A stretch of 64,000 nt of DNA from NCBI RefSeq assembly GCF_014203695.1, contig NZ_JACHJO010000012.1, forward strand, positions 1 through 64,000. The letters are read 5' to 3'. Source of the DNA: Nocardiopsis algeriensis. Its GTDB lineage: Bacteria; Actinomycetota; Actinomycetes; Streptosporangiales; Streptosporangiaceae. A model generated the notes under the pieces. It was not told the DNA's origin and searched no databases. It saw only the letters and a list, made by a program, of their open reading frames with translations. A program made the translations under genes and the position numbers. Positions 1-64,000 of the stretch are shown piece by piece. Positions within the stretch are counted from its first letter, which is position 1, and every line of letters starts with the position of its first letter.

Positions 1-257
1 GGGCTCCGTTGTTCGTTGGTGAGGGCTTCGACCAGATCGCTACAAGGCCGTGATCAGAGCCGATGGCTCACGATCCCGACTTTGAAACAGCCCTGGCCCT
101 TCCCGGGTGTGATTTCCTGGAAAGAAATTCCGTTGCAGAAGGAAAGAATTGACATGCCCGGCGTGGGCATTCACAGGGAAATCGGTGGCCTCCCTGGGTG
201 CTCGGGGTCGGAGTTTCGCCATGCCATGGCAAAAGGTGCCTGGGTCTCCGGAGGTGA
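1..257. other. no gene recognised
   Basis: Reading frames here have no convincing start, ribosome site or protein pattern. The stretch is slightly richer in A/T than the housekeeping regions, as expected near an old insertion. I see nothing else in it. Confidence 0.5.
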
Positions 258-282
258 GGGAAGGCACATGATGTGCCCTCCC
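258..282 (-). terminator. hairpin after lsr2
   Basis: GGGAAGGCACAT and ATGTGCCCTCCC form a 12-bp stem with one mismatch. It lies 17 bases beyond the lsr2 stop on the minus strand, where a terminator is expected. Confidence 0.5.
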
Positions 283-298
283 CCACCACTGTGCGGAG

Positions 299-637
299 TC
301 AGGACTTCTGGGCCGCCTCGTACTCGTCCACGATGGACTGCGGGATACGACCCCTTTCGTTGATGGGCTTGCCGTTGGCCTTGGCCCATGCGCGGATCTC
401 GCTGCTGCGTTCACGCGATGCGGTGGCGCGCGATCGCCGCTTGCCGCCCCTGGCCTGCTTGACGGGCGCCTTGCGTCCTGCCTCGGCGAAAGGTGTGAGG
501 ACCTCCCGGAGCTTGGCGGCGTTGGCGCTGCTCAGGTCGATCTCGTAGACGGACCCGTCCAGCCCGAACGTCACCGTCTCCTCTGCGTCACTGCCATCGA
601 GGTCGTCGATCAGAAATACCTGGACCCTCTGTGCCAT
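299..637 (-). CDS. lsr2: Lsr2-family nucleoid-associated protein
   Basis: Lsr2 is the actinobacterial H-NS analogue. It bridges DNA, prefers AT-rich and horizontally acquired sequence, and silences transcription. The 112-residue product has the family layout: an N-terminal dimerisation part (MAQRVQVFLIDDLDG, with the usual FGLDG turn), a basic linker (about 60-75), and a C-terminal DNA-binding part with the AT-hook-like RGR at 95-97 in NERGRIPQSIVDEY. I chose the ATG at 637 because a GGGGGG ribosome site lies 4-9 bases upstream and the conserved MAQ start is there; the frame extends further upstream without support. It stands alone, beside a fic gene and a dead integrase. It may be the chromosomal lsr2 or an island copy. 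Confidence 0.93.
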   Translation of the reverse strand: MAQRVQVFLIDDLDGSDAEETVTFGLDGSVYEIDLSSANAAKLREVLTPFAEAGRKAPVKQARGGKRRSRATASRERSSEIRAWAKANGKPINERGRIPQSIVDEYEAAQKS

Positions 638-670
638 GGTACCCCCCGTGTCTTTTCGGATACGTGAAGG

Positions 671-701
671 AAAATAGCACACAAGAACGGTGTGGCGTCA
701 A
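671..701 (-). promoter_or_regulatory. putative lsr2 promoter
   Basis: On the minus strand TTGACG (696-701) and TATTTT (671-676) are separated by 19 bases. They lie about 35 bases upstream of the lsr2 start. The -35 is strong; the spacing is slightly long. Confidence 0.45.
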
Positions 702-1241
702 ATTTTGCCGCTGGATGTTCTGCTGTCTTGCTCCCGCTCCGAGGTGCCGGAAGAAGAAAAGCATTCCATTTCATGTCGGCGTGGGCCTGCTTCCCCGGTC
801 CTTTCAGGAGTTTCTCTGCCTCCCCCGGTTTCCTCAGGTATTGCTGCTTGGGGACTTTCTGGGGCTCTCATGCTCACTCCAGGTTCGCGCGGATCGGTTC
901 GCTCCGCCGGGCACACGGTGATTGTCGGATCGGCAGGCCAACGCTCGGTTCTGTCGGACCTCGCTCCTTCCGTGTGGTCCGGTGCTCCCCACATCCTCGG
1001 CAGGACCCCACCCCGCTGGTCACCGCCATCACCACGCAACCCTCCTGCCGTGTGAGGGAGACGTTGATGTCGGACCAGTTCCTGGAGCTGCTGTTGGCCG
1101 CGGCGGGGTCCGAACGCCTCTGGGTGGGGGTGCCGGCTCAGGCCGAGTACCGTCCCGCCGCAGGCGACGGGGCTTCGTGTATCACTCGGGACGGATCGGC
1201 GCGTGATGAGGACATGTCGAGACACCTGACACATCCCAAGA
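702..1241. other. intergenic, no supported gene
   Basis: About 540 bases between lsr2 and the fic operator. One short frame begins at an ATG (1067) with a good GAGGGAG site and reads MSDQFLELLLAAAGSERLW, but it soon runs into fic sequence. It may be the stub of a lost gene. Nothing else is evident. Confidence 0.35.
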
Positions 1242-1274
1242 ACGTGTTAGGTTTATCCAGGATTCTTAACACGT
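1242..1274. promoter_or_regulatory. inverted repeat upstream of fic, candidate operator
   Basis: ACGTGTTA (1242-1249) and TAACACGT (1267-1274) are perfect 8-base inverted copies with a 17-base spacer, ending 28 bases before the fic start. The size and place suit a dimeric winged-helix repressor. The Fic protein itself carries such a domain, so autoregulation is a reasonable guess. Confidence 0.5.
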
Positions 1275-1302
1275 GGTGTGGGCATGTCGAAGGAGTTGAC
1301 GC

Positions 1303-2385
1303 GTGTCCTGGAGCCCCGACGTTCCCTTCAACGATCTGCCCCCGCTGCCGCCGGCCGGCCTTGACCTCGAGCCCAAGCCCGTGCTCAAGTCGACCGTCCA
1401 AGCCCGAACGGCGCTGGCGACACTTGCCCAGGCCGGCCAACTGCTGCCGAACCCCAACGTCCTGATCCACGCCGTTCCGCTGCTCGAGGCGCAAGCCAGC
1501 TCCGAGATCGAGAACATCGTGACCACGGCCGATGAACTGTTCAAGCACGCCGACTCGGGCGGGGGAGACCACGCCACCAAGGAGGCACTGCGCTACCGGA
1601 GCGCGCTGTTCGCAGGAGTCGAATCGATCAGGAACCGGCCACTCACGTCTGCGACAGCTGTCCGGATCTGTTCCGAGTTGCAGGGCCGGGAGATGACCAT
1701 CCGCGCGGTGGCCGGTACGCGCATCGCGAACCCGACCACACGGCAGGTCGTGTACGCCCCACCCGAGGGCGCCGACCTCATCCGCGAGAAGCTGTCGGCC
1801 TGGGAGCGGTTCGTTCACGCCGAGGACGACCTCGATCCGCTGGTGCGCATGGCGGTGGCCCACTACCAGTTCGAGGCGATCCACCCCTTCCATGACGGCA
1901 ACGGACGCACCGGCCGCGTCATCAACATCCTGATGCTGATCGAGGCCGGTCTGCTGGACGACCCGATCCTCTATCTCTCACGCGCTGTCATCGCCCGTAA
2001 GAACGACTATTACCGGCTCCTGCGAGCCGTGACGGCTGACGGTGCCTGGATCGAATGGGTCCTCTACATGCTCGACGTGGTCCGCGACTCCGCCGTATCG
2101 ACGACGCGAAAGATCGAAGCCATCCGCACGTGCCAGGAGAACATCGCCGAGCGAGCTCGTGCCGCCACCCCGGGCGGTCGGGACGCACAGTTCTTGGCCG
2201 TCCTGTTCGAACAGCCCTACTGCCGCATCAACACCGTCGCCGACCGATGCGAGGTCTCGCGCCAGACCGCGTCGTCCTGGCTACACGCCCTGGTCAAAGC
2301 AGGGCTTCTCCGCGATGTCAAGGTCGGTCGCGAACGCCTCTTCGTGAACCACGAGTTCCTGGACGTGTTGACGCGCCCCGAGTGA
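1303..2385 (+). CDS. fic: Fic-domain protein AMP-transferase with C-terminal winged helix
   Basis: Fic enzymes usually transfer AMP from ATP to hydroxyl groups of target proteins. The 360-residue product has the active-site motif HPFHDGNGRTGR at 194-205 (catalytic His194). It also has an N-terminal inhibitory motif SSEIEN at 66-71, matching [S/T]xxxE[G/N], whose Glu70 blocks ATP binding in self-inhibited class II Fic proteins. After the Fic fold the C-terminus (about 275-360) contains a helix-turn-helix (RINTVADRCEVSRQTASSWL). It starts at GTG 1303, with AGGAG 7 bases before it. The operator-like inverted repeat upstream and the built-in DNA-binding domain suggest autoregulation. It sits between lsr2 and a dead integrase, so it may be cargo of a lost element. 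The target is unknown. Confidence 0.92.
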   Translation: MSWSPDVPFNDLPPLPPAGLDLEPKPVLKSTVQARTALATLAQAGQLLPNPNVLIHAVPLLEAQASSEIENIVTTADELFKHADSGGGDHATKEALRYRSALFAGVESIRNRPLTSATAVRICSELQGREMTIRAVAGTRIANPTTRQVVYAPPEGADLIREKLSAWERFVHAEDDLDPLVRMAVAHYQFEAIHPFHDGNGRTGRVINILMLIEAGLLDDPILYLSRAVIARKNDYYRLLRAVTADGAWIEWVLYMLDVVRDSAVSTTRKIEAIRTCQENIAERARAATPGGRDAQFLAVLFEQPYCRINTVADRCEVSRQTASSWLHALVKAGLLRDVKVGRERLFVNHEFLDVLTRPE

Positions 2386-2408
2386 GCGGACACGGGCGAC
2401 GATCAGCG

Positions 2409-2968
2409 ATGACGGTCGCTCAAGTTGCCTGGCGCGTACCGGATCGCGATCGTCCGTGGGTCCCTTGCCGTGGTGAGCTCCTGGCGCTCGAGTGGCCGGA
2501 CGTGGACCTGGAGAACGCCTCCGTGCCGATACGTGAGGCATGCCAGGGTGATGGCGAGGTGGGGGAGCCCAAGAGCGAAACGGGCTACCGCTACATCGAT
2601 CTGGACACCACGACTGTCGATGTGCGGCGTGCATGGAAGGATCGCCAGGCACAGGAGCGCGTAGCAGTCGGTGAGCTGTGGGAGGAGAACGGCCTCGTCT
2701 TCACTGCGGAACCGGGCAGCCCTTTGCGGCTGGGAAACGTCACTGCTCAGATGGCCGAGTCGGTGCGTCGGTCCGGGATGCCGCCGGTGACCCTCACGGG
2801 TCGAGGCACGAATCTGCCAGTCCGAGCCTGGCCGCCAATGTCCGGACGAAGGTCATCAGCAGGACTCCGGGACACGCGCAGCCAAGCTTCACCGGCGACT
2901 CCTGCGGGTGCTCGATGCCACACCAGGAGCGCGAGGCTGCTGAAGGACAGCGCGCTGTCTCGGTGTAG
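2409..2968 (+). pseudogene. degenerate tyrosine recombinase (integrase) remnant
   Basis: The frame from 2409 preserves the integrase box I region (CRGELLALEWPDVDLEN) and GNVTAQMAE. After about 2795 the homology continues in another frame: HGSRHESASPSLAANV (the HxxR box), then TPGHAQPSFTGD and SCGCSMPHQEREA, where intact relatives read TYGHxMP. So there is at least one frameshift, the catalytic tyrosine is replaced by cysteine, and the N-terminal core-binding domain is missing. The remnant ends about 140 bases from the 3' end of tRNA-Ser, the usual attachment place for actinobacterial integrative elements. It should not be active. Confidence 0.8.
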
Positions 2969-3072
2969 AGGCTACCGTGAAGCCGAGCCGAGGGCTGGGG
3001 GAAGCTGCCGAGGAGGTCCTCGATGTCGACTGATGCGCGTGCCTCGTGCGTGCCAACCGCCCAGAAAAGAGA

Positions 3073-3103
3073 CCTGGGGCTTCCGTGACACGGAAGCCCC
3101 AGG
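3073..3103 (-). terminator. terminator of tRNA-Ser
   Basis: CCTGGGGCTTCCG and CGGAAGCCCCAGG form a perfect 13-bp stem with a 5-base loop. On the minus strand it is followed by TCTCTTTTCT. It starts 9 bases beyond the tRNA 3' end. Confidence 0.85.
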
Positions 3104-3111
3104 CCGGTGCG

Positions 3112-3200
3112 CGGAGGATCGGGGATTTGAACCCCGGATGGGCGTAAACCCAAACCGCATTAGCAGTGCGGCGCCATAGACCTGACTAGGCGAATCCTCC
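3112..3200 (-). tRNA. tRNA-Ser(GCU)
   Basis: On the minus strand GGAGGAT at the 5' end (3194-3200) pairs with ATCCTCC at the 3' end (3113-3119). The anticodon loop CTGCTAA (3160-3166) gives anticodon GCT. A long variable arm (about 16 bases), typical of serine tRNAs, precedes a T arm with GGTTCAAATCC. CCA is not encoded. The 3' end faces the integrase remnant, so this gene is the probable attachment site of a lost element. Confidence 0.95.
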
Positions 3201-3211
3201 TGGCGGTACCC

Positions 3212-3241
3212 AGAGTACAGACCTTGGGGGGTGCTGTGCAA
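3212..3241 (-). promoter_or_regulatory. promoter of tRNA-Ser
   Basis: On the minus strand TTGCAC (3236-3241) and TACTCT (3212-3217) are separated by 18 bases. The -10 lies about 11 bases before the mature tRNA 5' end. Confidence 0.55.
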
Positions 3242-3277
3242 AACGAGCACTCCGGCACCGCACCGGGGCCGGCGGTG

Positions 3278-3802
3278 TCACCCCCTGCCGGTGCGTTCGA
3301 TGACGAGGTCGGCGTCGCGGCGCAGCTTGTCGGCCGCACGGGAGAGCGTGCTCTTGACCGTGCCGAGCGTGACGCCCAGGCGGGCCGCGATCTGCGCCTC
3401 GGTGAGGTCGTCGTAGAAGCGCAGGCGCACCGTGGTGCGCTGGCGCTCGGGCAGCCTGTCCATGGCCCGGCCGACCACGTCGGCCAGGTCGCTGCGCCAG
3501 GTGGGGTCGTCGACGCGCTGCTCGGGGATCTCGTCGGTCGGGTACACGTCCAGGCGGCTGCGGCGCCACTCGGATATCTGGGTGTTGACCATCGCCCGGC
3601 GCACGTATCCGTCGCGGGCACGCGCGTCGGCGATGCGGTCCCAGGCCAGGAAGGTCTTGACCAGGGCTGCCTGGAGCAGGTCCTCGGCGTCGGCGTGGCT
3701 GCCGGTGAGGGAGCGGGCCATGCGCAGGAGGGCGGGGCCGTGTTCGGACACGTAGCGGCTGAACTCCTCGTACCGGGGGCTGTGGGTCGCTCCTCCCGCC
3801 AC
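3278..3802 (-). CDS. SigE-family (ECF-type) RNA polymerase sigma factor
   Basis: This is a small sigma factor of the actinobacterial SigE/SigM-type ECF branch, about 174 residues, the normal family length. Region 2 is seen in EEFSRYVSEHGPALLRMARSLTGSHADAEDLLQAALVKTF. Region 4, the -35 binding part, is seen in LPERQRTTVRLRFYDDLTEAQIAARLGVTLGTVKSTL. Start GTG 3802 fits the family length, though its ribosome site (GAGG, about 12 bases away) is weak, so the start is uncertain. No anti-sigma gene is adjacent. It is divergent from the gene at 4130. Its regulon cannot be told from this window. Confidence 0.9.
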   Translation of the reverse strand: MAGGATHSPRYEEFSRYVSEHGPALLRMARSLTGSHADAEDLLQAALVKTFLAWDRIADARARDGYVRRAMVNTQISEWRRSRLDVYPTDEIPEQRVDDPTWRSDLADVVGRAMDRLPERQRTTVRLRFYDDLTEAQIAARLGVTLGTVKSTLSRAADKLRRDADLVIERTGRG

Positions 3803-4129
3803 GTTCGACCACCGACCTCTGCTGAGCTGCCCTGTCGTTCCGCCCCTTCCCACAACTGTCACACAGCAAAGGCAAACACACAGGCAGATATGTCCCAGGT
3901 GCCGACAAACGCGGCAGTCGCAAGGCGTGCGCGGTGCATGGTTCTGTGTATTTTTCGGACTTCTTGCCAGGAGGTGTTGGCTTCTGCGCCTTCTCCTGGA
4001 ACATGCTGTAGGCGTTCCGTGACCCACTGTGCTCGTCCTGATGTGCGGCCGGGCCCGTGCCGGTGCCGGCTGCGCACCCGGTCGCGACAATGGGCACATG
4101 GGACGAGCCGGGCGACAAGGGGTGGGGAG
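3803..4129. other. divergent promoter region
   Basis: This spacer of about 327 bases between the sigma factor gene (minus) and the 320-residue protein gene (plus) must hold both promoters. I could not assign -35/-10 pairs with confidence and see no gene. Confidence 0.4.
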
Positions 4130-5092
4130 ATGACGGTGACCGGAGGGGACCGCAGGCGGCTCACCGCCGTGCTCCTGGGTGCCGGGACCGCGCCCGAGCC
4201 CACCGAACTGGGAGGCCGGGTGGCGCGCGGTGTGGTCGTCGACGCCACCGACCGCATGCTCCTCCTGGCGGTACCGGGCGGGGAGGAGCGCTTCCTGCTC
4301 CAGCCCGGCACCGTGTTCTGGCGCGGGGGAGAGGTCCGGCCCCGCGAACTGCGGCCGGGCGACGACGCCGTGGTGCGCTGCTCGCCGGAGAGCCGCCTCG
4401 TGGCCGAGCGCGTGTGGGCCCGGGCGGCCCGCGCCACCGGCGTCATCACCGACCGGAGCGGGGACACCTTGTCGATCGACCCCGGACACGGGCGCCCGCC
4501 GCTGACCGTCGTCATCCCCTACCGCTCCTCCGGCCGGATCACCGTCCGCCATCCGCGCCTGGAACCCGGCTACGTCTTCGACGCCGTGGGCGTGTGGCGC
4601 GACGGCGCCGTGTGGGCCGTGCGGCCCGCGACCACCCAGCCGCCCCACCCCCTGGCGGCGGCCCCCCGCCGACCGCCCGTGCGCCGCTTCTCCCCGACGC
4701 TCTCGGGCATCGCCACCTGGTACGACCCGGCCTGGGGGCGCTCCTCCCACACCGACCCCCGGGCGCACGTGCGGGGCGCGGCCTACCCCGCCCTGGACCG
4801 GGCGGGCCACGATCCCGCCTGCGACCGGGGCACGCCGTGCCTCCCGCTGCCGCTGCTGTCCGAGGGGGCGGTCCTGAACCTGCGCAACGACTGCACGAGG
4901 GCGTCCGCGGCCGTTCCCGTCACCGGCTGCGCCTCCGCCGACAGCCGGCTGTGCGACCTGTGCCCCGCGTGCGGCGGCAGGGGAGCCGGCCGGATCGCCT
5001 CCCTCACCATGACGGCCTTCGTCGCCCTCGGGGGGCGGCTGGAGGACGGGTGCTTCAACGCGACCATGACGGTCCACAACGGGGAGGAATGA
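4130..5092 (+). CDS. hypothetical protein with RlpA-like C-terminal segment
   Basis: Not recognised with certainty; 320 residues. The start ATG 4130 has GGGGAG close upstream. The first ~170 residues are beta-rich and charged (GGRVARGVVVDATDRMLLLAV, then ARATGVITDRSGDTLSID), with no signal peptide. The C-terminal ~150 residues begin LSGIATWYDPAWGRSSHTD and end in MTAFVALGGRLEDGCFNATMTV. These pieces recall the start and end of RlpA-like double-psi beta-barrels (GxASWY, iDLsxaAFxxLG). Eight cysteines, several as CDLCPAC, may be disulfides or a metal site. It is followed one base later by a MauE-like membrane protein, so the two are probably one operon with linked roles at the cell surface or in thiol chemistry. 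The function is unknown. Confidence 0.75.
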   Translation: MTVTGGDRRRLTAVLLGAGTAPEPTELGGRVARGVVVDATDRMLLLAVPGGEERFLLQPGTVFWRGGEVRPRELRPGDDAVVRCSPESRLVAERVWARAARATGVITDRSGDTLSIDPGHGRPPLTVVIPYRSSGRITVRHPRLEPGYVFDAVGVWRDGAVWAVRPATTQPPHPLAAAPRRPPVRRFSPTLSGIATWYDPAWGRSSHTDPRAHVRGAAYPALDRAGHDPACDRGTPCLPLPLLSEGAVLNLRNDCTRASAAVPVTGCASADSRLCDLCPACGGRGAGRIASLTMTAFVALGGRLEDGCFNATMTVHNGEE

Positions 5093-5093
5093 C

Positions 5094-6251
5094 ATGCTCC
5101 AGATCGTCGAGGCGGCACGCGAGGTCCAACTGCCGCTCCTGGCGGTGCTGCTGCTGCTCGGAGCCGCGGCCAAGGCGGTGTCCCGGAACACGGGATCCGG
5201 GGCGGCGGTCCTGCTGCCCGAGCGCCTGCGCAGGCCGGCCGCGGCCGGCACGGGCCTGCTGGAGGGCGCGCTGGGCGTCGGCCTGCTCGCCCTGGCGGGG
5301 CTGCCCGGTGAGGCCGCCAGGATCCTCACGGCGGTCGTGTTCGCCGCGTCGGTGGCGGTGCTGCTGCTGGCGCGCAGACGCGACCCGGAGGCGAGCTGCG
5401 GCTGCTTCGGGGGGCTCAGCCGGGCCCCGATCGGATGGCGCACGCTGACCCGCGCGGGACTGCTGTCGGCGGCCGCCCTGGCCACGTTCGGCATCGCCTC
5501 CTCCGGGTGGGAGGTCGTCGTCTCGCCGACGCCGGTGCACGCCGCCGTGCTGGGCGTGGAACTGCTCGTCCTCGGCCTGCTCAGCCCCGAACTGCGGGAG
5601 GCGGCTCGGCGGATCCGCCACCGCGAGCCGTGCGAGCTGCGCGAGGTGCCGCTGAACACCAGCGTGCGCCGACTGCGCCGGAGCCCGGTGTGGCGCGCCA
5701 ACGAGGAGGTGATGACCTCCGAGGAGGCCCAGGACGTGTGGCGGCACGGCTGCTGGCGCTTCCTGCGCTACGACGGGATGCGGGACAACCGTCCCGTGGA
5801 CGTGGTGTACGCGGTGCACGTCGACGGCCCGCGGCGCGCGGACGTGCGCGCCGTCGTGGTGGACCGTGAGAGTGCCGCGCTGCTCGCCTCGTTCGGTGCG
5901 GCGGCCGCGGACGACCTTCCCTGGCCCTCGCGCGGGCTGCCCGACCCCTGGGTGGCGGCGCGCAGGGACAAGGAGCGCTTCGACGCCGACGCGGCGGCCG
6001 CGAGCCTCAGGGCCGCCCGGGAGCATCCGTCCGGCCGGGGCCTGTCCGGAAGCACCGATGGCATGGAGTCCGGTGTGAGACGTGTCGGCAGGGCGGGTCG
6101 GCCCGCGGAAGAGCCCGCGCCCGTCCCGGCGGAGACGTCCGGAGCCGCCTCGGCGGACCCGTCGGAATCCGCGGAGCGGCGCCTCGCCGGTCCGGGGACC
6201 GGCGAGGCGGTCGGCACCGATGCCTCCGGGGATCCGCTGGTGCAGGGCTGA
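5094..6251 (+). CDS. MauE/DoxX-like membrane protein
   Basis: 385 residues. The first ~180 contain about four to five hydrophobic helices. Between the second and third is DPEASCGCFGGLSRAPIG, the SCGCFG motif of the MauE family. MauE-type proteins are membrane partners in thiol-disulfide handling, for example in making methylamine dehydrogenase. The second half is soluble and not recognised (EEVMTSEEAQDVWRHGCWRF), ending in a low-complexity Ala/Pro/Glu-rich tail. The start ATG 5094 is one base after the previous stop, with GGGGAGGAA as ribosome site, so the pair is co-translated. The partner's many cysteines fit a redox role, which is an inference. Confidence 0.8.
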   Translation: MLQIVEAAREVQLPLLAVLLLLGAAAKAVSRNTGSGAAVLLPERLRRPAAAGTGLLEGALGVGLLALAGLPGEAARILTAVVFAASVAVLLLARRRDPEASCGCFGGLSRAPIGWRTLTRAGLLSAAALATFGIASSGWEVVVSPTPVHAAVLGVELLVLGLLSPELREAARRIRHREPCELREVPLNTSVRRLRRSPVWRANEEVMTSEEAQDVWRHGCWRFLRYDGMRDNRPVDVVYAVHVDGPRRADVRAVVVDRESAALLASFGAAAADDLPWPSRGLPDPWVAARRDKERFDADAAAASLRAAREHPSGRGLSGSTDGMESGVRRVGRAGRPAEEPAPVPAETSGAASADPSESAERRLAGPGTGEAVGTDASGDPLVQG

Positions 6252-6286
6252 CCCGAGGGCCTCGGCACGCGGGGTCGCCGTCGGCG

Positions 6287-7090
6287 TCAGCCCAGCTTCT
6301 GCTGCTGGAGCTCGACGGCGGCCTCGGTGAAGCCGACGAGCATCTCCTGGTAGTCCGCCAGCTCCCCGGAGCCCATGACGGTCGTGGTGCCGAGGATGTC
6401 GCCGTTGCGGTAGGTGATGCTGTACATGCGGCTGTCGCCCGCGTCGGAGGACGTCTCGACGGAGAAGGCCCGCGACTCGTCGGCCACCTGCGGCACGGTG
6501 TCCAGGTCGGTCAGGGAGTACTCCGCGGTGGTGCCGTTCTCGTAGGTGGCGGTGTAGGTCGAGCAGTCGCTCTCCACCTCGGCGGCCATGGCCTCCTGGG
6601 CGGCGCTCTCCTCGCCCATCTGCACGAAGATGTGGGTCACGGTGCCCTCGGACCACTCGTAGGAGGCCACCGACGCGGGAGCCGACTGCACGGTGTCCAG
6701 GCTGGCCCACTTGGGCGCGGCCTCCAGGCACTCGGGCTTGTCCAGCTCGGTGGAGGCCTTGAGCTCCTCCCCGTACTTGACCGTGGCGAGCTCGGAGTAG
6801 ACGCCGCTCTCGCTGTTCTCCTCCACGAGGGTGGCGCCGTCGAACTCCGCCGGCTGGGCCGCGTGCAGGTCGGCGGTCGGTTCGGCGGGGGCCTCCTCGC
6901 CGACGGCGGCCGTGTTCTGCTCCTGCTCGGACCCGGTCTCCTCGGCCCCGCCGCACGCACTGGCGAGGAAGGCCAGAGGGAGGATCACCGGGAGGGCCCA
7001 TGACCGGACAGCCGTGCGGCGCTTCGGCTCGGGGGTGGCCTGATCAGCCGAAACGTGCTTCCCAATGATGAGGTGGGGGCGCAACTGCAT
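6287..7090 (-). CDS. secreted lipoprotein of unknown function
   Basis: 267 residues. A twin-basic N-terminus (EPKRRTAVRSWALPVILPLAF) leads to a lipobox-like FLASACGG, so the mature protein would be attached by its cysteine to the outer face of the membrane. An acidic linker (GSEQEQNTAAVGEEAPAEP) precedes a globular domain with GVYSELATVKYGEELKAS and regular alternating strands. No enzyme motif is seen. The start ATG 7090 is preceded by GGAG at 9 bases; the open frame further upstream lacks support. It is divergent from pat, with a 109-base shared promoter region. The long cytoplasmic head before the signal is unusual for a lipoprotein. Confidence 0.8.
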   Translation of the reverse strand: MQLRPHLIIGKHVSADQATPEPKRRTAVRSWALPVILPLAFLASACGGAEETGSEQEQNTAAVGEEAPAEPTADLHAAQPAEFDGATLVEENSESGVYSELATVKYGEELKASTELDKPECLEAAPKWASLDTVQSAPASVASYEWSEGTVTHIFVQMGEESAAQEAMAAEVESDCSTYTATYENGTTAEYSLTDLDTVPQVADESRAFSVETSSDAGDSRMYSITYRNGDILGTTTVMGSGELADYQEMLVGFTEAAVELQQQKLG

Positions 7091-7199
7091 GGTGTTATCT
7101 CCTCGTTTGTGCGATATTTCCGCTGGGAGCGGCGTGCATTCCGCGTGCGATCGCTCACTGTGCAGCGGGGGTAACTCAAAGTATTGAGGAAGGACAACG

Positions 7200-8279
7200 G
7201 TGTCGCAGTCAAAACCGCAATATCTGCGGTCGGTGTTGGAGAGCATTCCCGCCTACAAGCCCGGACAGAAGGTCGTCGGGCCTGACGGTCGCTCGGTCAA
7301 GCTGTCCTCCAACGAGAGCCCCCACGGGCCGCTCGCCTCGGTCCGCGAGGCCGTCTCCAGGGCCGCCGCCGACCTCAACCGCTATCCGGACCCGGGTGCC
7401 ACCGAGCTCAAGGCCGCGCTCGCCGCCCGCCTGGACGTCCCCGAGGAGCACGTCACCCTCGGCGCCGGTTCCGTCGGCCTCCTCCAGCAGTTGCTGGAGG
7501 CCGTGGGCGAGCCCGGTGCGGAGGTCGTCTACGCCTGGCGCTCCTTCGAGGCCTATCCGCTGCTGGCGGAGCTGGCCGGGGTCACCTCCGTGCGGGTGCC
7601 GCTCAAGGACGAGGTGCACGACCTCGACGCGATCGCGGACGCGATCACCGCCGACACCCGCATGGTGCTCGTCTGCAACCCCAACAACCCGACCGGGACG
7701 GCCGTCCGCGAGGACGAGCTCACCGCCTTCCTCGACCGGGTTCCCGAGCACGTCCTGGTGATCCTGGACGAGGCCTACCGCGAGTACGTGCGCGACCCGA
7801 AGGTGCCCGACGGAGTCACGCTGTACCGCGACCGCCCCAACGTCGCCGTGCTGCGCACGTTCTCCAAGGCCTACGGCCTGGCCGCGCTGCGGCTGGGCTT
7901 CCTGGTCGGCCACCCGCACGTCACCGCCGCGGTCGGCAAGACCCTGGTCCCCTTCGCGGTCAACCACCTGGCCCAGGCGGCCGGGATCGCCTCGCTGGAG
8001 GCCGAGGGAGAGCTGCTGAAGCGGGTCGCCGCCACGGTCGGGGAACGCGGCCGGGTCCGCGACGCGCTCGTCGAGGCCGGGTGGACCGTTCCGCCCACCG
8101 AGGCCAACTTCGTGTGGCTGCGCCTGGGGGAGGACACCCTGGACTTCGCCGCCGCCTGCGCCGAGGTGGGCGTGTCCGTGCGGCCCTTCGCGGGGGAGGG
8201 CGCCCGGGTGAGCCTGGGCACCCCGGAGGAGAACGACCTGTTCCTGTCGGTCGCCACCGCCTACGGGAAGCGCCGCTGA
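7200..8279 (+). CDS. pat: aromatic-amino-acid / histidinol-phosphate type aminotransferase
   Basis: A fold-type I PLP aminotransferase of 359 residues. It most resembles actinobacterial Pat (HisC2), the phenylalanine/tyrosine transaminase. Family landmarks are [23 protein letters not shown] and WRSFEAYP near the substrate pocket, CNPNNPTG at 159-166, LDEAY at 189-193 and the PLP-lysine Lys223 in FSKAYGLA. The [10 protein letters not shown] and WRSFE pieces separate Pat from true HisC of the histidine operon, and no his genes are nearby. The start GTG 7200 has AGGAAGGA 5 bases upstream. It is transcribed alone, closed by a strong hairpin at 8303. Exact substrate preference is inferred. Confidence 0.9.
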
Positions 8280-8302
8280 CGGCACCCTCCTGAGCCTGGA
8301 TC

Positions 8303-8333
8303 CGCCTCCGTCCACAGCCTGTGGACGGAGGCG
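8303..8333. terminator. bidirectional terminator between pat and a convergent gene
   Basis: CGCCTCCGTCCACAG and CTGTGGACGGAGGCG are perfect 15-base inverted copies one base apart. It lies between two convergent genes, so it can end both transcripts. Confidence 0.75.
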
Positions 8334-8340
8334 CCCGCGT

Positions 8341-8835
8341 TCACCCGGCGGTCCGCGCGGCGGACGCCCTCCGGTGGCGGTCCATGTCGCGCCACAGGTG
8401 GGAGCGGTGCAGGCCCGAGCGCAGCAGGCGGGACAGGTCGGCGCGGGTGTCGTGCATCAACTGCACGTGGAAGTAGTTGACGTGCTCCAGGATCGCGAAC
8501 AGCCACAGCCCCAGTCCGGGGAGCACCTGGATCCAGCGGGCACCGCCGGACAGCTGCCACAGCACGAGCGCGCCGCCGGCGGCCAGCAGGGCGACGTTGA
8601 CCCGCAGCAGCACCCGGAAGACCCCGGTCCCCGCCGGCAGCGGCGTGCCCGTGCGCAGCTGGCGCAGCTTGAGCCACCAGTAGGCGCTCCCCTCCACCAG
8701 CAGGAGCGCGAACAGCCCGAAGCCCGCCAGGTTGGCGGCGGAGGGCGGGACGTCCAGCAGACCGAAGAGGACGAACGCGAACAGCGGGATGTTGACCAGT
8801 TCCAGCACGGCCAGGGAGACGAGGCGTCGGCGCAT
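8341..8835 (-). CDS. small integral membrane protein, unknown function
   Basis: 164 residues with four predicted membrane helices: LVSLAVLELVNIPLFAFVLF, LAGFGLFALLLVEGSAYWW, VALLAAGGALVLWQL and IQVLPGLGLWLFAILEHVNYF. A basic, His/Arg-rich C-terminal tail (LLRSGLHRSHLWRDMDRHRR) would be cytoplasmic. The start ATG 8835 lacks an obvious ribosome site, so it is provisional. No domain is recognised. It is convergent with pat and lies downstream of a regulator gene from which it is separated by a hairpin. Confidence 0.75.
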   Translation of the reverse strand: MRRRLVSLAVLELVNIPLFAFVLFGLLDVPPSAANLAGFGLFALLLVEGSAYWWLKLRQLRTGTPLPAGTGVFRVLLRVNVALLAAGGALVLWQLSGGARWIQVLPGLGLWLFAILEHVNYFHVQLMHDTRADLSRLLRSGLHRSHLWRDMDRHRRASAARTAG

Positions 8836-8892
8836 GCGAGAAGTGTTCCAGGGGGTTCGGGACCAGGCGCGGCGGGGTCCGCGCACGTGAAG

Positions 8893-8914
8893 GGAGCGCC
8901 CCTCGGGGCGCTCC
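8893..8914 (-). terminator. hairpin after the regulator gene
   Basis: GGAGCGCCCC and GGGGCGCTCC form a perfect 10-bp stem with a 2-base spacer, 17 bases beyond the stop of the minus-strand regulator. Confidence 0.6.
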
Positions 8915-8930
8915 TTTCCGTCGTCCGCGG

Positions 8931-10250
8931 CTACTTGCCCGCGGAGTCCTTGTCGAGCTTCTCGACGATCAGCCGGTACAGCTGGCGGGGGCGCCCCGGC
9001 TGAAGGGTGCGGTTGGGGGGCAGGGGCCAGGCCAGCCCCTCCTCGACGAGGGTGCGCAGGAGCCGGCGCGCGGTCCGGGAGGTGACACCCAGCATCCGCC
9101 CGGCGTTCTCCGCGTCGACGACGAGGGGGCCGTCCTCCTCCGCGATCTTCTCCGAGAGGCGGACGAGGGTCTCCCGCCCCTTGGTCCTGAGAGGCTCCGA
9201 GGACTGCCGTGCGGGCGCGCGCTGGGCCGGGACCAGGGAACGACCCTCGCGGTCCACCGCGAAGCTCTGACGGGACGCCTGGGCGCGGTTCAGAGCCGCC
9301 CGGGCGTGGGCCTCGGCGTCCTGGGTGGTGCGGCCCATGCCGATGCCCACCTCGATCGCGATGCCCAGCTCCGCCTTGATCCGCTCCACGAACGGGGGCT
9401 GCCTGAAGCCCTCGGTCGCGGTGACCAGGGACCCGCGGGTCGCCGTGATCATGAACGTGTGGTCGTCCAACCGGTGCGCCGTCGCGTTGATCCGGTGCGC
9501 CTCCTGCAGCAGCAGGCGGTGCAGCGACAGCCGCAGCTCCTCCCTCCAGTAGCGCGGGGTGGAGCGCCGGGAGGAGTCGCGCAGGGTGGGCACGTCGACG
9601 ATGACCACGCCCAGCTGCGCCTCCTCCAGGCGGTGGTGCGCCCCCAGCAGACCGGCGGTCTGCAGGGCGCTGCGCACACCCGCGTTGGTCGGCCGGAGCC
9701 GGACCACGGGAACCCCGATGGCCTCCAGCCGCTCGGCGACCCCGCGCACGCACGTGATCGCCATCTTGGTGGCCTTGCGGCGCCACAGCCCCTCGTGGAA
9801 CGACGTGAGCTGAGCCGTGTTGGTCAGCTCCTCGTGCACGTGGATCCCGTCCACGGGCAGGTCGACCTCGGAGTAGGCCTCCACCACGTCGGCGCGGCTG
9901 AGCACGTCCAGACTCGCTCTGGTCGGGTCGTAGCGCTCGTCCAGGGTGGCGCGAAGCAGTGCCTCGTGCAGACTCGCCCCGCCGAGCGGTACGTAGGTGG
10001 CGGGCATCGTGAGAACGCCCGCCTTGCGCGCGAACTCGTAGGGGACAGGGCTGGCGAACAGGTAGGCGTCGATCGCCGACCCCAGCCTGACGACCTTGTC
10101 GGTCGCCTCTTGCTCATCTCGGTACGCGGCGGCGATGAGTCTGGCGTTGAGTGGGCCCGTGGACCCAGGACCCATGAGCATGACCCGCTCGACCACCTCA
10201 TGGGGCCCTATGACGCCGATCGTCAAATCGCCAGTACGCTGGGCACTCAC
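8931..10250 (-). CDS. multidomain transcriptional regulator, GGDEF-like middle and winged helix
   Basis: 439 residues. The N-terminal ~200 form an alpha/beta sensing part (LTIGVIGPHEVVERVMLMG and YLFASPVPYEFARKAG), somewhat like response-regulator or PrpR-type receiver folds. The middle (about 210-330) looks like a degenerate cyclase/GGDEF fold, ending IGMGRTTQDAEAHARAALNR without the GGDEF catalytic loop. The C-terminus (about 370-430) is a winged helix (NAGRMLGVTSRTARRLLRTL) with the basic wing QPGRPRQLYRL. It is probably a DNA-binding sensor with an unknown ligand. The start is GTG 10250, with GGGGAG 10 bases upstream. It is monocistronic, downstream of murA on the same strand but with a hairpin between them. 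Confidence 0.75.
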   Translation of the reverse strand: MSAQRTGDLTIGVIGPHEVVERVMLMGPGSTGPLNARLIAAAYRDEQEATDKVVRLGSAIDAYLFASPVPYEFARKAGVLTMPATYVPLGGASLHEALLRATLDERYDPTRASLDVLSRADVVEAYSEVDLPVDGIHVHEELTNTAQLTSFHEGLWRRKATKMAITCVRGVAERLEAIGVPVVRLRPTNAGVRSALQTAGLLGAHHRLEEAQLGVVIVDVPTLRDSSRRSTPRYWREELRLSLHRLLLQEAHRINATAHRLDDHTFMITATRGSLVTATEGFRQPPFVERIKAELGIAIEVGIGMGRTTQDAEAHARAALNRAQASRQSFAVDREGRSLVPAQRAPARQSSEPLRTKGRETLVRLSEKIAEEDGPLVVDAENAGRMLGVTSRTARRLLRTLVEEGLAWPLPPNRTLQPGRPRQLYRLIVEKLDKDSAGK

Positions 10251-10400
10251 CTCGGGTTGCTCCCCGCTACCATTCCACGCTCTTCACTATGTGCGCCCAC
10301 TGGTTTTCCGACCCGATCCGATCTCTGTCACGGCATGATTGCCGAGATCGTACCCATTGTGCGGGGCCAAAGAAGATCGTTTTCGATATCAACGCCGAAG

Positions 10401-10431
10401 GCCCGGGTGGGAGGAGACCCCCCACCCCGGC
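10401..10431 (-). terminator. hairpin after murA
   Basis: GCCCGGGTGGG and CCCACCCCGGC form an 11-base stem with one mismatch, 22 bases past the murA stop on the minus strand. Confidence 0.5.
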
Positions 10432-10452
10432 TTGAACTGCGCTTTCGACCCG

Positions 10453-11748
10453 CTAGGAGGCGCTGACGCGTTCCACGTCGGCACCCAGCGCAGCGAGACG
10501 GTTCGCGAACTGTGCGTGACCTCGGTCCACCAGATAGCCGGGCGCCACGATTGTCTCACCTTCGGCGACCAGTCCGGCGAGCACCAGGGCGGCGCCGGTA
10601 CGGAGGTCGTGGGCGATCACCTCGGTGCCGCGCAGGTTGGTGGGGCCGTGCACGATGGCGCGGGTGCCCTCCACCTCGATCTTCGCGCCCATCTTGTTGA
10701 GCTCGTCGGCCAGGGCGAACCGGCCGTCGTAGATCGCCTCGTGGATGTAGCTCTCACCCTCGGCCATGGTGGCCAGCGCCATGAGCGGCGACTGGAGGTC
10801 GGTGGCGAAACCCGGGAAGGGCGACGTGACGGCGTTGATCGGGCGCAGCGGGGCCTGCGGGTCGCGCCGCACGTGCAGGACGGCACCCTGCTGGGCGAAC
10901 TCGACGCCCATCTGCTCCATCTTCCAGCGGGCCACGCCCAGGTGGTCCAGGTGGGCGCCCACCAGGCTGACCTCGCCGCCGGTGGCCGCGACGGCCATCG
11001 CGAACACGCCGGCGTCGATGCGGTCGGACATGATCGTGTGCTCGACCGCGGTGAGCTCCTCGACGCCCTCGACCGTGATGAGGCCGGTGCCGCCGCCGCT
11101 GATCTTGGCGCCCATGGCGGTCAGGAAGTCGATGACGTCCAGGACCTCGGGCTCCAGCGCGGCGTGCTCGATCACCGTCGTGCCGGGGGACAGGACCGCG
11201 GCCATGATGAGGTTCTCGGTGCCCGTGTGCGAGGGGGTGTCGAGGTAGAGGCGGCCGCCGCGGAGGTTGTCGGCCACGACGTTGATGTGGTTGAGCTCGA
11301 GGTCCTCGGTGACCTCGGCGCCCAGGCGCGCGAAGCCCCGGTAGTGGAAGTCGAGGTTGCGGCTGCCGAGGTTGCACCCGCCCACGCCCTCGATGCGGGC
11401 GCGACCGGTGCGGTGCATGAGCGCCGGAACGAAGAGCACCGAACCGCGGAAGCGGGCCGCGATGTCCGCGGGCAGGACCGCGCGCTCGGGGTCGTTCAGG
11501 CAGGAGGCGTCGATGACGACGGTGCGTTCCGCCTCGTGGAACTCGACCTTGGCGCCCACGTGCTCGGCGAGCTCGAGGGAGCGGTAGACGTCTTCGATGA
11601 CTGGGACGTTCCGCAGCACCGTACGGCCCTTGGCCGCGAGGAGGGCGGCCCCGATCATCGGCAGGACGGCGTTCTTCGCGCCCTGGACGAACGCCGTTCC
11701 ATTGAGGGGGCGTCCGCCGCGGACGCGGTAACGAACCTCCTGGCCCAT
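10453..11748 (-). CDS. murA: UDP-N-acetylglucosamine 1-carboxyvinyltransferase
   Basis: MurA transfers enolpyruvate from PEP to UDP-GlcNAc, the first committed step of peptidoglycan precursor synthesis in the cytoplasm. The 431-residue product has the substrate-binding GAKNAVLP at 23-30. The catalytic cysteine, target of fosfomycin, is Cys125 in GVGGCNLGSR. The acid loop is VTSPFPGFATDLQSP. Two in-frame ATGs lie at 11754 and 11748. The second has GGAG at the better distance (9 bases) and starts with MGQEVRYRV, so I chose it. Since the cysteine is present, fosfomycin sensitivity is expected at this site. Many actinobacteria keep two murA copies; only one is visible here. Confidence 0.93.
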   Translation of the reverse strand: MGQEVRYRVRGGRPLNGTAFVQGAKNAVLPMIGAALLAAKGRTVLRNVPVIEDVYRSLELAEHVGAKVEFHEAERTVVIDASCLNDPERAVLPADIAARFRGSVLFVPALMHRTGRARIEGVGGCNLGSRNLDFHYRGFARLGAEVTEDLELNHINVVADNLRGGRLYLDTPSHTGTENLIMAAVLSPGTTVIEHAALEPEVLDVIDFLTAMGAKISGGGTGLITVEGVEELTAVEHTIMSDRIDAGVFAMAVAATGGEVSLVGAHLDHLGVARWKMEQMGVEFAQQGAVLHVRRDPQAPLRPINAVTSPFPGFATDLQSPLMALATMAEGESYIHEAIYDGRFALADELNKMGAKIEVEGTRAIVHGPTNLRGTEVIAHDLRTGAALVLAGLVAEGETIVAPGYLVDRGHAQFANRLAALGADVERVSAS

Positions 11749-12088
11749 GCTCATGTGCTCCTTTGTGAGGCAGATGTGAAAAAAGGTCACCCTCGTCGGG
11801 TTTCGCCTATGTGCTTCTTAGACGCGGGTTTCCCCTGGAACGTTGCGACGATCTCGTGTGTGACCTGCGCGGCCAGTGAACCGTTGATTCGCGACGACTC
11901 TATAGCACCGGTCGGCCGGGACCGGCCCGGAACGGGTTGTACCCGCAGAACCGGAACGGAGCCCTGCCAATCGTCCAAAGAGGTATTCGCCTGACGGGAA
12001 AGACCGAGTTCGGAGGGGATCACCGTGCGACTGGCCGACCGGCGCCGCGGGGCCGCACACAGTGCCTTCAACCATACGTGCTTCCGCC
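11749..12088. other. intergenic, murA upstream region
   Basis: About 340 bases between murA and the purC terminator. It must contain the murA promoter. I could not assign it clearly and see no gene. Confidence 0.4.
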
Positions 12089-12089
12089 G

Positions 12090-12123
12090 GCCGTGATACC
12101 GAGCAGGTGTTCGGTATCACGGC
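12090..12123 (-). terminator. terminator after purC
   Basis: GCCGTGATACCGA and TCGGTATCACGGC form a perfect 13-bp stem with an 8-base loop, 11 bases beyond the purC stop. It closes the purA-purD-purC run. Confidence 0.8.
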
Positions 12124-12133
12124 GCCGGACCCC

Positions 12134-13039
12134 CTAGAGACGCGGCTTCTCCCCGGTCAGGCGCTCGTAGATCTCCGTGTAGCGGCCCAGAGTGTGTTCG
12201 ACCACCGGCTCCGGGAGGCCCGGCGGCGGGGTGTCCGAGGCCCGGTCCCACCCCGACTCGGCGGAGGTGAGCCAGTCCCGCAGCACCTGCTTGTCGAACG
12301 ACTCCTGCGGGCGCCCCGGGACCCACGCGTCGGCGGGCCAGTACCGGGAGGAATCGGGCGTGAAGACCTCGTCGGCCAGCACCAGGGAGCCGTCGGCGTC
12401 CCGGCCGAACTCGAACTTGGTGTCGGCCAGGAGGACCCCGCGCTCCCGGGCGAGTTCCCGGCCGCGCGCGTACACCCGCAGGGTGAGGTCGCGCAGCTCT
12501 GCGGCGAGCTCCCCGCCGTGGTGCCGCGCGACCTCCTCGAACGAGACGTTCTCGTCGTGGTCGCCGACCTCGGCCTTGGTGGCCGGGGTGAAGATCGGCT
12601 CGTCCAGTTCGGAACCGTCCACCAGCCCCTCGGGCAGCGGTATCCCGCACACCGTGCCGTCCACGCGGTACTCCGCCAGGCCCGAGCCGGTCAGGTACCC
12701 GCGGGCCACGCACTCGACCGGCACCATGTCCAGCCTCCGGCACACGAGCGTGCGGCCGGCCCAGTCCGCGGGGGCGCCCTCCGGCGGCGTGTCGGAGAGG
12801 ACGTGGTTCGGCACCAGGTCGGCCAGCTGGTCGAACCACCACAGGGACAGCTGCGTGAGCAGCCGGCCCTTGCCCGGGATCTCCGTGGGCAGCACCCAGT
12901 CGTAGGCGGACACGCGATCGCTGGCCACCATCACCAGCTCACCGGAGGCGGTGGCGTACAGGTCGCGCACCTTGCCGGTGTGCAGGTGGGTGAGGCCCTC
13001 GACCCGGACGGGCTCGGGCGTGACGACGAAACCGCTCAT
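12134..13039 (-). CDS. purC: phosphoribosylaminoimidazole-succinocarboxamide synthase (SAICAR synthetase)
   Basis: PurC joins aspartate to CAIR using ATP in purine synthesis. The 301-residue length matches the family. Landmarks are the N-terminal ATP lobe (HTGKVRDLYATASGELVMVASDRVSAYD), PVECVARGYLTGSG, TPATKAEVGDHDENVSF and LADTKFEFG near the substrate site. The start ATG 13039 lies 25 bases after the purD stop on the same strand, so the two are probably one transcript. Its ribosome site is weak. It is the last gene before the terminator at 12090. Confidence 0.95.
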   Translation of the reverse strand: MSGFVVTPEPVRVEGLTHLHTGKVRDLYATASGELVMVASDRVSAYDWVLPTEIPGKGRLLTQLSLWWFDQLADLVPNHVLSDTPPEGAPADWAGRTLVCRRLDMVPVECVARGYLTGSGLAEYRVDGTVCGIPLPEGLVDGSELDEPIFTPATKAEVGDHDENVSFEEVARHHGGELAAELRDLTLRVYARGRELARERGVLLADTKFEFGRDADGSLVLADEVFTPDSSRYWPADAWVPGRPQESFDKQVLRDWLTSAESGWDRASDTPPPGLPEPVVEHTLGRYTEIYERLTGEKPRL

Positions 13040-13064
13040 GGCGTTCCCAGGTTCCTCGTGGCTC

Positions 13065-14315
13065 TTACAGTTCCGCGGCGGCGCGCTCGGCGATGTCGGT
13101 GCGGTGGAAGGAGCCGCGCAGCTCGATCCTCGACACGGCCTCGTAGGCCCGCTCGCGGGCCTGACGCAGGTCGGTTCCGGTTCCCACCACGCTGAGCACC
13201 CGGCCGCCGCTCGCGACGACGTCGCTCGCGCCCCGCCACGACGTGCCCGCGTGGAGCACGTACGCGCCCTCCAGGGCGTTCGCGGCGTCCAGTCCGCCGA
13301 CGACGTCGCCCTTGACCGGGTCGCCGGGGTAGCCCTCGGCCGCCACCACCACGGTGACCGCCGCGCCCGGCTTCCACTGGAGGGAGCCGATCTCCTTCAG
13401 ACCGGCGGTGTCGGTGGCCTGGAGCACCGCGCCGATCGGGGAGGCCAGCCGGTCCAGCACCACCTGGGTCTCCGGGTCGCCGAAGCGGGCGTTGAACTCC
13501 ACCACGCGCGGACCCTTCGAGGTGAGCGCCAGGCCCACGTACAGCAGGCCCTGGTAGCGGTTGCCGCGCCGGTTCATCTCCTGCAGGGTCGGCCGGACGA
13601 CCGACTCCATCACCTCGTCGACCAGGCCGGCCGGGGCCCACGGCAGCGGGGCGTAGGCGCCCATGCCGCCGGTGTTGGGGCCCTGGTCGCCGTCGTAGGC
13701 GCGCTTGAAGTCCTGCGCGGGCAGCAGCGGCAGCGCGTGCGCGCCGTCGCTCAGCACGAAGAGGGAGACCTCCGGGCCGTCGAGGTACTCCTCGACGACC
13801 ACGCGCCCGCACTCGCGGGCGTGGCGCTCGGCCGCGGCGCGGTCCTCGGTCACCACGACGCCCTTGCCCGCGGCCAGGCCGTCGTTCTTCACCACGTAGG
13901 GGGCGCCGAACTCGTCCAGCGCGTCGGACACCTGGCTCGCGTTGCGGCAGACCCGGGCCCTCGCGGTGGGCACGCCCGCGGCGAGCATGACCTCCTTGGC
14001 GTAGGCCTTGGAGCCCTCCAGGCGGGCGGCCTCCTTGTCCGGGCCGAACACCGGGATGCCCCGCTCCCGCAGCGCGTCGGCGACGCCCGCGACCAGGGGT
14101 GCCTCGGGACCGATGACGACCAGCTCCGCCCGGATACGGGCGGCCAGCTCGGTCACGGCCAGTCCGTCGGTCACGTTGATGACGTGGTTCTCGGCCAGGT
14201 CCGAGACACCGGGGTTTCCGGGCGCGCAGTGGATGCTGGTGACACCCGGGTCGAGGGACAGGGCGCGAACGAGGGCGTGCTCGCGCCCTCCGCCGCCGAG
14301 GACGAGGGCTTTCAA
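13065..14315 (-). CDS. purD: phosphoribosylamine--glycine ligase (GAR synthetase)
   Basis: PurD makes glycinamide ribonucleotide from phosphoribosylamine, glycine and ATP. The ATP-grasp protein of 416 residues starts KALVLGGGGREHALV and has VVKNDGLAAGKGV, GPNTGGMGAYAP and VVEFNARFGDPE, all standard for PurD. No ATG fits. The TTG at 14315 places the conserved lysine second and has GAGG 5 bases upstream, so it is the best start. It lies 53 bases downstream of purA and 25 upstream of purC. Confidence 0.94.
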   Translation of the reverse strand: MKALVLGGGGREHALVRALSLDPGVTSIHCAPGNPGVSDLAENHVINVTDGLAVTELAARIRAELVVIGPEAPLVAGVADALRERGIPVFGPDKEAARLEGSKAYAKEVMLAAGVPTARARVCRNASQVSDALDEFGAPYVVKNDGLAAGKGVVVTEDRAAAERHARECGRVVVEEYLDGPEVSLFVLSDGAHALPLLPAQDFKRAYDGDQGPNTGGMGAYAPLPWAPAGLVDEVMESVVRPTLQEMNRRGNRYQGLLYVGLALTSKGPRVVEFNARFGDPETQVVLDRLASPIGAVLQATDTAGLKEIGSLQWKPGAAVTVVVAAEGYPGDPVKGDVVGGLDAANALEGAYVLHAGTSWRGASDVVASGGRVLSVVGTGTDLRQARERAYEAVSRIELRGSFHRTDIAERAAAEL

Positions 14316-14368
14316 GGGGGCCTCTTCGTGTTGGAGGGCTGACAGAGGGACAGGCGGCCCGGGAGGGG

Positions 14369-15658
<1,290 letters not shown>

Positions 15659-15712
15659 CTACCTCTTCGCTCGACACCTGTACCGGGGTCTTCTGCCCCG
15701 GGACATGGAACA

Positions 15713-15749
15713 GCCCCTGACGCAAGGCAGCGACAGGGGCCTTTGCGTC
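15713..15749 (-). promoter_or_regulatory. pseudoknot-like leader element upstream of purA
   Basis: Two perfect 7-base inverted pairs are interleaved: GCCCCTG (15713-15719) with CAGGGGC (15734-15740), and GACGCAA (15719-15725) with TTGCGTC (15743-15749). In the purA leader RNA these could form an H-type pseudoknot or two exclusive hairpins. They end about 60 bases before the start codon. A third hairpin, CCGGGG/CCCCGG, lies nearer the gene. I match it to no known riboswitch. Confidence 0.5.
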
Positions 15750-15894
15750 TTGAGGTTACACGACCAGCCCATCCGGGTTGAGTGGGGCACAGGGCGCTTT
15801 TCGCGGTGGCGGCAGGGCGCCGGGCGGGGGGACCGCCGCGGCGGAGGCGGAACGGCCCCTCCGGCCTTCCGCACCCGCTCCGGGGCGGAGGCCG

Positions 15895-15936
15895 CACCGC
15901 CCTTCCAGCGCCTCGAAGGCGGCCGGAAGGGCGGTG
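15895..15936 (-). terminator. hairpin after the DUF3151 gene
   Basis: CACCGCCCTTCC and GGAAGGGCGGTG form a perfect 12-bp stem with an 18-base loop, 24 bases past the stop of the minus-strand gene. Confidence 0.7.
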
Positions 15937-15959
15937 TGCTCCGGAGTGCTCCGGAGAGG

Positions 15960-16376
15960 TCAGCCGTTGAGGGCCTTGTCGGCCTCCGCGCTGGAGTCGC
16001 GCAGGAAGGTCGCGCAGCGCTCGGCCTCCTCGGTCTCGCCGATCTCCCCGGCCGCGCGGCCCAGGAAGTGCAGGGCGCGCAGGAAGCCCTGGTTGGGCTC
16101 GTGCTCCCACGGAATCGGCCCGTGGCCCTTCCAGCCCGCACGGCGCAGCTGGTCCAGGCCCCGGTGGTAGCCGGTACGTGCGTAGGCGTAGGCGGTCACC
16201 GGCCGGCCGTCGGCCAGGGCCAGCTCGGCCAGCCGCGCCCAGGCGGCCGAGTACTCCGGGAACCGGCCGGCGACCGGGGTGGGGTCGTCGGCGGCGGCCA
16301 GGGCCTCGCGGGCCTCGGGGCTGTCGGGCAGGCGGGTGGCGGGCGGCTCGCCCAGCAGGTTCTGGTGCAGGTTCAT
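15960..16376 (-). CDS. DUF3151 family protein
   Basis: A 138-residue conserved actinobacterial protein matching DUF3151 along its length: NLLGEPPATRLP at the start, FPEYSAAWARLAELAL, AYAYARTGYHRGLDQLRRAGWKG, then EPNQGFLRALHFLGRAA. The pattern is all-helical and TPR-like, soluble, with no catalytic motif. The function is not known. The start ATG 16376 begins MNLHQNLLGEPPATRL, the family start. It lies downstream of fba on the same strand with a 126-base gap, an arrangement I recall from other actinobacteria, and may be co-transcribed with it. Confidence 0.88.
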   Translation of the reverse strand: MNLHQNLLGEPPATRLPDSPEAREALAAADDPTPVAGRFPEYSAAWARLAELALADGRPVTAYAYARTGYHRGLDQLRRAGWKGHGPIPWEHEPNQGFLRALHFLGRAAGEIGETEEAERCATFLRDSSAEADKALNG

Positions 16377-16502
16377 GGCCCCATCCTGCCACCGTGCCCG
16401 AGGCGCCGCCGGAAGCCGAGCGCTCCCGGACACGGAGGTGCCCGGCGGCCGTCTCCGGCAGCCGGGCACCCGCCGCGTCCCACCTGTCCGGTGGCGGCGC
16501 GG

Positions 16503-17525
16503 TTACTTCATCTTGTTGCCCGCGGACTTGAGGTGCTGGGCGGCCTCCACCACGCGGGCGGCCATGCCGGCCTCGGCGGCCTTGCCGTAGGAGCGCGGGT
16601 CGTAGGCCTTCTTGCTGCCGATCTCGCCGTCGATCTTCAGAACACCGTCGTAGTTCTTCATGACGTGGTCGACGATCGGGCGGGTGAAGGCGTACTGCGT
16701 GTCGGTGTCGACGTTCATCTTCACCACGCCGTAGCTGATGGCCTCGTGGATCTCCTCCATGCTGGAGCCGGAGCCGCCGTGGAAGACGAAGTCGAACGCC
16801 TTCTCCTTGCCGTGCTTCTCGGCGACGGCCTCCTGGGCCTTCTTCAGCACCTCGGGACGCAGCTTCACGAAGCCCGGCTTGTAGGAGCCGTGCACGTTGC
16901 CGAAGGTCAGGGCGGTCATGTAGTAGCCCTTCTCGCCGAGGCCGAGGACCTCGGCGGTGCGCAGGGCGTCCGCCGGCGTGGTGTACAGCTTCTCGTTGAT
17001 CTCGCCGACGATGCCGTCCTCCTCGCCGCCGACCACGCCGACCTCGATCTCGAGGATGGTGTTCGCGGCCTTGGAGGCGGCCAGCAGCTCCTCGGCGATC
17101 TGGAGGTTCTCCTCCAGCTCGACGGCGGAGCCGTCCCACATGTGGGACTGGAACAGCGGCTCCTGGCCCTTGGCCACACGCTCCTTGGAGATCTCGAGAA
17201 GCGGGCGCACGAACCCGTCGAGCTTGTTCTTGGGGCAGTGGTCGGTGTGCAGCGCGACGTTGACCGGGTACTTGGCGGCCACGACGCGGGCGTACTCGGC
17301 GAAGGCGACCGACCCGGTGACCATGTCCTTGATCGTCGCGCCGGAGAGGAACTCCGCACCGCCCGTGGAGATCTGGACGATGCCGTCGCTTTCCGCCTCG
17401 GCGAAGCCGCGCAGGGCGGCGTGCAGCGTCTGGCTCGAGGTCACGTTGATCGCCGGGTAGGCGAAGCCCTCGGACTTCGCGCGGCGCAGCATCTCGGTGT
17501 AGACCTCGGGGCTGGCGATGGGCAT
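16503..17525 (-). CDS. fba: class II fructose-bisphosphate aldolase
   Basis: This enzyme splits fructose 1,6-bisphosphate into glyceraldehyde 3-phosphate and dihydroxyacetone phosphate in glycolysis, with zinc at the active site. The 340-residue length is typical of the actinobacterial class II group. Zinc and catalytic residues are seen in VALHTDHCPKNK, with EIEVGVVGGEEDG, FGNVHGSYKPG, FHGGSGSS and VKMNVDTDTQYAF completing the phosphate and zinc sites. The start ATG 17525 has GGGAG 5 bases upstream. A palindrome GGTCTAGACC about 175 bases upstream resembles a DasR box, which would tie the gene to aminosugar control. Confidence 0.96.
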   Translation of the reverse strand: MPIASPEVYTEMLRRAKSEGFAYPAINVTSSQTLHAALRGFAEAESDGIVQISTGGAEFLSGATIKDMVTGSVAFAEYARVVAAKYPVNVALHTDHCPKNKLDGFVRPLLEISKERVAKGQEPLFQSHMWDGSAVELEENLQIAEELLAASKAANTILEIEVGVVGGEEDGIVGEINEKLYTTPADALRTAEVLGLGEKGYYMTALTFGNVHGSYKPGFVKLRPEVLKKAQEAVAEKHGKEKAFDFVFHGGSGSSMEEIHEAISYGVVKMNVDTDTQYAFTRPIVDHVMKNYDGVLKIDGEIGSKKAYDPRSYGKAAEAGMAARVVEAAQHLKSAGNKMK

Positions 17526-17696
17526 GGGTTCTCCCTGGATTCGACCTGGAGCGAGCGTCCGCCGGACGGGCCGGCGGCGTTCCGCGTGCGTTGCCGGGCG
17601 GACGGCCCCGACCGTCGGAAAGGGCCTCCGGAGCAGTGTGGCCGGATGTGTCCACCAGGCGTTGTGGACCAGTATCCCGAATCCCCTGGGTGCATG

Positions 17697-17713
17697 AAAG
17701 GTCTAGACCAAAC
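17697..17713. promoter_or_regulatory. DasR-like GntR operator
   Basis: A perfect 10-base palindrome GGTCTAGACC (17700-17709), followed by A, matches the core of the Streptomyces DasR element, whose consensus I recall as ACTGGTCTAGACCAGT. The outer bases match only partly. It lies between divergent fba and the gene at 17887, about 175 bases from each. Confidence 0.5.
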
Positions 17714-17886
17714 TACGAAGTGGCTCCGGCGTCGTCCCAGTTCAGAAGGGAGAGGTGAAGTGTGCGGGGTCTCCGCGTCCGTGTGGCGAGGTTAACTTTG
17801 CCCCGACTTGACTGGATTGCTGGAGATGGGGTGGTTGCAGACGGCTACTGTCGCTTTTTGCCGTGATACGCGCTACATTCAACGCC

Positions 17887-18318
17887 GTGGGTAGGCATAG
17901 GAATGATCCTCGTGGCGTCGGTCAGGTGATGGCCGTCGTCGGAGCCGTGGTGCTCCTGGTCACACTGGTGGCCCTCGGCGGGTACTTCTTGTACCAGGCC
18001 CTGCCCGGCAACTCCGGAACCGACGTGGGCGCGAACGCCTCCGGTGCCGCCGCGGAGGGGGAGGAGCCCGAGAACATGGGCGCCCTCTACATCCGTGTCA
18101 TCGGGGAGTCCAGCAACGTCTTCGTCCGCGTTCCCGGTGGCGACGTGATGCACGACCAGGAGATCCGACAGGGCAGCTCCATCAGCTACGCCTCGGTCCC
18201 CGACGAAGGGCTGGAGGTCACCATCAGCGACCCGGCCGCCGTCGAGCTCTACATCCACGGCGAGGAGCGCGACATCTCCGACCGCGGGGCCGACTACAGC
18301 TTCACCATCGACGGCTGA
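17887..18318 (+). CDS. single-pass membrane protein with RodZ-tail-like outer domain
   Basis: 143 residues: a short basic head (GRHRNDPRGVGQ), one membrane helix (VMAVVGAVVLLVTLVALGGY), an Asn/Gly/Ser linker, and an outside domain of about 85 residues (LYIRVIGESSNVFVRVPGG to YSFTIDG). The outer domain has the strand pattern of the DUF4115/RodZ C-terminal domain (ssnVfVrV, IRQGSSISY, ELYIHGE), which I consider likely but not proven. The start is uncertain. GTG 17887 follows a possible -10 TACATT at 17874-17879, suggesting a leaderless mRNA; an in-frame GTG at 17863 would add 8 residues. Confidence 0.72.
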   Translation: MGRHRNDPRGVGQVMAVVGAVVLLVTLVALGGYFLYQALPGNSGTDVGANASGAAAEGEEPENMGALYIRVIGESSNVFVRVPGGDVMHDQEIRQGSSISYASVPDEGLEVTISDPAAVELYIHGEERDISDRGADYSFTIDG

Positions 18319-18452
18319 TTCGGGCAGCCCTGCCTCTTGGGGCCTCCGCTTCGCTTTGGCCCCGGTTCGGGCGCCTTTGGGGCGCGGTTCTTCGTCGCTG
18401 CGCTCACATCCTCGTTCCTCGGATGTTCGCTCCACTCCTGCAGAACCCCGCC

Positions 18453-18738
18453 GGCGCCCTCACGGCACACCCCCTGGGGTGCGGCTGTGCTTGCGGGGAA
18501 CCGGCGCTTCGCCCCGCGCCCGTCGGTCTTTTCGGCCGTAGCTTCCTCAAGCGGGGCCTGAGGACGGGGCTCTTCGTCGCTGTGCTCCTGCGGAACCCCG
18601 CCGGCGCCCTCACGGCACACCCCCTGGGGCTCGGGTGTGCTTGCGGGGAACCGGTGCTTCGGCCCGCTCGTCGCCCGTCGGCGCCCTCACGGCACACCCC
18701 CTGGGGCGCGGGTGGGTTTGCGGGGAACCGGTGCTTCG
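18453..18738. repeat. three direct copies of a 59-bp repeat
   Basis: Near-identical copies lie at 18453-18511, 18603-18661 and 18680-18738. Each runs from GGCGCCCTCACGGCACACC through CCCTGGGG to TTGCGGGGAACCGG and GCTTCG. The first two also share the 18 bases before them (CTCCTGC and AACCCCGCC). Within a copy, CCCCGC...GCGGGG and GCACAC...GTGTGC can nest as an imperfect hairpin. Spacing is 91 and 18 bases, too uneven for CRISPR. They fill the space between two convergent genes and look like intergenic REP-type repeats. Confidence 0.85.
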
Positions 18739-18805
18739 CTTCGGCCCGCCCGACGTCCTCACAGGCAAGGGAGGGCGGGGCGGGTTTCCGCTGTTCCGCT
18801 CGGGG

Positions 18806-19339
18806 TCAGATGTCCAGGTCGGAGACCTGGTAGACGGCCCGGTACTCCAGGCCCTCCTGCTCCACACGCCCGCGCGCGCCCCGGTCCAGGATGAGCGCGA
18901 CCGCGACGACCTCGGCACCGGCCTCGCGCAGCGCCTCCACCGCCGTCAGCACCGAACCGCCCGTCGTCGACGTGTCCTCCAGCGCCAGCACCCGGCGGCC
19001 GCGGACGTCGGGTCCCTCGATCCGCTTCTGGAGGCCGTGCGCCTTGCCCGCCTTGCGCACCACGAAGGCGTCCAGCCTGCGTCCGCGCGCGGCGGCCGCG
19101 TGCAGCATCGCGGTGGCGACCGGGTCCGCGCCCAGGGTCAGACCGCCGACCGCGTCGAACTCCAGGTCGGCGACGCTGTCCAGCATGACCGAACCGACCA
19201 GCGGCGCGGACTCCCCGTCCAGGGTGACCCGGCGCAGGTCGACGTAGTAGTCGGCCTCCTGCCCGGACGACAGCACGACCTTCCCGCGCACGACCGCCTT
19301 ATCGTTGATGTGACGCAGGAGTTCATCACGTTCGCTCAT
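18806..19339 (-). CDS. pyrE: orotate phosphoribosyltransferase
   Basis: PyrE couples orotate and PRPP to make OMP in pyrimidine synthesis. The 177-residue product has the PRPP-binding loop VLALEDTSTTGGSVL (family VxxEDxxTTGGS), the flexible loop VRKAGKAHG and GGLTLGADPVATA near the N-terminal side, plus the family opening LLRHINDKAVVRG. The start is ATG 19339. It is transcribed towards the 59-bp repeat cluster and is divergent from cutA with a 66-base gap. It is a lone gene here; other pyr genes are not in the window. Confidence 0.95.
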   Translation of the reverse strand: MSERDELLRHINDKAVVRGKVVLSSGQEADYYVDLRRVTLDGESAPLVGSVMLDSVADLEFDAVGGLTLGADPVATAMLHAAAARGRRLDAFVVRKAGKAHGLQKRIEGPDVRGRRVLALEDTSTTGGSVLTAVEALREAGAEVVAVALILDRGARGRVEQEGLEYRAVYQVSDLDI

Positions 19340-19405
19340 GACGCATGAGCCTAGAGCACCGGGCGACGCGGCACGGCACCGGCGGTGCCCGGACGGAGGG
19401 ACGAC

Positions 19406-19747
19406 ATGTCAGGCTCCCCGCAGGTCCTCAGGGTCGAGATCACCGTCGACAGCCGGGAGGGCGCCGACCGGCTCGCCGCCTCGATGGTCGAGCGGCGGCT
19501 CGCGGCCTGCGCCCAGGTGGGCGGGCCGATCACCAGCCACTACCGCTGGGAGGGCGAGAACCAGCGGGACGAGGAGTGGATGATCGTGGCCAAGACGGCG
19601 GCCGACCGGTTGGACGACCTCGTCGGACACGTCGTGGCCGAGCACCCCTACGACGTTCCCGAGGTGGTCGCCGTGCCCGTCGCCGGCGGCAACCCCGCGT
19701 ACCTGGAGTGGGTGTGCGACGAGACGCGGCGGGACGTCGCCGAATGA
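19406..19747 (+). CDS. cutA: CutA1-type divalent cation tolerance protein
   Basis: A 113-residue small trimeric ferredoxin-like protein of the CutA1 family, historically linked to copper tolerance; its true role is unclear. Family pattern: VLRVEITVDSREGADRLAAS, MVERRLAACAQVGGPITSHY, WEGENQRDEEWMIVAKTAA and HPYDVPEVVAVPVAGGNPAY, ending YLEWVCDE. The start ATG 19406 has GGAGGGA 5 bases upstream. Its TGA overlaps the ATG of the next gene by four bases (ATGA), so the two are translationally coupled. Confidence 0.93.
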   Translation: MSGSPQVLRVEITVDSREGADRLAASMVERRLAACAQVGGPITSHYRWEGENQRDEEWMIVAKTAADRLDDLVGHVVAEHPYDVPEVVAVPVAGGNPAYLEWVCDETRRDVAE

Positions 19748-20334
19748 TCGCCGTCCTCCTCCCGCCGCCCCTGGGCCGCCCCTCGCGCCTGCCCGCCCTG
19801 GCCGACCGGCTCGACGCACACGGTGTCTCCGCGGTCCGCCCCCGGATCGAGGGCGACGAACTGCCGCCGCACGCGGCCCGCTACGTCGCCCGCGCCAGCC
19901 TGGAGATCTCCCGGCTGGCGGCCCCCGGCACCCCCGTCGCCCTCGTCGCGGAGGGGGACGCCGGACCGCTGGTGGGCGCCGTGGGCGCGGCGCAGCGGGC
20001 CGCACACCGGCCCGTGCTCGGCTACGTGCTGGTGGACGCGCTCCTCCCCCGACCCGGCGGCTCCACCCGCGCGGAGATCGCCGCCTCGCAGAGCGCCGAG
20101 GGCGCGCAGGCCTCGCCCGCCGAGCCGGGAGAACCGCCCGGCTACCGGACCGAGCACCTGCCCGCGGTCGCGGACTGGCCCGACGCGCCGTGCGGCTACC
20201 TGCTCACCGACCCCGCCTGTGCGCACCTCGCGCGTCTGGCCCGGATGCGCGGCTGGCCCGTGCGGCGAACGCGGCCGGAGGAGGCCCCCGAGGCCCTGGC
20301 CGGCCTCCTCCGCGAGCTGCGCGGCAGGGGCTGA
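19744..20334 (+). CDS. hypothetical protein with alpha/beta-hydrolase-like pattern
   Basis: 196 residues, not firmly recognised. It opens MIAVLLPPPLGRPSRLPALADRL, then AAPGTPVALVAEGDAGPLVG in the place where alpha/beta hydrolases have their nucleophile elbow, but GDAGP lacks a serine. Later, GYVLVDALLPRPGGST and CGYLLTDPACAHLARLARM suggest the rest of such a fold. If related, it is probably a non-enzymatic derivative. It starts inside the cutA stop (ATGA overlap), implying co-expression with cutA. No signal peptide or membrane segment. Confidence 0.75.
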   Translation: MIAVLLPPPLGRPSRLPALADRLDAHGVSAVRPRIEGDELPPHAARYVARASLEISRLAAPGTPVALVAEGDAGPLVGAVGAAQRAAHRPVLGYVLVDALLPRPGGSTRAEIAASQSAEGAQASPAEPGEPPGYRTEHLPAVADWPDAPCGYLLTDPACAHLARLARMRGWPVRRTRPEEAPEALAGLLRELRGRG

Positions 20335-20384
20335 CGGAGGAAAAACCCGGTGACAGCCGGAGTGCCGTCGGTGATCATCGACGC

Positions 20385-21044
20385 ATGATCACCGAGCACC
20401 TCCCGCTATACGGCCTGCGGCTGCGCACACCGCGCCTGGAGCTGCGCCTGCCCACCCTGGACGAACTGGGGCAGCTGGCCTCGGTGGCCTGCGCCGGCAT
20501 CCACCCTCCCGAGGACCAGCCGTTCTCCGAGCCCTGGACCGACCAGCCGCCGGAGCGGCTCGGGCTGTCGGTGGTCCAGCACCACCTGCAGAAGGCGGCC
20601 GAGTGGACCCCGCAGTCGTGGAGCCTCAACCTCGCCGTCCTGTACGAGGGCGAGGCCGTCGGGATCCAGGACCTGGGCGCGCGGGACTTCGCGGTCGCCC
20701 GGCAGGTGCACACCGGATCCTGGCTCGGCCGCGCCCACCAGGGCAAGGGCATCGGCACCGAGATGCGTGCGGCGGTCCTGCACCTGGCCTTCGCGGAACT
20801 GGGGGCGGTGTCCGCCAAGACGGCGCTGATCGAGGGCAACGCCCGCTCGGAGGGGGTGTCGCGCCGCCTCGGATACCGGCACGACGGCGTCGAGGTGATC
20901 TCCAACCGCGGACGCCGCGCCCTGGAGCGCCGCATGCGACTGTCCCGGGAGGACTGGGAGGGACACAGGACCGTCGCGGTCGCCGTGGAGGGCCTGGAGG
21001 CCTGTCGGAGTTTCTTCGCCGCGGAGGACGCCGACACCCCGTGA
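20385..21044 (+). CDS. GNAT-family N-acetyltransferase
   Basis: A 219-residue GNAT protein of the RimJ/RimL-like branch. It has LYGLRLRTPRLELRLPTLDE at the start (family strand 1), AVGIQDLGARDFAVARQV, the acetyl-CoA loop GRAHQGKGIGTEM (R/QxxGxG) near residues 116-128, and IEGNARSEGVSRRLGYRHDG at the end of the fold. Relatives acetylate ribosomal proteins, amines or antibiotics; the substrate cannot be told from sequence. The start ATG 20385 lacks a clear ribosome site and lies in a small dyad, TGATCAT-N6-ATGATCA (20372-20391), that could cover the start codon. Confidence 0.87.
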   Translation: MITEHLPLYGLRLRTPRLELRLPTLDELGQLASVACAGIHPPEDQPFSEPWTDQPPERLGLSVVQHHLQKAAEWTPQSWSLNLAVLYEGEAVGIQDLGARDFAVARQVHTGSWLGRAHQGKGIGTEMRAAVLHLAFAELGAVSAKTALIEGNARSEGVSRRLGYRHDGVEVISNRGRRALERRMRLSREDWEGHRTVAVAVEGLEACRSFFAAEDADTP

Positions 21045-21131
21045 CGGATCGGACACGGAAGGGTATCGTTCATCGCCGACAGGGCTGCCGAGACCGCCCG
21101 ATCCCGGGGCCGGCCGGAAGGAGCACAGGCG

Positions 21132-21386
21132 TTGTACGAGAACGAGCCCGCCGGTCGCCCGGCGGTACCGCTGCTGCCGCCGGGCCTCCAGTTCCCCTAC
21201 GCGATCCACCGCCCGGCACCCCGTGAACCGACCGGGCCGGGGGCACCGCCGGCCCGGTCGGCACCGAGAGCGGTGTACCGGATCCCGCGCCGACCGCGCG
21301 TCCACGCGGCCGACGCGGTGGCCGCCGCCTTCCTGGCGGGTGAGCCGATGCCCCGGCCCCGCGCACGCTCCGGCACCTGGTTCTGA
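21132..21386 (+). CDS. small Pro/Arg-rich hypothetical protein
   Basis: 84 residues, starting at TTG 21132 with a strong GGAAGGAG ribosome site 8 bases upstream. It is rich in Pro, Arg and Ala (PYAIHRPAPREPTGPGAPPA, then AVYRIPRRPRVHAADAVAAA) with no hydrophobic core, membrane segment or known domain. The ribosome site and regular third-position GC argue for a real gene; the unusual composition argues for caution. It lies just before the immunity-gene island. Confidence 0.45.
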   Translation: MYENEPAGRPAVPLLPPGLQFPYAIHRPAPREPTGPGAPPARSAPRAVYRIPRRPRVHAADAVAAAFLAGEPMPRPRARSGTWF

Positions 21387-21512
21387 CCACAGTTCGGGAA
21401 GGCTTCGGTGCACGGTCCTGACAACCGCTGTGCCTGCGGCTCTTCGCCGACTGGCGGTTGCACGGGACTCCTGCAATGCGCCGGGATGTCCACCGACATC
21501 GGGCATCGCCTT

Positions 21513-22400
21513 TCAGACGGGAAATTCGCCGACCCAGCCGCCGTCGAGAATGTACTTGGGCAGGTAGCCGGATTCGACCTCCAAAGTAAATTCGCGGTGG
21601 TGCTGGTGGTGGTCATGTGCCCAACAGGCCAGAGCGAGCAGGCCCAGGGGTACGACTCCGTCGATGTCCTCGGCCCGCTCGGGGGTCGCGGTGTGGTAAG
21701 AGCCGAACGCTGTGAGCCCTTCGGCAAGCGCCTCGTTGAACGCGGCGGAATCCCCGCCGGCGAAGTGCCGGAAGGCGTTCATCTGAGGGAAGACGAGCTT
21801 GTCCAAGATATCGCCGCCGAAAGCCCCGTTTCGGGGGTCGGAGAGCTCAATGGCCCTGGCCAGGTGCTCGGCCGTTCCAGGGCGGTTCAGAACGAACGCC
21901 TGGAGTGCGGACACCCAGTGGTAGGCGTACTCGTTGTAGGAGATCCCGCCCTTCCGGGCGGATTCACGCAGGACATCGACAGGAAATTCGCACAGCGCGC
22001 GCAGGCGCTTCTCGTCACGGCAGGTGAGGGCGAGGAAGAATGCGACCTCCCAGTTCCCGGCGTTGGTGAAGTGACGGGGTCCAGTGGCGGTGAGAGTATG
22101 CGTCCCGTGGTCGATCATGCATTTGACCTCGGTGCCCTCGGGTGCGCTACTCAGCTCGAAGAGGGCGTTGTAGACCTGCATCGCGGCTGTCCAGGCCTCC
22201 CAGGTCTCCAGTTCTCCGGCCTCGGGGTCCAGGGTGAGTGCGATCTGCGCGTACCGGTACACCGTTGAAGCGGTCATGGAGGCGGAGAGCGTGCTCTGGG
22301 AGAGGCTGTCGATCTTCTCGGCCCGCTTCTCCTGGAACTCCTTCTCCTTGAGCCTGTAGGCGGGTTCATCGATTCTGTGGCTCGGAACACGATATTTCAA
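21513..22400 (-). CDS. Imm49-family immunity protein
   Basis: Imm49 proteins are immunity partners found in bacterial polymorphic-toxin loci. This 295-residue copy has the pattern IALTLDPEAGELETWEAWTA, FFLALTCRDEKRLRALCEFP, YHWVSALQAFVLNRPG, ILDKLVFPQMNAFRHFAGGD and LALACWAHDHHQHH, ending in VESGYLPKYILDG. It is soluble and mostly helical. No ATG fits; TTG 22400 with AGGGGAA 3 bases upstream is the best start. It is the last of four same-strand immunity-type genes. No toxin gene lies in the window. The paralogue at 23871 shares its C-terminal half. The family call is good; its target is unknown. Confidence 0.8.
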   Translation of the reverse strand: MKYRVPSHRIDEPAYRLKEKEFQEKRAEKIDSLSQSTLSASMTASTVYRYAQIALTLDPEAGELETWEAWTAAMQVYNALFELSSAPEGTEVKCMIDHGTHTLTATGPRHFTNAGNWEVAFFLALTCRDEKRLRALCEFPVDVLRESARKGGISYNEYAYHWVSALQAFVLNRPGTAEHLARAIELSDPRNGAFGGDILDKLVFPQMNAFRHFAGGDSAAFNEALAEGLTAFGSYHTATPERAEDIDGVVPLGLLALACWAHDHHQHHREFTLEVESGYLPKYILDGGWVGEFPV

Positions 22401-22443
22401 TGCTTCCCCTTCGACGAGGTCGGCATGATCCTGAGCAGGCCGG

Positions 22444-23100
22444 TCAGGGGATCTTGTCCGTGAGGTCCGGGGCCCGTCCGTCGACGATCTCGTAGGGGGC
22501 GGGTGCCTGGATCCCGTAGCCGTCCACCGCGCCGAAGTAGGTGGGTCCACCTGGTTCGGTCTCGGCCCGCAGAGTGGTTTCGAGTTCCTTCAGGGCGGCG
22601 GCCAGGCGAGGGGCGTTGGCGAAGTGAACCTCGGGATGGGGCTCGCCGGAGAAGGCGTGATGGGCCCAGACGTCGTGGTGTACGGCTATCTCCACGGAGA
22701 CGTCGTCGAACAGCGGCATGGCTTCCAGAACGACGAGATCGGGCTCTGAACGGGTGTTCCCCGAGGCGTCGACCCATTTGCCGCTGCCGTGTACCCGCAG
22801 CAGCTTCATGCGGGCATCGGAAGCGTCTTGGGGGCAGGTGTTCAGGAGGAGGCGGGTGTGCTCGGGGCTGTCGAGGGGGCCCGTGGCCTCGACGGTTCGG
22901 AAGGTGTCGGGTCTGTTGTCACTCCGGGGGTGCTCCCAGCAGATCTCGACGATTTCGGCCATGAGTAGCCTGTGGCGTTCCAGGACCTCGGCAGCGGTGT
23001 CCAGGGCGGCGAGGCAGTCGGAGGTCTCTGCTCTCCCACCTGCGTTGACGAACCATGTCCATGACCCGACTGCTTCGGGAGCCCTCGGGAGGGTGCTCAT
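22444..23100 (-). CDS. hypothetical protein in immunity gene cluster
   Basis: 218 residues, not recognised. A mixed alpha/beta soluble protein with no signal or membrane helix. It has the long helix DTAAEVLERHRLLMAEIVEI, a strand-rich middle (LVVLEAMPLFDDVSVEIAVH) and an acidic end (YEIVDGRAPDLTDKIP). Two ATGs overlap at the start; ATG 23100 stands 5 bases from AAGGA and is preferred to 23103. It lies 43 bases from the Imm49 gene and 132 from the YezG-like gene on the same strand, so it is probably another immunity or accessory protein by context only. Confidence 0.7.
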   Translation of the reverse strand: MSTLPRAPEAVGSWTWFVNAGGRAETSDCLAALDTAAEVLERHRLLMAEIVEICWEHPRSDNRPDTFRTVEATGPLDSPEHTRLLLNTCPQDASDARMKLLRVHGSGKWVDASGNTRSEPDLVVLEAMPLFDDVSVEIAVHHDVWAHHAFSGEPHPEVHFANAPRLAAALKELETTLRAETEPGGPTYFGAVDGYGIQAPAPYEIVDGRAPDLTDKIP

Positions 23101-23232
23101 CATGGTCCTTTCTTGCCACGGCCGGGCATGACGTAGGGAAAGGTGCGTTCCTGTCCGGAATGACACCTGGGCCACCACATGGTGGACCCGTTACCGGAAC
23201 CGCAGCTACGAGAATGGGCCGACAGGCTGCCC

Positions 23233-23688
23233 CTACGAATCCTCACCCGAGCGCCGGGCCTCGTCCAGGTGTTCCTGAAGCCAGTCGGGGATGTGCTCGT
23301 CGTTGCGGGGAAAGAACTCCAGGTCTGCGGCGAAAGCCGAGGCCTCGGGGTAGAAGGTGAAACCGGGGCGGCTGTCGTAGTCGTAGTCGGCCTTGAAACT
23401 CCCCGGACGGCTGATGGTGTACGTGAGGGAGTACCAGGTTCCCCTTCCCTCGCGGTACATGCCTGCACGCAGTTCCTTGACCAGGTCGATCACCCCGAGC
23501 GGGGCGTGCTTGCGTGAGGTCGTGCCGTCCTGCCGAACTTCCTCCAACCGCTCGGACAACTGCCCGATGAGGGCACACAAGGTGTAGGTGACCGTCTCCC
23601 AGTCGTCACTGGCGGCTGGGAGCAGCTCCATGCCGAGCTTCGTGAGAAGTTCCTGCTGCTCTCGGGGGGCCAAATGGCCTCGGTTCAT
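23233..23688 (-). CDS. YezG/DUF600-like immunity protein
   Basis: 151 residues. The C-terminal two-thirds carry a distinctive pattern: GTWYSLTYTISRPGSFKADY, then DYDSRPGFTFYPEASAFAAD and FFPRNDEHIPDWLQEHLDEA. This strongly resembles YezG/DUF600-type immunity proteins, which neutralise nuclease toxins in Gram-positive polymorphic-toxin loci. The start ATG 23688 has AGGAG 7 bases upstream. It lies between two other immunity-type genes on the same strand. Family assignment is from memory of the motif; its partner toxin is not visible. Confidence 0.72.
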   Translation of the reverse strand: MNRGHLAPREQQELLTKLGMELLPAASDDWETVTYTLCALIGQLSERLEEVRQDGTTSRKHAPLGVIDLVKELRAGMYREGRGTWYSLTYTISRPGSFKADYDYDSRPGFTFYPEASAFAADLEFFPRNDEHIPDWLQEHLDEARRSGEDS

Positions 23689-23870
23689 CAGCCGTCTCCT
23701 GTCCGGTGGAAGCGTCGCGAGGACAGACATACGGATCGGGGGTCTTGCCGGTCCGGAAGCCGGCGGCTGTGAACACCGCAGGCAGAGGGAGGCCGCCTTC
23801 TGCCTCCGTGCTCCCATGACCGGTTTCCGACGCGGTACCTCGTGTGGCGCAAGGCGCCCGCGCAGACCGG

Positions 23871-24659
23871 TCAGAGTTCGATTTCACCGTACCGGGGCCG
23901 TTCGAGGATGTACTCGGGCAGGTATCTGCTCTCCAGGTCGGAGTTGAAGCCGGGGACGACCTGGGCCAGGTCGTAGGTCATGCACGCCACCCCCAGGAGG
24001 CGGAGGGGAACGGCGTCGGCGGTGTCCTTGGAACGCTCCTCGTTGGCGGTGTAGTAGGTACGGAAGAGGCGAATGCCCTGTTCCATGGCCTCGTCGAACT
24101 TCTCGGTGTTCTGCTCGGCGAGCCGGTAGAAGCAGTCGATGGCCGGGAAGACCAGGTGGTCGAGGTTCTCCGGGCTGCTGACGGAGGAGTTCTCGGGGCG
24201 GGACAGATCCATGGTGCGGAGGAGGTTGCCGCCCAGTGTGGGTTGATTGAGGACGAAGTGCTGGAGGGCCGCGATGAAGGGGTAGACGTACTCGTCGTAG
24301 GCTCCGCCGCGCTTCTCTCTCGCTTCTTTGCGGAAGGCGGGCGTGATCCGGCACAGGGACGTGACTCGGTTCTCGTCACGGCAGGAGACGGCCAGGAAGA
24401 ACGCGGTCAGCCAGGTGCCCGCATCGCACTCGGGGTCCGGGGGCAGGTGGTGCAGTGTGCGGCGCTTCTGGTTGATGGCGTGCTCGACGGTCTCACCCGT
24501 TTGCGCTCCCCGCGGGAATGGAAGGGTCCTCGGTCTTCGAATAGCGGTTTTTCCGGGTCCAAGGTATGGATAATTCTCAGATCGTGTCTCGTTCTTCGAT
24601 GTATCCCAGGCCGAATGGCTTGCCGATTTTCCGGTGTCGGTCTTTCCGTGTTCGGTCAT
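23871..24659 (-). CDS. second Imm49-like protein, N-terminus probably degenerate
   Basis: 262 residues from ATG 24659. From GTWLTAFFLAVSCRDENRV to the end (YLPEYILERPRYGEIEL) it matches Imm49 and the paralogue at 21513. The N-terminal ~85 residues do not. The conserved TLDPE of the first copy is instead found in another frame at about 24550 (IIHTLDPEKPLFEDRG), which implies one or two frameshifts. The ATG lacks a ribosome site; a GGAAGGAG site lies further upstream but serves a frame that stops at 24577. It may be a decaying gene or use a different N-terminus. Confidence 0.6.
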   Translation of the reverse strand: MTEHGKTDTGKSASHSAWDTSKNETRSENYPYLGPGKTAIRRPRTLPFPRGAQTGETVEHAINQKRRTLHHLPPDPECDAGTWLTAFFLAVSCRDENRVTSLCRITPAFRKEAREKRGGAYDEYVYPFIAALQHFVLNQPTLGGNLLRTMDLSRPENSSVSSPENLDHLVFPAIDCFYRLAEQNTEKFDEAMEQGIRLFRTYYTANEERSKDTADAVPLRLLGVACMTYDLAQVVPGFNSDLESRYLPEYILERPRYGEIEL

Positions 24660-25586
24660 GTTGTCGAAGTCGCACGGAAGTGGTCTCTCCTTCCCTCGGT
24701 CTTCTTTGCCTCCACGGCGATGATCTGCCTCCATAAATCAGGCGGGTCGGGTCCAGCTGATGGTCTCCGCTCGCGGGTGCGTTCCTCTGTTCAGCAGGTC
24801 GGTGGCCTTCGGAAGATCGATTGCCTCGGTGGTGAGGTTTCCGTCTGAGCCGACTTCCGAGGCGTCTCACCTGTTTTCTGTCGAATACTTCCGAAAGTTG
24901 TACTCTCTTTGCCTCCTCGTCGCGAATTCACCGGGGCGTGTCTTCCGGCATGGTTCTTCGGGCTCTCCCGGTCGAGTCCGCGAACTCAGTCCTTCCCCCT
25001 GTCCGTGCAGGGACCGGAGAGCGGGCGAGCCGACGTCGGTACTCCGGTCGGTCACCTGGATTCTCGCGGCGAGGCTGCTGACTTCGGTGCTCGTGTGGGT
25101 CCTTTTTCTCGAGGACGCCGGTCCGCCTTCGGTGAAGACCGCTGGGGGAAGGTGTCCCCGAATCCTCGGCGCGGGAGCGGTGGACCGTGCCCGCAGGAGT
25201 CTCCCGCGCCGGCGGCTCAGGTCCGGTCGGAGCGGGCGGAAGGTTGTGGAGCACTGTCGACGACGGGGCCGGAGAAGGCGGGATTCCGGGATTCGGCGTC
25301 CTGCCCGGACGGAAAACGGCTAACCGAATCCCGCTCGCACAGGACGCTGCACGGGCCGGTACCGTCGCGTTGACGGCCTCGGTACGGTCCCGGCCCCCGG
25401 TTTCGGGCGGAAGGCCTCTTGCGGACCGCCGCCAGGGGGCTTCTCATTGCTCCCGGGGAACACGTCGGCGTACAAGAACCGTAACCGTCCGCATTCAGGA
25501 GCGGACACGCAAAACCAGACAGACTTGGTTAGGCTGTGCCCCGGTCGTGGACACGGCCCAGAACAAAGGGAAGGGGGCGGTGGCAC
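24660..25586. other. long intergenic region, no supported gene
   Basis: About 930 bases between the last immunity-type gene and the NYN gene. Base composition is more mixed than in neighbours, with AT-rich patches near 24880-24920. Open frames are short or lack ribosome sites and recognisable patterns. It may be decayed coding DNA of the island. The right end must hold the promoter of the gene at 25587. Confidence 0.45.
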
Positions 25587-27146
25587 GTGGACCGCTGCGC
25601 GTTGTTCGTCGACGCGGGCTACCTTCTCGCAGACGGTGCGATGGCCGTGCACGGAACCCGGAACCGGGATTCCGTCTCCTGGGACTACTCCGGTCTCGTC
25701 CAGTTCCTCAACGAGGTGGCGCGGGACCGCACAGGCCTGCCGCTGCTGCGCTGCTACTGGTACGAGGCCGTGGCCGACGACAGGCGGACCCAGGAGCAGG
25801 ACGGGATCGCGGACATCCCCGGGGTGAAGTTCCGGGCGGCCCGGATCCGGCCCGGCCGCCGCGAGGGCGTGGAGAGCTACGTCCAGCGCGACCTCACCAC
25901 CCTCGCCCGGACCGGAGCGGTGTGCGATGCCGTGCTGGTCAGCGGGGACGAGGACATGGCACCGGTCGTCGCCGACGTCCAGGAACTGGGCCTGCGCGTC
26001 ACCGTCGTGCACATCTCGGTCGAGGGCAACTGGACCATCTCCCGCGCCCTGCGCCGGGAGTGCGACGACCTCATCGAGATCGGTGCCGGGCACCTGCGTC
26101 CGCACGTCAGCCTGCTCTCCGGCAGCGGCGCCCCCCAGGAGAACGCCGCGAAGAGCACCACGCCGTTCACCAACGGCCGCGCCCAGTCGGCGCCCGACAC
26201 CCCCCGCCGCCCCGTCGCCACGCCGCAGGCCGGCAGCGGCCGGGTCGAGCCCGTCTCCACCGACGGCCTGGAGGCGATGTTCGCGGGGACGGGGCCCCAG
26301 CCCGCTCCTCAGGGCAGCGCGATGGACCAGCTGCGCGCCATGCGCCGCTCCCTGGCCCAGCAGCGCGGCGACCACCTCGCGGGCAACGACGACCAGCCCT
26401 CCGGCGGCATCGACTCCAACGGGTTCCCCTCCGGTGGGCAGTCCCGGCACGGAGGCGGCGGTTACCCGCCGCAGAACGGGCAGCCCGCCTATCCACCGAC
26501 CGGGAGTCACGCGTCGATGCGTGACCAGGGCGGTTACGGATTTTCGGACCGGCAGGAACCCGGTCAGGCGATGACCGGACCGCAGCAGTCCTTCGCGATG
26601 GGGACGGGCCCGCAGCAGTCCTTCGCCGACGGACAGCCGGGCCACGCGCCACCACGAGGCGGACAGGCCCCCGATCCACGGTTCAGGACCGGTGAAAATT
26701 CCGGTTATGGGGGTGCGAACGACGCAAACCCTACCTATGGGACCAGTACGGCAACTGACACCGCACACAGCGGTGGGGCGGGCCCCGCACACAGGGGAGC
26801 GCCACCTACTGGTCCCGAACACGACAACCGGTTCGGCCCGGCCGGCCACGAGGAAACCCGGCCCGGTCCGGGATATCCCCAACGGACGGGCGCCGTCCCG
26901 AATACCGTTGACGAAGCAGTGCGTGTCGCCCACCGCGAGGGGGGCGATTTCGCTGAGTCGATCGCACGCGAGGCACCCGCCCTCTGGGTGGAGGCCGTGC
27001 TCGCCCGCCGTCCGAGGATGCCCTCGGACCTGGAGGCGCGCCTGCTCCAGGGGTCCTCGCTGCCGATCGACCATCTGCTGCGCGACGAGGTCCGGGACGG
27101 GCTCCGCCAGGGCTTCTGGCAGTCACTGGAGCGTGCCCGGCGCTAG
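25587..27146 (+). CDS. NYN (PIN-like) domain protein with long disordered linker
   Basis: 519 residues. Residues 1-170 are a NYN domain, the PIN-like nuclease fold of LabA/DUF88 proteins: RCALFVDAGYLLADGA with the first acidic residue, VQRDLTTLARTGAVCDAVLVSGDEDM with the SGDED metal motif, and GLRVTVVHI. Such proteins are probable metal-dependent RNases. Residues about 200-430 are a Gly/Pro/Gln/Ser-rich low-complexity linker with a twice-repeated GPQQSFA. The last ~85 residues are helical (TVDEAVRVAHREGGDFAESI) and conserved-looking. The start GTG 25587 puts VDRCALFVDAG at the N-terminus as in relatives; the ribosome site is a loose GGGGGCGG. It is followed 35 bases later by a TPR-like gene. 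Confidence 0.82.
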   Translation: MDRCALFVDAGYLLADGAMAVHGTRNRDSVSWDYSGLVQFLNEVARDRTGLPLLRCYWYEAVADDRRTQEQDGIADIPGVKFRAARIRPGRREGVESYVQRDLTTLARTGAVCDAVLVSGDEDMAPVVADVQELGLRVTVVHISVEGNWTISRALRRECDDLIEIGAGHLRPHVSLLSGSGAPQENAAKSTTPFTNGRAQSAPDTPRRPVATPQAGSGRVEPVSTDGLEAMFAGTGPQPAPQGSAMDQLRAMRRSLAQQRGDHLAGNDDQPSGGIDSNGFPSGGQSRHGGGGYPPQNGQPAYPPTGSHASMRDQGGYGFSDRQEPGQAMTGPQQSFAMGTGPQQSFADGQPGHAPPRGGQAPDPRFRTGENSGYGGANDANPTYGTSTATDTAHSGGAGPAHRGAPPTGPEHDNRFGPAGHEETRPGPGYPQRTGAVPNTVDEAVRVAHREGGDFAESIAREAPALWVEAVLARRPRMPSDLEARLLQGSSLPIDHLLRDEVRDGLRQGFWQSLERARR

Positions 27147-27181
27147 AACCGCGCCCGAGCGCGGAAGGTAGGGATGGGGCG

Positions 27182-27745
27182 ATGCGGTTGACCCGGGTCA
27201 CGACGGCGGAACTGGACCGGCTGGAATTCCACGCGGTCCGGTCCGGCGAGCACGCGAAGGTCGCCGCCCAGCTCCTGGAGCTGGCCAACCAGGTCGACGC
27301 CGGGAGCGAGATCAGCCGCGCCGAGCTGTTCGTGCGCGCGGGTGAGCAGTGGGAGTTCACCCAGGAGTACGAGCGGGCCTGTGCCGCGTACCAGCGCGCG
27401 ATCGACGACGGCGCGGCCACCGTGGTCGACGCCCGTGCCCTGCGGGCCGGCGCGCTGCTCCACCTGGACGAGATCGGCCAGGCCTACGCCGAGTTCGAGC
27501 GCCTGGAGGCGGACGAGCCGAGCAGCCTGCAGACCTACCTGCACGTGGCCGAGTCGCTGTACGCCCACGACGACCTCGCCGGGGCGGAGCGCTGGGCGAC
27601 GGAGGGGGCGCGGCTCTTCCTCGACCAGGTCGGCGACCCCTACGTCGACGACCTGCTCCAGGAGCTGCTGCGCATCCGCTTCCGCATCCGGGCGGACCTC
27701 GGCCTGGCGGAGGACGCGCTGGACCGCTGCACCGACACGGACTGA
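27182..27745 (+). CDS. TPR-like helical repeat protein
   Basis: 187 residues, nearly all helical. The pairs FVRAGEQWEFTQEYERACAA, RALRAGALLHLDEIGQAYAE and YLHVAESLYAHDDLAGAERW read as tetratricopeptide-like repeats, so it is probably a protein-binding scaffold. No catalytic motif, signal or membrane segment. The start ATG 27182 has GGTAGGG upstream. It lies 35 bases after the NYN gene on the same strand and is probably in its operon. The next feature downstream is the cobalamin riboswitch. Confidence 0.78.
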   Translation: MRLTRVTTAELDRLEFHAVRSGEHAKVAAQLLELANQVDAGSEISRAELFVRAGEQWEFTQEYERACAAYQRAIDDGAATVVDARALRAGALLHLDEIGQAYAEFERLEADEPSSLQTYLHVAESLYAHDDLAGAERWATEGARLFLDQVGDPYVDDLLQELLRIRFRIRADLGLAEDALDRCTDTD

Positions 27746-27863
27746 CCGGCTCCGGCCCGGTTCCCGAGGCCTTTCGGCATGCCTGAAAACAGGGCAACAG
27801 GCCGCGGCGCGCCCTCATCTTGTGGCGGTGCCGTTCTCCTCCCACAAGATGTAGGATCGCTCC

Positions 27864-28034
27864 CGCTGGTGGTTCACCCCATTTCCGGGGTGAGGCAAGA
27901 GGGAACCCGGTGCGAATCCGGGACTGGCCCGCAGCGGTGAGTGGGAGCGAAGCCGTCACAGGCACTGGGACCTCCGAGGTCCTGGGAAGCGACGGACGTA
28001 GGTGGCCCACGAGTCCGAAGACCTGCCATCAGCG
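27864..28034 (+). promoter_or_regulatory. cobalamin (AdoCbl) riboswitch controlling nrdA-nrdB
   Basis: The B12 aptamer core is clear: GAGGGAACCCGGTGCGAATC, ACTGGCCCGCAGCGGTGAG, AGCCGTCACAGGCACTG, then GAGTCCGAAGACCTGCC at the 3' end. The closing stem pairs CGCTGGTGG (27864-27872) with CCATCAGCG (28026-28034). A short GCGCAC/GTGCGC hairpin and about 150 further bases lead to the nrdA start and would contain the switch output. Cobalamin binding is expected to lower expression of the class I ribonucleotide reductase. Confidence 0.95.
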
Positions 28035-28198
28035 CGCACCCAGAGTGCGCGTCGACGGGGCTTCGAGAGCGAGCCGCCGCGATCCGTTCCGGACGGCCGG
28101 GTACCCGGTACCGCGGTCCTCCGGTGTGTCTCGCGCCTGCCCGGCTTCTCGTCTCCCCGTCCCCCCGGGATCTCTTCCGACGAAGCTGGAGCCGCTGT

Positions 28199-30661
28199 AT
28201 GACCCTTGACGCCGAGGCCCTGCCCGCCTTCGCCCGCCCCACGGCCGAAGCGGGGCCCCCGTCCGCGCTCGACCGCATGGAGCGTGTCGTGGCGGAGGCC
28301 TGTGACGGGCTCCCCGGTACCTCGGCGGACAGGATCCTGGCCGAGGCCCGCCGCGGCCTCTACCCGGGCATTCCCGACGCCGAGGTGGAACTCGCCCTCG
28401 TCATGGCCGCCCGCAGTTACGTGGAGGCCGATCCGGACTACTCCCACGCCGCGGCCCGCCTGCTCCTGGACAAGCTGCGCCGCGAGGCCCTGACCTTCCT
28501 CGCCGGGGCCCCGGACACCGCCGGGCAGGCGGAGATGGCCGACCGCTACGCCTCCTACCTGGCCGCCTACGTCGAACGCGGTATCGCGCTGGGCCGGCTC
28601 GACCCCGCCCTGGCCGGGTTCGACCTGGACCGGCTCGGCCGCGCGCTGCGCCCCGAGCGCGACGGGCAGTTCACCTTTCTCGGTCTGCAGACCCTCTACG
28701 ACCGCTACTTCCTCCACGACGACGGGGTGCGCTACGAGCTGCCGCAGGCGTTCTTCATGCGGATCGCCATGGGGCTGGCCCTGCGCGAGGACGACCGCGA
28801 GGCCCGCGCGATCGAGTTCTACGAACTGCTGTCCTCGTTCGACTTCATGGCCTCCACCCCCACCCTGTTCAACGCCGGCACCACACGTCCGCAGCTGTCG
28901 TCGTGCTTCCTCACCACCGTCGGCGACGACCTCGAGTCCATCTTCCACAGCATCGGCAACAACGCGATGCTGTCCAAGTACTCGGGCGGCCTCGGCAACG
29001 ACTGGACCCCCGTCCGGGGCCTGGGGGCCCACATCCGCGGCACCAACGGCCGGAGCCAGGGTGTCGTGCCCTTCCTGAAGATCGCCAACGACACCGCCGT
29101 CGCGGTCAACCAGGGAGGAAAGCGGAAGGGGGCGGTGTGCGCGTATCTGGAGACGTGGCACGTCGACATCGAGGAGTTCCTCGACCTGCGCAAGAACACC
29201 GGTGACGACCGACGCCGGACCCACGACATGAACACCGCCAACTGGGTGCCGGACCTGTTCATGCAGCGCGTGGAGCAGGACGGGCAGTGGACGCTGTTCT
29301 CGCCCGACGAGGTCCCCGACCTGCACGACACGTACGGCACCGCGTTCGCCAAGGCCTACACCGCCTACGAGGCGGCCGCCGACGAGGGGCGGATCAAGGT
29401 GTTCAAGCGGGTCCGGGCCGTGGACCTGTGGCGGCGCATGCTGACGATGCTGTTCGAGACCGGGCATCCGTGGATCACGTTCAAGGACCCGTGCAACCTG
29501 CGCTCCCCCCAGCAGCACGTCGGTGTGGTCCACTCGTCCAACCTGTGCACCGAGATCACGCTCAACACCGACGCCGACGAGGTCGCCGTCTGCAACCTGG
29601 GCTCGGTCAACCTCGCGCGCCACGTCGGTCCCGAGGGCCTGGACGCCGAGCGGCTGCGCAGGACCGTCAGGACCGCCGTGCGCATGCTCGACAACGTCAT
29701 CGACGTGAACTTCTACACGATTCCGGAGGCGCGCCGCGCCAACATGCGCCACCGCCCCGTGGGCCTGGGGCTCATGGGCTTCCAGGACGCGCTGTTCACG
29801 CTGCGCCTGCCCTACGCCTCCCGGGACGCGGTGGACTTCGCCGACGAGAGCATGGAGCTGATCAGCTACCACGCCATCGAGGCGTCCGTGGACCTGGCCG
29901 CCGAGCGCGGCGCCTACGCGACCTTCGAAGGCTCGCTGTGGAGCCGGGGCGTCCTGCCGATCGACTCCGTGCAGCTGCTGGCCGAGGCGCGCGGCGGTGA
30001 GCCGGACATCGACCTCGGCCAGTCCCTGGACTGGGACTCCCTGCGCGAGCGCGTCAGGGCCACGGGGATGCGCAACTCCAACGTGATGGCCATCGCACCG
30101 ACCGCCACCATCGCCAACATCACCGGTGTCGGCCAGTCGATCGAGCCGGTCTACCGCAACCTGTACGTGAAGTCGAACATGTCCGGCGACTTCACCGTGG
30201 TCAACCCGCACCTGGTCCGAGACCTGCGCGAACGCGGTCTGTGGGACGAGGAGATGGTCTCCGACCTGAAGCTGCACGACGGCAGCCTCGGGGAGATCGC
30301 GAGGGTGCCCGACGACCTCAAGGCGCTCTACGCCACCGCGTTCGAGATCGACCCCGAGTGGCTGGTGGACGCCGCGGCCCGCCGCCAGAAGTGGATCGAC
30401 CAGGCCCAGTCGCTGAACCTGTACATGGCCGAGCCGAGCGGACGCAAGCTCGACGCCCTCTACCGCCGGGCGTGGCGCTCCGGTCTCAAGACCACCTACT
30501 ACCTGCGCTCGCAGAGTGCCACGCACGTGGAGAAGAGCACGCTCAAGGGCACCGACGGCCGCCTGAACGCGGTGTCGGCCGCCCCCGCGCCGGTCCCCGC
30601 GGACCCGGCCCCGGGCGCGGCCTGCTCGATCGACGACCCCGAGTGCGAAGCCTGCCAGTGA
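28199..30661 (+). CDS. nrdA: class I ribonucleoside-diphosphate reductase, large subunit
   Basis: The catalytic subunit turns ribonucleotides into deoxyribonucleotides; 820 residues. It has the substrate-reduction cysteines Cys236 (QLSSCF) and Cys465 ([10 protein letters not shown]), the thiyl Cys450 in NLCTEI with Glu452 beside it, and C-terminal shuttle cysteines in [12 protein letters not shown]. The N-terminal ~100 residues hold only a partial or divergent ATP-cone ([16 protein letters not shown]), so dATP control may be weakened. The start ATG 28199 has GGAG 8 bases upstream. The B12 riboswitch upstream and nrdB 85 bases downstream show a two-gene operon that works without cobalamin. Confidence 0.95.
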
Positions 30662-30745
30662 CCCTCCGGCCGTGCGGGCCGTCCGCCCCTCCGCGGACGG
30701 CCCCGGCCGCTCGACCCCGGCCCCGGCCGGGAAAGGAAGGACACC

Positions 30746-31828
30746 ATGACCGCGACCACCGAGAACCCCGCGGGTACGGGCAGCGGCCTGGGCGAGATCG
30801 ACCGCGACGCGGCGCGCATCGGCGTCGACGACAAGGCGATGATCAACGCCCGGGCCGACGTCAACCAGCTCCTCCCGCTCAAGTACACCTGGGCGTGGGA
30901 CAAGTACCTCGCCGGCTGCAACAACCACTGGATGCCGACCGAGGTCGCCATGCAGGCCGACATCGCGCTCTGGAAGTCGCGCGACGGCCTCACCGAGGAC
31001 GAGCGGCTCATGCTCAAGCGCAACCTGGGCTTCTTCGCCACCGCGGAGTCGCTGGTGGCCAACAACATCGTCCTGGCGGTGTACCGGCAGCTCACCAACC
31101 CCGAGTGCCGCCAGTACCTGCTGCGCCAGGCGTTCGAGGAGGCCGTGCACACGCACACCTTCCAGTACATCTGCGAGAGCCTCGGCCTGGACGAGGGCGA
31201 GCTTTTCAACATGTACCGCGAGGTGCCGTCCATCACCGCCAAGGACGCCTGGGCGCTCGAGTACACGCGGAACCTGGAGGACCCCGGGTTCCGCACGGGC
31301 ACACCGGAGGCCGACCAGGCGTTCCTGCGCGACCTGGTGGCGTTCTACGTGGTGTTCGAGGGGATGTGGTTCTACACGGGGTTCGCGCAGATCCTGTCGC
31401 TGGGCCGGCGCAACAAGATGGTGGGTATCGCCGAGCAGTACCAGTACATCCTGCGCGACGAGTCGATCCACCTGAACTTCGGCATCGACGTGATCAACCA
31501 GATCAAGATCGAGAATCCGCACCTGTGGACGCCGGAGTTCCGGGCGGAGGTGCGGCAGATGCTCGTGGAGGCGTGCGAGCTGGAGGTCGCCTACGGCCGC
31601 GAGACGATGCCGCGGGGCGTGCTGGGGCTCAACGCGCAGCTGTGCGAGCAGTACATGCGCTTCATCACCGACCGCCGTGCCGAGCAGATCGGCCTGGAGC
31701 CCGTCTTCGGGGAGACGGAGAACCCGTTCCCGTGGATGAGTGAGGTGATGGACCTGCAGAAGGAGAAGAACTTCTTCGAGACCCGCGTGATCGAGTACCA
31801 GAGCGGCGGCGGCCTCGACTGGGACTGA
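30746..31828 (+). CDS. nrdB: ribonucleotide reductase small subunit, class Ic type
   Basis: 360 residues, a ferritin-like radical-generating partner of NrdA. Metal ligands are Glu101, Glu132, His135, Glu205, Glu239 and His242 (in [39 protein letters not shown]). Four residues after His135, where class Ia enzymes have the radical tyrosine, there is Phe139. Glu101 replaces the usual aspartate ligand. Both features match Chlamydia trachomatis R2, the class Ic type that uses a Mn(IV)/Fe(III) pair, with a constant offset of 12 in residue numbers. The C-terminus [16 protein letters not shown] ([12 protein letters not shown]) also fits that group. The start ATG 30746 has GGAAGGA. Confidence 0.95.
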
Positions 31829-31838
31829 GCGGGGCCGA

Positions 31839-31871
31839 GGGGCGGTCCGGACCGGTGGTCCGGGCCGCCCC
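31839..31871 (+). terminator. terminator after nrdB
   Basis: GGGGCGGTCCGGACC and GGTCCGGGCCGCCCC form a 15-bp stem with one G-T pair and a 3-base loop, 10 bases beyond the nrdB stop. Confidence 0.8.
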
Positions 31872-32133
31872 CGCGTTGCGGCGGAACAGGAGGGACGGAT
31901 ACCGGGAACGGCAAAAAGATTCGATCATCGGATACATCCCTTGTCCGGAAGGACATATGTCACGCTCCGGATCTGGCCGGGGGGACAACCGGTGCCGACC
32001 AAGGACTCGATGCGGTCTCGAACATGCGCTTTTCCCCATAAGAGCCTCGCCAGTGGACAAATAAGGCTCGCGGGCCGGGCTGGATCCGCAAGGAACATGT
32101 GCGCGTCGGCGCACACGGCAACGGAGAGGGGAA

Positions 32134-33690
32134 ATGCCCGTGAACGAGTCCATGCTCTGGTCGGTCGCCACCTTCGGCGTCTATCTCGCCGCGATGGTGG
32201 CCATCGGCCTGTGGGCCTACAGACGCACGGTCTCCCAGTCGGACTTCGTTCTCGGAGGACGGCAGCTCAACAGCTGGGTGGCGGGACTGAGCGCCAACGC
32301 CAGCGACTTCAGCGGATGGCTCCTGCTCGGCCTGCCCGGTGCCGTCTACGTCTCCGGCCTCGGCGAGGCCTGGATCGCCGTCGGCCTGGCCTGCGGATTC
32401 GCGGGCAGCTGGATCCTGCTGGCCCCGCGCCTGCGCGTGTACACCCAGAGGGTCACCGACGCGCGGACGGGCGGCGACTCCGACTCGCTGACTCTCTCCT
32501 CGTTCCTGGAGAACCGTTTCGACGACCCCACCCGCCTGCTGCGCGGCGTCTCGGCGGTCCTCATCATCGTCTTCTACTTCTTCTACGTCGCCTCCGGCCT
32601 GGTCGCCATGGCCGCCCTGTTCGACCAGGTCTTCGGGCTCGACCCGGCCCCCGCCATCGGCATCGGCGTCGGCATCGTCGTGCTCTACACCGTGCTCGGC
32701 GGCTTCCTCGCCGTGTCCTTCACCGACGTGGTGCAGGCAGCCATGATGTGGCTGGCCCTGCTGATCGTGCCCGTCCTGGCCATCACCGCCCTGGGCGGAT
32801 TCGGCGGTCTCACCGACGGCGTCGCCGCCAAGAGCGACGGCCTGCTCTCGGCGGTCGGCGGCACCTCCCTCGACGCCGATCTCGGACAGTGGGTCTCCAC
32901 CGACACCCTCGGCTGGGTCGTCATCGTCTCGGGCCTGGCCTGGGGCCTGGGCTACTTCGGCCAGCCGCACATCCTCGCGCGCTACATGGGCATCCGCTCC
33001 GCCAAGGACATCCCCAAGGCCGCCGCGATCAGTGTGACCTGGGCGGTCACCGCCATGGCACTGGCCGTCGCGGTCGGCTTCATCGGCATCGCCTACTTCG
33101 ACACCCCGCTCGGCAACCCCGAGCAGGTCTTCCCGCAGCTCATCGAGGCGCTCTCGCACCCGCTGGTGGCCGGGGTGCTGCTCGCCGCCATCCTCGCCGC
33201 CGTCATGAGCACCGCCGACTCCCAGCTCCTGGTGGCCGCCTCCGCCCTCACCGAGGACGGCTACCGGGCCTTCGTGAACCGGGACGCCGACCCGAAGGTC
33301 CTGCTGTGGGTCAGCCGGGTCACGGTGGTCGCCGTCGCCCTGGCCGCCGCGGCCATCGCCCTGTGGGGCGACGCGTCCGTCATGGACCTCGTCGGCTACG
33401 CCTGGGCGGGCTTCGGCGCCGGCTTCGGCCCGGTGCTGCTGCTCGCGGTGTTCTGGAAGCGCATGACCTGGGCGGGTGCCCTCGCCGGGATGATCGCGGG
33501 CGGGGCGACCGCCATCGCGTGGGACGTCCTCGACGAGCGGGTCCTGGGCACAGGCCTGTACGCCATGGTCCCGGCCGTCGCGCTGAGCCTTGTCGCGATC
33601 GTCGTCTTCAACGGCCTGGCCAGGCCCTCCAGGCAGATGGTGGAGGACTTCGACCGCGTCGAGGCGGAGGTCAAGGGCGCCGAGGTCTGA
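32134..33690 (+). CDS. putP: sodium/proline symporter
   Basis: A sodium:solute symporter of the PutP branch, 518 residues with about 13 membrane helices; it imports proline using the sodium gradient. PutP landmarks are SQSDFVLGGRQLNSWVAGLS, NASDFSGWLLLGLPG in helix 2 (sodium/proline contact), YFGQPHILARYMGIRS and VMSTADSQLLVAASALTEDG. The start ATG 32134 has GGAG 7 bases upstream. It is a single gene closed by a strong terminator. The 262 bases before it are AT-richer and probably hold a regulated promoter. Proline could serve osmoprotection or nutrition; no put catabolic genes are near. Confidence 0.92.
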   Translation: MPVNESMLWSVATFGVYLAAMVAIGLWAYRRTVSQSDFVLGGRQLNSWVAGLSANASDFSGWLLLGLPGAVYVSGLGEAWIAVGLACGFAGSWILLAPRLRVYTQRVTDARTGGDSDSLTLSSFLENRFDDPTRLLRGVSAVLIIVFYFFYVASGLVAMAALFDQVFGLDPAPAIGIGVGIVVLYTVLGGFLAVSFTDVVQAAMMWLALLIVPVLAITALGGFGGLTDGVAAKSDGLLSAVGGTSLDADLGQWVSTDTLGWVVIVSGLAWGLGYFGQPHILARYMGIRSAKDIPKAAAISVTWAVTAMALAVAVGFIGIAYFDTPLGNPEQVFPQLIEALSHPLVAGVLLAAILAAVMSTADSQLLVAASALTEDGYRAFVNRDADPKVLLWVSRVTVVAVALAAAAIALWGDASVMDLVGYAWAGFGAGFGPVLLLAVFWKRMTWAGALAGMIAGGATAIAWDVLDERVLGTGLYAMVPAVALSLVAIVVFNGLARPSRQMVEDFDRVEAEVKGAEV

Positions 33691-33702
33691 TCCCCCTGTG
33701 CT

Positions 33703-33743
33703 GCCCGGGGCCCGCATCGCACGGGCCCCGGGCACACCTTTTT
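33703..33743 (+). terminator. terminator after putP
   Basis: GCCCGGGGCCCG and CGGGCCCCGGGC form a perfect 12-bp stem with a 7-base loop, followed by a T tract at 33739-33743. Confidence 0.92.
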
Positions 33744-33842
33744 GTCTTCTGGTGTGACGTGGGGATACTCCTGGGGTCGGAGACTGGTCTGTGCCCTTTT
33801 TCCGCACTGGCGTGACTTGGGAGGGAACGGTAGAACGGTGGC

Positions 33843-34502
33843 ATGCCGTCACCGATCGAACACTCGGCCGCCTGGTCGCGGACCGACGTCCTCCAGGGCC
33901 TCGGCCTGGGCGCGCTCCTCCCCGAGCCCGGTGGCTACCGCCTGGAGGCCGGGGAGGCCGTGGCGGAGGGGGCGGAGCACCACTTCACCCGGTTCAGCGT
34001 CCGGACCGACCTGGCGTGGGCGACCCGCGAGGTGCGCGTCGAGGTCCTGTCCGCCCGAGGGCCGCGGACGCTCCTCCTCTCCATGCGCGGCGGGCACTGG
34101 ACCGGTACCGACGGGCAGCCCCTCCCCGAACTGGTCGGCTGCCTGGACGCCGACGTCGCGGCCACCCCCCTCACCAACACGCTGCCCATCCGCCGCCTGG
34201 GGCTGCGGCCCGGCGAGTACCGCGACATCGCGGTGGCCTGGATCGACATCCCCTCGCTGCGGGTGCGCCGCGTCCGCCAGCGCTACACCCGCCACCCCGC
34301 CGAGGACGGGCTGGAGCGCTACACCTACCGCGACCCCCTCCACGGGGAGTACCTGCTCACGGTGGACGGCGACGGGCTCGTCGTCGACTACGAGCGCTTC
34401 GCGCGCCGCATCGCCGGTGATGCCCCCGATACACGCAGGAAACACGCCGAGCGGGATAATTGGACGGGTACGAGCACCGCATCGACGAGGGAACGCACGT
34501 GA
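33843..34502 (+). CDS. putative glycolipid-binding domain protein (DUF1089 type)
   Basis: 219 residues matching the putative glycolipid-binding family (DUF1089). The family core is strand-rich: FTRFSVRTDLAWATREVRVE, LSMRGGHWTGTDGQPLPELV, GCLDADVAATPLTNTLPIRR and WIDIPSLRVRRVRQRYTRH, then YRDPLHGEYLLTVDGDGLVV. The last ~25 residues are a polar tail absent from most relatives. It is soluble, without a signal peptide. The start is ATG 33843. Its stop overlaps the GTG start of nadE (GTGA), so the two are translationally coupled, though no functional link is obvious. Confidence 0.85.
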   Translation: MPSPIEHSAAWSRTDVLQGLGLGALLPEPGGYRLEAGEAVAEGAEHHFTRFSVRTDLAWATREVRVEVLSARGPRTLLLSMRGGHWTGTDGQPLPELVGCLDADVAATPLTNTLPIRRLGLRPGEYRDIAVAWIDIPSLRVRRVRQRYTRHPAEDGLERYTYRDPLHGEYLLTVDGDGLVVDYERFARRIAGDAPDTRRKHAERDNWTGTSTASTRERT

Positions 34503-35329
34503 CCGGTACCGAACTGAGCCAGGCCCGACGCGAGATCATCCGCGACCTCGGGGTCGCCGCGTCCTTCGACGTGCACGCCGAGATCGAGCGGCGCACCGCC
34601 TTCCTCGCTGAGCGCCTGACCGCCACCGGATCCGGGGCCCTGGTCCTGGGCATCAGCGGGGGCGTGGACTCCCTCACCGCGGGCCGCCTGTGCCGCCTGG
34701 CGGTGGACCGCGTCCGCGCCGGAGGAGGCAGCGCCGAGTACGTCGCCATGCGCCTGCCCTACGGCACCCAGAAGGACGAGGACGACGCGGCCCGCGCCAC
34801 GGCGTTCACCGAGCCCGACCTCTGCCTCACCGTCGACGTGCGGCCCGCCACCGACGCCATGGCCGCCTCCCTGCGCGAGGCGGGCATGGGGTACACCGGC
34901 GGGGCCTCGGAGGACTTCGTCCTCGGCAACGTCAAGGCCCGCCAGCGGATGATCGCCCAGTACGCGGTCTCCGGCGGCCTGGGCGGCCTGGTCGTGGGCA
35001 CCGACCACGCGGCCGAGGCGGTCACCGGGTTCTTCACCAAGTACGGCGACGGCGGGGTGGACATCGTCCCGCTCGCCGGGCTGACCAAGCGCCGGGTGCG
35101 CGCGCTCGTCGCCGAGCTCGGCGCGCCGGAGGACCTGGTGCACAAGGTGCCGACCGCCGACCTGGAGTCGCTCTCCCCGCAGAAGCCGGACGAGGAGGCC
35201 CTCGGTCTGACATACGATCAGATCGACGACTTCCTGGAGGGTCTGCCCGTGTCCGCCGAGGTCGAGGAGACCCTGGTGGCGCGCTACCGCGCCACGGCGC
35301 ACAAGCGCTCCGTGCCCACAGCTCCCTAG
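34499..35329 (+). CDS. nadE: ammonia-dependent NAD+ synthetase
   Basis: NadE adenylates and amidates deamido-NAD to make NAD+. At 276 residues it has the size of the E. coli-type enzyme, with no glutaminase domain, so it uses free ammonia. It has the PP-loop LGISGGVDSLTAG (SGGxDS), VAMRLPYGTQKDEDDAA, GNVKARQRMIAQY, GTDHAAEAVTGFFTKYGDGG and VHKVPTADLE. I chose GTG 34499 because it overlaps the previous stop and gives the family length; an upstream TTG at 34460 is in frame but lies inside the previous gene. Confidence 0.95.
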   Translation: MTGTELSQARREIIRDLGVAASFDVHAEIERRTAFLAERLTATGSGALVLGISGGVDSLTAGRLCRLAVDRVRAGGGSAEYVAMRLPYGTQKDEDDAARATAFTEPDLCLTVDVRPATDAMAASLREAGMGYTGGASEDFVLGNVKARQRMIAQYAVSGGLGGLVVGTDHAAEAVTGFFTKYGDGGVDIVPLAGLTKRRVRALVAELGAPEDLVHKVPTADLESLSPQKPDEEALGLTYDQIDDFLEGLPVSAEVEETLVARYRATAHKRSVPTAP

Positions 35330-35702
35330 AGTGTGTCCGGCTTCCGTCCGAACTTCGGTGGTCTTGCTCCTGGAGGCAGGATCACGGGCATGGGGTGGGC
35401 CTGCTCGGCCGCAGCGTGCCCTCGCTCCGGCTCCTCGGCGGGGCATGGTGGTGCGTGCACCACCGTCCGGGGTCGGGTGGGCTGCCCTCCGTAACGGGGG
35501 GCCCGATCCATCGCGTACACCCGTCGGTAACCCCTAGGGTCGTACTCGACGGCGCGGACACCCGGTCCCCCCGGCCCTCGGTGCACCCTCGGCAGGGCGC
35601 GCAGGCGTGTCGTCATCCCCTCATCCCGGTCAGCGCGGCAGGCACGGACACCAGTGTGTCCGCGGCCGCGCCCGCCGGAACACCTCCGAGGAGCAGCCAC
35701 CG
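35330..35702. other. intergenic between nadE and an acyltransferase gene
   Basis: 373 bases with no convincing frame. It should contain the promoter of the next gene. I see no clear hairpin or other element. Confidence 0.4.
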
Positions 35703-37022
35703 ATGACCGCCACCACGGAAACCGGCCCTTGGCATACGCCGCCGGTGCATTCAGTTCCCGCCCCCGTCCGGCCCGGGGCGGAGCGGCCGCCCGGCCGGGA
35801 CCGCTTCCTCGACGCCGTTCGGCTGCTGGTCATGGTCCTGGTGGTCGTGCAGCACTGGTGGCTTCCGGTCCTGGTCCAGCAGCAGGACGGCCTGGAGGCC
35901 GGCAGCGTGCTCGCCACCGAGGGCGGGTTCCTGCTGACCTGGGTCGCCCAGGTCATGCCCCTGATCTTCTTCGTGGGCGGTGCGGCCAACCTCATCAGCT
36001 GGCGGTCGGCCTCCGCCAAGGGGGTCCCGGCGGGGACCTGGTTCGCCCGCAGACTGCGCCGACTCGCCTGGCCGGTGGTCCCGCTGGCGCTGGTGTGGAT
36101 CGTGTCCTGCCACGTGCTGGTGCTGATGGGGGCCCCGGTGCAGCCGGTGCTGGTCGGCGCGGGTGCGGCCGGCATGGTGCTGTGGTTCCTGGCGGCCTAC
36201 GTGCTCGTGGTCGTGTCGACCCCGGTACTGGCGCGGGCCCAGGAGCGGTTCGGGTGGCTGGTCCCGGCGGCGCTGCTGACCGGTGCGGTCGCCGTCGACC
36301 TGGTGCGCTTCACCACCGGCGCCGACTGGGTCGGCTACCTGAACGTCGCGTTCGTCTGGTTGGGCGTGCACCAGCTGGGCTTCTGCTACGCGACCACCGG
36401 GATCCGCCGCCGGTACGCGGTGGCGCTGGCCGTGACCGGCGCGGCCGCCGCGGTGCTGCTGACGGTGTTCGGGCCCTACTCCGCGAACATGACGGGGGTG
36501 TTCGCCGCGGAGGACTCCAACGTGGCCCCGCCGACCCTGGTCCTGGCCGCACTCGGCTCGATGCAGGTGGGTGTCGCCGCACTGCTGCGGGACCGCGTCT
36601 CGGCCTGGGTGAACCGGCCCGGACCGGCCCGGCTGCTGGACCGGATCTGCCCGCAGCTGATGACGGTCTACCTGTGGCACATGCTGCCCATCAGCGTGGT
36701 CGCGGGCGTCCTGGTCTACGGCCTCGAGATCAACACCCCCGAGCCGATGACCGGCCTGTGGCTGCTGTGGGGCGTCCTGGGTGTCGCGGTCCTGGTGCCG
36801 ATGGTGGTCCCGCTGGCGCACTGGGCGATGCGGTTCGAGACCCCGCCGCGTGCCCTGGAGGGCTCCCCGGGGCTGCCGCGGGCCCTGGCCGCGGCGGCGC
36901 TGGTCGCCGGAGGTCTGCTGCTGCTCACCGTGTCCGGCCTCGGGGTCGGGTGGATGCCCCTGCTGGGCCTGCTCGCGGTCCTGTCCGGTCTGCTGCTGAC
37001 CCGGGCGCTGCGCAGGGCGTGA
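35703..37022 (+). CDS. acyltransferase-3 family membrane protein
   Basis: 439 residues with about ten membrane helices. It opens with a proline-rich tail, then RDRFLDAVRLLVMVLVVVQH, the AT3-family start with Arg and the conserved catalytic-type His of helix 1. Then QVMPLIFFVGGAANLISW, FARRLRRLAWPVVPLALVWI and YLWHMLPISVV follow. Such proteins move acyl groups onto carbohydrates, lipids or antibiotics at the membrane. The acceptor is unknown. The start ATG 35703 has GAGGAG 10 bases upstream. It is followed on the same strand by a hydrolase gene (79-base gap). Confidence 0.85.
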   Translation: MTATTETGPWHTPPVHSVPAPVRPGAERPPGRDRFLDAVRLLVMVLVVVQHWWLPVLVQQQDGLEAGSVLATEGGFLLTWVAQVMPLIFFVGGAANLISWRSASAKGVPAGTWFARRLRRLAWPVVPLALVWIVSCHVLVLMGAPVQPVLVGAGAAGMVLWFLAAYVLVVVSTPVLARAQERFGWLVPAALLTGAVAVDLVRFTTGADWVGYLNVAFVWLGVHQLGFCYATTGIRRRYAVALAVTGAAAAVLLTVFGPYSANMTGVFAAEDSNVAPPTLVLAALGSMQVGVAALLRDRVSAWVNRPGPARLLDRICPQLMTVYLWHMLPISVVAGVLVYGLEINTPEPMTGLWLLWGVLGVAVLVPMVVPLAHWAMRFETPPRALEGSPGLPRALAAAALVAGGLLLLTVSGLGVGWMPLLGLLAVLSGLLLTRALRRA

Positions 37023-37101
37023 CGGTCGTCCCGAGAACGGATCCGCCCGCGACCGGCCGTGCGTGCGGTGTCGGGCGGCCGTCCCGCGGTAGACAGTCGA
37101 T

Positions 37102-37911
37102 ATGGACGCCGCACGTATCGCCTTCGAGGAGTGGGGGAGCGGCCCGCCCCTGATCCTGCTGCACGGGCTGGGGGACCGCCGCCAGAGCTGGAGCGCCGTG
37201 GTACCGCTCCTGGCAGAGGAGTACAGGGTGGTGTGCGTGGACCTGCCGGGGTTCGGGCGCACCCCGGCCCCGCCCGAGGGCGACCCCTACGACATCCTCA
37301 CGATGACCGACGACGTCCAGGCGTTCTGCGAACTGCACGGGCTGGAGCGGCCGCACCTGGCGGGCAACTCCCTGGGCGGGTCGATCGCCCTGGAACTGGG
37401 TGTCCGCGGCAGGGCGGGGTCGGTGACGGTGTTCTCACCGGCCGGATTCTCCGGCGAGCTCGCCCGCCTGGGGTTCCGCGTGCTCGGTTCCCTCGCCGAC
37501 CTGGCCACCCGGATCCCCCTGCACGTCAAGGAGCGGCTGGCGAGCACCGCCCCGGCGAGGGCGATCGCGCGGACCGTGCTGAGGGGGGATCCGGCGTCCC
37601 CCCGGGCCAAGTCGGTCCGGTTCAGCGTCCGGGGCCTGGAGAAGGGGGCGCCGTTCGTGCGGATGCTGCCGAGCATCGCCGAGTACGAGTTCGAGCAGAG
37701 ACCGATCGACTGCCCGGTCACCATCGCGTGGGGGGACCGTGACCGCACGCTCCTGCCCTCCAGCGCGGAGCACGCGCACCGCAGGGTGCCGAACGCGCGG
37801 ATGGTCTCGCTCCTGGGCAGCGGCCACATCCCCATGGCCGACGACCCGGTGTCGGTGGCCGGGCACATCCGGTGGACCTGCCGCTCGGCGGAGCGGCGGG
37901 CCGGGCGCTGA
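37102..37911 (+). CDS. alpha/beta hydrolase
   Basis: A 269-residue serine hydrolase of the alpha/beta fold, not closely assignable. It shows the oxyanion loop LLHGLGDRR, DLPGFGRT, the nucleophile elbow AGNSLGGSIA with Ser about residue 91, the acid in AWGDRDRTLLP and the catalytic His in GSGHIPMADDP. The set is complete, so an active esterase, C-C hydrolase or haloperoxidase-like enzyme is possible. It has no signal peptide. The start ATG 37102 has no strong ribosome site and the frame upstream gives no support for a longer protein. It is followed by the sugar isomerase/kinase pair. Confidence 0.87.
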   Translation: MDAARIAFEEWGSGPPLILLHGLGDRRQSWSAVVPLLAEEYRVVCVDLPGFGRTPAPPEGDPYDILTMTDDVQAFCELHGLERPHLAGNSLGGSIALELGVRGRAGSVTVFSPAGFSGELARLGFRVLGSLADLATRIPLHVKERLASTAPARAIARTVLRGDPASPRAKSVRFSVRGLEKGAPFVRMLPSIAEYEFEQRPIDCPVTIAWGDRDRTLLPSSAEHAHRRVPNARMVSLLGSGHIPMADDPVSVAGHIRWTCRSAERRAGR

Positions 37912-37989
37912 CCTGCCGGGTCCGGCACTACCGCGGTGATCCCGGGGCGGATAGCGTGTACCAGCGTAACGACGCCCTGAGGAGGAGCA

Positions 37990-39279
37990 GTGACGGCATC
38001 GACACGACCGGACCCCGGTGGACCGGGGTGGCTGCGCGCCGAGGAGCGGAGGCTGAGAGCCTTCGCCGAGGGGTCCGCGGTCGCCGACGGGTTCGGCTGG
38101 ACGGACGCGCGCGGCCAGGTGGAGGAGGGGCGGCCAACGGCCGCCTGGATCACCTCGCGGATGACGCACGTGTTCTCCCTGGCACACCTGCGCGGGGACG
38201 AGGGGGCCGCCCGCTGGGCCGACCACGGCGTGGCCGCGCTGGCCGAGGGGCCGCTGCGCGACACGGTGCACGGAGGCTGGTTCGAGGAGGTCCCGGCGGG
38301 CGCCGCGTCTTTCCGGGAGCGCTCCCATGGCGAAGCCGGGGAGGCTGCCGAAGCGCCCCGCAAGGCCGCCTACCCCCACGCGTTCGTCGTCCTGGCCGCC
38401 TCCAGCGCGACCCTGGCCGGACGGCCGGGAGCCCGTGAGCTGCTCGACGACGCCCTGAGGGTCGTGGACACCCGGTTCTGGGACGAGTCCGCCGGCGCCG
38501 TCCTGGAGAGCTGGGACGCGGGCTGGAAGGAGACCGAGGACTACCGGGGCGCCAACAGCAACATGCACTGCGTGGAGGCCTTCCTCGCCGCGGCCGACGC
38601 CACCGGTGACCTGCTGTGGACCCGGCGCGCCCTGGCCGTCGCCGAGCGGCTGGTCCACGGTGTGGCCGCCGAGCACGACTGGCGGCTGCCCGAGCACTTC
38701 ACGGCCGACTGGAAGCCCCTGCCCGACTACAACCGGGACCGGCCCGACCACCCGTTCCGGCCCTTCGGCAGCACCACCGGGCACCTGCTGGAGTGGGCGC
38801 GCCTGCTCGTCCACCTCGAGGTGGCGCTGGAGCGCGCGGGGGAGCCCGTCCCCGGCTGGCTGCGCGCGGACGCGGAGAGCCTGTTCTCGAACGCGGTCCG
38901 CCGCGGCTGGGCGGTCGACGGCGCCGACGGGTTCGTCTACACCCTCGACTGGCAGGACGCCCCCGTGGTGCGGGAGCGCATGCACTGGGTGGTCGCCGAG
39001 GCGGTCATGGCGGCCTGGGCCCTGGGCGCCCGCACCGGGGACCCCGCCTACGCCGAGCACGCCCGGCGCTGGTGGGACTACGCCGAGCGCCACCACGTCG
39101 ACCGCGAGCACGGCAGCTGGCACCACGAGCTGGACCCCGGCAACCGCCCGGCGGGGACGGTGTGGCCGGGCAAGCCCGACGTCTACCACGCCTATCAGGC
39201 GGTTCTGCTGCCCCAGACCGCTCTGTCGACCTCGCTCGCGGCCGGGGTCCTGGAAACGACGGGGAAGGAGCCCGCATGA
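37990..39279 (+). CDS. N-acylglucosamine 2-epimerase family sugar isomerase
   Basis: 429 residues of the AGE/mannose isomerase (alpha6/alpha6 barrel) family. Members interconvert N-acetylglucosamine/N-acetylmannosamine, mannose/fructose or related sugars. Landmarks are WITSRMTHVFSLAHLRG, YRGANSNMHCVEAFLAA (NxNMHxxEA), HPFRPFGSTTGHLLEWARLL and GKPDVYHAYQAVLLP. The coupled fructokinase-like gene (ATGA overlap) favours an aldose-ketose isomerase such as mannose isomerase. An extra stretch at about 108-125 (SFRERSHGEAGEAAEAP) is unlike relatives and is encoded over the palindrome GGGAGCGCTCCC (38315-38326). The start is GTG 37990 with GGAGGAG. Confidence 0.87.
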   Translation: MTASTRPDPGGPGWLRAEERRLRAFAEGSAVADGFGWTDARGQVEEGRPTAAWITSRMTHVFSLAHLRGDEGAARWADHGVAALAEGPLRDTVHGGWFEEVPAGAASFRERSHGEAGEAAEAPRKAAYPHAFVVLAASSATLAGRPGARELLDDALRVVDTRFWDESAGAVLESWDAGWKETEDYRGANSNMHCVEAFLAAADATGDLLWTRRALAVAERLVHGVAAEHDWRLPEHFTADWKPLPDYNRDRPDHPFRPFGSTTGHLLEWARLLVHLEVALERAGEPVPGWLRADAESLFSNAVRRGWAVDGADGFVYTLDWQDAPVVRERMHWVVAEAVMAAWALGARTGDPAYAEHARRWWDYAERHHVDREHGSWHHELDPGNRPAGTVWPGKPDVYHAYQAVLLPQTALSTSLAAGVLETTGKEPA

Positions 39280-40226
39280 GCGCGGAGCGGATCCGGCTCG
39301 CGGTGGTCGGGGAGAACGTCATGGACCTGCTGCCCGGCGCGGAGCCCGGCACGCTGAAGGCGGCGCCGGGAGGCGGGCCGGCCAACACGGCCGTCGCCGC
39401 GTCCCGGCTGGGCACGCCGACACGGCTGCTGGCCCGCATCGGGTCGGACGGGTTCGGCGCGATGATCCGGGAGCGCCTGGTCGGCGAGGGGCTCGACCCC
39501 GCCGGGCTCGTGGCGGCCGAGGAGCCGACCGCCCTCGCGCTGGCCACGCTCCGGAGCGACGGGTCGGCCCGCTACGACTTCCGCATGGACGACGCCGCCG
39601 ACTGGCGGTGGCGGCCCGAGGAGCTGCCCGAGGAGCTGGAGCCGGGCGTCCTCGCCCTGCACGCGGCCTCCCTGGCGCTGTTCCGCGAGCCGGGGGCCTC
39701 GCTGGTCGGCGAGCTGCTGCGGCGCGAGCACGACCGGGGCGGGGTCACCGTCACCCTGGACCCCAACATCCGCGCCGACGTGATCGGCGACCCCGGGCAC
39801 GCCCGCGAACTGGCGCGCGGGCACATCGCCCGGGCGCACGTGGTCAAGGCGAGCGACGAGGACCTGGAGTTCCTGTACCCGGGGCTGTCCCCGGTCGAGG
39901 CGGCGCGGGCCGTCGCCGGGCTGGGCCCGTCCCTGGTGGTGGTCACCCGCGGCGGGGAGGGCGCGCTGGCCCTGGCCGGCGGGACGGAGGTCGAGGTGGC
40001 GGCGCCCCGCGTGGAGGTGGTCGACACGGTCGGCGCGGGCGACTCCTTCATGGGGGCGCTGCTCAACTGGCTGGACCGCCACGGCCGCCTGGGCGAGGAT
40101 CCCCGCGCCCGGCTGGCGGGGCTGTCCGAGGCCGATCTGGAGTCCCTGCTCGGCTTCGCCTGCGCGGTGGCCGCGGTGACGGTGACCCGCGAGGGAGCCG
40201 ATCCGCCCACGAGCGCGGAGCTGTAG
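39276..40226 (+). CDS. PfkB-family carbohydrate kinase, fructokinase-like
   Basis: 316 residues of the ribokinase/PfkB family. It has the N-terminal signature PGGGPANTAVAASRLGTPTR, the substrate-closing region, VVTRGGEGAL and the ATP/catalytic signature VDTVGAGDSFMGALLNWL, whose Asp is the catalytic base. It is nearest to fructokinases, so the expected reaction is fructose plus ATP to fructose 6-phosphate. Its ATG lies within the stop of the isomerase gene (ATGA). Together they would convert mannose to fructose to fructose 6-phosphate. It is followed by a strong terminator. Confidence 0.9.
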   Translation: MSAERIRLAVVGENVMDLLPGAEPGTLKAAPGGGPANTAVAASRLGTPTRLLARIGSDGFGAMIRERLVGEGLDPAGLVAAEEPTALALATLRSDGSARYDFRMDDAADWRWRPEELPEELEPGVLALHAASLALFREPGASLVGELLRREHDRGGVTVTLDPNIRADVIGDPGHARELARGHIARAHVVKASDEDLEFLYPGLSPVEAARAVAGLGPSLVVVTRGGEGALALAGGTEVEVAAPRVEVVDTVGAGDSFMGALLNWLDRHGRLGEDPRARLAGLSEADLESLLGFACAVAAVTVTREGADPPTSAEL

Positions 40227-40234
40227 GGCGTGTC

Positions 40235-40267
40235 CCGGTGTGCCGCCCGCCGCGGGCGGCACACCGG
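40235..40267 (+). terminator. terminator after the sugar kinase
   Basis: The 15 bases at 40235-40249 pair perfectly with 40253-40267 around a 3-base loop (core GTGTGCCGCCCG), starting 9 bases past the stop. Confidence 0.8.
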
Positions 40268-40463
40268 TGCGCCGCGCGGCAGGGGGTGCCCGCGGGGCAC
40301 ACCCGCTTCCCGGCCGCCGCCTCGGTGGCCGCCGGGCGCCGCGCCGGGGGAGCGGGGCCGCGCACGCCCCTGTTTCGCGCGATATAAGTATTTAGTCCGC
40401 TTTGCCGGGTTCGCGGGTGCGGGCCGTCGCGACGTCACGTCTTGATAAACCCCGCCTGCCGCC

Positions 40464-40475
40464 GGGAGCGCTCCC
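40464..40475. promoter_or_regulatory. LacI-type (CelR/CebR-like) operator palindrome
   Basis: GGGAGCGCTCCC is the perfect core of the actinobacterial cellobiose-regulator site, recalled as TGGGAGCGCTCCCA. It lies in the 417-base spacer between the sugar kinase terminator and the LAL regulator, 210 bases before the latter. No LacI-family gene is in the window. The rest of the spacer has an AT-rich patch (TATAAGTATTTAG, 40383-40395) and no gene. Confidence 0.5.
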
Positions 40476-40684
40476 CCGAGCTCGTTTCCGGTGAGGCCGG
40501 TCACACACGCACAGTGTCGAAGCCCAGGTGGGGCAGGCGTTCCCGTGTGATGCACGTCTCTCCGAGGAGGGGCTGAACGTCCCTTTCGCGGCGTCTCGTG
40601 CGACTCGGTGCGGGTATCGGTGAAACGACCAGTATGTGTGTCCGCACCTGCCGCTTCTGGACACACTGTGCGAATGTGTGGCAC

Positions 40685-43417
40685 GTGACCGGCGGGACCA
40701 CCGGCCCCCGACCCGTTCGGCTCCGGGGCCGAGACACAGAGCTGCAGGTCCTCACCGACGCACTGGCGGGGGTGAGGGCCCGAAGAGGCACGTCCCTGAT
40801 CCTCACCGGAGCGGCGGGAGCCGGAAAGACGGCGCTCCTCGACCACGCCGCGGAGGAGGCCGGTGACATCACCGTCCTCCGCTGCACCGGGGTCGCCGAC
40901 GAGGCCCGGACCCCCTTCGCGGGCCTGCAGCGGCTCCTGCTCCCCCTCGCCCCCCACGACGGGGTGCTCGGCAAGGCCCTGGAGCGAGGTGTCCCGGGCG
41001 ACCGGCTCGCCCTCCACACCGCCCTCCTCGACCTCCTCATCGGGACGGGCCCGGTGCTGGTGTGCGTGGACGACGCCGACCTCCTCGACGAACCCTCCCT
41101 GGACGCGCTCGCCTTCGTCGCGCGCCGGGTCGCCGGAACGCCCCTGGCCGTGGTGCTGGCGGCCCGCGGCGGCCGGGGCAAGGAGGGAACCGCCGGAGAG
41201 CTCGTCCCCGGTGTGGAGGAGCACGTCCTGGCCCCTCTGGAGGACCGGGCCGTCCACGACATCCTCACGGACCACTCGCCCACCACCCTGGACCCCGCCG
41301 TGCGCGCCACTCTCGTCCGCGCCTCGCACGGCAACCCCGCGGCGGTCCTCGGACACCTCTCCTCCCTGGACGAGGCCGAGCTGCGCGGCCGGGACCCGCT
41401 CCCCGACCCCCTCCGGCTCCCGGACCGGCTGCGGGAGAGCCTCCTCGCCCCCTGCCGCGCGCTGCCGGAGCGCACCGCGAGCCTGCTCCTCCTCGCCGCC
41501 CTGTGCGAGGACCCCGACCTCCACACGCTCGTACGGGCCGGCGACGGCGTGTCCCTGGAGGACGTGGAGCCCGCCGAGGAACTCGGACTGGTCCGGATCT
41601 CCGACGACACCCTCCGCTTCCCCGACCCCCTCCTGCGGGAGGCGATCGTGCAGGGCGCCCCCAACGCCCGGCTGCGCGAGGCGCACCGCCGCCTGGCCTC
41701 CGTGGCCGACCCCGACCACACCCCCGTCGAGTTCGCCCGGCACACGGCGGCCGGCGCCCTGGCCCCCGACAGCGCACTCGCCGACGCGGTCGAGGCCGCC
41801 GCCCGTCGGGCCGGGCGCCTGGCGGGGCGCCTGGCCGCCTCGCACGCCCACGAGGGGGCCGCGCGCATCACACCCGACCCCGGCATGCGCTCCCACCGGC
41901 TGGCCAACGCCGCCTACGAGGCCTACATGGCCGGGCGCTCGGACCGGGCCCTGCGCCTGCTGGACCGGGCCCGGCCCCTGTCCGTCACCGAACGGCACCG
42001 CGCGGCCGTCGAGCTCGTCGACACCCACATCGCCATGCGCGGCAGCAACACGATCGACGCCGCCGAACGCCTCTACGCCGTGGGCCGCGCGCTCGTCGCC
42101 CACGACCGGCACCTGGCGGTGCGCACCCTGGCCCGCTCGGCCGACTCCGCCTCCCTGGCCGGCGACCCCGAGCGCCACGCGCGGGCGTCCGCACTGGCCG
42201 TGTCCCTGATCCGGCCCGACGACCCCGAGCAGATGCGCCTGGTGGGCGACTTCCTCCGGGGCTGCGAGATCTCCTTCCGCGGTGACTACCCGCGTTCGAC
42301 GCCCCTGCTGCGCGAGGCGATGCGCCTGGCCGAGTACGACGACCCCTCGAAGCTCATCTGGGCGGGCATCGCGGGCATGCGCATCGGTGAGACGCCCTTC
42401 GTCCGCGAGGCCGTCACCCGGGCCGTGGACAACGCGCGCCCGCGCGGCGAACTCGCGACCGTCCCGGCCGCCCTCGGGTTCCTCGTGATGACCGAGTTCT
42501 GGACCGGCCGCTTCCCCTCCGCCGCGGGGACGGCGCTCACGGGCCTGCGGATCTCGCGTGAGACGGGCCAGAGCATCTGGGTCACCCACCACCTCGCCGC
42601 CCTGTCGATGGTCGCCGCCATCCAGGGGGACGTGGACACCTGCCGCATCCGCGCCCGCGCCGTCGCCACCCAGGCGGGGGAGAACAGCATCGGGCTGGCC
42701 GCGGCCGTGGCCTCCTGGGCCCTCGCCGTCCTGGAGCTGTCGCGCGGCAACGCCGCGGAGGCCTTCTTCCGGCTCCGCTCCCTCGTCCACGCCGGGCCCG
42801 GCTACGGCCACCCGACGATGCGCCTGGTCACCGCGCCGCACTTCGTGGAGGCGGCGGTGCGCATGGGCGAGACCGAGTGGGCCCGGGCCTCCCTGTCCGG
42901 ATACCGGCGCTGGGCCGAGTCGGTGGGCAGCCCCAGCGCGCTCGCCCTCGCCTCGCGCGGATCGGGGCTGCTCGCCCCTCCGGACGAGGCCGCCGACCAC
43001 TTCGAGAACGCCCTGGCGCTGCACCGCTCCTGCGGCGACGACGACGTCGAGCACGCCAGGACGCAGCTGCTCTTCGGCGCCTTCCTGCGCCGGGCCCGCC
43101 TTCCGGGGCGGGCACGCGAGCACCTGCACAACGCGCTGGAGACCTTCGAGCGCTTCGGCGCCCGGCTGTGGGTCCGCCAGACGCGCGCCGAACTGCGCGC
43201 CATCGGGCGCGGCGAACGCGAGGCCGACTCGTCGATGATCAGCGAGCTGACCGCACAGCAGCAGCAGATCGCCCGACTGGTGGCCGAGGGCGCGACCAAC
43301 CGCGAGGTCGCCGCCCACCTCTTCATCAGCCCGAGGACGGTCGAGCACCACCTGCGGGGGATCTTCCGCAAACTCAACATCCGCTCCCGGGTCGACCTGG
43401 CCCGCCTCTTCAACTGA
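40685..43417 (+). CDS. LAL-type LuxR family transcriptional regulator (MalT-like)
   Basis: 910 residues. The N-terminal AAA/STAND ATPase has Walker A GAAGAGKTALL (about 42-52) and Walker B VLVCVDDADLLDE. A long helical, TPR-like middle follows, then a C-terminal LuxR helix-turn-helix (LTAQQQQIARLVAEGATNRE, then LFISPRTVEHHLRGIFRKLN). LAL proteins are large activators that sense a ligand or a protein and oligomerise with ATP. GTG 40685 puts the conserved RLRGRDTEL about 12 residues in, as in relatives, but in-frame starts exist at 40634 and 40676 and no ribosome site is clear. The transporter operon 76 bases downstream is a likely target. Confidence 0.88.
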   Translation: MTGGTTGPRPVRLRGRDTELQVLTDALAGVRARRGTSLILTGAAGAGKTALLDHAAEEAGDITVLRCTGVADEARTPFAGLQRLLLPLAPHDGVLGKALERGVPGDRLALHTALLDLLIGTGPVLVCVDDADLLDEPSLDALAFVARRVAGTPLAVVLAARGGRGKEGTAGELVPGVEEHVLAPLEDRAVHDILTDHSPTTLDPAVRATLVRASHGNPAAVLGHLSSLDEAELRGRDPLPDPLRLPDRLRESLLAPCRALPERTASLLLLAALCEDPDLHTLVRAGDGVSLEDVEPAEELGLVRISDDTLRFPDPLLREAIVQGAPNARLREAHRRLASVADPDHTPVEFARHTAAGALAPDSALADAVEAAARRAGRLAGRLAASHAHEGAARITPDPGMRSHRLANAAYEAYMAGRSDRALRLLDRARPLSVTERHRAAVELVDTHIAMRGSNTIDAAERLYAVGRALVAHDRHLAVRTLARSADSASLAGDPERHARASALAVSLIRPDDPEQMRLVGDFLRGCEISFRGDYPRSTPLLREAMRLAEYDDPSKLIWAGIAGMRIGETPFVREAVTRAVDNARPRGELATVPAALGFLVMTEFWTGRFPSAAGTALTGLRISRETGQSIWVTHHLAALSMVAAIQGDVDTCRIRARAVATQAGENSIGLAAAVASWALAVLELSRGNAAEAFFRLRSLVHAGPGYGHPTMRLVTAPHFVEAAVRMGETEWARASLSGYRRWAESVGSPSALALASRGSGLLAPPDEAADHFENALALHRSCGDDDVEHARTQLLFGAFLRRARLPGRAREHLHNALETFERFGARLWVRQTRAELRAIGRGEREADSSMISELTAQQQQIARLVAEGATNREVAAHLFISPRTVEHHLRGIFRKLNIRSRVDLARLFN

Positions 43418-43442
43418 CAGGGATCCGGCGGAAAGAACGAGT

Positions 43443-43476
43443 CACCTGCCAATACCAACCAGTCGGTATGCAGGTG
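43443..43476. promoter_or_regulatory. nested dyad upstream of the transporter operon
   Basis: CACCTGC (43443-43449) and GCAGGTG (43470-43476) enclose ATACC (43452-43456) and GGTAT (43465-43469), the latter spaced by 8 bases as in TetR-family operators. It fills the 75-base gap between the LAL regulator and the first transporter gene. It may be an operator; a weak hairpin terminator is the alternative. Confidence 0.5.
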
Positions 43477-43492
43477 GGGCAGAAAGGCAGTC

Positions 43493-44281
43493 ATGACAGC
43501 GATCGCAACGGAGGACCTCCTGAGAGCGGACGGAGTGACCGTCCGCTTCGGGGGCCTCACCGCACTCGACGACGTGGGGCTACGGGTCGCCCCGGGCACC
43601 GTCGTCGGACTCATCGGACCCAACGGTGCGGGCAAGACCACCCTGTTCAACGTTCTCTCCGGGGTCCTGCGCCCCACCGCCGGCAGCCTCACGTGGAAGG
43701 GCCGCACGGTCTCGGGGCAGAAGTCCCACCGCCTCGCCCGGGCCGGCATCTCGCGGACGTTCCAGGGGCTCAACCTCTTCCACAAGATGACCGTGCTCGA
43801 CAACGTCGTCGCGGGCGCCGACCGCCTGGCCAGGGGAGGGCCCCTCTCCCTCCTCACCGGCTTCGGACACCACCACCGCGACGAGGCGGAGCTGCGGGAC
43901 AGGGCCCTGGCGGCCCTGGAGCGCTTCGGTATCGCCGGCACCGCCCACCACTACCCCTCCACCCTTCCCTACGGCATCCAGAAGCAGGTCGCGCTGGCAC
44001 GCGCCTGCGTCGGCGCCCCCGAGCTCCTGCTGCTCGACGAGCCCGCCAGCGGCCTGTCCGGCAAGCAGCTGGACGACCTGGCCGCGCAGATCCGCGGCCT
44101 CAGCGAGGACATGGCCGTCGTGCTCGTCGAGCACCACATGGACCTGGTGATGGAGGTGTGCGACCACATCGTGGTCCTCAACTTCGGCAAGGTCATCTCC
44201 ACCGGGACCCCCGACGAGGTTCGCGCCGACCCCGCGGTCATGCAGGCCTACCTCGGCACCGCCGAGAGGAGCGGTCGATGA
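43493..44281 (+). CDS. branched-chain amino-acid-type ABC transporter ATPase (LivG-like)
   Basis: 262 residues; one of two ATPases of a high-affinity import system. Walker A is GPNGAGKTTLFN, the Q-loop region is GISRTFQGLNLFHKMTVLDNV (LivG type), the signature is LPYGIQKQVALARA in place of LSGGQ, and Walker B is LLLLDEPASGL with the H-loop LVEHHMD. The substitution at the signature is common in LivG-type proteins. ATG 43493 is the first gene of a five-gene operon (ATPase-ATPase-permease-permease-binding protein), coupled to the next gene by an ATGA overlap. The substrate may be a branched-chain amino acid, an amide or an aromatic compound; it is not decided by sequence. Confidence 0.9.
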   Translation: MTAIATEDLLRADGVTVRFGGLTALDDVGLRVAPGTVVGLIGPNGAGKTTLFNVLSGVLRPTAGSLTWKGRTVSGQKSHRLARAGISRTFQGLNLFHKMTVLDNVVAGADRLARGGPLSLLTGFGHHHRDEAELRDRALAALERFGIAGTAHHYPSTLPYGIQKQVALARACVGAPELLLLDEPASGLSGKQLDDLAAQIRGLSEDMAVVLVEHHMDLVMEVCDHIVVLNFGKVISTGTPDEVRADPAVMQAYLGTAERSGR

Positions 44282-44982
44282 TCCTCGAAGTCCAGAACCT
44301 CAATGCCTCCTACGGGGCGGTCCGCGCCCTGAAGGACGTCTCCCTCGGCGTCGCCGAGAAGGGCTTCTGCGCCGTCCTCGGCGCCAACGGCGCGGGCAAG
44401 ACCACGCTGCTGCGCACCCTCACCGGACTCCACCGCGCCGCCGGCGGCCGGGTCCTGCTGGAGGGCGAGGACCTCACCCGGCTCCCGGCCGAGCGCGTCG
44501 TGACCCGCGGTCTCGCCCACGTCCCCGAGGGCGGCGGCGTCATCACCGAGCTCACCGTCGAGGAGAACCTGCGCCTGGGCGGCCTGTGGCGGCGCCGCCG
44601 CGACCGGGTGGCCCTGGACGAGGTCCTCGACCTCTTCCCGCCCCTGGCGCAGCGGATCTCCAAGTCCGCCAGCACCCTCTCCGGCGGCGAGCGGCAGATG
44701 CTCGCCATCGGCCGTGCCCTGATGTCCCGCCCCAAGGTCCTGCTGCTGGACGAGCCCTCGCTCGGCCTGGCGCCCCTCGTCACCCGGCAGATCTTCGACC
44801 TCCTGAGGGAACTGAGGAGCAGCACCGGGCTCACGGTGGTCCTCGTCGAGCAGAACGCCAACGGCGCACTCGCCGTCACCGACAGCGGCTTCGTCCTCAA
44901 CCAGGGCAGCGTGGTCGCCTCCGGGCCCTCGGCCGAACTCCTCTCCGACGACCGCACGCGCCACGCCTACCTGGGCTTCTGA
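44278..44982 (+). CDS. branched-chain amino-acid-type ABC transporter ATPase (LivF-like)
   Basis: 234 residues, the second ATPase of the importer. It has the short LivF-type opening ILEVQNLNASYGAVRALKDV, Walker A GANGAGKTTLLRTLTG, the family-specific GLAHVPEGGGVITELTVEEN, signature STLSGGERQMLAIGRALMS, Walker B VLLLDEPSLGLAP and H-loop LVEQNANGAL. The start overlaps the previous stop (ATGA). The LivF protein pairs with LivG on the cytoplasmic face of the two permeases encoded next. Confidence 0.92.
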   Translation: MILEVQNLNASYGAVRALKDVSLGVAEKGFCAVLGANGAGKTTLLRTLTGLHRAAGGRVLLEGEDLTRLPAERVVTRGLAHVPEGGGVITELTVEENLRLGGLWRRRRDRVALDEVLDLFPPLAQRISKSASTLSGGERQMLAIGRALMSRPKVLLLDEPSLGLAPLVTRQIFDLLRELRSSTGLTVVLVEQNANGALAVTDSGFVLNQGSVVASGPSAELLSDDRTRHAYLGF

Positions 44983-44994
44983 GGAGAGACCCCC

Positions 44995-45846
44995 ATGACC
45001 ACATTTCTCAACCTGACCCTCAACGGGCTGGCGACGGGCGCGGTCTACGCGGCCCTCGCGCTGTCCCTCGTGATCATCTACCAGGCCACCCGCCTGGTGA
45101 ACTTCGCCCAGCCGGCCCTGGCACTGGTGGCCGTCTACATCGCCTACACGGTCTCGCAGATGACCGGCTCCTACTGGATCGGCTTCGTCGCGGGCCTGCT
45201 CAGCGGCCTGGTGGCCGGCGCGCTCGTCGAACGGGTCGTCATCCGGCCGATCGCCAAGAGCTCCGAGCTCAACGCCATCATCGTCACCCTCGGGCTCCTC
45301 CTGATCGTGCAGGGCGGCGTCGGCATGATCTGGGGCAACCGGCAGCACGGGTTCCCCTACGCGTTCGACTACGTGGGGCGCTTCTCCCCGGCGGACGTCT
45401 TCGCCGTTGCGTCTGTCGCGGTCACCGCGCTCCTGCTGTTCGGGCTCTACCAGTTCACACCGCTGGGCCTGCGGATGAGGGCCGCCGCCTTCCGTCCTGA
45501 GGCGGCGCGGCTCAGCGGGGTGAAGGTCGGCCTCATGCTCACCGCGGGGTGGGCGATCGCCTCCCTCATCGGCGCCCTCGCGGGCATGCTCGCCGGGCCC
45601 CCGTTCATCTCCCCCAACGCCTTCGACGGCGTGTTCGTCTACGGCATCACGGCAGCGGTCATCGGCGGCCTCGACAACCCCTTCGGCGCGGTGCTCGGCG
45701 GGGTCCTCATCGGCCTCGGCATGTCCTACGTGTCCGGCTACGCGGGCCCCGAGCTGGCCACCCTGGCCGCCCTGGCCATCGTGGTGCTGGTCCTGAGCGT
45801 GCGCCCCGACGGCATCCTGTCCCGCCCGGCCGCGAGAAAGGTGTAG
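44995..45846 (+). CDS. branched-chain amino-acid-type ABC permease (LivH-like)
   Basis: 283 residues with about eight membrane helices, typical LivH: FLNLTLNGLATGAVYAALAL, NFAQPALALVAVYIAYTV, the cytoplasmic coupling segment LRMRAAAFRPEAARLSGVKV and AVIGGLDNPFGAVLGGVLIG near the end. It forms the membrane channel with LivM. It starts at ATG 44995, 12 bases after livF, with GAGGAGA as ribosome site. Confidence 0.92.
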   Translation: MTTFLNLTLNGLATGAVYAALALSLVIIYQATRLVNFAQPALALVAVYIAYTVSQMTGSYWIGFVAGLLSGLVAGALVERVVIRPIAKSSELNAIIVTLGLLLIVQGGVGMIWGNRQHGFPYAFDYVGRFSPADVFAVASVAVTALLLFGLYQFTPLGLRMRAAAFRPEAARLSGVKVGLMLTAGWAIASLIGALAGMLAGPPFISPNAFDGVFVYGITAAVIGGLDNPFGAVLGGVLIGLGMSYVSGYAGPELATLAALAIVVLVLSVRPDGILSRPAARKV

Positions 45847-45851
45847 CTGCC

Positions 45852-46925
45852 ATGACCACCACCTCCACCTCCTCGAACGCCGTCGAGGCACCCGCGCCCC
45901 CCGCCCGGCCCCGCGGGTGGCGGGCGCTCCCCTCCCCGGTCCGCCACCTGCTGCTGGCCGCGCTCGGGCTCGCCGTCTTCACCGGGTTCCTCCTGGTGAC
46001 CGGCGACCTCACCGCCCTGCGCATGGCGGCGGTCGGCTACACGATGCTCTCCATCGCGGGGCTCCAGCTCCTCGTCGGCGGCAGCGGCCAGGTGTCGCTG
46101 GGCCACGGCGCCTTCATGATGATCGGCGCCTACACGACGGCACTGCTGGTCATCCACATGCCGATGCTGCCGCTGGCGGCCGACCTCCTGCTGGTCGTCC
46201 TCGTCGCGGTCGTGGCGGGCATCGCCGTCGGCGCCGCCACCGCGCGCCTGCACGGCCCCTACCTCGCCGGCGCCACCCTGATCCTGGCCGTGGGCCTGCC
46301 CGGACTGGCCCACCGCTACCACGAGGTGCTCGGCGGCAGCAACGGCCTCACCATCCGCACGGCGGGCGCGCCGCCCTTCCTCCAGGGAGTCGTCACCAAC
46401 AGCGAGTGGAAGGCCCTCGTCGTCTGGACGACGGTGCTCCTGGCCATGGCGCTGCTGGCGACCGTCAACAGCGGCCGGCTCGGCCGGCGCCTGCGCGCCA
46501 TCCGCGACGACGAGAACGCGGCCGCGATGGCCGGCATCCCCGTCGGCCGGACGAAGGTCGTCGCCTTCGTCATCGCCTCCGCCGCCGGAGGCCTGGCCGG
46601 GGGCCTCCAGGCCTACGTCCTCGGCACCATCACCCCGGGCAGCTTCACCCTCGCCCTGTCCCTGACCCTGATCGCCGCCCTCGTGCTCGGCGGCATCAGC
46701 AGCATGTGGGGCGCGCTGTGGGCCGGCCTGGCCGTCGTCTACCTGGAGATCTGGGCCTCCGACGCCACCCGGGCCCTCAACCTGGACCGCGACGTGGAGA
46801 ACAACCTCCCCGTCGTCGTCTTCGGTGTCCTGCTCATCCTCATCCTCCGCTTCTGGCCCCTCGGGGTCCACGGAGCGGTCCAGCGCCTTACCGCCCCGCT
46901 CCGCAAGAAGTCCGCCCCCCGTTGA
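45852..46925 (+). CDS. branched-chain amino-acid-type ABC permease (LivM-like)
   Basis: 357 residues with nine or so membrane helices. LivM landmarks: GYTMLSIAGLQLLVGGSGQV, SLGHGAFMMIGAYTTALLV, the coupling segment GRRLRAIRDDENAAAMAGIP and ALVLGGISSMWGALWAGLAV. A hydrophilic N-terminal head of about 30 residues (SNAVEAPAPPARPRGWRALP) precedes the first helix. ATG 45852 lies 5 bases after livH. It is the heterodimer partner of LivH. Confidence 0.92.
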   Translation: MTTTSTSSNAVEAPAPPARPRGWRALPSPVRHLLLAALGLAVFTGFLLVTGDLTALRMAAVGYTMLSIAGLQLLVGGSGQVSLGHGAFMMIGAYTTALLVIHMPMLPLAADLLLVVLVAVVAGIAVGAATARLHGPYLAGATLILAVGLPGLAHRYHEVLGGSNGLTIRTAGAPPFLQGVVTNSEWKALVVWTTVLLAMALLATVNSGRLGRRLRAIRDDENAAAMAGIPVGRTKVVAFVIASAAGGLAGGLQAYVLGTITPGSFTLALSLTLIAALVLGGISSMWGALWAGLAVVYLEIWASDATRALNLDRDVENNLPVVVFGVLLILILRFWPLGVHGAVQRLTAPLRKKSAPR

Positions 46926-46939
46926 AGGAGAGACCCGAG

Positions 46940-48250
46940 ATGAAGAAACAAGCGGGCGCAATCGCACTCGCCCTCACCCTGACGGCCACCGCCTGCACCG
47001 GTGCAGGCGAGGTCGCCGAATCCGACGCGGCCGACCTCGACGTGTCGACCGGTGTGACCGACGACAGCATCATCATCGGCACCCACCAGCCCCTGACCGG
47101 CCCCGCCGCTCCCGGATACATGTCCATCTCCCTGGGGGCGAGGGCGGTGTTCGACCACGTCAACGCACAGGGCGGCGTGAACGGCCGCACCATCGACTAC
47201 CGGGTCGAGGACGACGTCTACGACCCGGCGCAGACCATCGACGTGACCCGTCAGCTGGTCATCGAGGACGAGATCTTCGCGATGATGGGCGGCCTGGGAA
47301 CCCCCACCCACAGCGGTGTCCTCGACTACCTGAACGACGAGGGCGTCCCCGACGTCTTCCCGTCCTCGGGCGCCCTGGCCTGGAACAACCCCGAAGAGCA
47401 CCCGCTGACCTACGGCTGGCAGACCGACTACACCAAGGAAGCCAAGATCCAGGGTCAGTACATCGCCGACAACTTCGAGGGCCAGGCGGTCGGCTACCTG
47501 TTCCAGAACGACGACGTCGGCGAGGACTCCCAGGCGGGCCTGGACCAGTACCTGGCCGACACGGTCGTGGCGCGCGAGCACTACGAGTCCGAGGTCACGG
47601 ACCTGAGCGCCCAGCTCTCCTCCCTGAAGGACGCGGAGGCCGAGGTCGTCGTCTGCTCCTGCATCCCGGCCTTCGTCGCCCTGGCCATGCTGGAGGCGGC
47701 GAGCATCGGCTACGAGCCGCAGTGGGTCCTGTCCAGCATCGGCGGCGACACCGCGACGCTCCAGGCGCTGCTCGCGAACTTCACCAAGGACACCGACGCG
47801 GAGGACGTGCCCGCGGACGCGTTCCTGGACGGCGTGCTGATCACCAGCTACATGCCGCGTGTGGAGGACCAGGAGGACGAGTGGTCCCAGTTCTTCAACG
47901 CGGTCTGGGAGGAGTACGGCGACGGCGGTCCCCTCACCAACACCCACGTGTTCGGCATGACCCAGGCGGTCATGTTCTCCCAGGTCCTGAAGTCGGCGGG
48001 TGAGGACCTCACCCGCCAGAGCCTGATCGACGCCCTCCACACCCAGGAGTGGCAGGGCCCGAGCCCGGTTCCGTTCTCCTCGACCGAGGACGACCGCGGC
48101 GGCCACCAGGGTGTGTACGTCCTGCGCTACAACGCGGGCGGCGAGATCGAGATGGTCCAGGACCCGATGGTCACCGACCGCGAGGGCGGTCCGATCGAGG
48201 CCACGGACTACGAGCCGCTGCCCCCGACGGAGCTGGACTTCCACGACTGA
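46940..48250 (+). CDS. ABC transporter substrate-binding lipoprotein (LivK/amide type)
   Basis: 436 residues. A short signal (KKQAGAIALALTLTATAC) ends in a lipobox cysteine at residue 19, so it is anchored outside the membrane. The periplasmic-binding fold type I shows IIIGTHQPLTGPAAPGYMSI, INxQGGVNG-like VNAQGGVNGRTIDYRVEDD, MMGGLGTPTHSG, VGYLFQNDDVGEDSQAGLDQ and VLSSIGGDTATLQ. It captures the substrate for the LivHMGF importer encoded just upstream. The pocket residues do not match leucine-binding protein closely, so amides, urea or aromatic acids are alternatives. It is followed by a strong terminator. Confidence 0.9.
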   Translation: MKKQAGAIALALTLTATACTGAGEVAESDAADLDVSTGVTDDSIIIGTHQPLTGPAAPGYMSISLGARAVFDHVNAQGGVNGRTIDYRVEDDVYDPAQTIDVTRQLVIEDEIFAMMGGLGTPTHSGVLDYLNDEGVPDVFPSSGALAWNNPEEHPLTYGWQTDYTKEAKIQGQYIADNFEGQAVGYLFQNDDVGEDSQAGLDQYLADTVVAREHYESEVTDLSAQLSSLKDAEAEVVVCSCIPAFVALAMLEAASIGYEPQWVLSSIGGDTATLQALLANFTKDTDAEDVPADAFLDGVLITSYMPRVEDQEDEWSQFFNAVWEEYGDGGPLTNTHVFGMTQAVMFSQVLKSAGEDLTRQSLIDALHTQEWQGPSPVPFSSTEDDRGGHQGVYVLRYNAGGEIEMVQDPMVTDREGGPIEATDYEPLPPTELDFHD

Positions 48251-48264
48251 GTGACAACCGACTG

Positions 48265-48292
48265 AAAGGGCGCCGGCGTGCCGGCGCCCTTT
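48265..48292 (+). terminator. terminator of the transporter operon
   Basis: AAAGGGCGCCGGC and GCCGGCGCCCTTT form a perfect 13-bp stem with a 2-base spacer, 14 bases after the stop. Confidence 0.88.
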
Positions 48293-48905
48293 CCCATGTC
48301 CCGGTGTCCGGCGCTGCGGCCGGGGCCGACCGGAGACCTCGGGCCGCGCCTTCGCGGCGGGTCCGCGTGGTTGTCCCTGTGTCCTGCCTCGCGCCTTTCG
48401 GCACAGGCAGGGAGCCGTGCGGGAGAGGAACCGCACCAGGGACCGGAGGCCGGCGCCTCGGCGCCCGGCCGCGGAGGAGGGGAAGGACCGCCGCCTCTCT
48501 TCCCGGGCCGGAGACCCCGGATCCGCCCCCGGCAGGAGGCCCCGGTACCGGGGGCGGACGGGTTCCGGCACCTGCCGCCGCGCTTCCGGAGGGCCGGTGT
48601 CCCCGGGCCGTTCTGCACCGTCCCCTGCCGCCGGGCCTCGGGCAGCCGCCGGCCGCACCTTCCCAGAGGCGGGCGGAGGCGGTCCCGGTACACGCCTTCG
48701 TCCTCAGGCACCCGGGGGAGCGCCGTTCCCGCAGCCCCGGCCGGAAGGCCCTGACGCGCCACCGGGGTCTGGCCTGCCACCGGAGCCGAGGGGGCCGGAT
48801 TCCGCGGCCCCGGCCGGGGAAGGAGTGTCTGCCTGCCCGCGGCGCCGCGGCCGGGGGCAGCACGGGGCGGGCAGTACGGGGCGGCCCCCCTGCCGGACAC
48901 GCGAG
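48293..48905. other. GC-rich intergenic region, no supported gene
   Basis: About 610 bases between two convergent genes. Frames are open on both strands because of very high GC, but none has a ribosome site or protein-like composition; all are Pro/Arg/Gly runs. I see no repeat or RNA. Confidence 0.5.
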
Positions 48906-48943
48906 AGGGGCGGTACCCCGCCTTGCGGCCGGGTACCGCCCCT
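48906..48943 (-). terminator. terminator after the cutinase gene
   Basis: AGGGGCGGTACCC and GGGTACCGCCCCT form a perfect 13-bp stem with a 12-base loop, 15 bases beyond the minus-strand stop. Confidence 0.8.
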
Positions 48944-48958
48944 CCGGGCTGCTCTCCC

Positions 48959-49873
48959 CTAGTGCGGGCAGCTGTCCCTGTAGTCGGAGAAGTCCGTGCC
49001 GAAGCCGGTACGGGGCGGCGGGCACAGGAACTGGTTGTAACGGGTGTCCTCGTCCACGAACCGCTTCAGCCAGGAGATGCTGTACTTGGCGATGACGGTG
49101 TTGGAGAGGTTCGGGGCGAAGTGGCTCGCGCCGCGCAGCTCCACGTACGCCCGGTCCAGCGAGGACGGCAGGCTCTCGTAGAACGGGATGGAGTGCGTGC
49201 GCACCGAGGCGATGGCGTCGTTCTCGGCGCCGATGATCATGGTCGGCACCTGGAGGGAGGACCAGCGCTTCTGGGTGTGCCAGGGGGTCAGCGGAATCGC
49301 GGCCCGCAGCTCGGGGCGGTCCTCGGACAGGGCGAGGGTGCCGCCGCCGCCCATGGAGTGGCCCATCGCGGCGAGGCGGTTCGGGTCGACGCGGTCGGCG
49401 ACGGAGCTGTCCTCGGTCAGGTAGTCGAGGGCCGCGTCGAGCTGGCGGGCCCGGCTGTTGGGCTGGTCGTAGATCGTGTTGGTGTCGATGGTGAACACCA
49501 CGAAGCCCTGCGAGGCGAGCCGGGGGCCCAGCCAGGCGATGGAGGACTGCGTTCCGGTGTACCCGGGGGAGATCACGACGCCGCCGAAGGTGCCTTCGCT
49601 GCGGGTGGTCGGGTAGTAGATGGTGCCGCCGCCGAAGCCGCGCACCCGGAGCGAGGACACGGACGTCTCACTGGTGCTGAAGGGGCCGCGGAGGGCGGTG
49701 ACGCTCTGCTCGGTCGGGTTGGGGCCGCGTTCGTAGGGGTTCGCCGCCTGGGCGGGGGCGGCGGCGCCGGCCGCGAGTCCGATGCTGAGGGCCGCGGCCA
49801 TGAATATCCGGGCCACCAAGGAGCGGCGCGGGGGGCGCGTCTCCGTTTCGGGGGAGGGGGTCTGGGTCTGCAC
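48959..49873 (-). CDS. secreted cutinase / polyester (PET) hydrolase
   Basis: 304 residues. A signal peptide ends in PAQA at residue 43, giving a mature [10 protein letters not shown] start identical to Thermobifida cutinases. The alpha/beta hydrolase has Ser173 in GHSMGGG, Asp219 (IGAENDAIA) and His251 (GASHFAPN). Subtracting 43 gives 130, 176 and 208, exactly the TfCut2 triad. Oxyanion Tyr105 (SPGYTG), Trp198 (TPWH) and the disulfide pair Cys284/Cys302 are present. These enzymes hydrolyse cutin and aliphatic polyesters, and several degrade PET. One metal-site position differs: TfCut2 Asp204 is Arg247 here. The gene is alone, with its own promoter and terminator. Confidence 0.95.
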
Positions 49874-49933
49874 GGTCCACCTTGTTTCTAGCGGGAATCC
49901 ACGCGCTTTTCACGGCACGCGGACCGGGGGGTA

Positions 49934-49959
49934 TTTGCAATGCGGCGTCGATGTGCAAA
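49934..49959. promoter_or_regulatory. inverted repeat at the cutinase transcription start
   Basis: TTTGCA (49934-49939) and TGCAAA (49954-49959) are perfect inverted copies separated by 14 bases, just downstream of the predicted transcription start. It is a candidate operator for cutinase repression. Confidence 0.4.
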
Positions 49960-49968
49960 GAAAGGAAC

Positions 49969-49997
49969 GCTGTACCGCATTTGCGTCCGACTGTAAA
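49969..49997 (-). promoter_or_regulatory. predicted cutinase promoter
   Basis: On the minus strand TTTACA (49992-49997) and TACAGC (49969-49974) are 17 bases apart, 95 bases before the cutinase start. This is a good housekeeping-type match. The rest of the spacer up to 50181 holds no gene. Confidence 0.5.
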
Positions 49998-50181
49998 GCC
50001 GTTGCCTTTCTTCTTTTCACTATGATGACGAAAGGGTGAATGTGCATCGGTTGGTTCACCAGTGCGCTGTGAGGGAGCGGGCACCCGCTGCTACGCTCCC
50101 CGCCGTGTTTGTCCGCCGGGTGCCGGGGCAGTGGGCCGTGTACCCGTCCGTCCCGGGGCGGTGGAAGAGGAGGTGAGAGCC

Positions 50182-50538
50182 GTGCCAGGCCGCAAGGAAC
50201 TGCCCAGTACTCTCCGCAGGTCCCCGGAGAAGGCCCAGCGCACCTGGATCGAGGCGCACGACTCCGCCGTCGAGCAGTACGGAGAGGGTGAGCGCGCCCA
50301 CCGCGTGGCCTTCGCGGCGGTCAAGCACAGGTTTCAGAAGAAGGGCGACCGCTGGGTGCCCAAACCCCGGTCCGGCACCTCGGACGACAACGACGCCGGT
50401 GTGGACGCGGCCTCCAGCAAGAGCCACCTGTACCGGCTCGCCCAGGACCTCGACATCAGGGGCCGCTCCACGATGAGCAAGCAGGAGCTGGTGGAGGCAC
50501 TGCGCAAGGCGAGCCGCCGGCAGGCGAAGCCGCACTAG
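50182..50538 (+). CDS. ChaB-like / Rho_N domain protein
   Basis: 118 residues joining two small DNA/RNA-type folds. Residues 1-62 match ChaB (RKELPSTLRRSPEKAQRTWI, then FAAVKHRFQKKGDRWVPK). Residues about 78-112 match the Rho N-terminal/SAP-like fold (HLYRLAQDLDIRGRSTMSKQ, then ELVEALRKAS). ChaB is named for a cation-transport regulator, but its biochemical role is not settled; the second domain suggests nucleic-acid binding. GTG 50182 has GGAGG 8 bases upstream and gives the family start VPGRKELP; an in-frame GTG at 50173 is possible. It is convergent with the P450 gene. Confidence 0.87.
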   Translation: MPGRKELPSTLRRSPEKAQRTWIEAHDSAVEQYGEGERAHRVAFAAVKHRFQKKGDRWVPKPRSGTSDDNDAGVDAASSKSHLYRLAQDLDIRGRSTMSKQELVEALRKASRRQAKPH

Positions 50539-50582
50539 TCGCCGGGAGCGCGGCCGCAGTGGCCGCGCGGGCCCCGGTGGAC

Positions 50583-50624
50583 CGCAGGTAGGGGAAGCGG
50601 TCCCTTCGCGGCCCCCTACCTGCG
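50583..50624. terminator. bidirectional terminator between chaB-like and P450 genes
   Basis: CGCAGGTAGGGG and CCCCTACCTGCG form a perfect 12-bp stem with an 18-base loop. It overlaps the P450 stop codon. Confidence 0.75.
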
Positions 50625-52013
50625 TCCGCGACCGGACCCGCGCCACCACCGGAGAAGGCGCCCCAGGATGTCGTCCTCCGACTCCTTCTCGTGCCCGGAC
50701 GTCCCGTTCCGCCCGGCCGTCCCGGTCCCTTCGCCCTTCGCCTTCTCGCCGACGGCGTTTCCCGGCCGGAAGAGGACCGGGAGAGCCTCCACCCCCCGCA
50801 CGAACGGTGACCGCACCGACCGCAGTTCCTCCGGCGCCACCGCCGACCGGAGCCCCGACAGCCGTTCGTTGAGCACCTCGACCGCGGTCGCCGCGATCAT
50901 CCTGGCCAGGTCCCGTGCCGGGCACGCGTGCGGGCCGGCACCGAACATCAGGTGAGCCCGGCTGCCGCCCGCCACCCCGGTCTCCTCCCGGCGGCCCTTG
51001 TAGACGGCCGGGTCCCGGTGGGCGGCATGGAACCCGATCAGCAGGGCGTCCCCCGCCCGCACCCGCGCGTTGCCCAGCAGCATGTTCTGGAGGGCGAACC
51101 GGGCGGGCAGGATCTGGAAGGGCGTGTCTGTCCACATGACGTGGTCGAGCAGGTCCTGGGCCGAGATCCGTGCGTCGGCGTACGCCGAGCGGATGCGCGT
51201 GTCGGTCAGCAGCGTGCGCATCGTGTTGCCGATGAGGTGCGTTGTGGTCTGGTGGCTGGAGTTGTTGATGAGTGCCGCCTGATGGGCCACCTCGTGCTCC
51301 GTGAGGCCGGCCGGGTGCTCCAGCATCCACGAGACCAGGTCGGCACCGGGCCTCTTGCGCTTGCGCACGACCAGGCCCGCGAAGTACTGCTGAAGGCGGA
51401 TGACCGCGTCCTCCGCCTCGCGCGGGTCCTCGCCGAAGATGATCGACGTGAGGTCGCCCAGCATGCGCCCGTAGCTGTCGGGGAGTCCGCAGAGCCGGTT
51501 GATCACGAGGACGGGGAGCGGATCGGCGTACTCCGCGATGAGGTCCGCGCTGCCCCTGGCGACGAACGCGTCCACCAGGTCGTCGGCGATCTGCCGGACC
51601 AGCTGCGAGGTCGCGCCCATGTCCAGCCTGGCGATGCTGTCCGCGATGGGGGCGCGCAGACGCGCGTGTTCGCTGCCGTCGGCGTACAGGGCGTTGGGGC
51701 GCCAGGACAGCGCGGGGCGGCCGGCCGACAGGTCGACGCGGCCCTCGGTGACCTCCCTCCACCGCCGGGTGTCACGGGAGAACAGGTGCGGACTCTGCAG
51801 GACGGTGAGGTTCTCGTGGTAGCCGAGGAGCAGCCACGCCGTCACACCGGACTCCAGCGCGACAGGGACCACGGGTCCGTGCTGCTCGCGCAGCCGGTCC
51901 CACCAGTCGTCGTGGTCACCGGAACCGCCGGTTTCGCCGGGGCCCCCGCCGAGCCGGAAGACCTCGACGGGACAACCTCCGACCGCTGATCCGTCGGGGG
52001 AGTGGAGAGTCAT
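50616..52013 (-). CDS. cytochrome P450 lacking the ExxR motif
   Basis: 465 residues. The haem-binding segment LMFGAGPHACPARDLARM supplies the thiolate cysteine (about 362). Two other P450 hallmarks are altered. The I-helix has NNSSHQTT (about 251-258) rather than AGxDT. The K-helix has DHVMW at 290-294, followed by TDTPFQILPAR, where ExxR is expected. Streptomyces CYP157 enzymes also lack ExxR (EQSLW there), so this may be a relative. The C-terminus has a polar ~50-residue extension ending RRWW-like (LLRWWRGSGRGRR). Start ATG 52013 lacks a ribosome site. No ferredoxin or conservon genes are nearby, so redox partner and substrate are unknown. Confidence 0.88.
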   Translation of the reverse strand: MTLHSPDGSAVGGCPVEVFRLGGGPGETGGSGDHDDWWDRLREQHGPVVPVALESGVTAWLLLGYHENLTVLQSPHLFSRDTRRWREVTEGRVDLSAGRPALSWRPNALYADGSEHARLRAPIADSIARLDMGATSQLVRQIADDLVDAFVARGSADLIAEYADPLPVLVINRLCGLPDSYGRMLGDLTSIIFGEDPREAEDAVIRLQQYFAGLVVRKRKRPGADLVSWMLEHPAGLTEHEVAHQAALINNSSHQTTTHLIGNTMRTLLTDTRIRSAYADARISAQDLLDHVMWTDTPFQILPARFALQNMLLGNARVRAGDALLIGFHAAHRDPAVYKGRREETGVAGGSRAHLMFGAGPHACPARDLARMIAATAVEVLNERLSGLRSAVAPEELRSVRSPFVRGVEALPVLFRPGNAVGEKAKGEGTGTAGRNGTSGHEKESEDDILGRLLRWWRGSGRGRR

Positions 52014-52430
52014 CGTGGGCGCGGCCCGGGCCGGGAGGACCGCTTCCCTCCCTTCGAGGAGACAAGACGTGCTGCGGGAAATGGGAGGGGAGGCAGGGGC
52101 ATATTCTCTGACCGCGGCATTGCCTGATCGCGGTGTTGCCTGGTCACGGCATTCTAGAAGGATGGCGAGCGGTCCATCAACAGATTCGGAGAAGTTCCAC
52201 TCTCTCTCCCGCGCATTCCGGATAAAGCCCTTATAATGCTTGTGAGTAGTTTTTGGGTTGATCTTCCGGTATTCGAAGCGCGAGGACGCAGCTTCCCCCT
52301 GCGAGTTTCCCACCCCGCAGCGACAGTTCCGGGGACCCTTGTGCGGGTCCCTCCGGCGGACACGGACAGTTGTTCGCAGCCTTCTCGGAGGCCCCCTTTT
52401 TTGTCACCGCCGGTCCCTAGTGTTCTTCCC
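52014..52430. other. divergent promoter region of P450 and SWIM operon
   Basis: About 417 bases containing an AT-richer block (52150-52260). It must carry promoters for the P450 gene and for the five-gene operon. TAGTGT at 52419-52424 stands just before GTG 52431 and could be a -10 for a leaderless transcript. No gene is seen. Confidence 0.4.
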
Positions 52431-53750
52431 GTGAGCGATCGATGGAGTACCGACGACGTATGGGCGCTGGCTCCGGACGCCTCCTCCCGCAAGGCGGCCC
52501 TCAAGGTGGCCAAGGACGGCTCCTGGCCGCAGCGGGGCGCTGTCGCCGCCGAGGCCGGCGGTACCGCCGCCGTCTGGGGGGAGTGCAAGGGGAGCGGGTC
52601 CAAGCCCTACCTGTCCGCCGTCCACCTGGACGACCCGGCCGGGCCCGGCTACAAGTGCAGCTGCCCCAGCCGCAAGATCCCCTGCAAGCACGTCCTCGGC
52701 CTGCTCGCCCTGTGGGCCGGCGGCGAGGTCGCCGACCGCGAGGACAGGCCCGAGTGGGTGGCCAAGTGGCTCGGCGGCCGTGCCGCCCGCAAGGAGCGGG
52801 CCGCGGGCACCGCCTCCAAGCCGGTCGACCCGGAGAAGGCCGCCGCCACCCTGCGCAAGCGTGAGGAGGCCGTCGGCGCGGGCATGGACGAACTCGGTCT
52901 GTGGCTGCGGGACCAGATCGACGCGGGGCTCGCCGAGGTGCCCAAGCACGGCTACGGCCACTGGGACCGGATGGCCAAGCGCCTGGTGGACGCCAAGGCG
53001 GGTGCCGCGGCCACACTCGTCACCGACATGCCCTCCGAGGCCCGCGGGGACCACTGGCCCGAGCGCGTGCTCGAACGGTTCGCCCTCCTCCACCTTCTGG
53101 TCGAGGGGTTCCGCGCCGGTGACGCGGCCGGCCCCCGCGTCCGGGGCGCCGTCCGCGCCCGTGCGGGGATCACCACCCGGGTCGAGGAGGTCCTCGCCGA
53201 CGGGGAGCGCGTGCGCGACACGTGGCAGGTGCTGGGCATGAGCTCCTCCTTCAAGGAGCAGACGACCACCCGCCGGGTGTGGCTGCGCGGCAGGAGGACC
53301 GGCCGCGTCGCCCTGTCGCTGAGCCACGCCCGGGGGGAGCAGGCGCCGCCCACCCCCTTCCGTTCGGCGTGCGAGACCGACACCGAACTGGCCTTCTACC
53401 CCGACGGTCACCGCGCGGCCCCGGCGGAGCCGCCCGAGATGCGGCCCTCGGGCCCGCCCCCGGGAAGCTCGGTCCCCGAGGCCCTCGACGCCTTCGCCGC
53501 CGCGCTCGCCGAGGACCCGTGGCTGGACGCCTGGCCCGTGGTGCTGGCCGACGCGGTCCCCGCCCGCGACGGCGGCTGGTTCCTGGCCGACGCCTCCGGG
53601 AACGCACTGCCGCTGGAGAGCGGCGACCCCTGGGAGTTTCTCGCCGTGACCGGCGGCAGGCCCTCCACGGTCGCCGCGGAGTGGTCGCCCCGCACGGGGC
53701 TGTCCCCCCTCACCGTGTGGGACCGGAACGGAAAGGCGGTGTCCCTGTGA
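52431..53750 (+). CDS. SWIM zinc-finger protein
   Basis: 439 residues; first gene of a five-gene coupled operon. The SWIM motif is C76-x-C78 ... C85-x-H87 (KCSCPSRKIPCKH), a zinc-binding fold that binds DNA or proteins. It is preceded by PYLSAVHLDDPAGPGYKCSC as in relatives. The rest is helical, then beta-rich, without catalytic motifs. GTG 52431 is chosen because the conserved DRWSTDDVWALAPDASSRKA begins right there; the open frame upstream is unsupported. Its stop overlaps the next start (GTGA). In other actinobacteria, as I recall, SWIM proteins accompany DUF5691, MoxR, DUF5682 and VWA genes. Confidence 0.88.
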   Translation: MSDRWSTDDVWALAPDASSRKAALKVAKDGSWPQRGAVAAEAGGTAAVWGECKGSGSKPYLSAVHLDDPAGPGYKCSCPSRKIPCKHVLGLLALWAGGEVADREDRPEWVAKWLGGRAARKERAAGTASKPVDPEKAAATLRKREEAVGAGMDELGLWLRDQIDAGLAEVPKHGYGHWDRMAKRLVDAKAGAAATLVTDMPSEARGDHWPERVLERFALLHLLVEGFRAGDAAGPRVRGAVRARAGITTRVEEVLADGERVRDTWQVLGMSSSFKEQTTTRRVWLRGRRTGRVALSLSHARGEQAPPTPFRSACETDTELAFYPDGHRAAPAEPPEMRPSGPPPGSSVPEALDAFAAALAEDPWLDAWPVVLADAVPARDGGWFLADASGNALPLESGDPWEFLAVTGGRPSTVAAEWSPRTGLSPLTVWDRNGKAVSL

Positions 53751-55321
53751 GCACCCCGTCCCCCGCAGGCTTCTCTTCCCCCGCCGACCCCCTGGAGGCG
53801 AACACCTCCTGGGACAAGCTGGTCTCCGCCGCGCTCGTCGGGACCTCGCGCCGCCCGGCGCCCCCCACCCCGGACCTCCCCCCGACCCCCGCGGACGAGG
53901 ACGCCGAGGCAGGTGCGTCCGCCCTCCTCGACCGGGCGGCCCTGGCCGTCGTACGCCGTTTGGCGGGACATGTCCCCGCCACCGTGGCCGCCGAGGCCGT
54001 CGTGGCCCCCGACGGTGAGGACGACGCCTCCGTCGCCGGCCCGGAGGTGACCCGGCGCCTGGAGCGCATCCTCGCCGGGCCCTCCGAGCTTCTGCCCGAA
54101 TGGCTCGGCCTCGCCGGCGCCGCAGGCCTGCACGTCGCCCCCTCCACCCTGCCCGCCCTCCTGGCCAAGGGGGCCTACAACAGCAGCCTGCGCCCCGCCA
54201 TCGCCGCGGTCGCCGGCCCCCGGGGCCGGTGGCTGGCCCGGGTCAACCCCGGGTGGGGGTACGTGAACGCCCTCGACCCCCGGGACAGGGTCTTCGACGA
54301 ACACACCTGGGAGCGGGGCTCCGCCGTCGAGCGCTCCCACGCCCTCGCCGCACTGCGCGCCGTGGACCCCGACCGGGCCAGGGAACTCCTGGCCGCCGCA
54401 TGGCCGGACCTGGGCAGGGCCGAGCTGCGCCGGCACCTCCTGGAGGCGCTGTCGACCGGCCTCGGCCCCGCCGACGAGGAGTTCGTCGAGAAGGCCCTCG
54501 ACGACAAGGGCGGCAACGTCCGCGGCCTCGCGCTGTCCCTCCTGGTCCGCCTGCCCGACAGCGCCCACGCCCACCGCCTGCGCGGCTACGTCCGCGACCT
54601 CGCCACGTTCCCCCAGGGCCTCATGGACGGCGCCGAGGTCGCCTCCCTGGGACCGCAGGCGCTCCGGGACCTCGCCCTCGTCCCGGCGGGAGACAAGCCC
54701 GGGGCGCAGGTCGACCGCGAGCACCGGTGGGCACTGGTCACCAACACGCCCCTGGACGTCTGGACCGAGCTGACCGGCCGCGACCCCGCCGGGATCTTCC
54801 GGTACGCGGAGGAGCACGAGGGACCGCTGTTCGACGCGCTCGCCAACGCCATCACCCACCAGGGCAACGCGGAATGGGCCCGTGCCCTCCTCACCGTCTT
54901 CAGGGACGGTGCCCTCGGCCGGACGAACGACTTCGCGCGCCGGCACCCCTCGTTCCCTCTGCGCGCGCTGCTGTCGCTCCTGCCGGTCGAGGAGCGCTGC
55001 GCCTGGGTCCTGGGCTCCCTCACCGAGAAGAGCAGCATGCAGGACCTGTACGACCTGCTCGCCGGTACCGCCGGCCCCTGGACGAGGGAGCTCTCCGCCG
55101 AGGTGGCCGGACGCCTGCGCGCCCCCAAGTGGCAGAGGGACGCCAGGGCCTACGGCCCCGTCTGCGAGATCGCCGCCGAGCGCATGCCCGTGGACGGCAT
55201 CGACGACCTTCCTCCCGACCTTCCCGAGATCCGGGGCTCGTACGGCAACGCCGAGCCCTCCTACGCCGCTCTTCGCGACACCCTTCTTTTCCGCCTCGAC
55301 ATGCACAGGGAGTTCATGTGA
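53747..55321 (+). CDS. DUF5691 family protein
   Basis: 524 residues, mostly helical with HEAT/ARM-like repeats: PALLAKGAYNSSLRPAIAAV, SALERSHALAALRAVDPDRA-type segments, LLEALSTGLGPADEEFVEKA and LALSLLVRLPDSAHAHRLR. It fits DUF5691, found beside SWIM/MoxR/VWA genes. It has a near-invariant WDKLVSAALVGTSRR at the start. No catalytic site is seen, so a scaffold role is likely. It starts at GTG 53747 inside the previous stop and ends in the next gene's start, both GTGA overlaps. Confidence 0.85.
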   Translation: MSTPSPAGFSSPADPLEANTSWDKLVSAALVGTSRRPAPPTPDLPPTPADEDAEAGASALLDRAALAVVRRLAGHVPATVAAEAVVAPDGEDDASVAGPEVTRRLERILAGPSELLPEWLGLAGAAGLHVAPSTLPALLAKGAYNSSLRPAIAAVAGPRGRWLARVNPGWGYVNALDPRDRVFDEHTWERGSAVERSHALAALRAVDPDRARELLAAAWPDLGRAELRRHLLEALSTGLGPADEEFVEKALDDKGGNVRGLALSLLVRLPDSAHAHRLRGYVRDLATFPQGLMDGAEVASLGPQALRDLALVPAGDKPGAQVDREHRWALVTNTPLDVWTELTGRDPAGIFRYAEEHEGPLFDALANAITHQGNAEWARALLTVFRDGALGRTNDFARRHPSFPLRALLSLLPVEERCAWVLGSLTEKSSMQDLYDLLAGTAGPWTRELSAEVAGRLRAPKWQRDARAYGPVCEIAAERMPVDGIDDLPPDLPEIRGSYGNAEPSYAALRDTLLFRLDMHREFM

Positions 55322-56439
55322 CCGCCTCCCCCTCCACCCCGGCCCTCTCCACCGACGCCGCGCAGGCCCTGCGCCCGCACGCCGAGCAGACCTACGCGGC
55401 CGAGCTCGAGGCCCTGGCCAAGGCCGACGACCGTCAGCGCCCCCCGGGCTGGCAGCTCTCCCCGTGGGCGGTCACCCAGTACCTCCTGGGCACCACGCTC
55501 GACGACGGCACCGAGATCACGCCCAAGTACATCGGCGCCCGCCGTGTCGTCGAGATCGCCGTCGCCACCCTGGCCACCGACCGCGCGCTGCTGCTGATCG
55601 GCGTTCCCGGCACCGCCAAGACGTGGTTGTCGGAGCACCTGGCCGCCGCGATCTCCGGTGACTCCACCCTCCTGGTCCAGGGCACCGCGGGCACCTCCGA
55701 GGAGGCCGTCCGCTACGGCTGGAACTACGCCCGGCTGCTCGCCGAGGGCCCCTCCGAGGCGGCCATGGTGCCCAGCCCCGTCATGACGGCGATGGCCCGC
55801 GGCTCGATCGGCCGCATCGAGGAGCTCACCCGCATGCCGTCCGACGTCCAGGACGGCCTCATCACCGTCCTGTCGGAGAAGGCCCTTCCCGTCTCCGAAC
55901 TGGGCATCGAGGTCCAGGCCCGGCGCGGGTTCAACATCATCGCCACCGCCAACGACCGCGACCGGGGCGTCAACGACCTGTCGAGCGCGCTGCGGCGCCG
56001 CTTCAACACCGTGGTGCTGCCGGTTCCCGACAGCGCCGAGGACGAGGTCCGCATCGTCACCCAGCGGGTGGAGCAGCTCGGCCGGTCGCTGGAACTGCCG
56101 GAGGTCCCCGCGAGCCTGGCGGAGATCCGCCGCGTGGTGACGGTGTTCCGCGAACTGCGGTCGGGCATGACCGAGGACAACGGCACCAAGGTCAAGTCGC
56201 CCAGCGGCACCCTCAGCACCGCCGAGGCGATCTCGGTCATCACCAACGGCATCGCGCTGGCGGCGCACTTCGGCGACGGCGTCCTGCGCCCCGCCGACGT
56301 GGCCGCCGGCATCCAGGGTGCGGTCGTGCAGGACCGCGTGTCCGACGGCGTGGTCTGGCGCGAGTACCTGGAGACGGTCGCCCGCGGCCGCGAGGGCTGG
56401 GACGAGTTCTACCGCGCCTGCCGCGAGGTGGGAGCCTGA
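55318..56439 (+). CDS. MoxR-type AAA+ ATPase
   Basis: 373 residues of the MoxR/RavA-like AAA+ group. It has Walker A GVPGTAKTWL (about 95-104), a MoxR-style Walker B region (SIGRIEELTRMPSDVQDGLI), sensor 1 in FNIIATANDRDRGVNDLSSA and arginine-finger region LRRRFNTVVLP. MoxR ATPases act as chaperones that insert cofactors or remodel complexes with VWA-domain partners. One such partner is encoded two genes later. The gene starts at GTG 55318 within the previous stop, and its own stop overlaps the ATG of the next gene by one base. Confidence 0.93.
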   Translation: MTASPSTPALSTDAAQALRPHAEQTYAAELEALAKADDRQRPPGWQLSPWAVTQYLLGTTLDDGTEITPKYIGARRVVEIAVATLATDRALLLIGVPGTAKTWLSEHLAAAISGDSTLLVQGTAGTSEEAVRYGWNYARLLAEGPSEAAMVPSPVMTAMARGSIGRIEELTRMPSDVQDGLITVLSEKALPVSELGIEVQARRGFNIIATANDRDRGVNDLSSALRRRFNTVVLPVPDSAEDEVRIVTQRVEQLGRSLELPEVPASLAEIRRVVTVFRELRSGMTEDNGTKVKSPSGTLSTAEAISVITNGIALAAHFGDGVLRPADVAAGIQGAVVQDRVSDGVVWREYLETVARGREGWDEFYRACREVGA

Positions 56440-58793
56440 TGGCCAAGCTGGACACGAGCGGGCTGCACGTCCTGGGCGTGCGCCACCACGGCCCGGGCTC
56501 GGCCCGGGCCGTGCGGGCGGCCCTGGAGGAGATCAAGCCCGACGCGGTGCTGATCGAGGGGCCTCCCGAGGCGGACGCGCTCATCCCGCTGGTGGGAGAG
56601 CTGGAGCCGCCGGTGGCGCTGCTGGCCTACCTCGCCGACACCCCGAAGGGGAAAGCCGCGGCGGGTGAGGAGGGGGCTGCGGCCGAAGGCCGGCGTTCGA
56701 GGGCGGCGGGTGACGGGTGGGCGTTCTGGCCCTTCGCCTCCTTCTCCCCCGAGTGGGAGGCCCTGCGCTACGCCGTCGCCCACGGCGCCGAAGTGCGCTT
56801 CTGCGACCTTCCGGCCGCCCACACCTTCGCCGAGCGCATCGCCGAGGCCGAGGAGCAGGCGGCCGAGGACAGGGAAGCCGATCCCCCGGAGGTCCCCGGG
56901 GAGATCGACGGCCCTGCCGCCCCCGGTACCGAGCGCATGCGCCTGGACCCCCTCGGGGTCCTGGCCGAGGCCGCCGGCTACGACGATGCCGAACGCTGGT
57001 GGGACGATGTCGTCGAGCAGCGCGGCGACGGCGAGCCCTCCCCTTTCCCCGCGATCGCCGACGCCATGGCGGCCGTACGCGAGGAGACCGGGCCGGCCGA
57101 GGGGCGCGAGGCGCGCCGCGAGGCCTACATGCGCAAGGTCCTGCGTGCCACCCTCAGGAAGGGGCACGAGCGGGTGGCCGTGGTCTGCGGCGCCTGGCAC
57201 GCCCCTGCGCTGCGCGACGTGGCCGACCATCCCGCAGGTGCGGACAATGCCCTGCTCAAGGGGCTGCCCAAGGCCAAGGTCAACGTCACCTGGGTGCCGT
57301 GGACGCACGGGAGACTCGCCTCCTCCAGCGGCTACGGCGCCGGGGTGAGCGCGCCGGGCTGGTATTACCACCTCTACACCGCGCCCGACCTGCCGGTGCA
57401 CCGGTGGCTCACCGAGGCCGCGCGGCAACTGCGCGACGAGGGGCGGCACGTGTCGTCCTCCCACGTCATCGAGGGTGTGCGCCTGGCCGAGAGCCTGGCC
57501 GTGCTGCGCGGGCGCCCGCTCGCCGGTCTGGACGAGGTGGCCGAGGCGCTCACCGCGGTCCTGTGCGAGGGGGAGCCCGCCCCGGCCGCGCTCGTGCACG
57601 GCAGGATGGCGATCGGTGAGCGGATGGGCTCGGTCCCGCCGTCCACGCCCATGGTGCCGCTCCAGCGCGACGTCATCGCCGCGCAGAAGCGGATGCGGCT
57701 CAAGCCCGAGCCGCTCGCCCGCGACCTCGAACTGGACCTGCGCAAGGAGGGCCAGCGCGAGCGGAGCGTCCTGCTGCACAGGCTCCGGATCCTCGGCGTT
57801 CCGTGGGGATCGCCCATGGTGTCCGAGACCGGGAAGAAGGGCACCTTCCGCGAGGCGTGGCGGCTGGTCTGGGAGCCCGAGCTGGACGTGGCGCTCATCG
57901 AGGCCAGCAGGTGGGGCACCACCGTGGAGACGGCGGCCACGGCCCGCGCCGTCGAGAAGGCGGAGGGCGCCGAGCTCCCGGTGCTGACCGCGGTCACCGA
58001 ACAGTGCCTGATGGCCGACCTCGGTGAGGCCCTGCCCCGGATCCTGGCCCTGATCACCGACCGGGCGGCCACCGACAGCGACGTCACCCACCTCATGGAG
58101 GCCCTCCTGCCGCTGGCGCGCTCGGCCCGCTACGGCGACGTCCGCGGCACCGACTCCGGCCACCTGCGGACGGTCGCCGAGCAGATCCTGCGCCGGGTGT
58201 GCGTCGGACTGGCGCCGGCGACGCACGGGCTGGACGACGACGCGGCGGCCGCGTTCGTCCGGCACATCGACCGGACGAACACCGCCGCCACCCTCCTGGG
58301 CGGGGACGCCCTGGCGGAGTGGGAGTCGGCCCTGCGCGCCCTGGCGCTGCGCGACACCCTGCCGGGCCGGATCGCGGGCCGGGTCAACCGGATGCTGTCG
58401 GACGCCGGACACCTGGCACCGGAGGAGCTGCGGCGCCGTCTGGGGCTGGCGATGTCCCAGGGGACGGAGCCCGCCGAGGCCGCCGCCTGGCTGGAGGGCT
58501 TCCTCCAGGGCAGCGGGCTGATCCTCGTGCACGACGACAAGATGCTCGGCCTCATCGACACCTGGCTGCTCGGGCTGCCCGAGGAGCGCTTCACCGCAGT
58601 GCTGCCGCTGCTGCGGCGCACGTTCGGCGGGTTCGACGGCGCCGAGCGCCGCGAGATCGGCGAGGCGGCGGCCCGGCTCGGGACCTCGGAGCCCGCCGCC
58701 GAGAAGGTGCACGTGCCGGTGGACGCCGAGCGGGCCGCCCCGGCCCTGGCCACCGCACTGGCACTCCTCACCAACGGAAGGAAGGGCGCATGA
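56439..58793 (+). CDS. DUF5682 family protein with TraB/ChaN-like GxxH motifs
   Basis: 784 residues, the largest protein of the operon. Residues 1-~270 hold GVRHHGPGS at 13-21, DAVLIEGPPEAD at 35-46 and VVCGAWHAP with Gly251 and His254. This GxxH ... E ... GxxH arrangement recalls the TraB/PrgY, ChaN and erythromycin-esterase superfamily, whose His/Glu set forms a metal-type or hydrolytic site; I infer the link. A Glu-rich insertion lies near 70-90. The remaining ~500 residues are helical and unrecognised. It overlaps the MoxR stop (TGATG) and the VWA start (ATGA). Confidence 0.85.
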   Translation: MAKLDTSGLHVLGVRHHGPGSARAVRAALEEIKPDAVLIEGPPEADALIPLVGELEPPVALLAYLADTPKGKAAAGEEGAAAEGRRSRAAGDGWAFWPFASFSPEWEALRYAVAHGAEVRFCDLPAAHTFAERIAEAEEQAAEDREADPPEVPGEIDGPAAPGTERMRLDPLGVLAEAAGYDDAERWWDDVVEQRGDGEPSPFPAIADAMAAVREETGPAEGREARREAYMRKVLRATLRKGHERVAVVCGAWHAPALRDVADHPAGADNALLKGLPKAKVNVTWVPWTHGRLASSSGYGAGVSAPGWYYHLYTAPDLPVHRWLTEAARQLRDEGRHVSSSHVIEGVRLAESLAVLRGRPLAGLDEVAEALTAVLCEGEPAPAALVHGRMAIGERMGSVPPSTPMVPLQRDVIAAQKRMRLKPEPLARDLELDLRKEGQRERSVLLHRLRILGVPWGSPMVSETGKKGTFREAWRLVWEPELDVALIEASRWGTTVETAATARAVEKAEGAELPVLTAVTEQCLMADLGEALPRILALITDRAATDSDVTHLMEALLPLARSARYGDVRGTDSGHLRTVAEQILRRVCVGLAPATHGLDDDAAAAFVRHIDRTNTAATLLGGDALAEWESALRALALRDTLPGRIAGRVNRMLSDAGHLAPEELRRRLGLAMSQGTEPAEAAAWLEGFLQGSGLILVHDDKMLGLIDTWLLGLPEERFTAVLPLLRRTFGGFDGAERREIGEAAARLGTSEPAAEKVHVPVDAERAAPALATALALLTNGRKGA

Positions 58794-59953
58794 ACGGCGT
58801 GGACGAGCGGGAGCGCCGCTGGCGTCTGGTCCTGGGCCGCGAGGCCCGCTGCACGGGCGGCCTCGGCGCCGCGGACCGGGGCATGGACGACGCCCTGGCG
58901 GCGCTGTACAACGACCGCGGCCTCGGCCGGAACCGGGGCGGCAGCGAACGCGGCGCCGGCCTGGGCGGCTCCGCCCCCAAGGTGGCGCGCTGGCTGGGCG
59001 ACATCCGGGAGTACTTCCCGACCTCGGTCGTACAGGTCATGCAGAAGGACGCCATGGACAGGCTCGGCCTGCACCAGCTCCTCCTCGAACCCGAGATGAT
59101 GGAGGCCGTCGAACCGGACGTGCACCTCGTGGGCACCCTGCTGTCGCTGAACAAGGTGATGCCCGACGAGGCCCGCGAGTCCGCCCGCGCCCTGGTGCGC
59201 AAGGTCGTCGACGACCTGGAGCGCCGCGTCGAGCAGAAGACGCGCTCCCTGGTGCAGGGCGCGATCGACCGCTCGGTGCGCACCCACCGTCCGCGTCGGG
59301 TCGCCGACATCGACTGGAACGCCACGATCCGCCGCAACCTGGCCAATTACCTGCCCGAGCACAACACGGTCGTGCCCGAGACCCTGGTGGGCTACGGCCG
59401 CCGCAGCCGCGGCGTGCAGAAGGACGTCGTGCTGGCGATCGACCAGAGCGGTTCGATGGCGTCCTCGGTCGTGTACGCGAGCGTGTTCGGCGCGGTTCTG
59501 GCCTCCATGAAGACGCTGCGTACGTCCCTGGTCGTCTTCGACACCTCCGTGGTGGACCTGACGGAGCAGCTCACCGACCCGGTCGAGGTGCTCTTCGGCA
59601 CACAGCTGGGCGGAGGCACGCACATCAACAAGGCGATCGCCTACTGCCAGGGCCTGATCACCAAGCCGAACGACTCGATCTTCGTCCTGATCAGCGACCT
59701 GTACGAGGGCGGTGTCCGAGAGGAGATGCTGCGCCGTGTCGCGTCGATGAAGGCCGCCGGCGTCCAGGTTGTGGTGCTGCTGGCGCTCTCGGACGAGGGC
59801 GCGCCGTTCTACGATCGGGACAACGCCGCCGCACTCGCCGCGATGGACGTCCCGGCGTTCGCCTGCACCCCGGACATGTTCCCCGAGCTCATGGCGGCGG
59901 CGATCCAGGGGCAGCCCCTCACGGCGTGGGTGGACAAGGAGCAGGACGCCTGA
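58790..59953 (+). CDS. VWA-domain protein, MoxR partner
   Basis: 387 residues. An N-terminal helical part (YNDRGLGRNRGGSERGAG, then LGDIREYFPTSVVQVMQKDA) is followed by a von Willebrand A domain (about 210-385). Its metal site is complete: MIDAS DQSGSMASS (Asp218, Ser220, Ser222), the threonine in GGGTHIN and the acid in LISDLYEGG. Such VWA proteins work with MoxR ATPases to fold or activate targets. It is the last gene of the SWIM-DUF5691-MoxR-DUF5682-VWA operon and is coupled to DUF5682 by ATGA. No obvious terminator follows; the next genes are convergent. Confidence 0.92.
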   Translation: MNGVDERERRWRLVLGREARCTGGLGAADRGMDDALAALYNDRGLGRNRGGSERGAGLGGSAPKVARWLGDIREYFPTSVVQVMQKDAMDRLGLHQLLLEPEMMEAVEPDVHLVGTLLSLNKVMPDEARESARALVRKVVDDLERRVEQKTRSLVQGAIDRSVRTHRPRRVADIDWNATIRRNLANYLPEHNTVVPETLVGYGRRSRGVQKDVVLAIDQSGSMASSVVYASVFGAVLASMKTLRTSLVVFDTSVVDLTEQLTDPVEVLFGTQLGGGTHINKAIAYCQGLITKPNDSIFVLISDLYEGGVREEMLRRVASMKAAGVQVVVLLALSDEGAPFYDRDNAAALAAMDVPAFACTPDMFPELMAAAIQGQPLTAWVDKEQDA

Positions 59954-59982
59954 ACCCGGCCACCTGGTTGGGCCTGGGGTGT

Positions 59983-60246
59983 TCATCCACCCTTCACAGC
60001 CGGGATACTCGATCCGGACGGGCGGGGCCGTGGCGGTCCCCGCCCGTCCTCCGCCCACGTCATCTCATAGACCCCTGGAGCTCCCTGAACTCCTTTGACC
60101 CGCAGGCAGAGAAGAAATTCTCCCTTTTACACCTCGGGAGCGAACTTGGTGGTGACCACCGCACGGAAGCGTTCCGCCTGCCGGCGGGTCAGCTTCTTGA
60201 AGTCGGCTCGAAACCAGGGGTGGTAGCGAACGTGGCCAGGACTCAG
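59983..60246 (-). pseudogene. broken RelE-like toxin gene
   Basis: One frame directly after the AbrB-type antitoxin gene reads HVRYHPWFRADFKKLTRRQA, ERFRAVVTTKFAPEV, then an in-frame TAA at 60127-60129. It continues in the same frame as LRVKGVQGAPGVYEMTWAED before drifting into unrelated sequence and ending at 59983. Both halves resemble actinobacterial RelE-type toxins that follow AbrB antitoxins. The stop, the absent ATG/GTG start and the lost C-terminus show that the toxin is dead. Confidence 0.65.
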
Positions 60247-60548
60247 CGCTTCTCATTCTCCAGAGCGTCGAACATCGACTCCGCGTCCTCGAACTCCTCG
60301 GTCCGGCCCGCGGTGATCTGCTCGCCAGCCTCCCGTTCACCCTGCTGCCAGTCACGGTCCCAGAACCACGCCTGGTCGGCCGACACGGCGATCATGCCCC
60401 GAAGCAGCACCTGGCCGCTGTCGGTGATGTCGAACTCGACCTCGTCCCCCTCACGGATGTGAAGGGCCTCAGCGACCTCGCGGGGCAGGGTGATCTGATT
60501 CTTGCGACGCATCACCGCACGCCGATGCCTCACTCTCATCTCACCCAA
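60243..60548 (-). CDS. AbrB/MazE-type antitoxin
   Basis: 101 residues. A SpoVT-AbrB swapped-hairpin DNA-binding domain lies at the N-terminus (RRKNQITLPREVAEALHIRE, then GDEVEFDITDSGQVLLRG). An acidic tail (WFWDRDWQQGEREAGEQITA) would bind the toxin. TTG 60548 stands 7 bases after GGAGG and is preferred; ATGs at 60539 and 60512 are in frame. The adjoining toxin gene is broken, so this is an orphan antitoxin that may still bind DNA. Confidence 0.82.
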   Translation of the reverse strand: MGEMRVRHRRAVMRRKNQITLPREVAEALHIREGDEVEFDITDSGQVLLRGMIAVSADQAWFWDRDWQQGEREAGEQITAGRTEEFEDAESMFDALENEKR

Positions 60549-60841
60549 GTTATCGCCTCCTGGTAGGGGTGATCCGAGGGTTTCCCTTCCCCCGGTGGCA
60601 CGGTTCCAGGATGACTCCGGCAGGCGGAGAGTTCAGCTTTCCAACTGAAGCTTTGCCCTAGGCGCAGACAAGGCACTGTTCACACGGGTCGCCGACTGCT
60701 CGGACCACACATCAGAGGTCTGGGCAGCTACTTCGACATTCTTTGGAGCACGGTGATCGACGCCCTGGTCGACCATCGTTGTCAGTACAGCGGAGGAATA
60801 CACAGCTATAGTGGTGGTGGGATTGCATCAGGTAATGCACG
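60549..60841. other. intergenic, no gene seen
   Basis: About 290 bases upstream of the antitoxin gene and downstream of the DUF397 gene. It should hold the antitoxin promoter on the minus strand. No other feature is evident. Confidence 0.4.
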
Positions 60842-60873
60842 CAGAGGCCCCAGCCGATCGGCTGGGGCCTCTG
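60842..60873 (-). terminator. terminator after the DUF397 gene
   Basis: CAGAGGCCCCAGCC and GGCTGGGGCCTCTG form a perfect 14-bp stem with a GATC loop, 14 bases past the stop. Confidence 0.88.
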
Positions 60874-60887
60874 TCGTACTTCAAGAC

Positions 60888-61070
60888 CTAGGAACGGAGG
60901 ACTCGCAGCAGCGCGGACCACTCGGCGCCGGGGAAGGCAAGCATGCCCAGATCGCGGTTCTGGGTGTCGCGCACAGCAGCTCCCTCCGGCAGGTCGGCGA
61001 CCTCCACACAGTTTTCGGTGCGTGCCCCGCTGTAGCTGGACTTACGGAACTTCAGGTCGTGGGCTTGCAT
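60888..61070 (-). CDS. DUF397 small regulatory partner protein
   Basis: 60 residues, the whole DUF397 domain: LKFRKSSYSGARTENCVEVA, then VRDTQNRDLGMLAFPGAEWS. DUF397 proteins almost always accompany an XRE-DUF5753 regulator (WhiJ-like pairs in Streptomyces) and are thought to be antagonists or partners of it. Its ATG 61070 lies 19 bases inside the upstream regulator gene, so they are translationally coupled. Confidence 0.95.
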   Translation of the reverse strand: MQAHDLKFRKSSYSGARTENCVEVADLPEGAAVRDTQNRDLGMLAFPGAEWSALLRVLRS

Positions 61071-61936
61071 ACGGATTCCTTGCTGGATGAGTCGGCCAGG
61101 ACACTCTCCAGGAACACGGTGGATTCCTGGACACTCAGAGCAGATGCACTCACGTACTGGTATACGAGCTCGAAAGCCTCGGTGTCTTCCATGTCTTCGT
61201 ACACCTGCTGTTTGGCAGCGTTCTCTGTGTAGACCAAGCCGGAGTCCTCGGCGAAGTCAAGGATCGTGAACCCGCCGCTCACCGCAGCATGGAGACCGGC
61301 GCTGTCAGGGAGTATCTGTACTCGTAGGTTCGGGCGCTGAACGCTGACCAGGTGGCGGATCTGCTGCTCGCGCACCGACTCAGGGATCTTGCGCAGAGCG
61401 GCTTCGTCGAGAATGCACCAGTACGTAGGCCCTTCTGCCTGAGGGTCCAGGATCCTTTGGCGGAGCATGCGTGCCTCAACTCGCCGCTCGACTTCCTCCT
61501 GATCGGCTATACCGCCACCGACAACGACCGCACGAGCGTAACCCTGAGTCTGCAACAGACCGGGAACGACTGTCAGGGCAACTTCTCGGATGCGTGAGGC
61601 GCCAGGCTCCAGGCCAGTGAGTTCCCCTTGCCCAAGGACATCGGTGTAGGAGGACCACCAGCCCTTCTGCCTGGCTTCCTTGGCCAGGCGGATGTATTCC
61701 TCGCGCTCAGCCAGTTCGGTGACGCCGTAGATGTCGAGCAGGACCTCGACGTCTTCCAGCTTGGGGCGCACCCACTCATCACGTTCCAGCCTCGTGATCT
61801 TGGATGCCGACCACCGGGCAGCACCCAACTCGCGAGCCTTGCTGGTGACCTGGTCCGCCGTCAGTCCTGCCGCTTCTCGACTTTCCCGTAGCAGACGTGA
61901 GAGCCGTCGCTTGCTCAAGGGAGGTGAAGTGGCCAT
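61052..61936 (-). CDS. XRE-family regulator with DUF5753 domain
   Basis: 294 residues. An N-terminal helix-turn-helix (about 8-65: RLSRLLRESREAAGLTADQV, then SASKITRLERDEW) is followed by DUF5753 (about 95-280: VVPGLLQTQGYARAVV, YWCILDEAALRK, QILPDSAGLHAAVSGGFTIL). Such proteins pair with DUF397 partners and act in development, antibiotic or immunity-like regulation in actinobacteria. ATG 61936 has AAGGAG 5 bases upstream; an open extension upstream is unlikely. It is divergent from the four-gene cassette at 62103, which it may control. Confidence 0.93.
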   Translation of the reverse strand: MATSPPLSKRRLSRLLRESREAAGLTADQVTSKARELGAARWSASKITRLERDEWVRPKLEDVEVLLDIYGVTELAEREEYIRLAKEARQKGWWSSYTDVLGQGELTGLEPGASRIREVALTVVPGLLQTQGYARAVVVGGGIADQEEVERRVEARMLRQRILDPQAEGPTYWCILDEAALRKIPESVREQQIRHLVSVQRPNLRVQILPDSAGLHAAVSGGFTILDFAEDSGLVYTENAAKQQVYEDMEDTEAFELVYQYVSASALSVQESTVFLESVLADSSSKESVCKPTT

Positions 61937-62102
61937 CAGGACTCCTTGCTCCGAGGCTCGCCTCTTTCCAGAACTTGATCCTACGTCTGTCCTTGGGTTT
62001 TCGGACATTACGCCCATCACCAACCTAAAGCTAAGTCACGCCGAACTTGCCTCCTGACTAATCTATAAGTTGGTCTTGCATTTTTTGCTTGGTCGGGTGA
62101 AC

Positions 62103-62357
62103 ATGGGGCTCACCTGGTCAATCCCGCCGGACCTCCCATCCGGCACGTCTCGAAGGAGTCGCCTCGTGGCGTCCTACCTGGCTTCCCCGGTGCCGGCGGC
62201 CGTGCGCCGCTCGGTCGCTGATGCACCTCCCTGGCGCAGGCCGCGCCGCGCGGCCCGGCCCCGCCCCTACATCACCCACCCGGCAGGGGACCTGGCCTCC
62301 CCGGCCCTGGCCAAGCGCCAGGCCGCCCTCACCCACGGCGGGACGGCGGCGGCATGA
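62103..62357 (+). CDS. small hypothetical protein, first gene of a four-gene cassette
   Basis: 84 residues from ATG 62103, ribosome site weak (GGGTGAAC). It is basic and Pro/Ala/Arg-rich (SRRSRLVASYLASPVPAAVR, then PRRAARPRPYITHPAGDLAS). No known domain. It ends in an ATGA overlap with the next gene, which supports it being expressed. Confidence 0.55.
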   Translation: MGLTWSIPPDLPSGTSRRSRLVASYLASPVPAAVRRSVADAPPWRRPRRAARPRPYITHPAGDLASPALAKRQAALTHGGTAAA

Positions 62358-62584
62358 AGCGCGTGTGCGACATCCGCCAGGTTCCTGACCTGGAAGCCCT
62401 CCGCGTCTGGGCCCGCAGCCACGGGGCCCGCGTGCGCTATCTGGGCCCCACCCTGGAGCGCCACCCCGTCTACGCCGCCACGCGTGGTCACGTCACCCGG
62501 GTCGCGGTTGTGCCCGAGCGCGACCCCCACCTGTGCCCGCTGGTGTGGGTCAGCCCTTTGGAGAACCTGAAGGAGGAGCGGTGA
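62354..62584 (+). CDS. small hypothetical protein
   Basis: 76 residues: VCDIRQVPDLEALRVWARSH, GARVRYLGPTLERHP, VTRVAVVPERDPHLCPLVWV. The composition is that of a compact alpha/beta protein, with two cysteines. Not recognised. It overlaps its neighbours by ATGA and GTGA, so the cassette is translated as a unit. No signal or membrane segment. Confidence 0.72.
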   Translation: MKRVCDIRQVPDLEALRVWARSHGARVRYLGPTLERHPVYAATRGHVTRVAVVPERDPHLCPLVWVSPLENLKEER

Positions 62585-62850
62585 GCGGCCTGGACCGGGC
62601 CTTGGAAGCCCTCATCGCCGGACAGTGGATCCTCACGCTGGAGGATGACGGCAACGGCAACGAAAAGATCGTCGCCCGCCGCCCCGTGGGCTGGACCGGC
62701 CCCGGCGACCCGTACGAGCGGCTGGTGGCCGACGACCACGCCGCCATGCACCGCCTGCTCACCCGGCGCCACGAGAGCGAGGACACCACCCCCACGCTGC
62801 GCGGCATCGGACGGCAGTTCCCCACCCTGGGCGGGGTGATGGGCGAATGA
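62581..62850 (+). CDS. small hypothetical protein
   Basis: 89 residues, acidic at the N-terminus: LDRALEALIAGQWILTLEDD, GNGNEKIVARRPVGWTGPGD, then YERLVADDHAAMHRLLTRRH. Not recognised. GTG 62581 overlaps the previous stop (GTGA); its own stop overlaps the next ATG (ATGA). Confidence 0.72.
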   Translation: MSGLDRALEALIAGQWILTLEDDGNGNEKIVARRPVGWTGPGDPYERLVADDHAAMHRLLTRRHESEDTTPTLRGIGRQFPTLGGVMGE

Positions 62851-63632
62851 GCGCCACGCTTTCCCGACAGGGACTCCGCCTGGACACCAAAGCCCCGGCC
62901 GCCTTGAGCGGCGACCGGGCCGCACGGACCCTCACCCCTCCCGCTGCCACGGAACCCCCCGACACCGCAGCGGCCACCACCACTGCCGAGCTGCGCCGGG
63001 TCTTCGACGCTCCGCGCGGGCGGCGCTTCGCCCGGCCCGGCGCCCGCACAGCAGCCCAAAGCGCTGCACAGTCCGACCGGACCGGCGTCCGTCCGGCTGC
63101 TTCCCGGCTGGCTTCGCGTCCGGCCTCCCAGCCCGGCTACCGCCCTTCCGGCAGCTCGGCCAACCCGACGGCCACAGCTCCTGAAGCACAGTCGCCGCAA
63201 GCGGCACGGCACGGGCACATCCCCCTGGTGTGCCTGGGCCGCACCCCCCGCGAGCGTGCGTTGCTGGCGCAGATGCCCGACGACCCCCGGGTGCGCCGCC
63301 GCCTGATCCACGGCGAGCTGCCGGCGTGGATGGACAACGTCACCTTTGAGGCCGAGCTGGTCGAGCCGCCAGATTTGCGTCCACGCAAAGCCCCTGCCCC
63401 TGGCCCTGGTGACGGCCCTCCGTCCGAGCCCGTGCGCATCCCCCGGCCCCGGCGTGAGCAGAAGCCGGCCCCGCCACTGCCGCGCAGGTCCGGCCGCCGC
63501 CGCTCCGACTGGCCGCCTCGCCCGGCCAGCCACCGCAAGCCCCGCAAGCGGCGCACGGGCCTGACCCTGGCCGGTTATGTCCTCGCTTCGGCGTTCGGTG
63601 CGTTGGGCCACCACCTCTACGGGCTGCTGTAA
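62847..63632 (+). CDS. hypothetical protein with C-terminal membrane anchor
   Basis: 261 residues. A low-complexity Ala/Pro/Arg-rich N-terminal half (PGARTAAQSAAQSDRTGVRP) leads to a compact conserved-looking core at about 118-170 (HGHIPLVCLGRTPRERALLA, then DPRVRRRLIHGELPAWMDNV). A Pro/Arg-rich linker and a final hydrophobic segment (TLAGYVLASAFGALGHHLYG) follow, so it is probably tail-anchored. Not recognised. It is the last of four overlapping genes, closed by a hairpin. Confidence 0.7.
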   Translation: MSATLSRQGLRLDTKAPAALSGDRAARTLTPPAATEPPDTAAATTTAELRRVFDAPRGRRFARPGARTAAQSAAQSDRTGVRPAASRLASRPASQPGYRPSGSSANPTATAPEAQSPQAARHGHIPLVCLGRTPRERALLAQMPDDPRVRRRLIHGELPAWMDNVTFEAELVEPPDLRPRKAPAPGPGDGPPSEPVRIPRPRREQKPAPPLPRRSGRRRSDWPPRPASHRKPRKRRTGLTLAGYVLASAFGALGHHLYGLL

Positions 63633-63647
63633 CCTCCGACGGCTATC

Positions 63648-63682
63648 CCGCGGGCGGAGAGACTCGGTTGTTCCGCCCGCGG
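63648..63682 (+). terminator. terminator of the four-gene cassette
   Basis: CCGCGGGCGGA and TCCGCCCGCGG form a perfect 11-bp stem with a 13-base loop, 16 bases after the last stop. Confidence 0.75.
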
Positions 63683-64000
63683 CTCGGAAACGGGCGAGCA
63701 GGCCAACCGGACGAAGGCAGGCTCGGCGAACCCCTTGACGCCGCCACGCGGAGCCCGGAAGCCCACAGGCGTGCGATGTGTCAGAAGGGCGTGGGAGCAC
63801 TCCCGAGCCACAGAATTCCTGTGGTCTTTTTCCGGAGAAACGCCGTCGCGTCCGGTTCCGGAGCTGAATCTCTGAAGGGAAAAGCACGTGCCGTTCTGCG
63901 CCGCCCTGGAGGGTCGAGGTGATGGCCGGCCGCCTTGCGGAACACCTCGATGCCGCTGCCTGCCAGGGGGAAGTGTGTCTCCTGGCCTGGGCATCTCCTG
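63683..64000. other. no gene recognised at the right edge
   Basis: Frames here lack ribosome sites and protein-like patterns. A gene entering from beyond the edge cannot be excluded. Confidence 0.4.

Follow-up and report, generated by a model that had tools for sequence, protein, structure and literature searches.

The window, a stretch of 64,000 nucleotides from Nocardiopsis algeriensis (contig NZ_JACHJO010000012.1, positions 1 to 64,000), carries at 52431..59953 five + strand genes encoding, in order, a SWIM zinc-finger protein, a DUF5691 protein, a MoxR ATPase, a DUF5682 protein and a VWA protein. Successive genes overlap by 4, 4, 1 and 4 nt, which bears out the five overlapping genes claimed in an earlier note on this DNA. 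The genes and their principal motifs are:

52431..53750, + strand: SWIM zinc-finger protein, 439 aa, positional counterpart of YehQ and proposed adaptor (Pfam SWIM, 25.9 bits, cut-off 19.6, 7.2e-6)
52656..52691, + strand: SWIM motif CxCPSRKxPCKH, residues 76-87
53747..55321, + strand: DUF5691 protein, 524 aa, putative HEAT-like scaffold (PF18944, 3.9e-106)
55318..56439, + strand: MoxR AAA+ ATPase of the YehL type, 373 aa (AAA_5, 1.3e-36)
55600..55623, + strand: MoxR Walker A motif GVPGTAKT (G, G and K in 123/123 relatives)
55819..55824, + strand: MoxR Walker B acidic pair Glu-Glu (EE in 123/123)
56439..58793, + strand: DUF5682 protein, 784 aa, counterpart of YehM, proposed to be a TIKI/TraB-like hydrolase and having a long region at its C terminus (PF18934, 1e-267)
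56475..56486, + strand: DUF5682 GxRH (H16), first proposed active-site motif (H16 in 126/126)
56556..56558, + strand: DUF5682 E40, proposed catalytic Glu (126/126)
57189..57200, + strand: DUF5682 GxxH (G251 to H254), second proposed active-site motif (126/126) and source of the TraB profile match
58790..59953, + strand: VWA protein of the CoxE type, 387 aa, counterpart of YehP (VWA_CoxE, 7.1e-53)
59441..59455, + strand: VWA MIDAS motif DxSxS (D, S and S in 121/121)

All five proteins passed the curated Pfam cut-off, with scores far beyond chance. The ATPase and MIDAS motifs of the claimed MoxR/VWA pair are intact. Specifically, the Walker A, sensor and arginine residues were all kept among the MoxR relatives, the usual Walker B acidic pair being Asp-Glu, and in the 121 VWA relatives the Thr of the MIDAS site was retained in 119 and its later Asp in all 121. 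The zinc ligands of the SWIM protein were kept in 100 of the 106 aligned relatives, the remainder being mostly gaps. The description of DUF5691 as HEAT-like held in part: among 48 relatives, HEAT was matched in 13 and HEAT_2 in 9 (best 2.1e-5), but no HEAT repeat was detected in the copy of the window itself. Sequence matches among solved structures were to midasin (2e-15) and NorQ (1.3e-6), and no convincing sequence relative was found there for DUF5682, DUF5691, SWIM or VWA.

We found the five genes together far beyond Nocardiopsis. A pattern scan of GTDB contigs recovered at least 588 confirmed DUF5682 relatives, the best 80 of which were used; 68 of these 80 loci had enough flank (5.5 kb upstream and 1.3 kb downstream). 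All five genes were present in 66 of these, the two exceptions being one locus in which the contig ends 1654 bases past DUF5682 (L091) and one cyanobacterium with DUF5682 alone (L116). Five-gene loci among the best 80 relatives also occurred in Leptolyngbya (cyanobacteria) and in an Isosphaeraceae planctomycete. The 66 complete loci showed two layouts, 39 being collinear and 27, from Streptomyces and near kin, having SWIM-DUF5691 on the opposite strand. This divergent layout means that gene overlap is not required, and the fixed stoichiometry earlier deduced from the overlaps does not follow from them, because 27 of the 68 loci have this pair on the other strand.

In a sample of 296 genomes of the phylum, DUF5682 was present in 25, representing 12 of 193 genera, and DUF5691 exceeded its cut-off in 22, all of which, as compared by eye, belonged to those 25 and had the two genes on the same contig a few kb apart each time. 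Three genomes (G176, G248 and G280) had DUF5682 without DUF5691, and DUF5691 matches below the cut-off in five genomes free of DUF5682 (E 1e-4 to 8e-4) were taken as chance. The patchy distribution across the phylum indicates that losses or old transfers occurred. DUF5682 was also found in 36 plasmid records, a few of which are chromosome-sized. Plasmids of Rhizobium and Deinococcus carry the same set as the window, DUF5691 included, and the clusters of E. coli, Allorhizobium and Iodobacter contain DUF4132 genes without a DUF5691 annotation; on one plasmid, a DUF4132-type relative adjoins type I restriction genes. One phage-labelled record carries a DUF5682 homologue.

Natural fusions in relatives divide the five proteins into two groups. 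The third subfamily of DUF5682 (type C) comprises six loci, five from the genus of the window and one from another family of the same class (G057), and in five of the six (L140, L142, L144, L145 and L155, not L143) DUF5682 and VWA_CoxE are encoded in a single uninterrupted frame, the linker between them in L142 being rich in Pro, Thr, Ser and Ala. In Hymenobacter sp. HDW8 (L034), SWIM and DUF5691 form one gene of 1009 residues, the SWIM part of which falls below the Pfam cut-off and scores 295 bits with its own family profile. This fusion was present in one of two Hymenobacter plasmids, the SWIM gene of the second being annotated separately. E. coli database proteins in which DUF5682 is fused to AAA, VWA, SWIM or DUF4132 were judged likely frame errors and set aside. 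The natural fusions and the divergent Streptomyces layout are the grounds for a reading in two modules, and they argue for DUF5682-VWA(-MoxR) and SWIM-DUF5691 as the probable working units.

A distantly related counterpart of the operon exists in E. coli K-12, in which the gene order is yehI (DUF4132), yehK, yehL, yehM, yehP and yehQ (SWIM). The MoxR protein shared 41% identity with YehL over 356 aa (3e-79), DUF5682 shared 30% with YehM over residues 11-500, and VWA shared 36% with YehP over 368 aa. The SWIM protein of the window and YehQ gave no significant BLASTP alignment, and both were over the Pfam SWIM cut-off. The two clusters are thus alike in their homologous MoxR, DUF5682 and VWA proteins and in containing a SWIM protein, but differ in that E. 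coli has DUF4132 (yehI) where the window has DUF5691, that the SWIM gene lies at the other end, and that in the DUF5682 tree YehM branches deeply and separately. Seven subfamilies of MoxR have been named, YehL among them (PMC3893208), and both the similarity to YehL and the gene context, with VWA, YehM-like and SWIM partners, point to this subfamily for the MoxR protein of the window. We found yehL-Q in 5162 of 5426 complete E. coli genomes (95%) at a coverage of at least 80%. According to PMC10652928, E. coli DGF-298 is viable, and yehI, yehK, yehL, yehM, yehP and yehQ are among the genes listed as deleted in it.

The literature searched contained no function for YehL or for the parts of the operon, in line with the earlier note, which had called the function not established, and no paper on DUF5682, on DUF5691 or on a SWIM zinc finger together with MoxR. 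The operon had also been singled out as a candidate for an undescribed system; this holds as far as function is concerned, but the genes have a yehL/M/P/Q counterpart, and YehL has already been named as a MoxR subfamily (PMC3893208). In Deinococcus, depletion of DdrO induces DUF4132 and WGR genes, according to a passage of PMC8533742 that also mentions a link of MolR to molybdate and LexA. This induction hints at a possible role in stress, but it concerns a partner absent from the operon of the window.

DUF5682 had been proposed as a possible enzyme, and the conservation of a His/Glu/His set together with a weak, short profile match is in favour of this. H16, E40 and H254 were present in all 126 DUF5682 relatives, many of them closely related, and the first Gly in 123; since up to 80 of the 126 sequences had been retrieved by searching with the N-terminal motif around H16, it is the E40 and H254 counts that are unbiased. 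The conservation of these three residues spans the three subfamilies. Among 97 listed YehM relatives longer than 700 aa, the three motifs were found in 95, 93 and 91, and the second His of RHH was replaced by Phe in 2 of 12 YehM relatives inspected. The order of GxxH, 24 residues, Glu, and a further GxxH with R-E-x-x-M ahead of it is reminiscent of the TraB/GumN family. TIKI-family enzymes have a paired His and Glu, which in Bcr135 are His-85 and Glu-113, a spacing of 28 (PMC6254334, part of the text); the spacing is 24 residues in DUF5682 and 26 in YbaP, as counted from the alignment.

Profile-profile comparison (hhalign) of 52 DUF5682 N-termini with nine TraB-family proteins gave a score of 29.9 (E 0.0032, probability 9.9%) over 32 columns only, located at the second DUF5682 motif. 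Among the controls for this score, 150 column permutations came no higher than 20.0, the reversed profile reached 15.9, and five unrelated profiles came no higher than 21.1. Pfam PF01963 matched one of 45 DUF5682 members (E 0.32). Similarity of DUF5682 to erythromycin esterase (Ere) was rejected as being at the level of chance, since 4 of 100 permutations scored as high. Thus, compared with TIKI/TraB/GumN proteins such as E. coli YbaP, DUF5682 has the GxxH, Glu and second GxxH at similar spacing and, around the second motif, a local match of profiles, but it also has a large C-terminal region and no detectable overall similarity. Because the hhalign probability is 9.9% and the Ere profiles are at chance, the claim is made at the level of motifs, and our favoured reading is that DUF5682 is a putative TIKI/TraB-like hydrolase. 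A somewhat unlikely alternative is that DUF5682 is a catalytically dead TIKI-like protein or an unrelated scaffold, in a system that simply remodels proteins as a chaperone. The weak and purely local TraB match would agree with this, as would the position two residues ahead of the first His, which is not acidic in DUF5682 (nor in YbaP) but is a Glu in the enzyme of PMC6254334; the retention of H16, E40 and H254 in three subfamilies speaks against it.

The MoxR ATPase and its VWA_CoxE-family partner are like the CoxD-CoxE, RavA-ViaA and NorQ-type pairs, but the window adds SWIM, DUF5691 and DUF5682 and has no known client enzyme alongside. A cofactor-maturation chaperone, in which a CoxD/CoxE-like MoxR-VWA pair would insert or repair the metal centre of a client, with DUF5682 as the client metalloprotein or a scaffold, would account for the CoxE family of the VWA protein and would recall the CoxD-CoxE pair described in metal-cluster insertion (a section of PMC7159879). 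It would also fit the molybdate link of MolR, which is related to the DUF4132 partner (PMC8533742, same passage), and the molybdopterin-enzyme domains MoCoBD_1 and MoCoBD_2 in 2 of 107 flank ORFs. Nevertheless, we consider it unlikely: moeA and moeB were unchanged in the excerpt of PMC8533742, and there was no widely recurring single neighbour around the operon. Specifically, flank clustering of 77 loci with 35 genus labels found no fixed sixth gene across genera, and the widest neighbour cluster outside the operon covered 7 of the 35 labels and 7 of the 77 loci at scattered distances. Of two clusters covering 12 and 10 genus labels, 16 of 22 and 9 of 10 members, respectively, fell within the operon, antisense in the examples inspected, the rest being outside or unplaced.

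Within Nocardiopsis, DUF5682 was matched in 36 of 37 genomes, and the sole genome without a match is an 85% complete assembly. The gene is a fragment in G026 and in pieces in G012 and G024, and a few copies from the genus (G012, G024 and G021) have broken frames, which may reflect either decay or assembly error. Gene order and strand were identical in all 31 loci compared (the window and 30 others from the 37 genomes, G012, G016, G018, G026, G034 and G036 lying outside this set), one of which has SWIM and one DUF5691 and DUF5682 in broken frames, and the same divergent gene lay less than 1 kb upstream of SWIM in 28 of the 30. Distances for each gene were correlated with those of rpoB in 19 genomes (Mantel r 0.76-0.89, with 0 of 2000 permutations as high), and the DUF5682 tree was broadly taxonomic, with the three subfamilies separate. 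As judged from these comparisons, inheritance of the operon within the genus is vertical. The earlier note had named strict vertical inheritance as one half of the outcome that would speak against its reading, and the rpoB correlation, the conserved neighbour and the presence in 36 of 37 genomes are what such inheritance would leave in the genus. The phyletic spread that it had asked about is mixed, being near-universal in the genus and complete in 66 of 68 GTDB loci but patchy across the phylum (25 of 296 genomes). Median identity among the loci of the genus was 49.8% for DUF5691 versus 92.6% for MoxR, and such fast divergence of DUF5691 could also fit an arms race.

A rival reading is a MoxR-vWA conflict or defence system, in which SWIM-DUF5691 would sense invader nucleic acid or protein, MoxR-VWA would set a threshold and DUF5682 would be the effector. 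The operon resembles the MoxR-vWA ternary conflict systems in that a further conserved protein accompanies the MoxR and VWA pair, and the ATPase/VWA logic is the same as in those systems (PMC7159879, section consulted), relatives of which are also found near CRISPR loci (an excerpt of PMC10910872). The fast divergence of DUF5691, some carriage on plasmids and the single DUF4132-type relative beside type I restriction genes would also suit defence. The operon, however, has neither the four defining third components nor a C-terminal effector on VWA. A Pfam scan of the five proteins detected no VMAP, iSTAND, FtsH or beta-propeller component, the bpMoxR model remained below its cut-off (22.4 vs 27 bits), and none of 121 VWA frames extended more than 100 aa beyond the domain, the longest extension being 23.

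Searches with PADLOC-DB 2.0.0 gave no significant match for the five proteins, the weak partial matches reaching E 0.0028 at best, and none for six of their relatives and partners; a pattern scan of viral contigs gave no relative. Defence is disfavoured for these reasons. The flanks of 11 loci contained 107 ORFs matching 42 PADLOC families, of which mad3, PD-T4-6 and mad6 were the commonest, versus 118 ORFs matching 144 families in eight control regions (ORFs of 130 to 1600 aa from GC-frame gene calls; 107 of 108 target and 118 of 124 control ORFs scanned; 8 of 9 control regions; five of the 107 being the DUF5691 copies of the operon). Because DISARM-type genes inflate the control count and the 25 commonest families were listed, this comparison denotes no more than an absence of PADLOC enrichment among the neighbours that the earlier note had asked about. 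Together with vertical inheritance in the genus and the core status in E. coli, these data run counter to membership in the conflict systems, which had been suggested from the layout, and we regard a defence role as improbable. Rather than a phage-defence island, the operon appears to be an ancient core or stress function that has been passed on mostly by vertical descent.

The data may be better explained by an ATP-driven protein machine of the YehL type with two modules, in which MoxR-VWA would act on a TIKI-like DUF5682, SWIM-DUF5691 would be the adaptor, and the function would be an old one in core physiology or stress; we put the chances of this model at about even. In the first module, a MoxR ring, taken to be a hexamer as in its family, would act together with the CoxE-type VWA co-chaperone on DUF5682, the N-terminal third of which bears the TIKI/TraB-like His/Glu/His hydrolase signature. 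In the second, SWIM and the HEAT-like DUF5691 would form an adaptor recognizing substrates or sites, the equivalent in E. coli perhaps being the DUF4132 protein with another SWIM protein. ATP hydrolysis by MoxR would be transmitted to the VWA MIDAS site, DUF5682 would thereby be remodelled, loaded or released, and it would then act only on targets presented by the adaptor. The modules presumably form a complex in N. algeriensis, and the hydrolase activity, the adaptor role and the physiological process assigned to them are those that the motifs, fusions and inheritance lead us to infer.

A further-reaching and quite doubtful version is that DUF5682 is a TIKI-fold protease gated by the MoxR-VWA ring, making the system an energy-dependent proteolytic or processing machine with exchangeable partners, from actinomycetes to E. 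coli. The partners found with it are SWIM-DUF5691, SWIM-DUF4132 and, in the third subfamily, in which DUF5682-VWA is one polypeptide, a partner of about 1800-2000 residues. If true, a MoxR-VWA-gated protease would be a machine design so far undescribed.

The tempting lead of a defence island is weakened by these results, as the operon behaves otherwise. Of complete E. coli genomes, 95% have a version of the machine, as do 36 of 37 genomes of the genus of the window, with no job found for any part, and the natural fusions indicate which parts may touch. Recognizing that genes labelled as DUFs in distant phyla belong to one module, for which there is a candidate active site, would make this gap in the E. 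coli core genome testable.

The acidic pair of the Walker B motif is usually Asp-Glu. In the MoxR group of the operon, comprising the window's own protein (motif at 55819-55824) and its relatives, we found this pair to be Glu-Glu in all 123 of 123 sequences.

Other arrangements were observed among loci carrying DUF5682 relatives. In five loci of the third DUF5682 subfamily (L140, L142, L144, L145 and L155), DUF5682 and VWA share one frame, and in L140, L142 and L143 an open frame of 1800-2000 residues adjoins MoxR, for which scans of L142 and L143 returned no Pfam match. Loci L037 and L141 have a different gene order, VWA-MoxR-DUF5682, and a low DUF5682 score. A DUF5682 homologue is also encoded at 10674-12758 of MT835988.1; this 14 kb sequence carries the label Bacteriophage sp. 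and may be a bacterial contig that was wrongly labelled.

Genes noted near the operon:

48959-49873, minus strand, PET-hydrolase-like enzyme (PF12740, 1.9e-125)
50616-52403, minus strand, divergent gene adjoining the operon upstream, with only a sub-threshold match to cytochrome P450
61055-62035, minus strand, ORF with weak relatives (median 31% identity)

Elsewhere in the window's own genome, an erythromycin-esterase family gene seems to be split into two pieces (G000:C9:275097-276162). The control regions (L222-L229), with which PADLOC families among the flanking ORFs were compared, themselves contain DISARM-type genes (DrmA, DrmD and DrmMII). Of 30 same-genus loci, 28 have no more than 1 kb between the divergent gene and SWIM. 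Directly after the operon, GC falls to 0.62 (60000-62000), and the ORF at 61055-62035 may represent a recent insertion, as no more than 5 of the 38 regions used for comparison hold its weak relatives.
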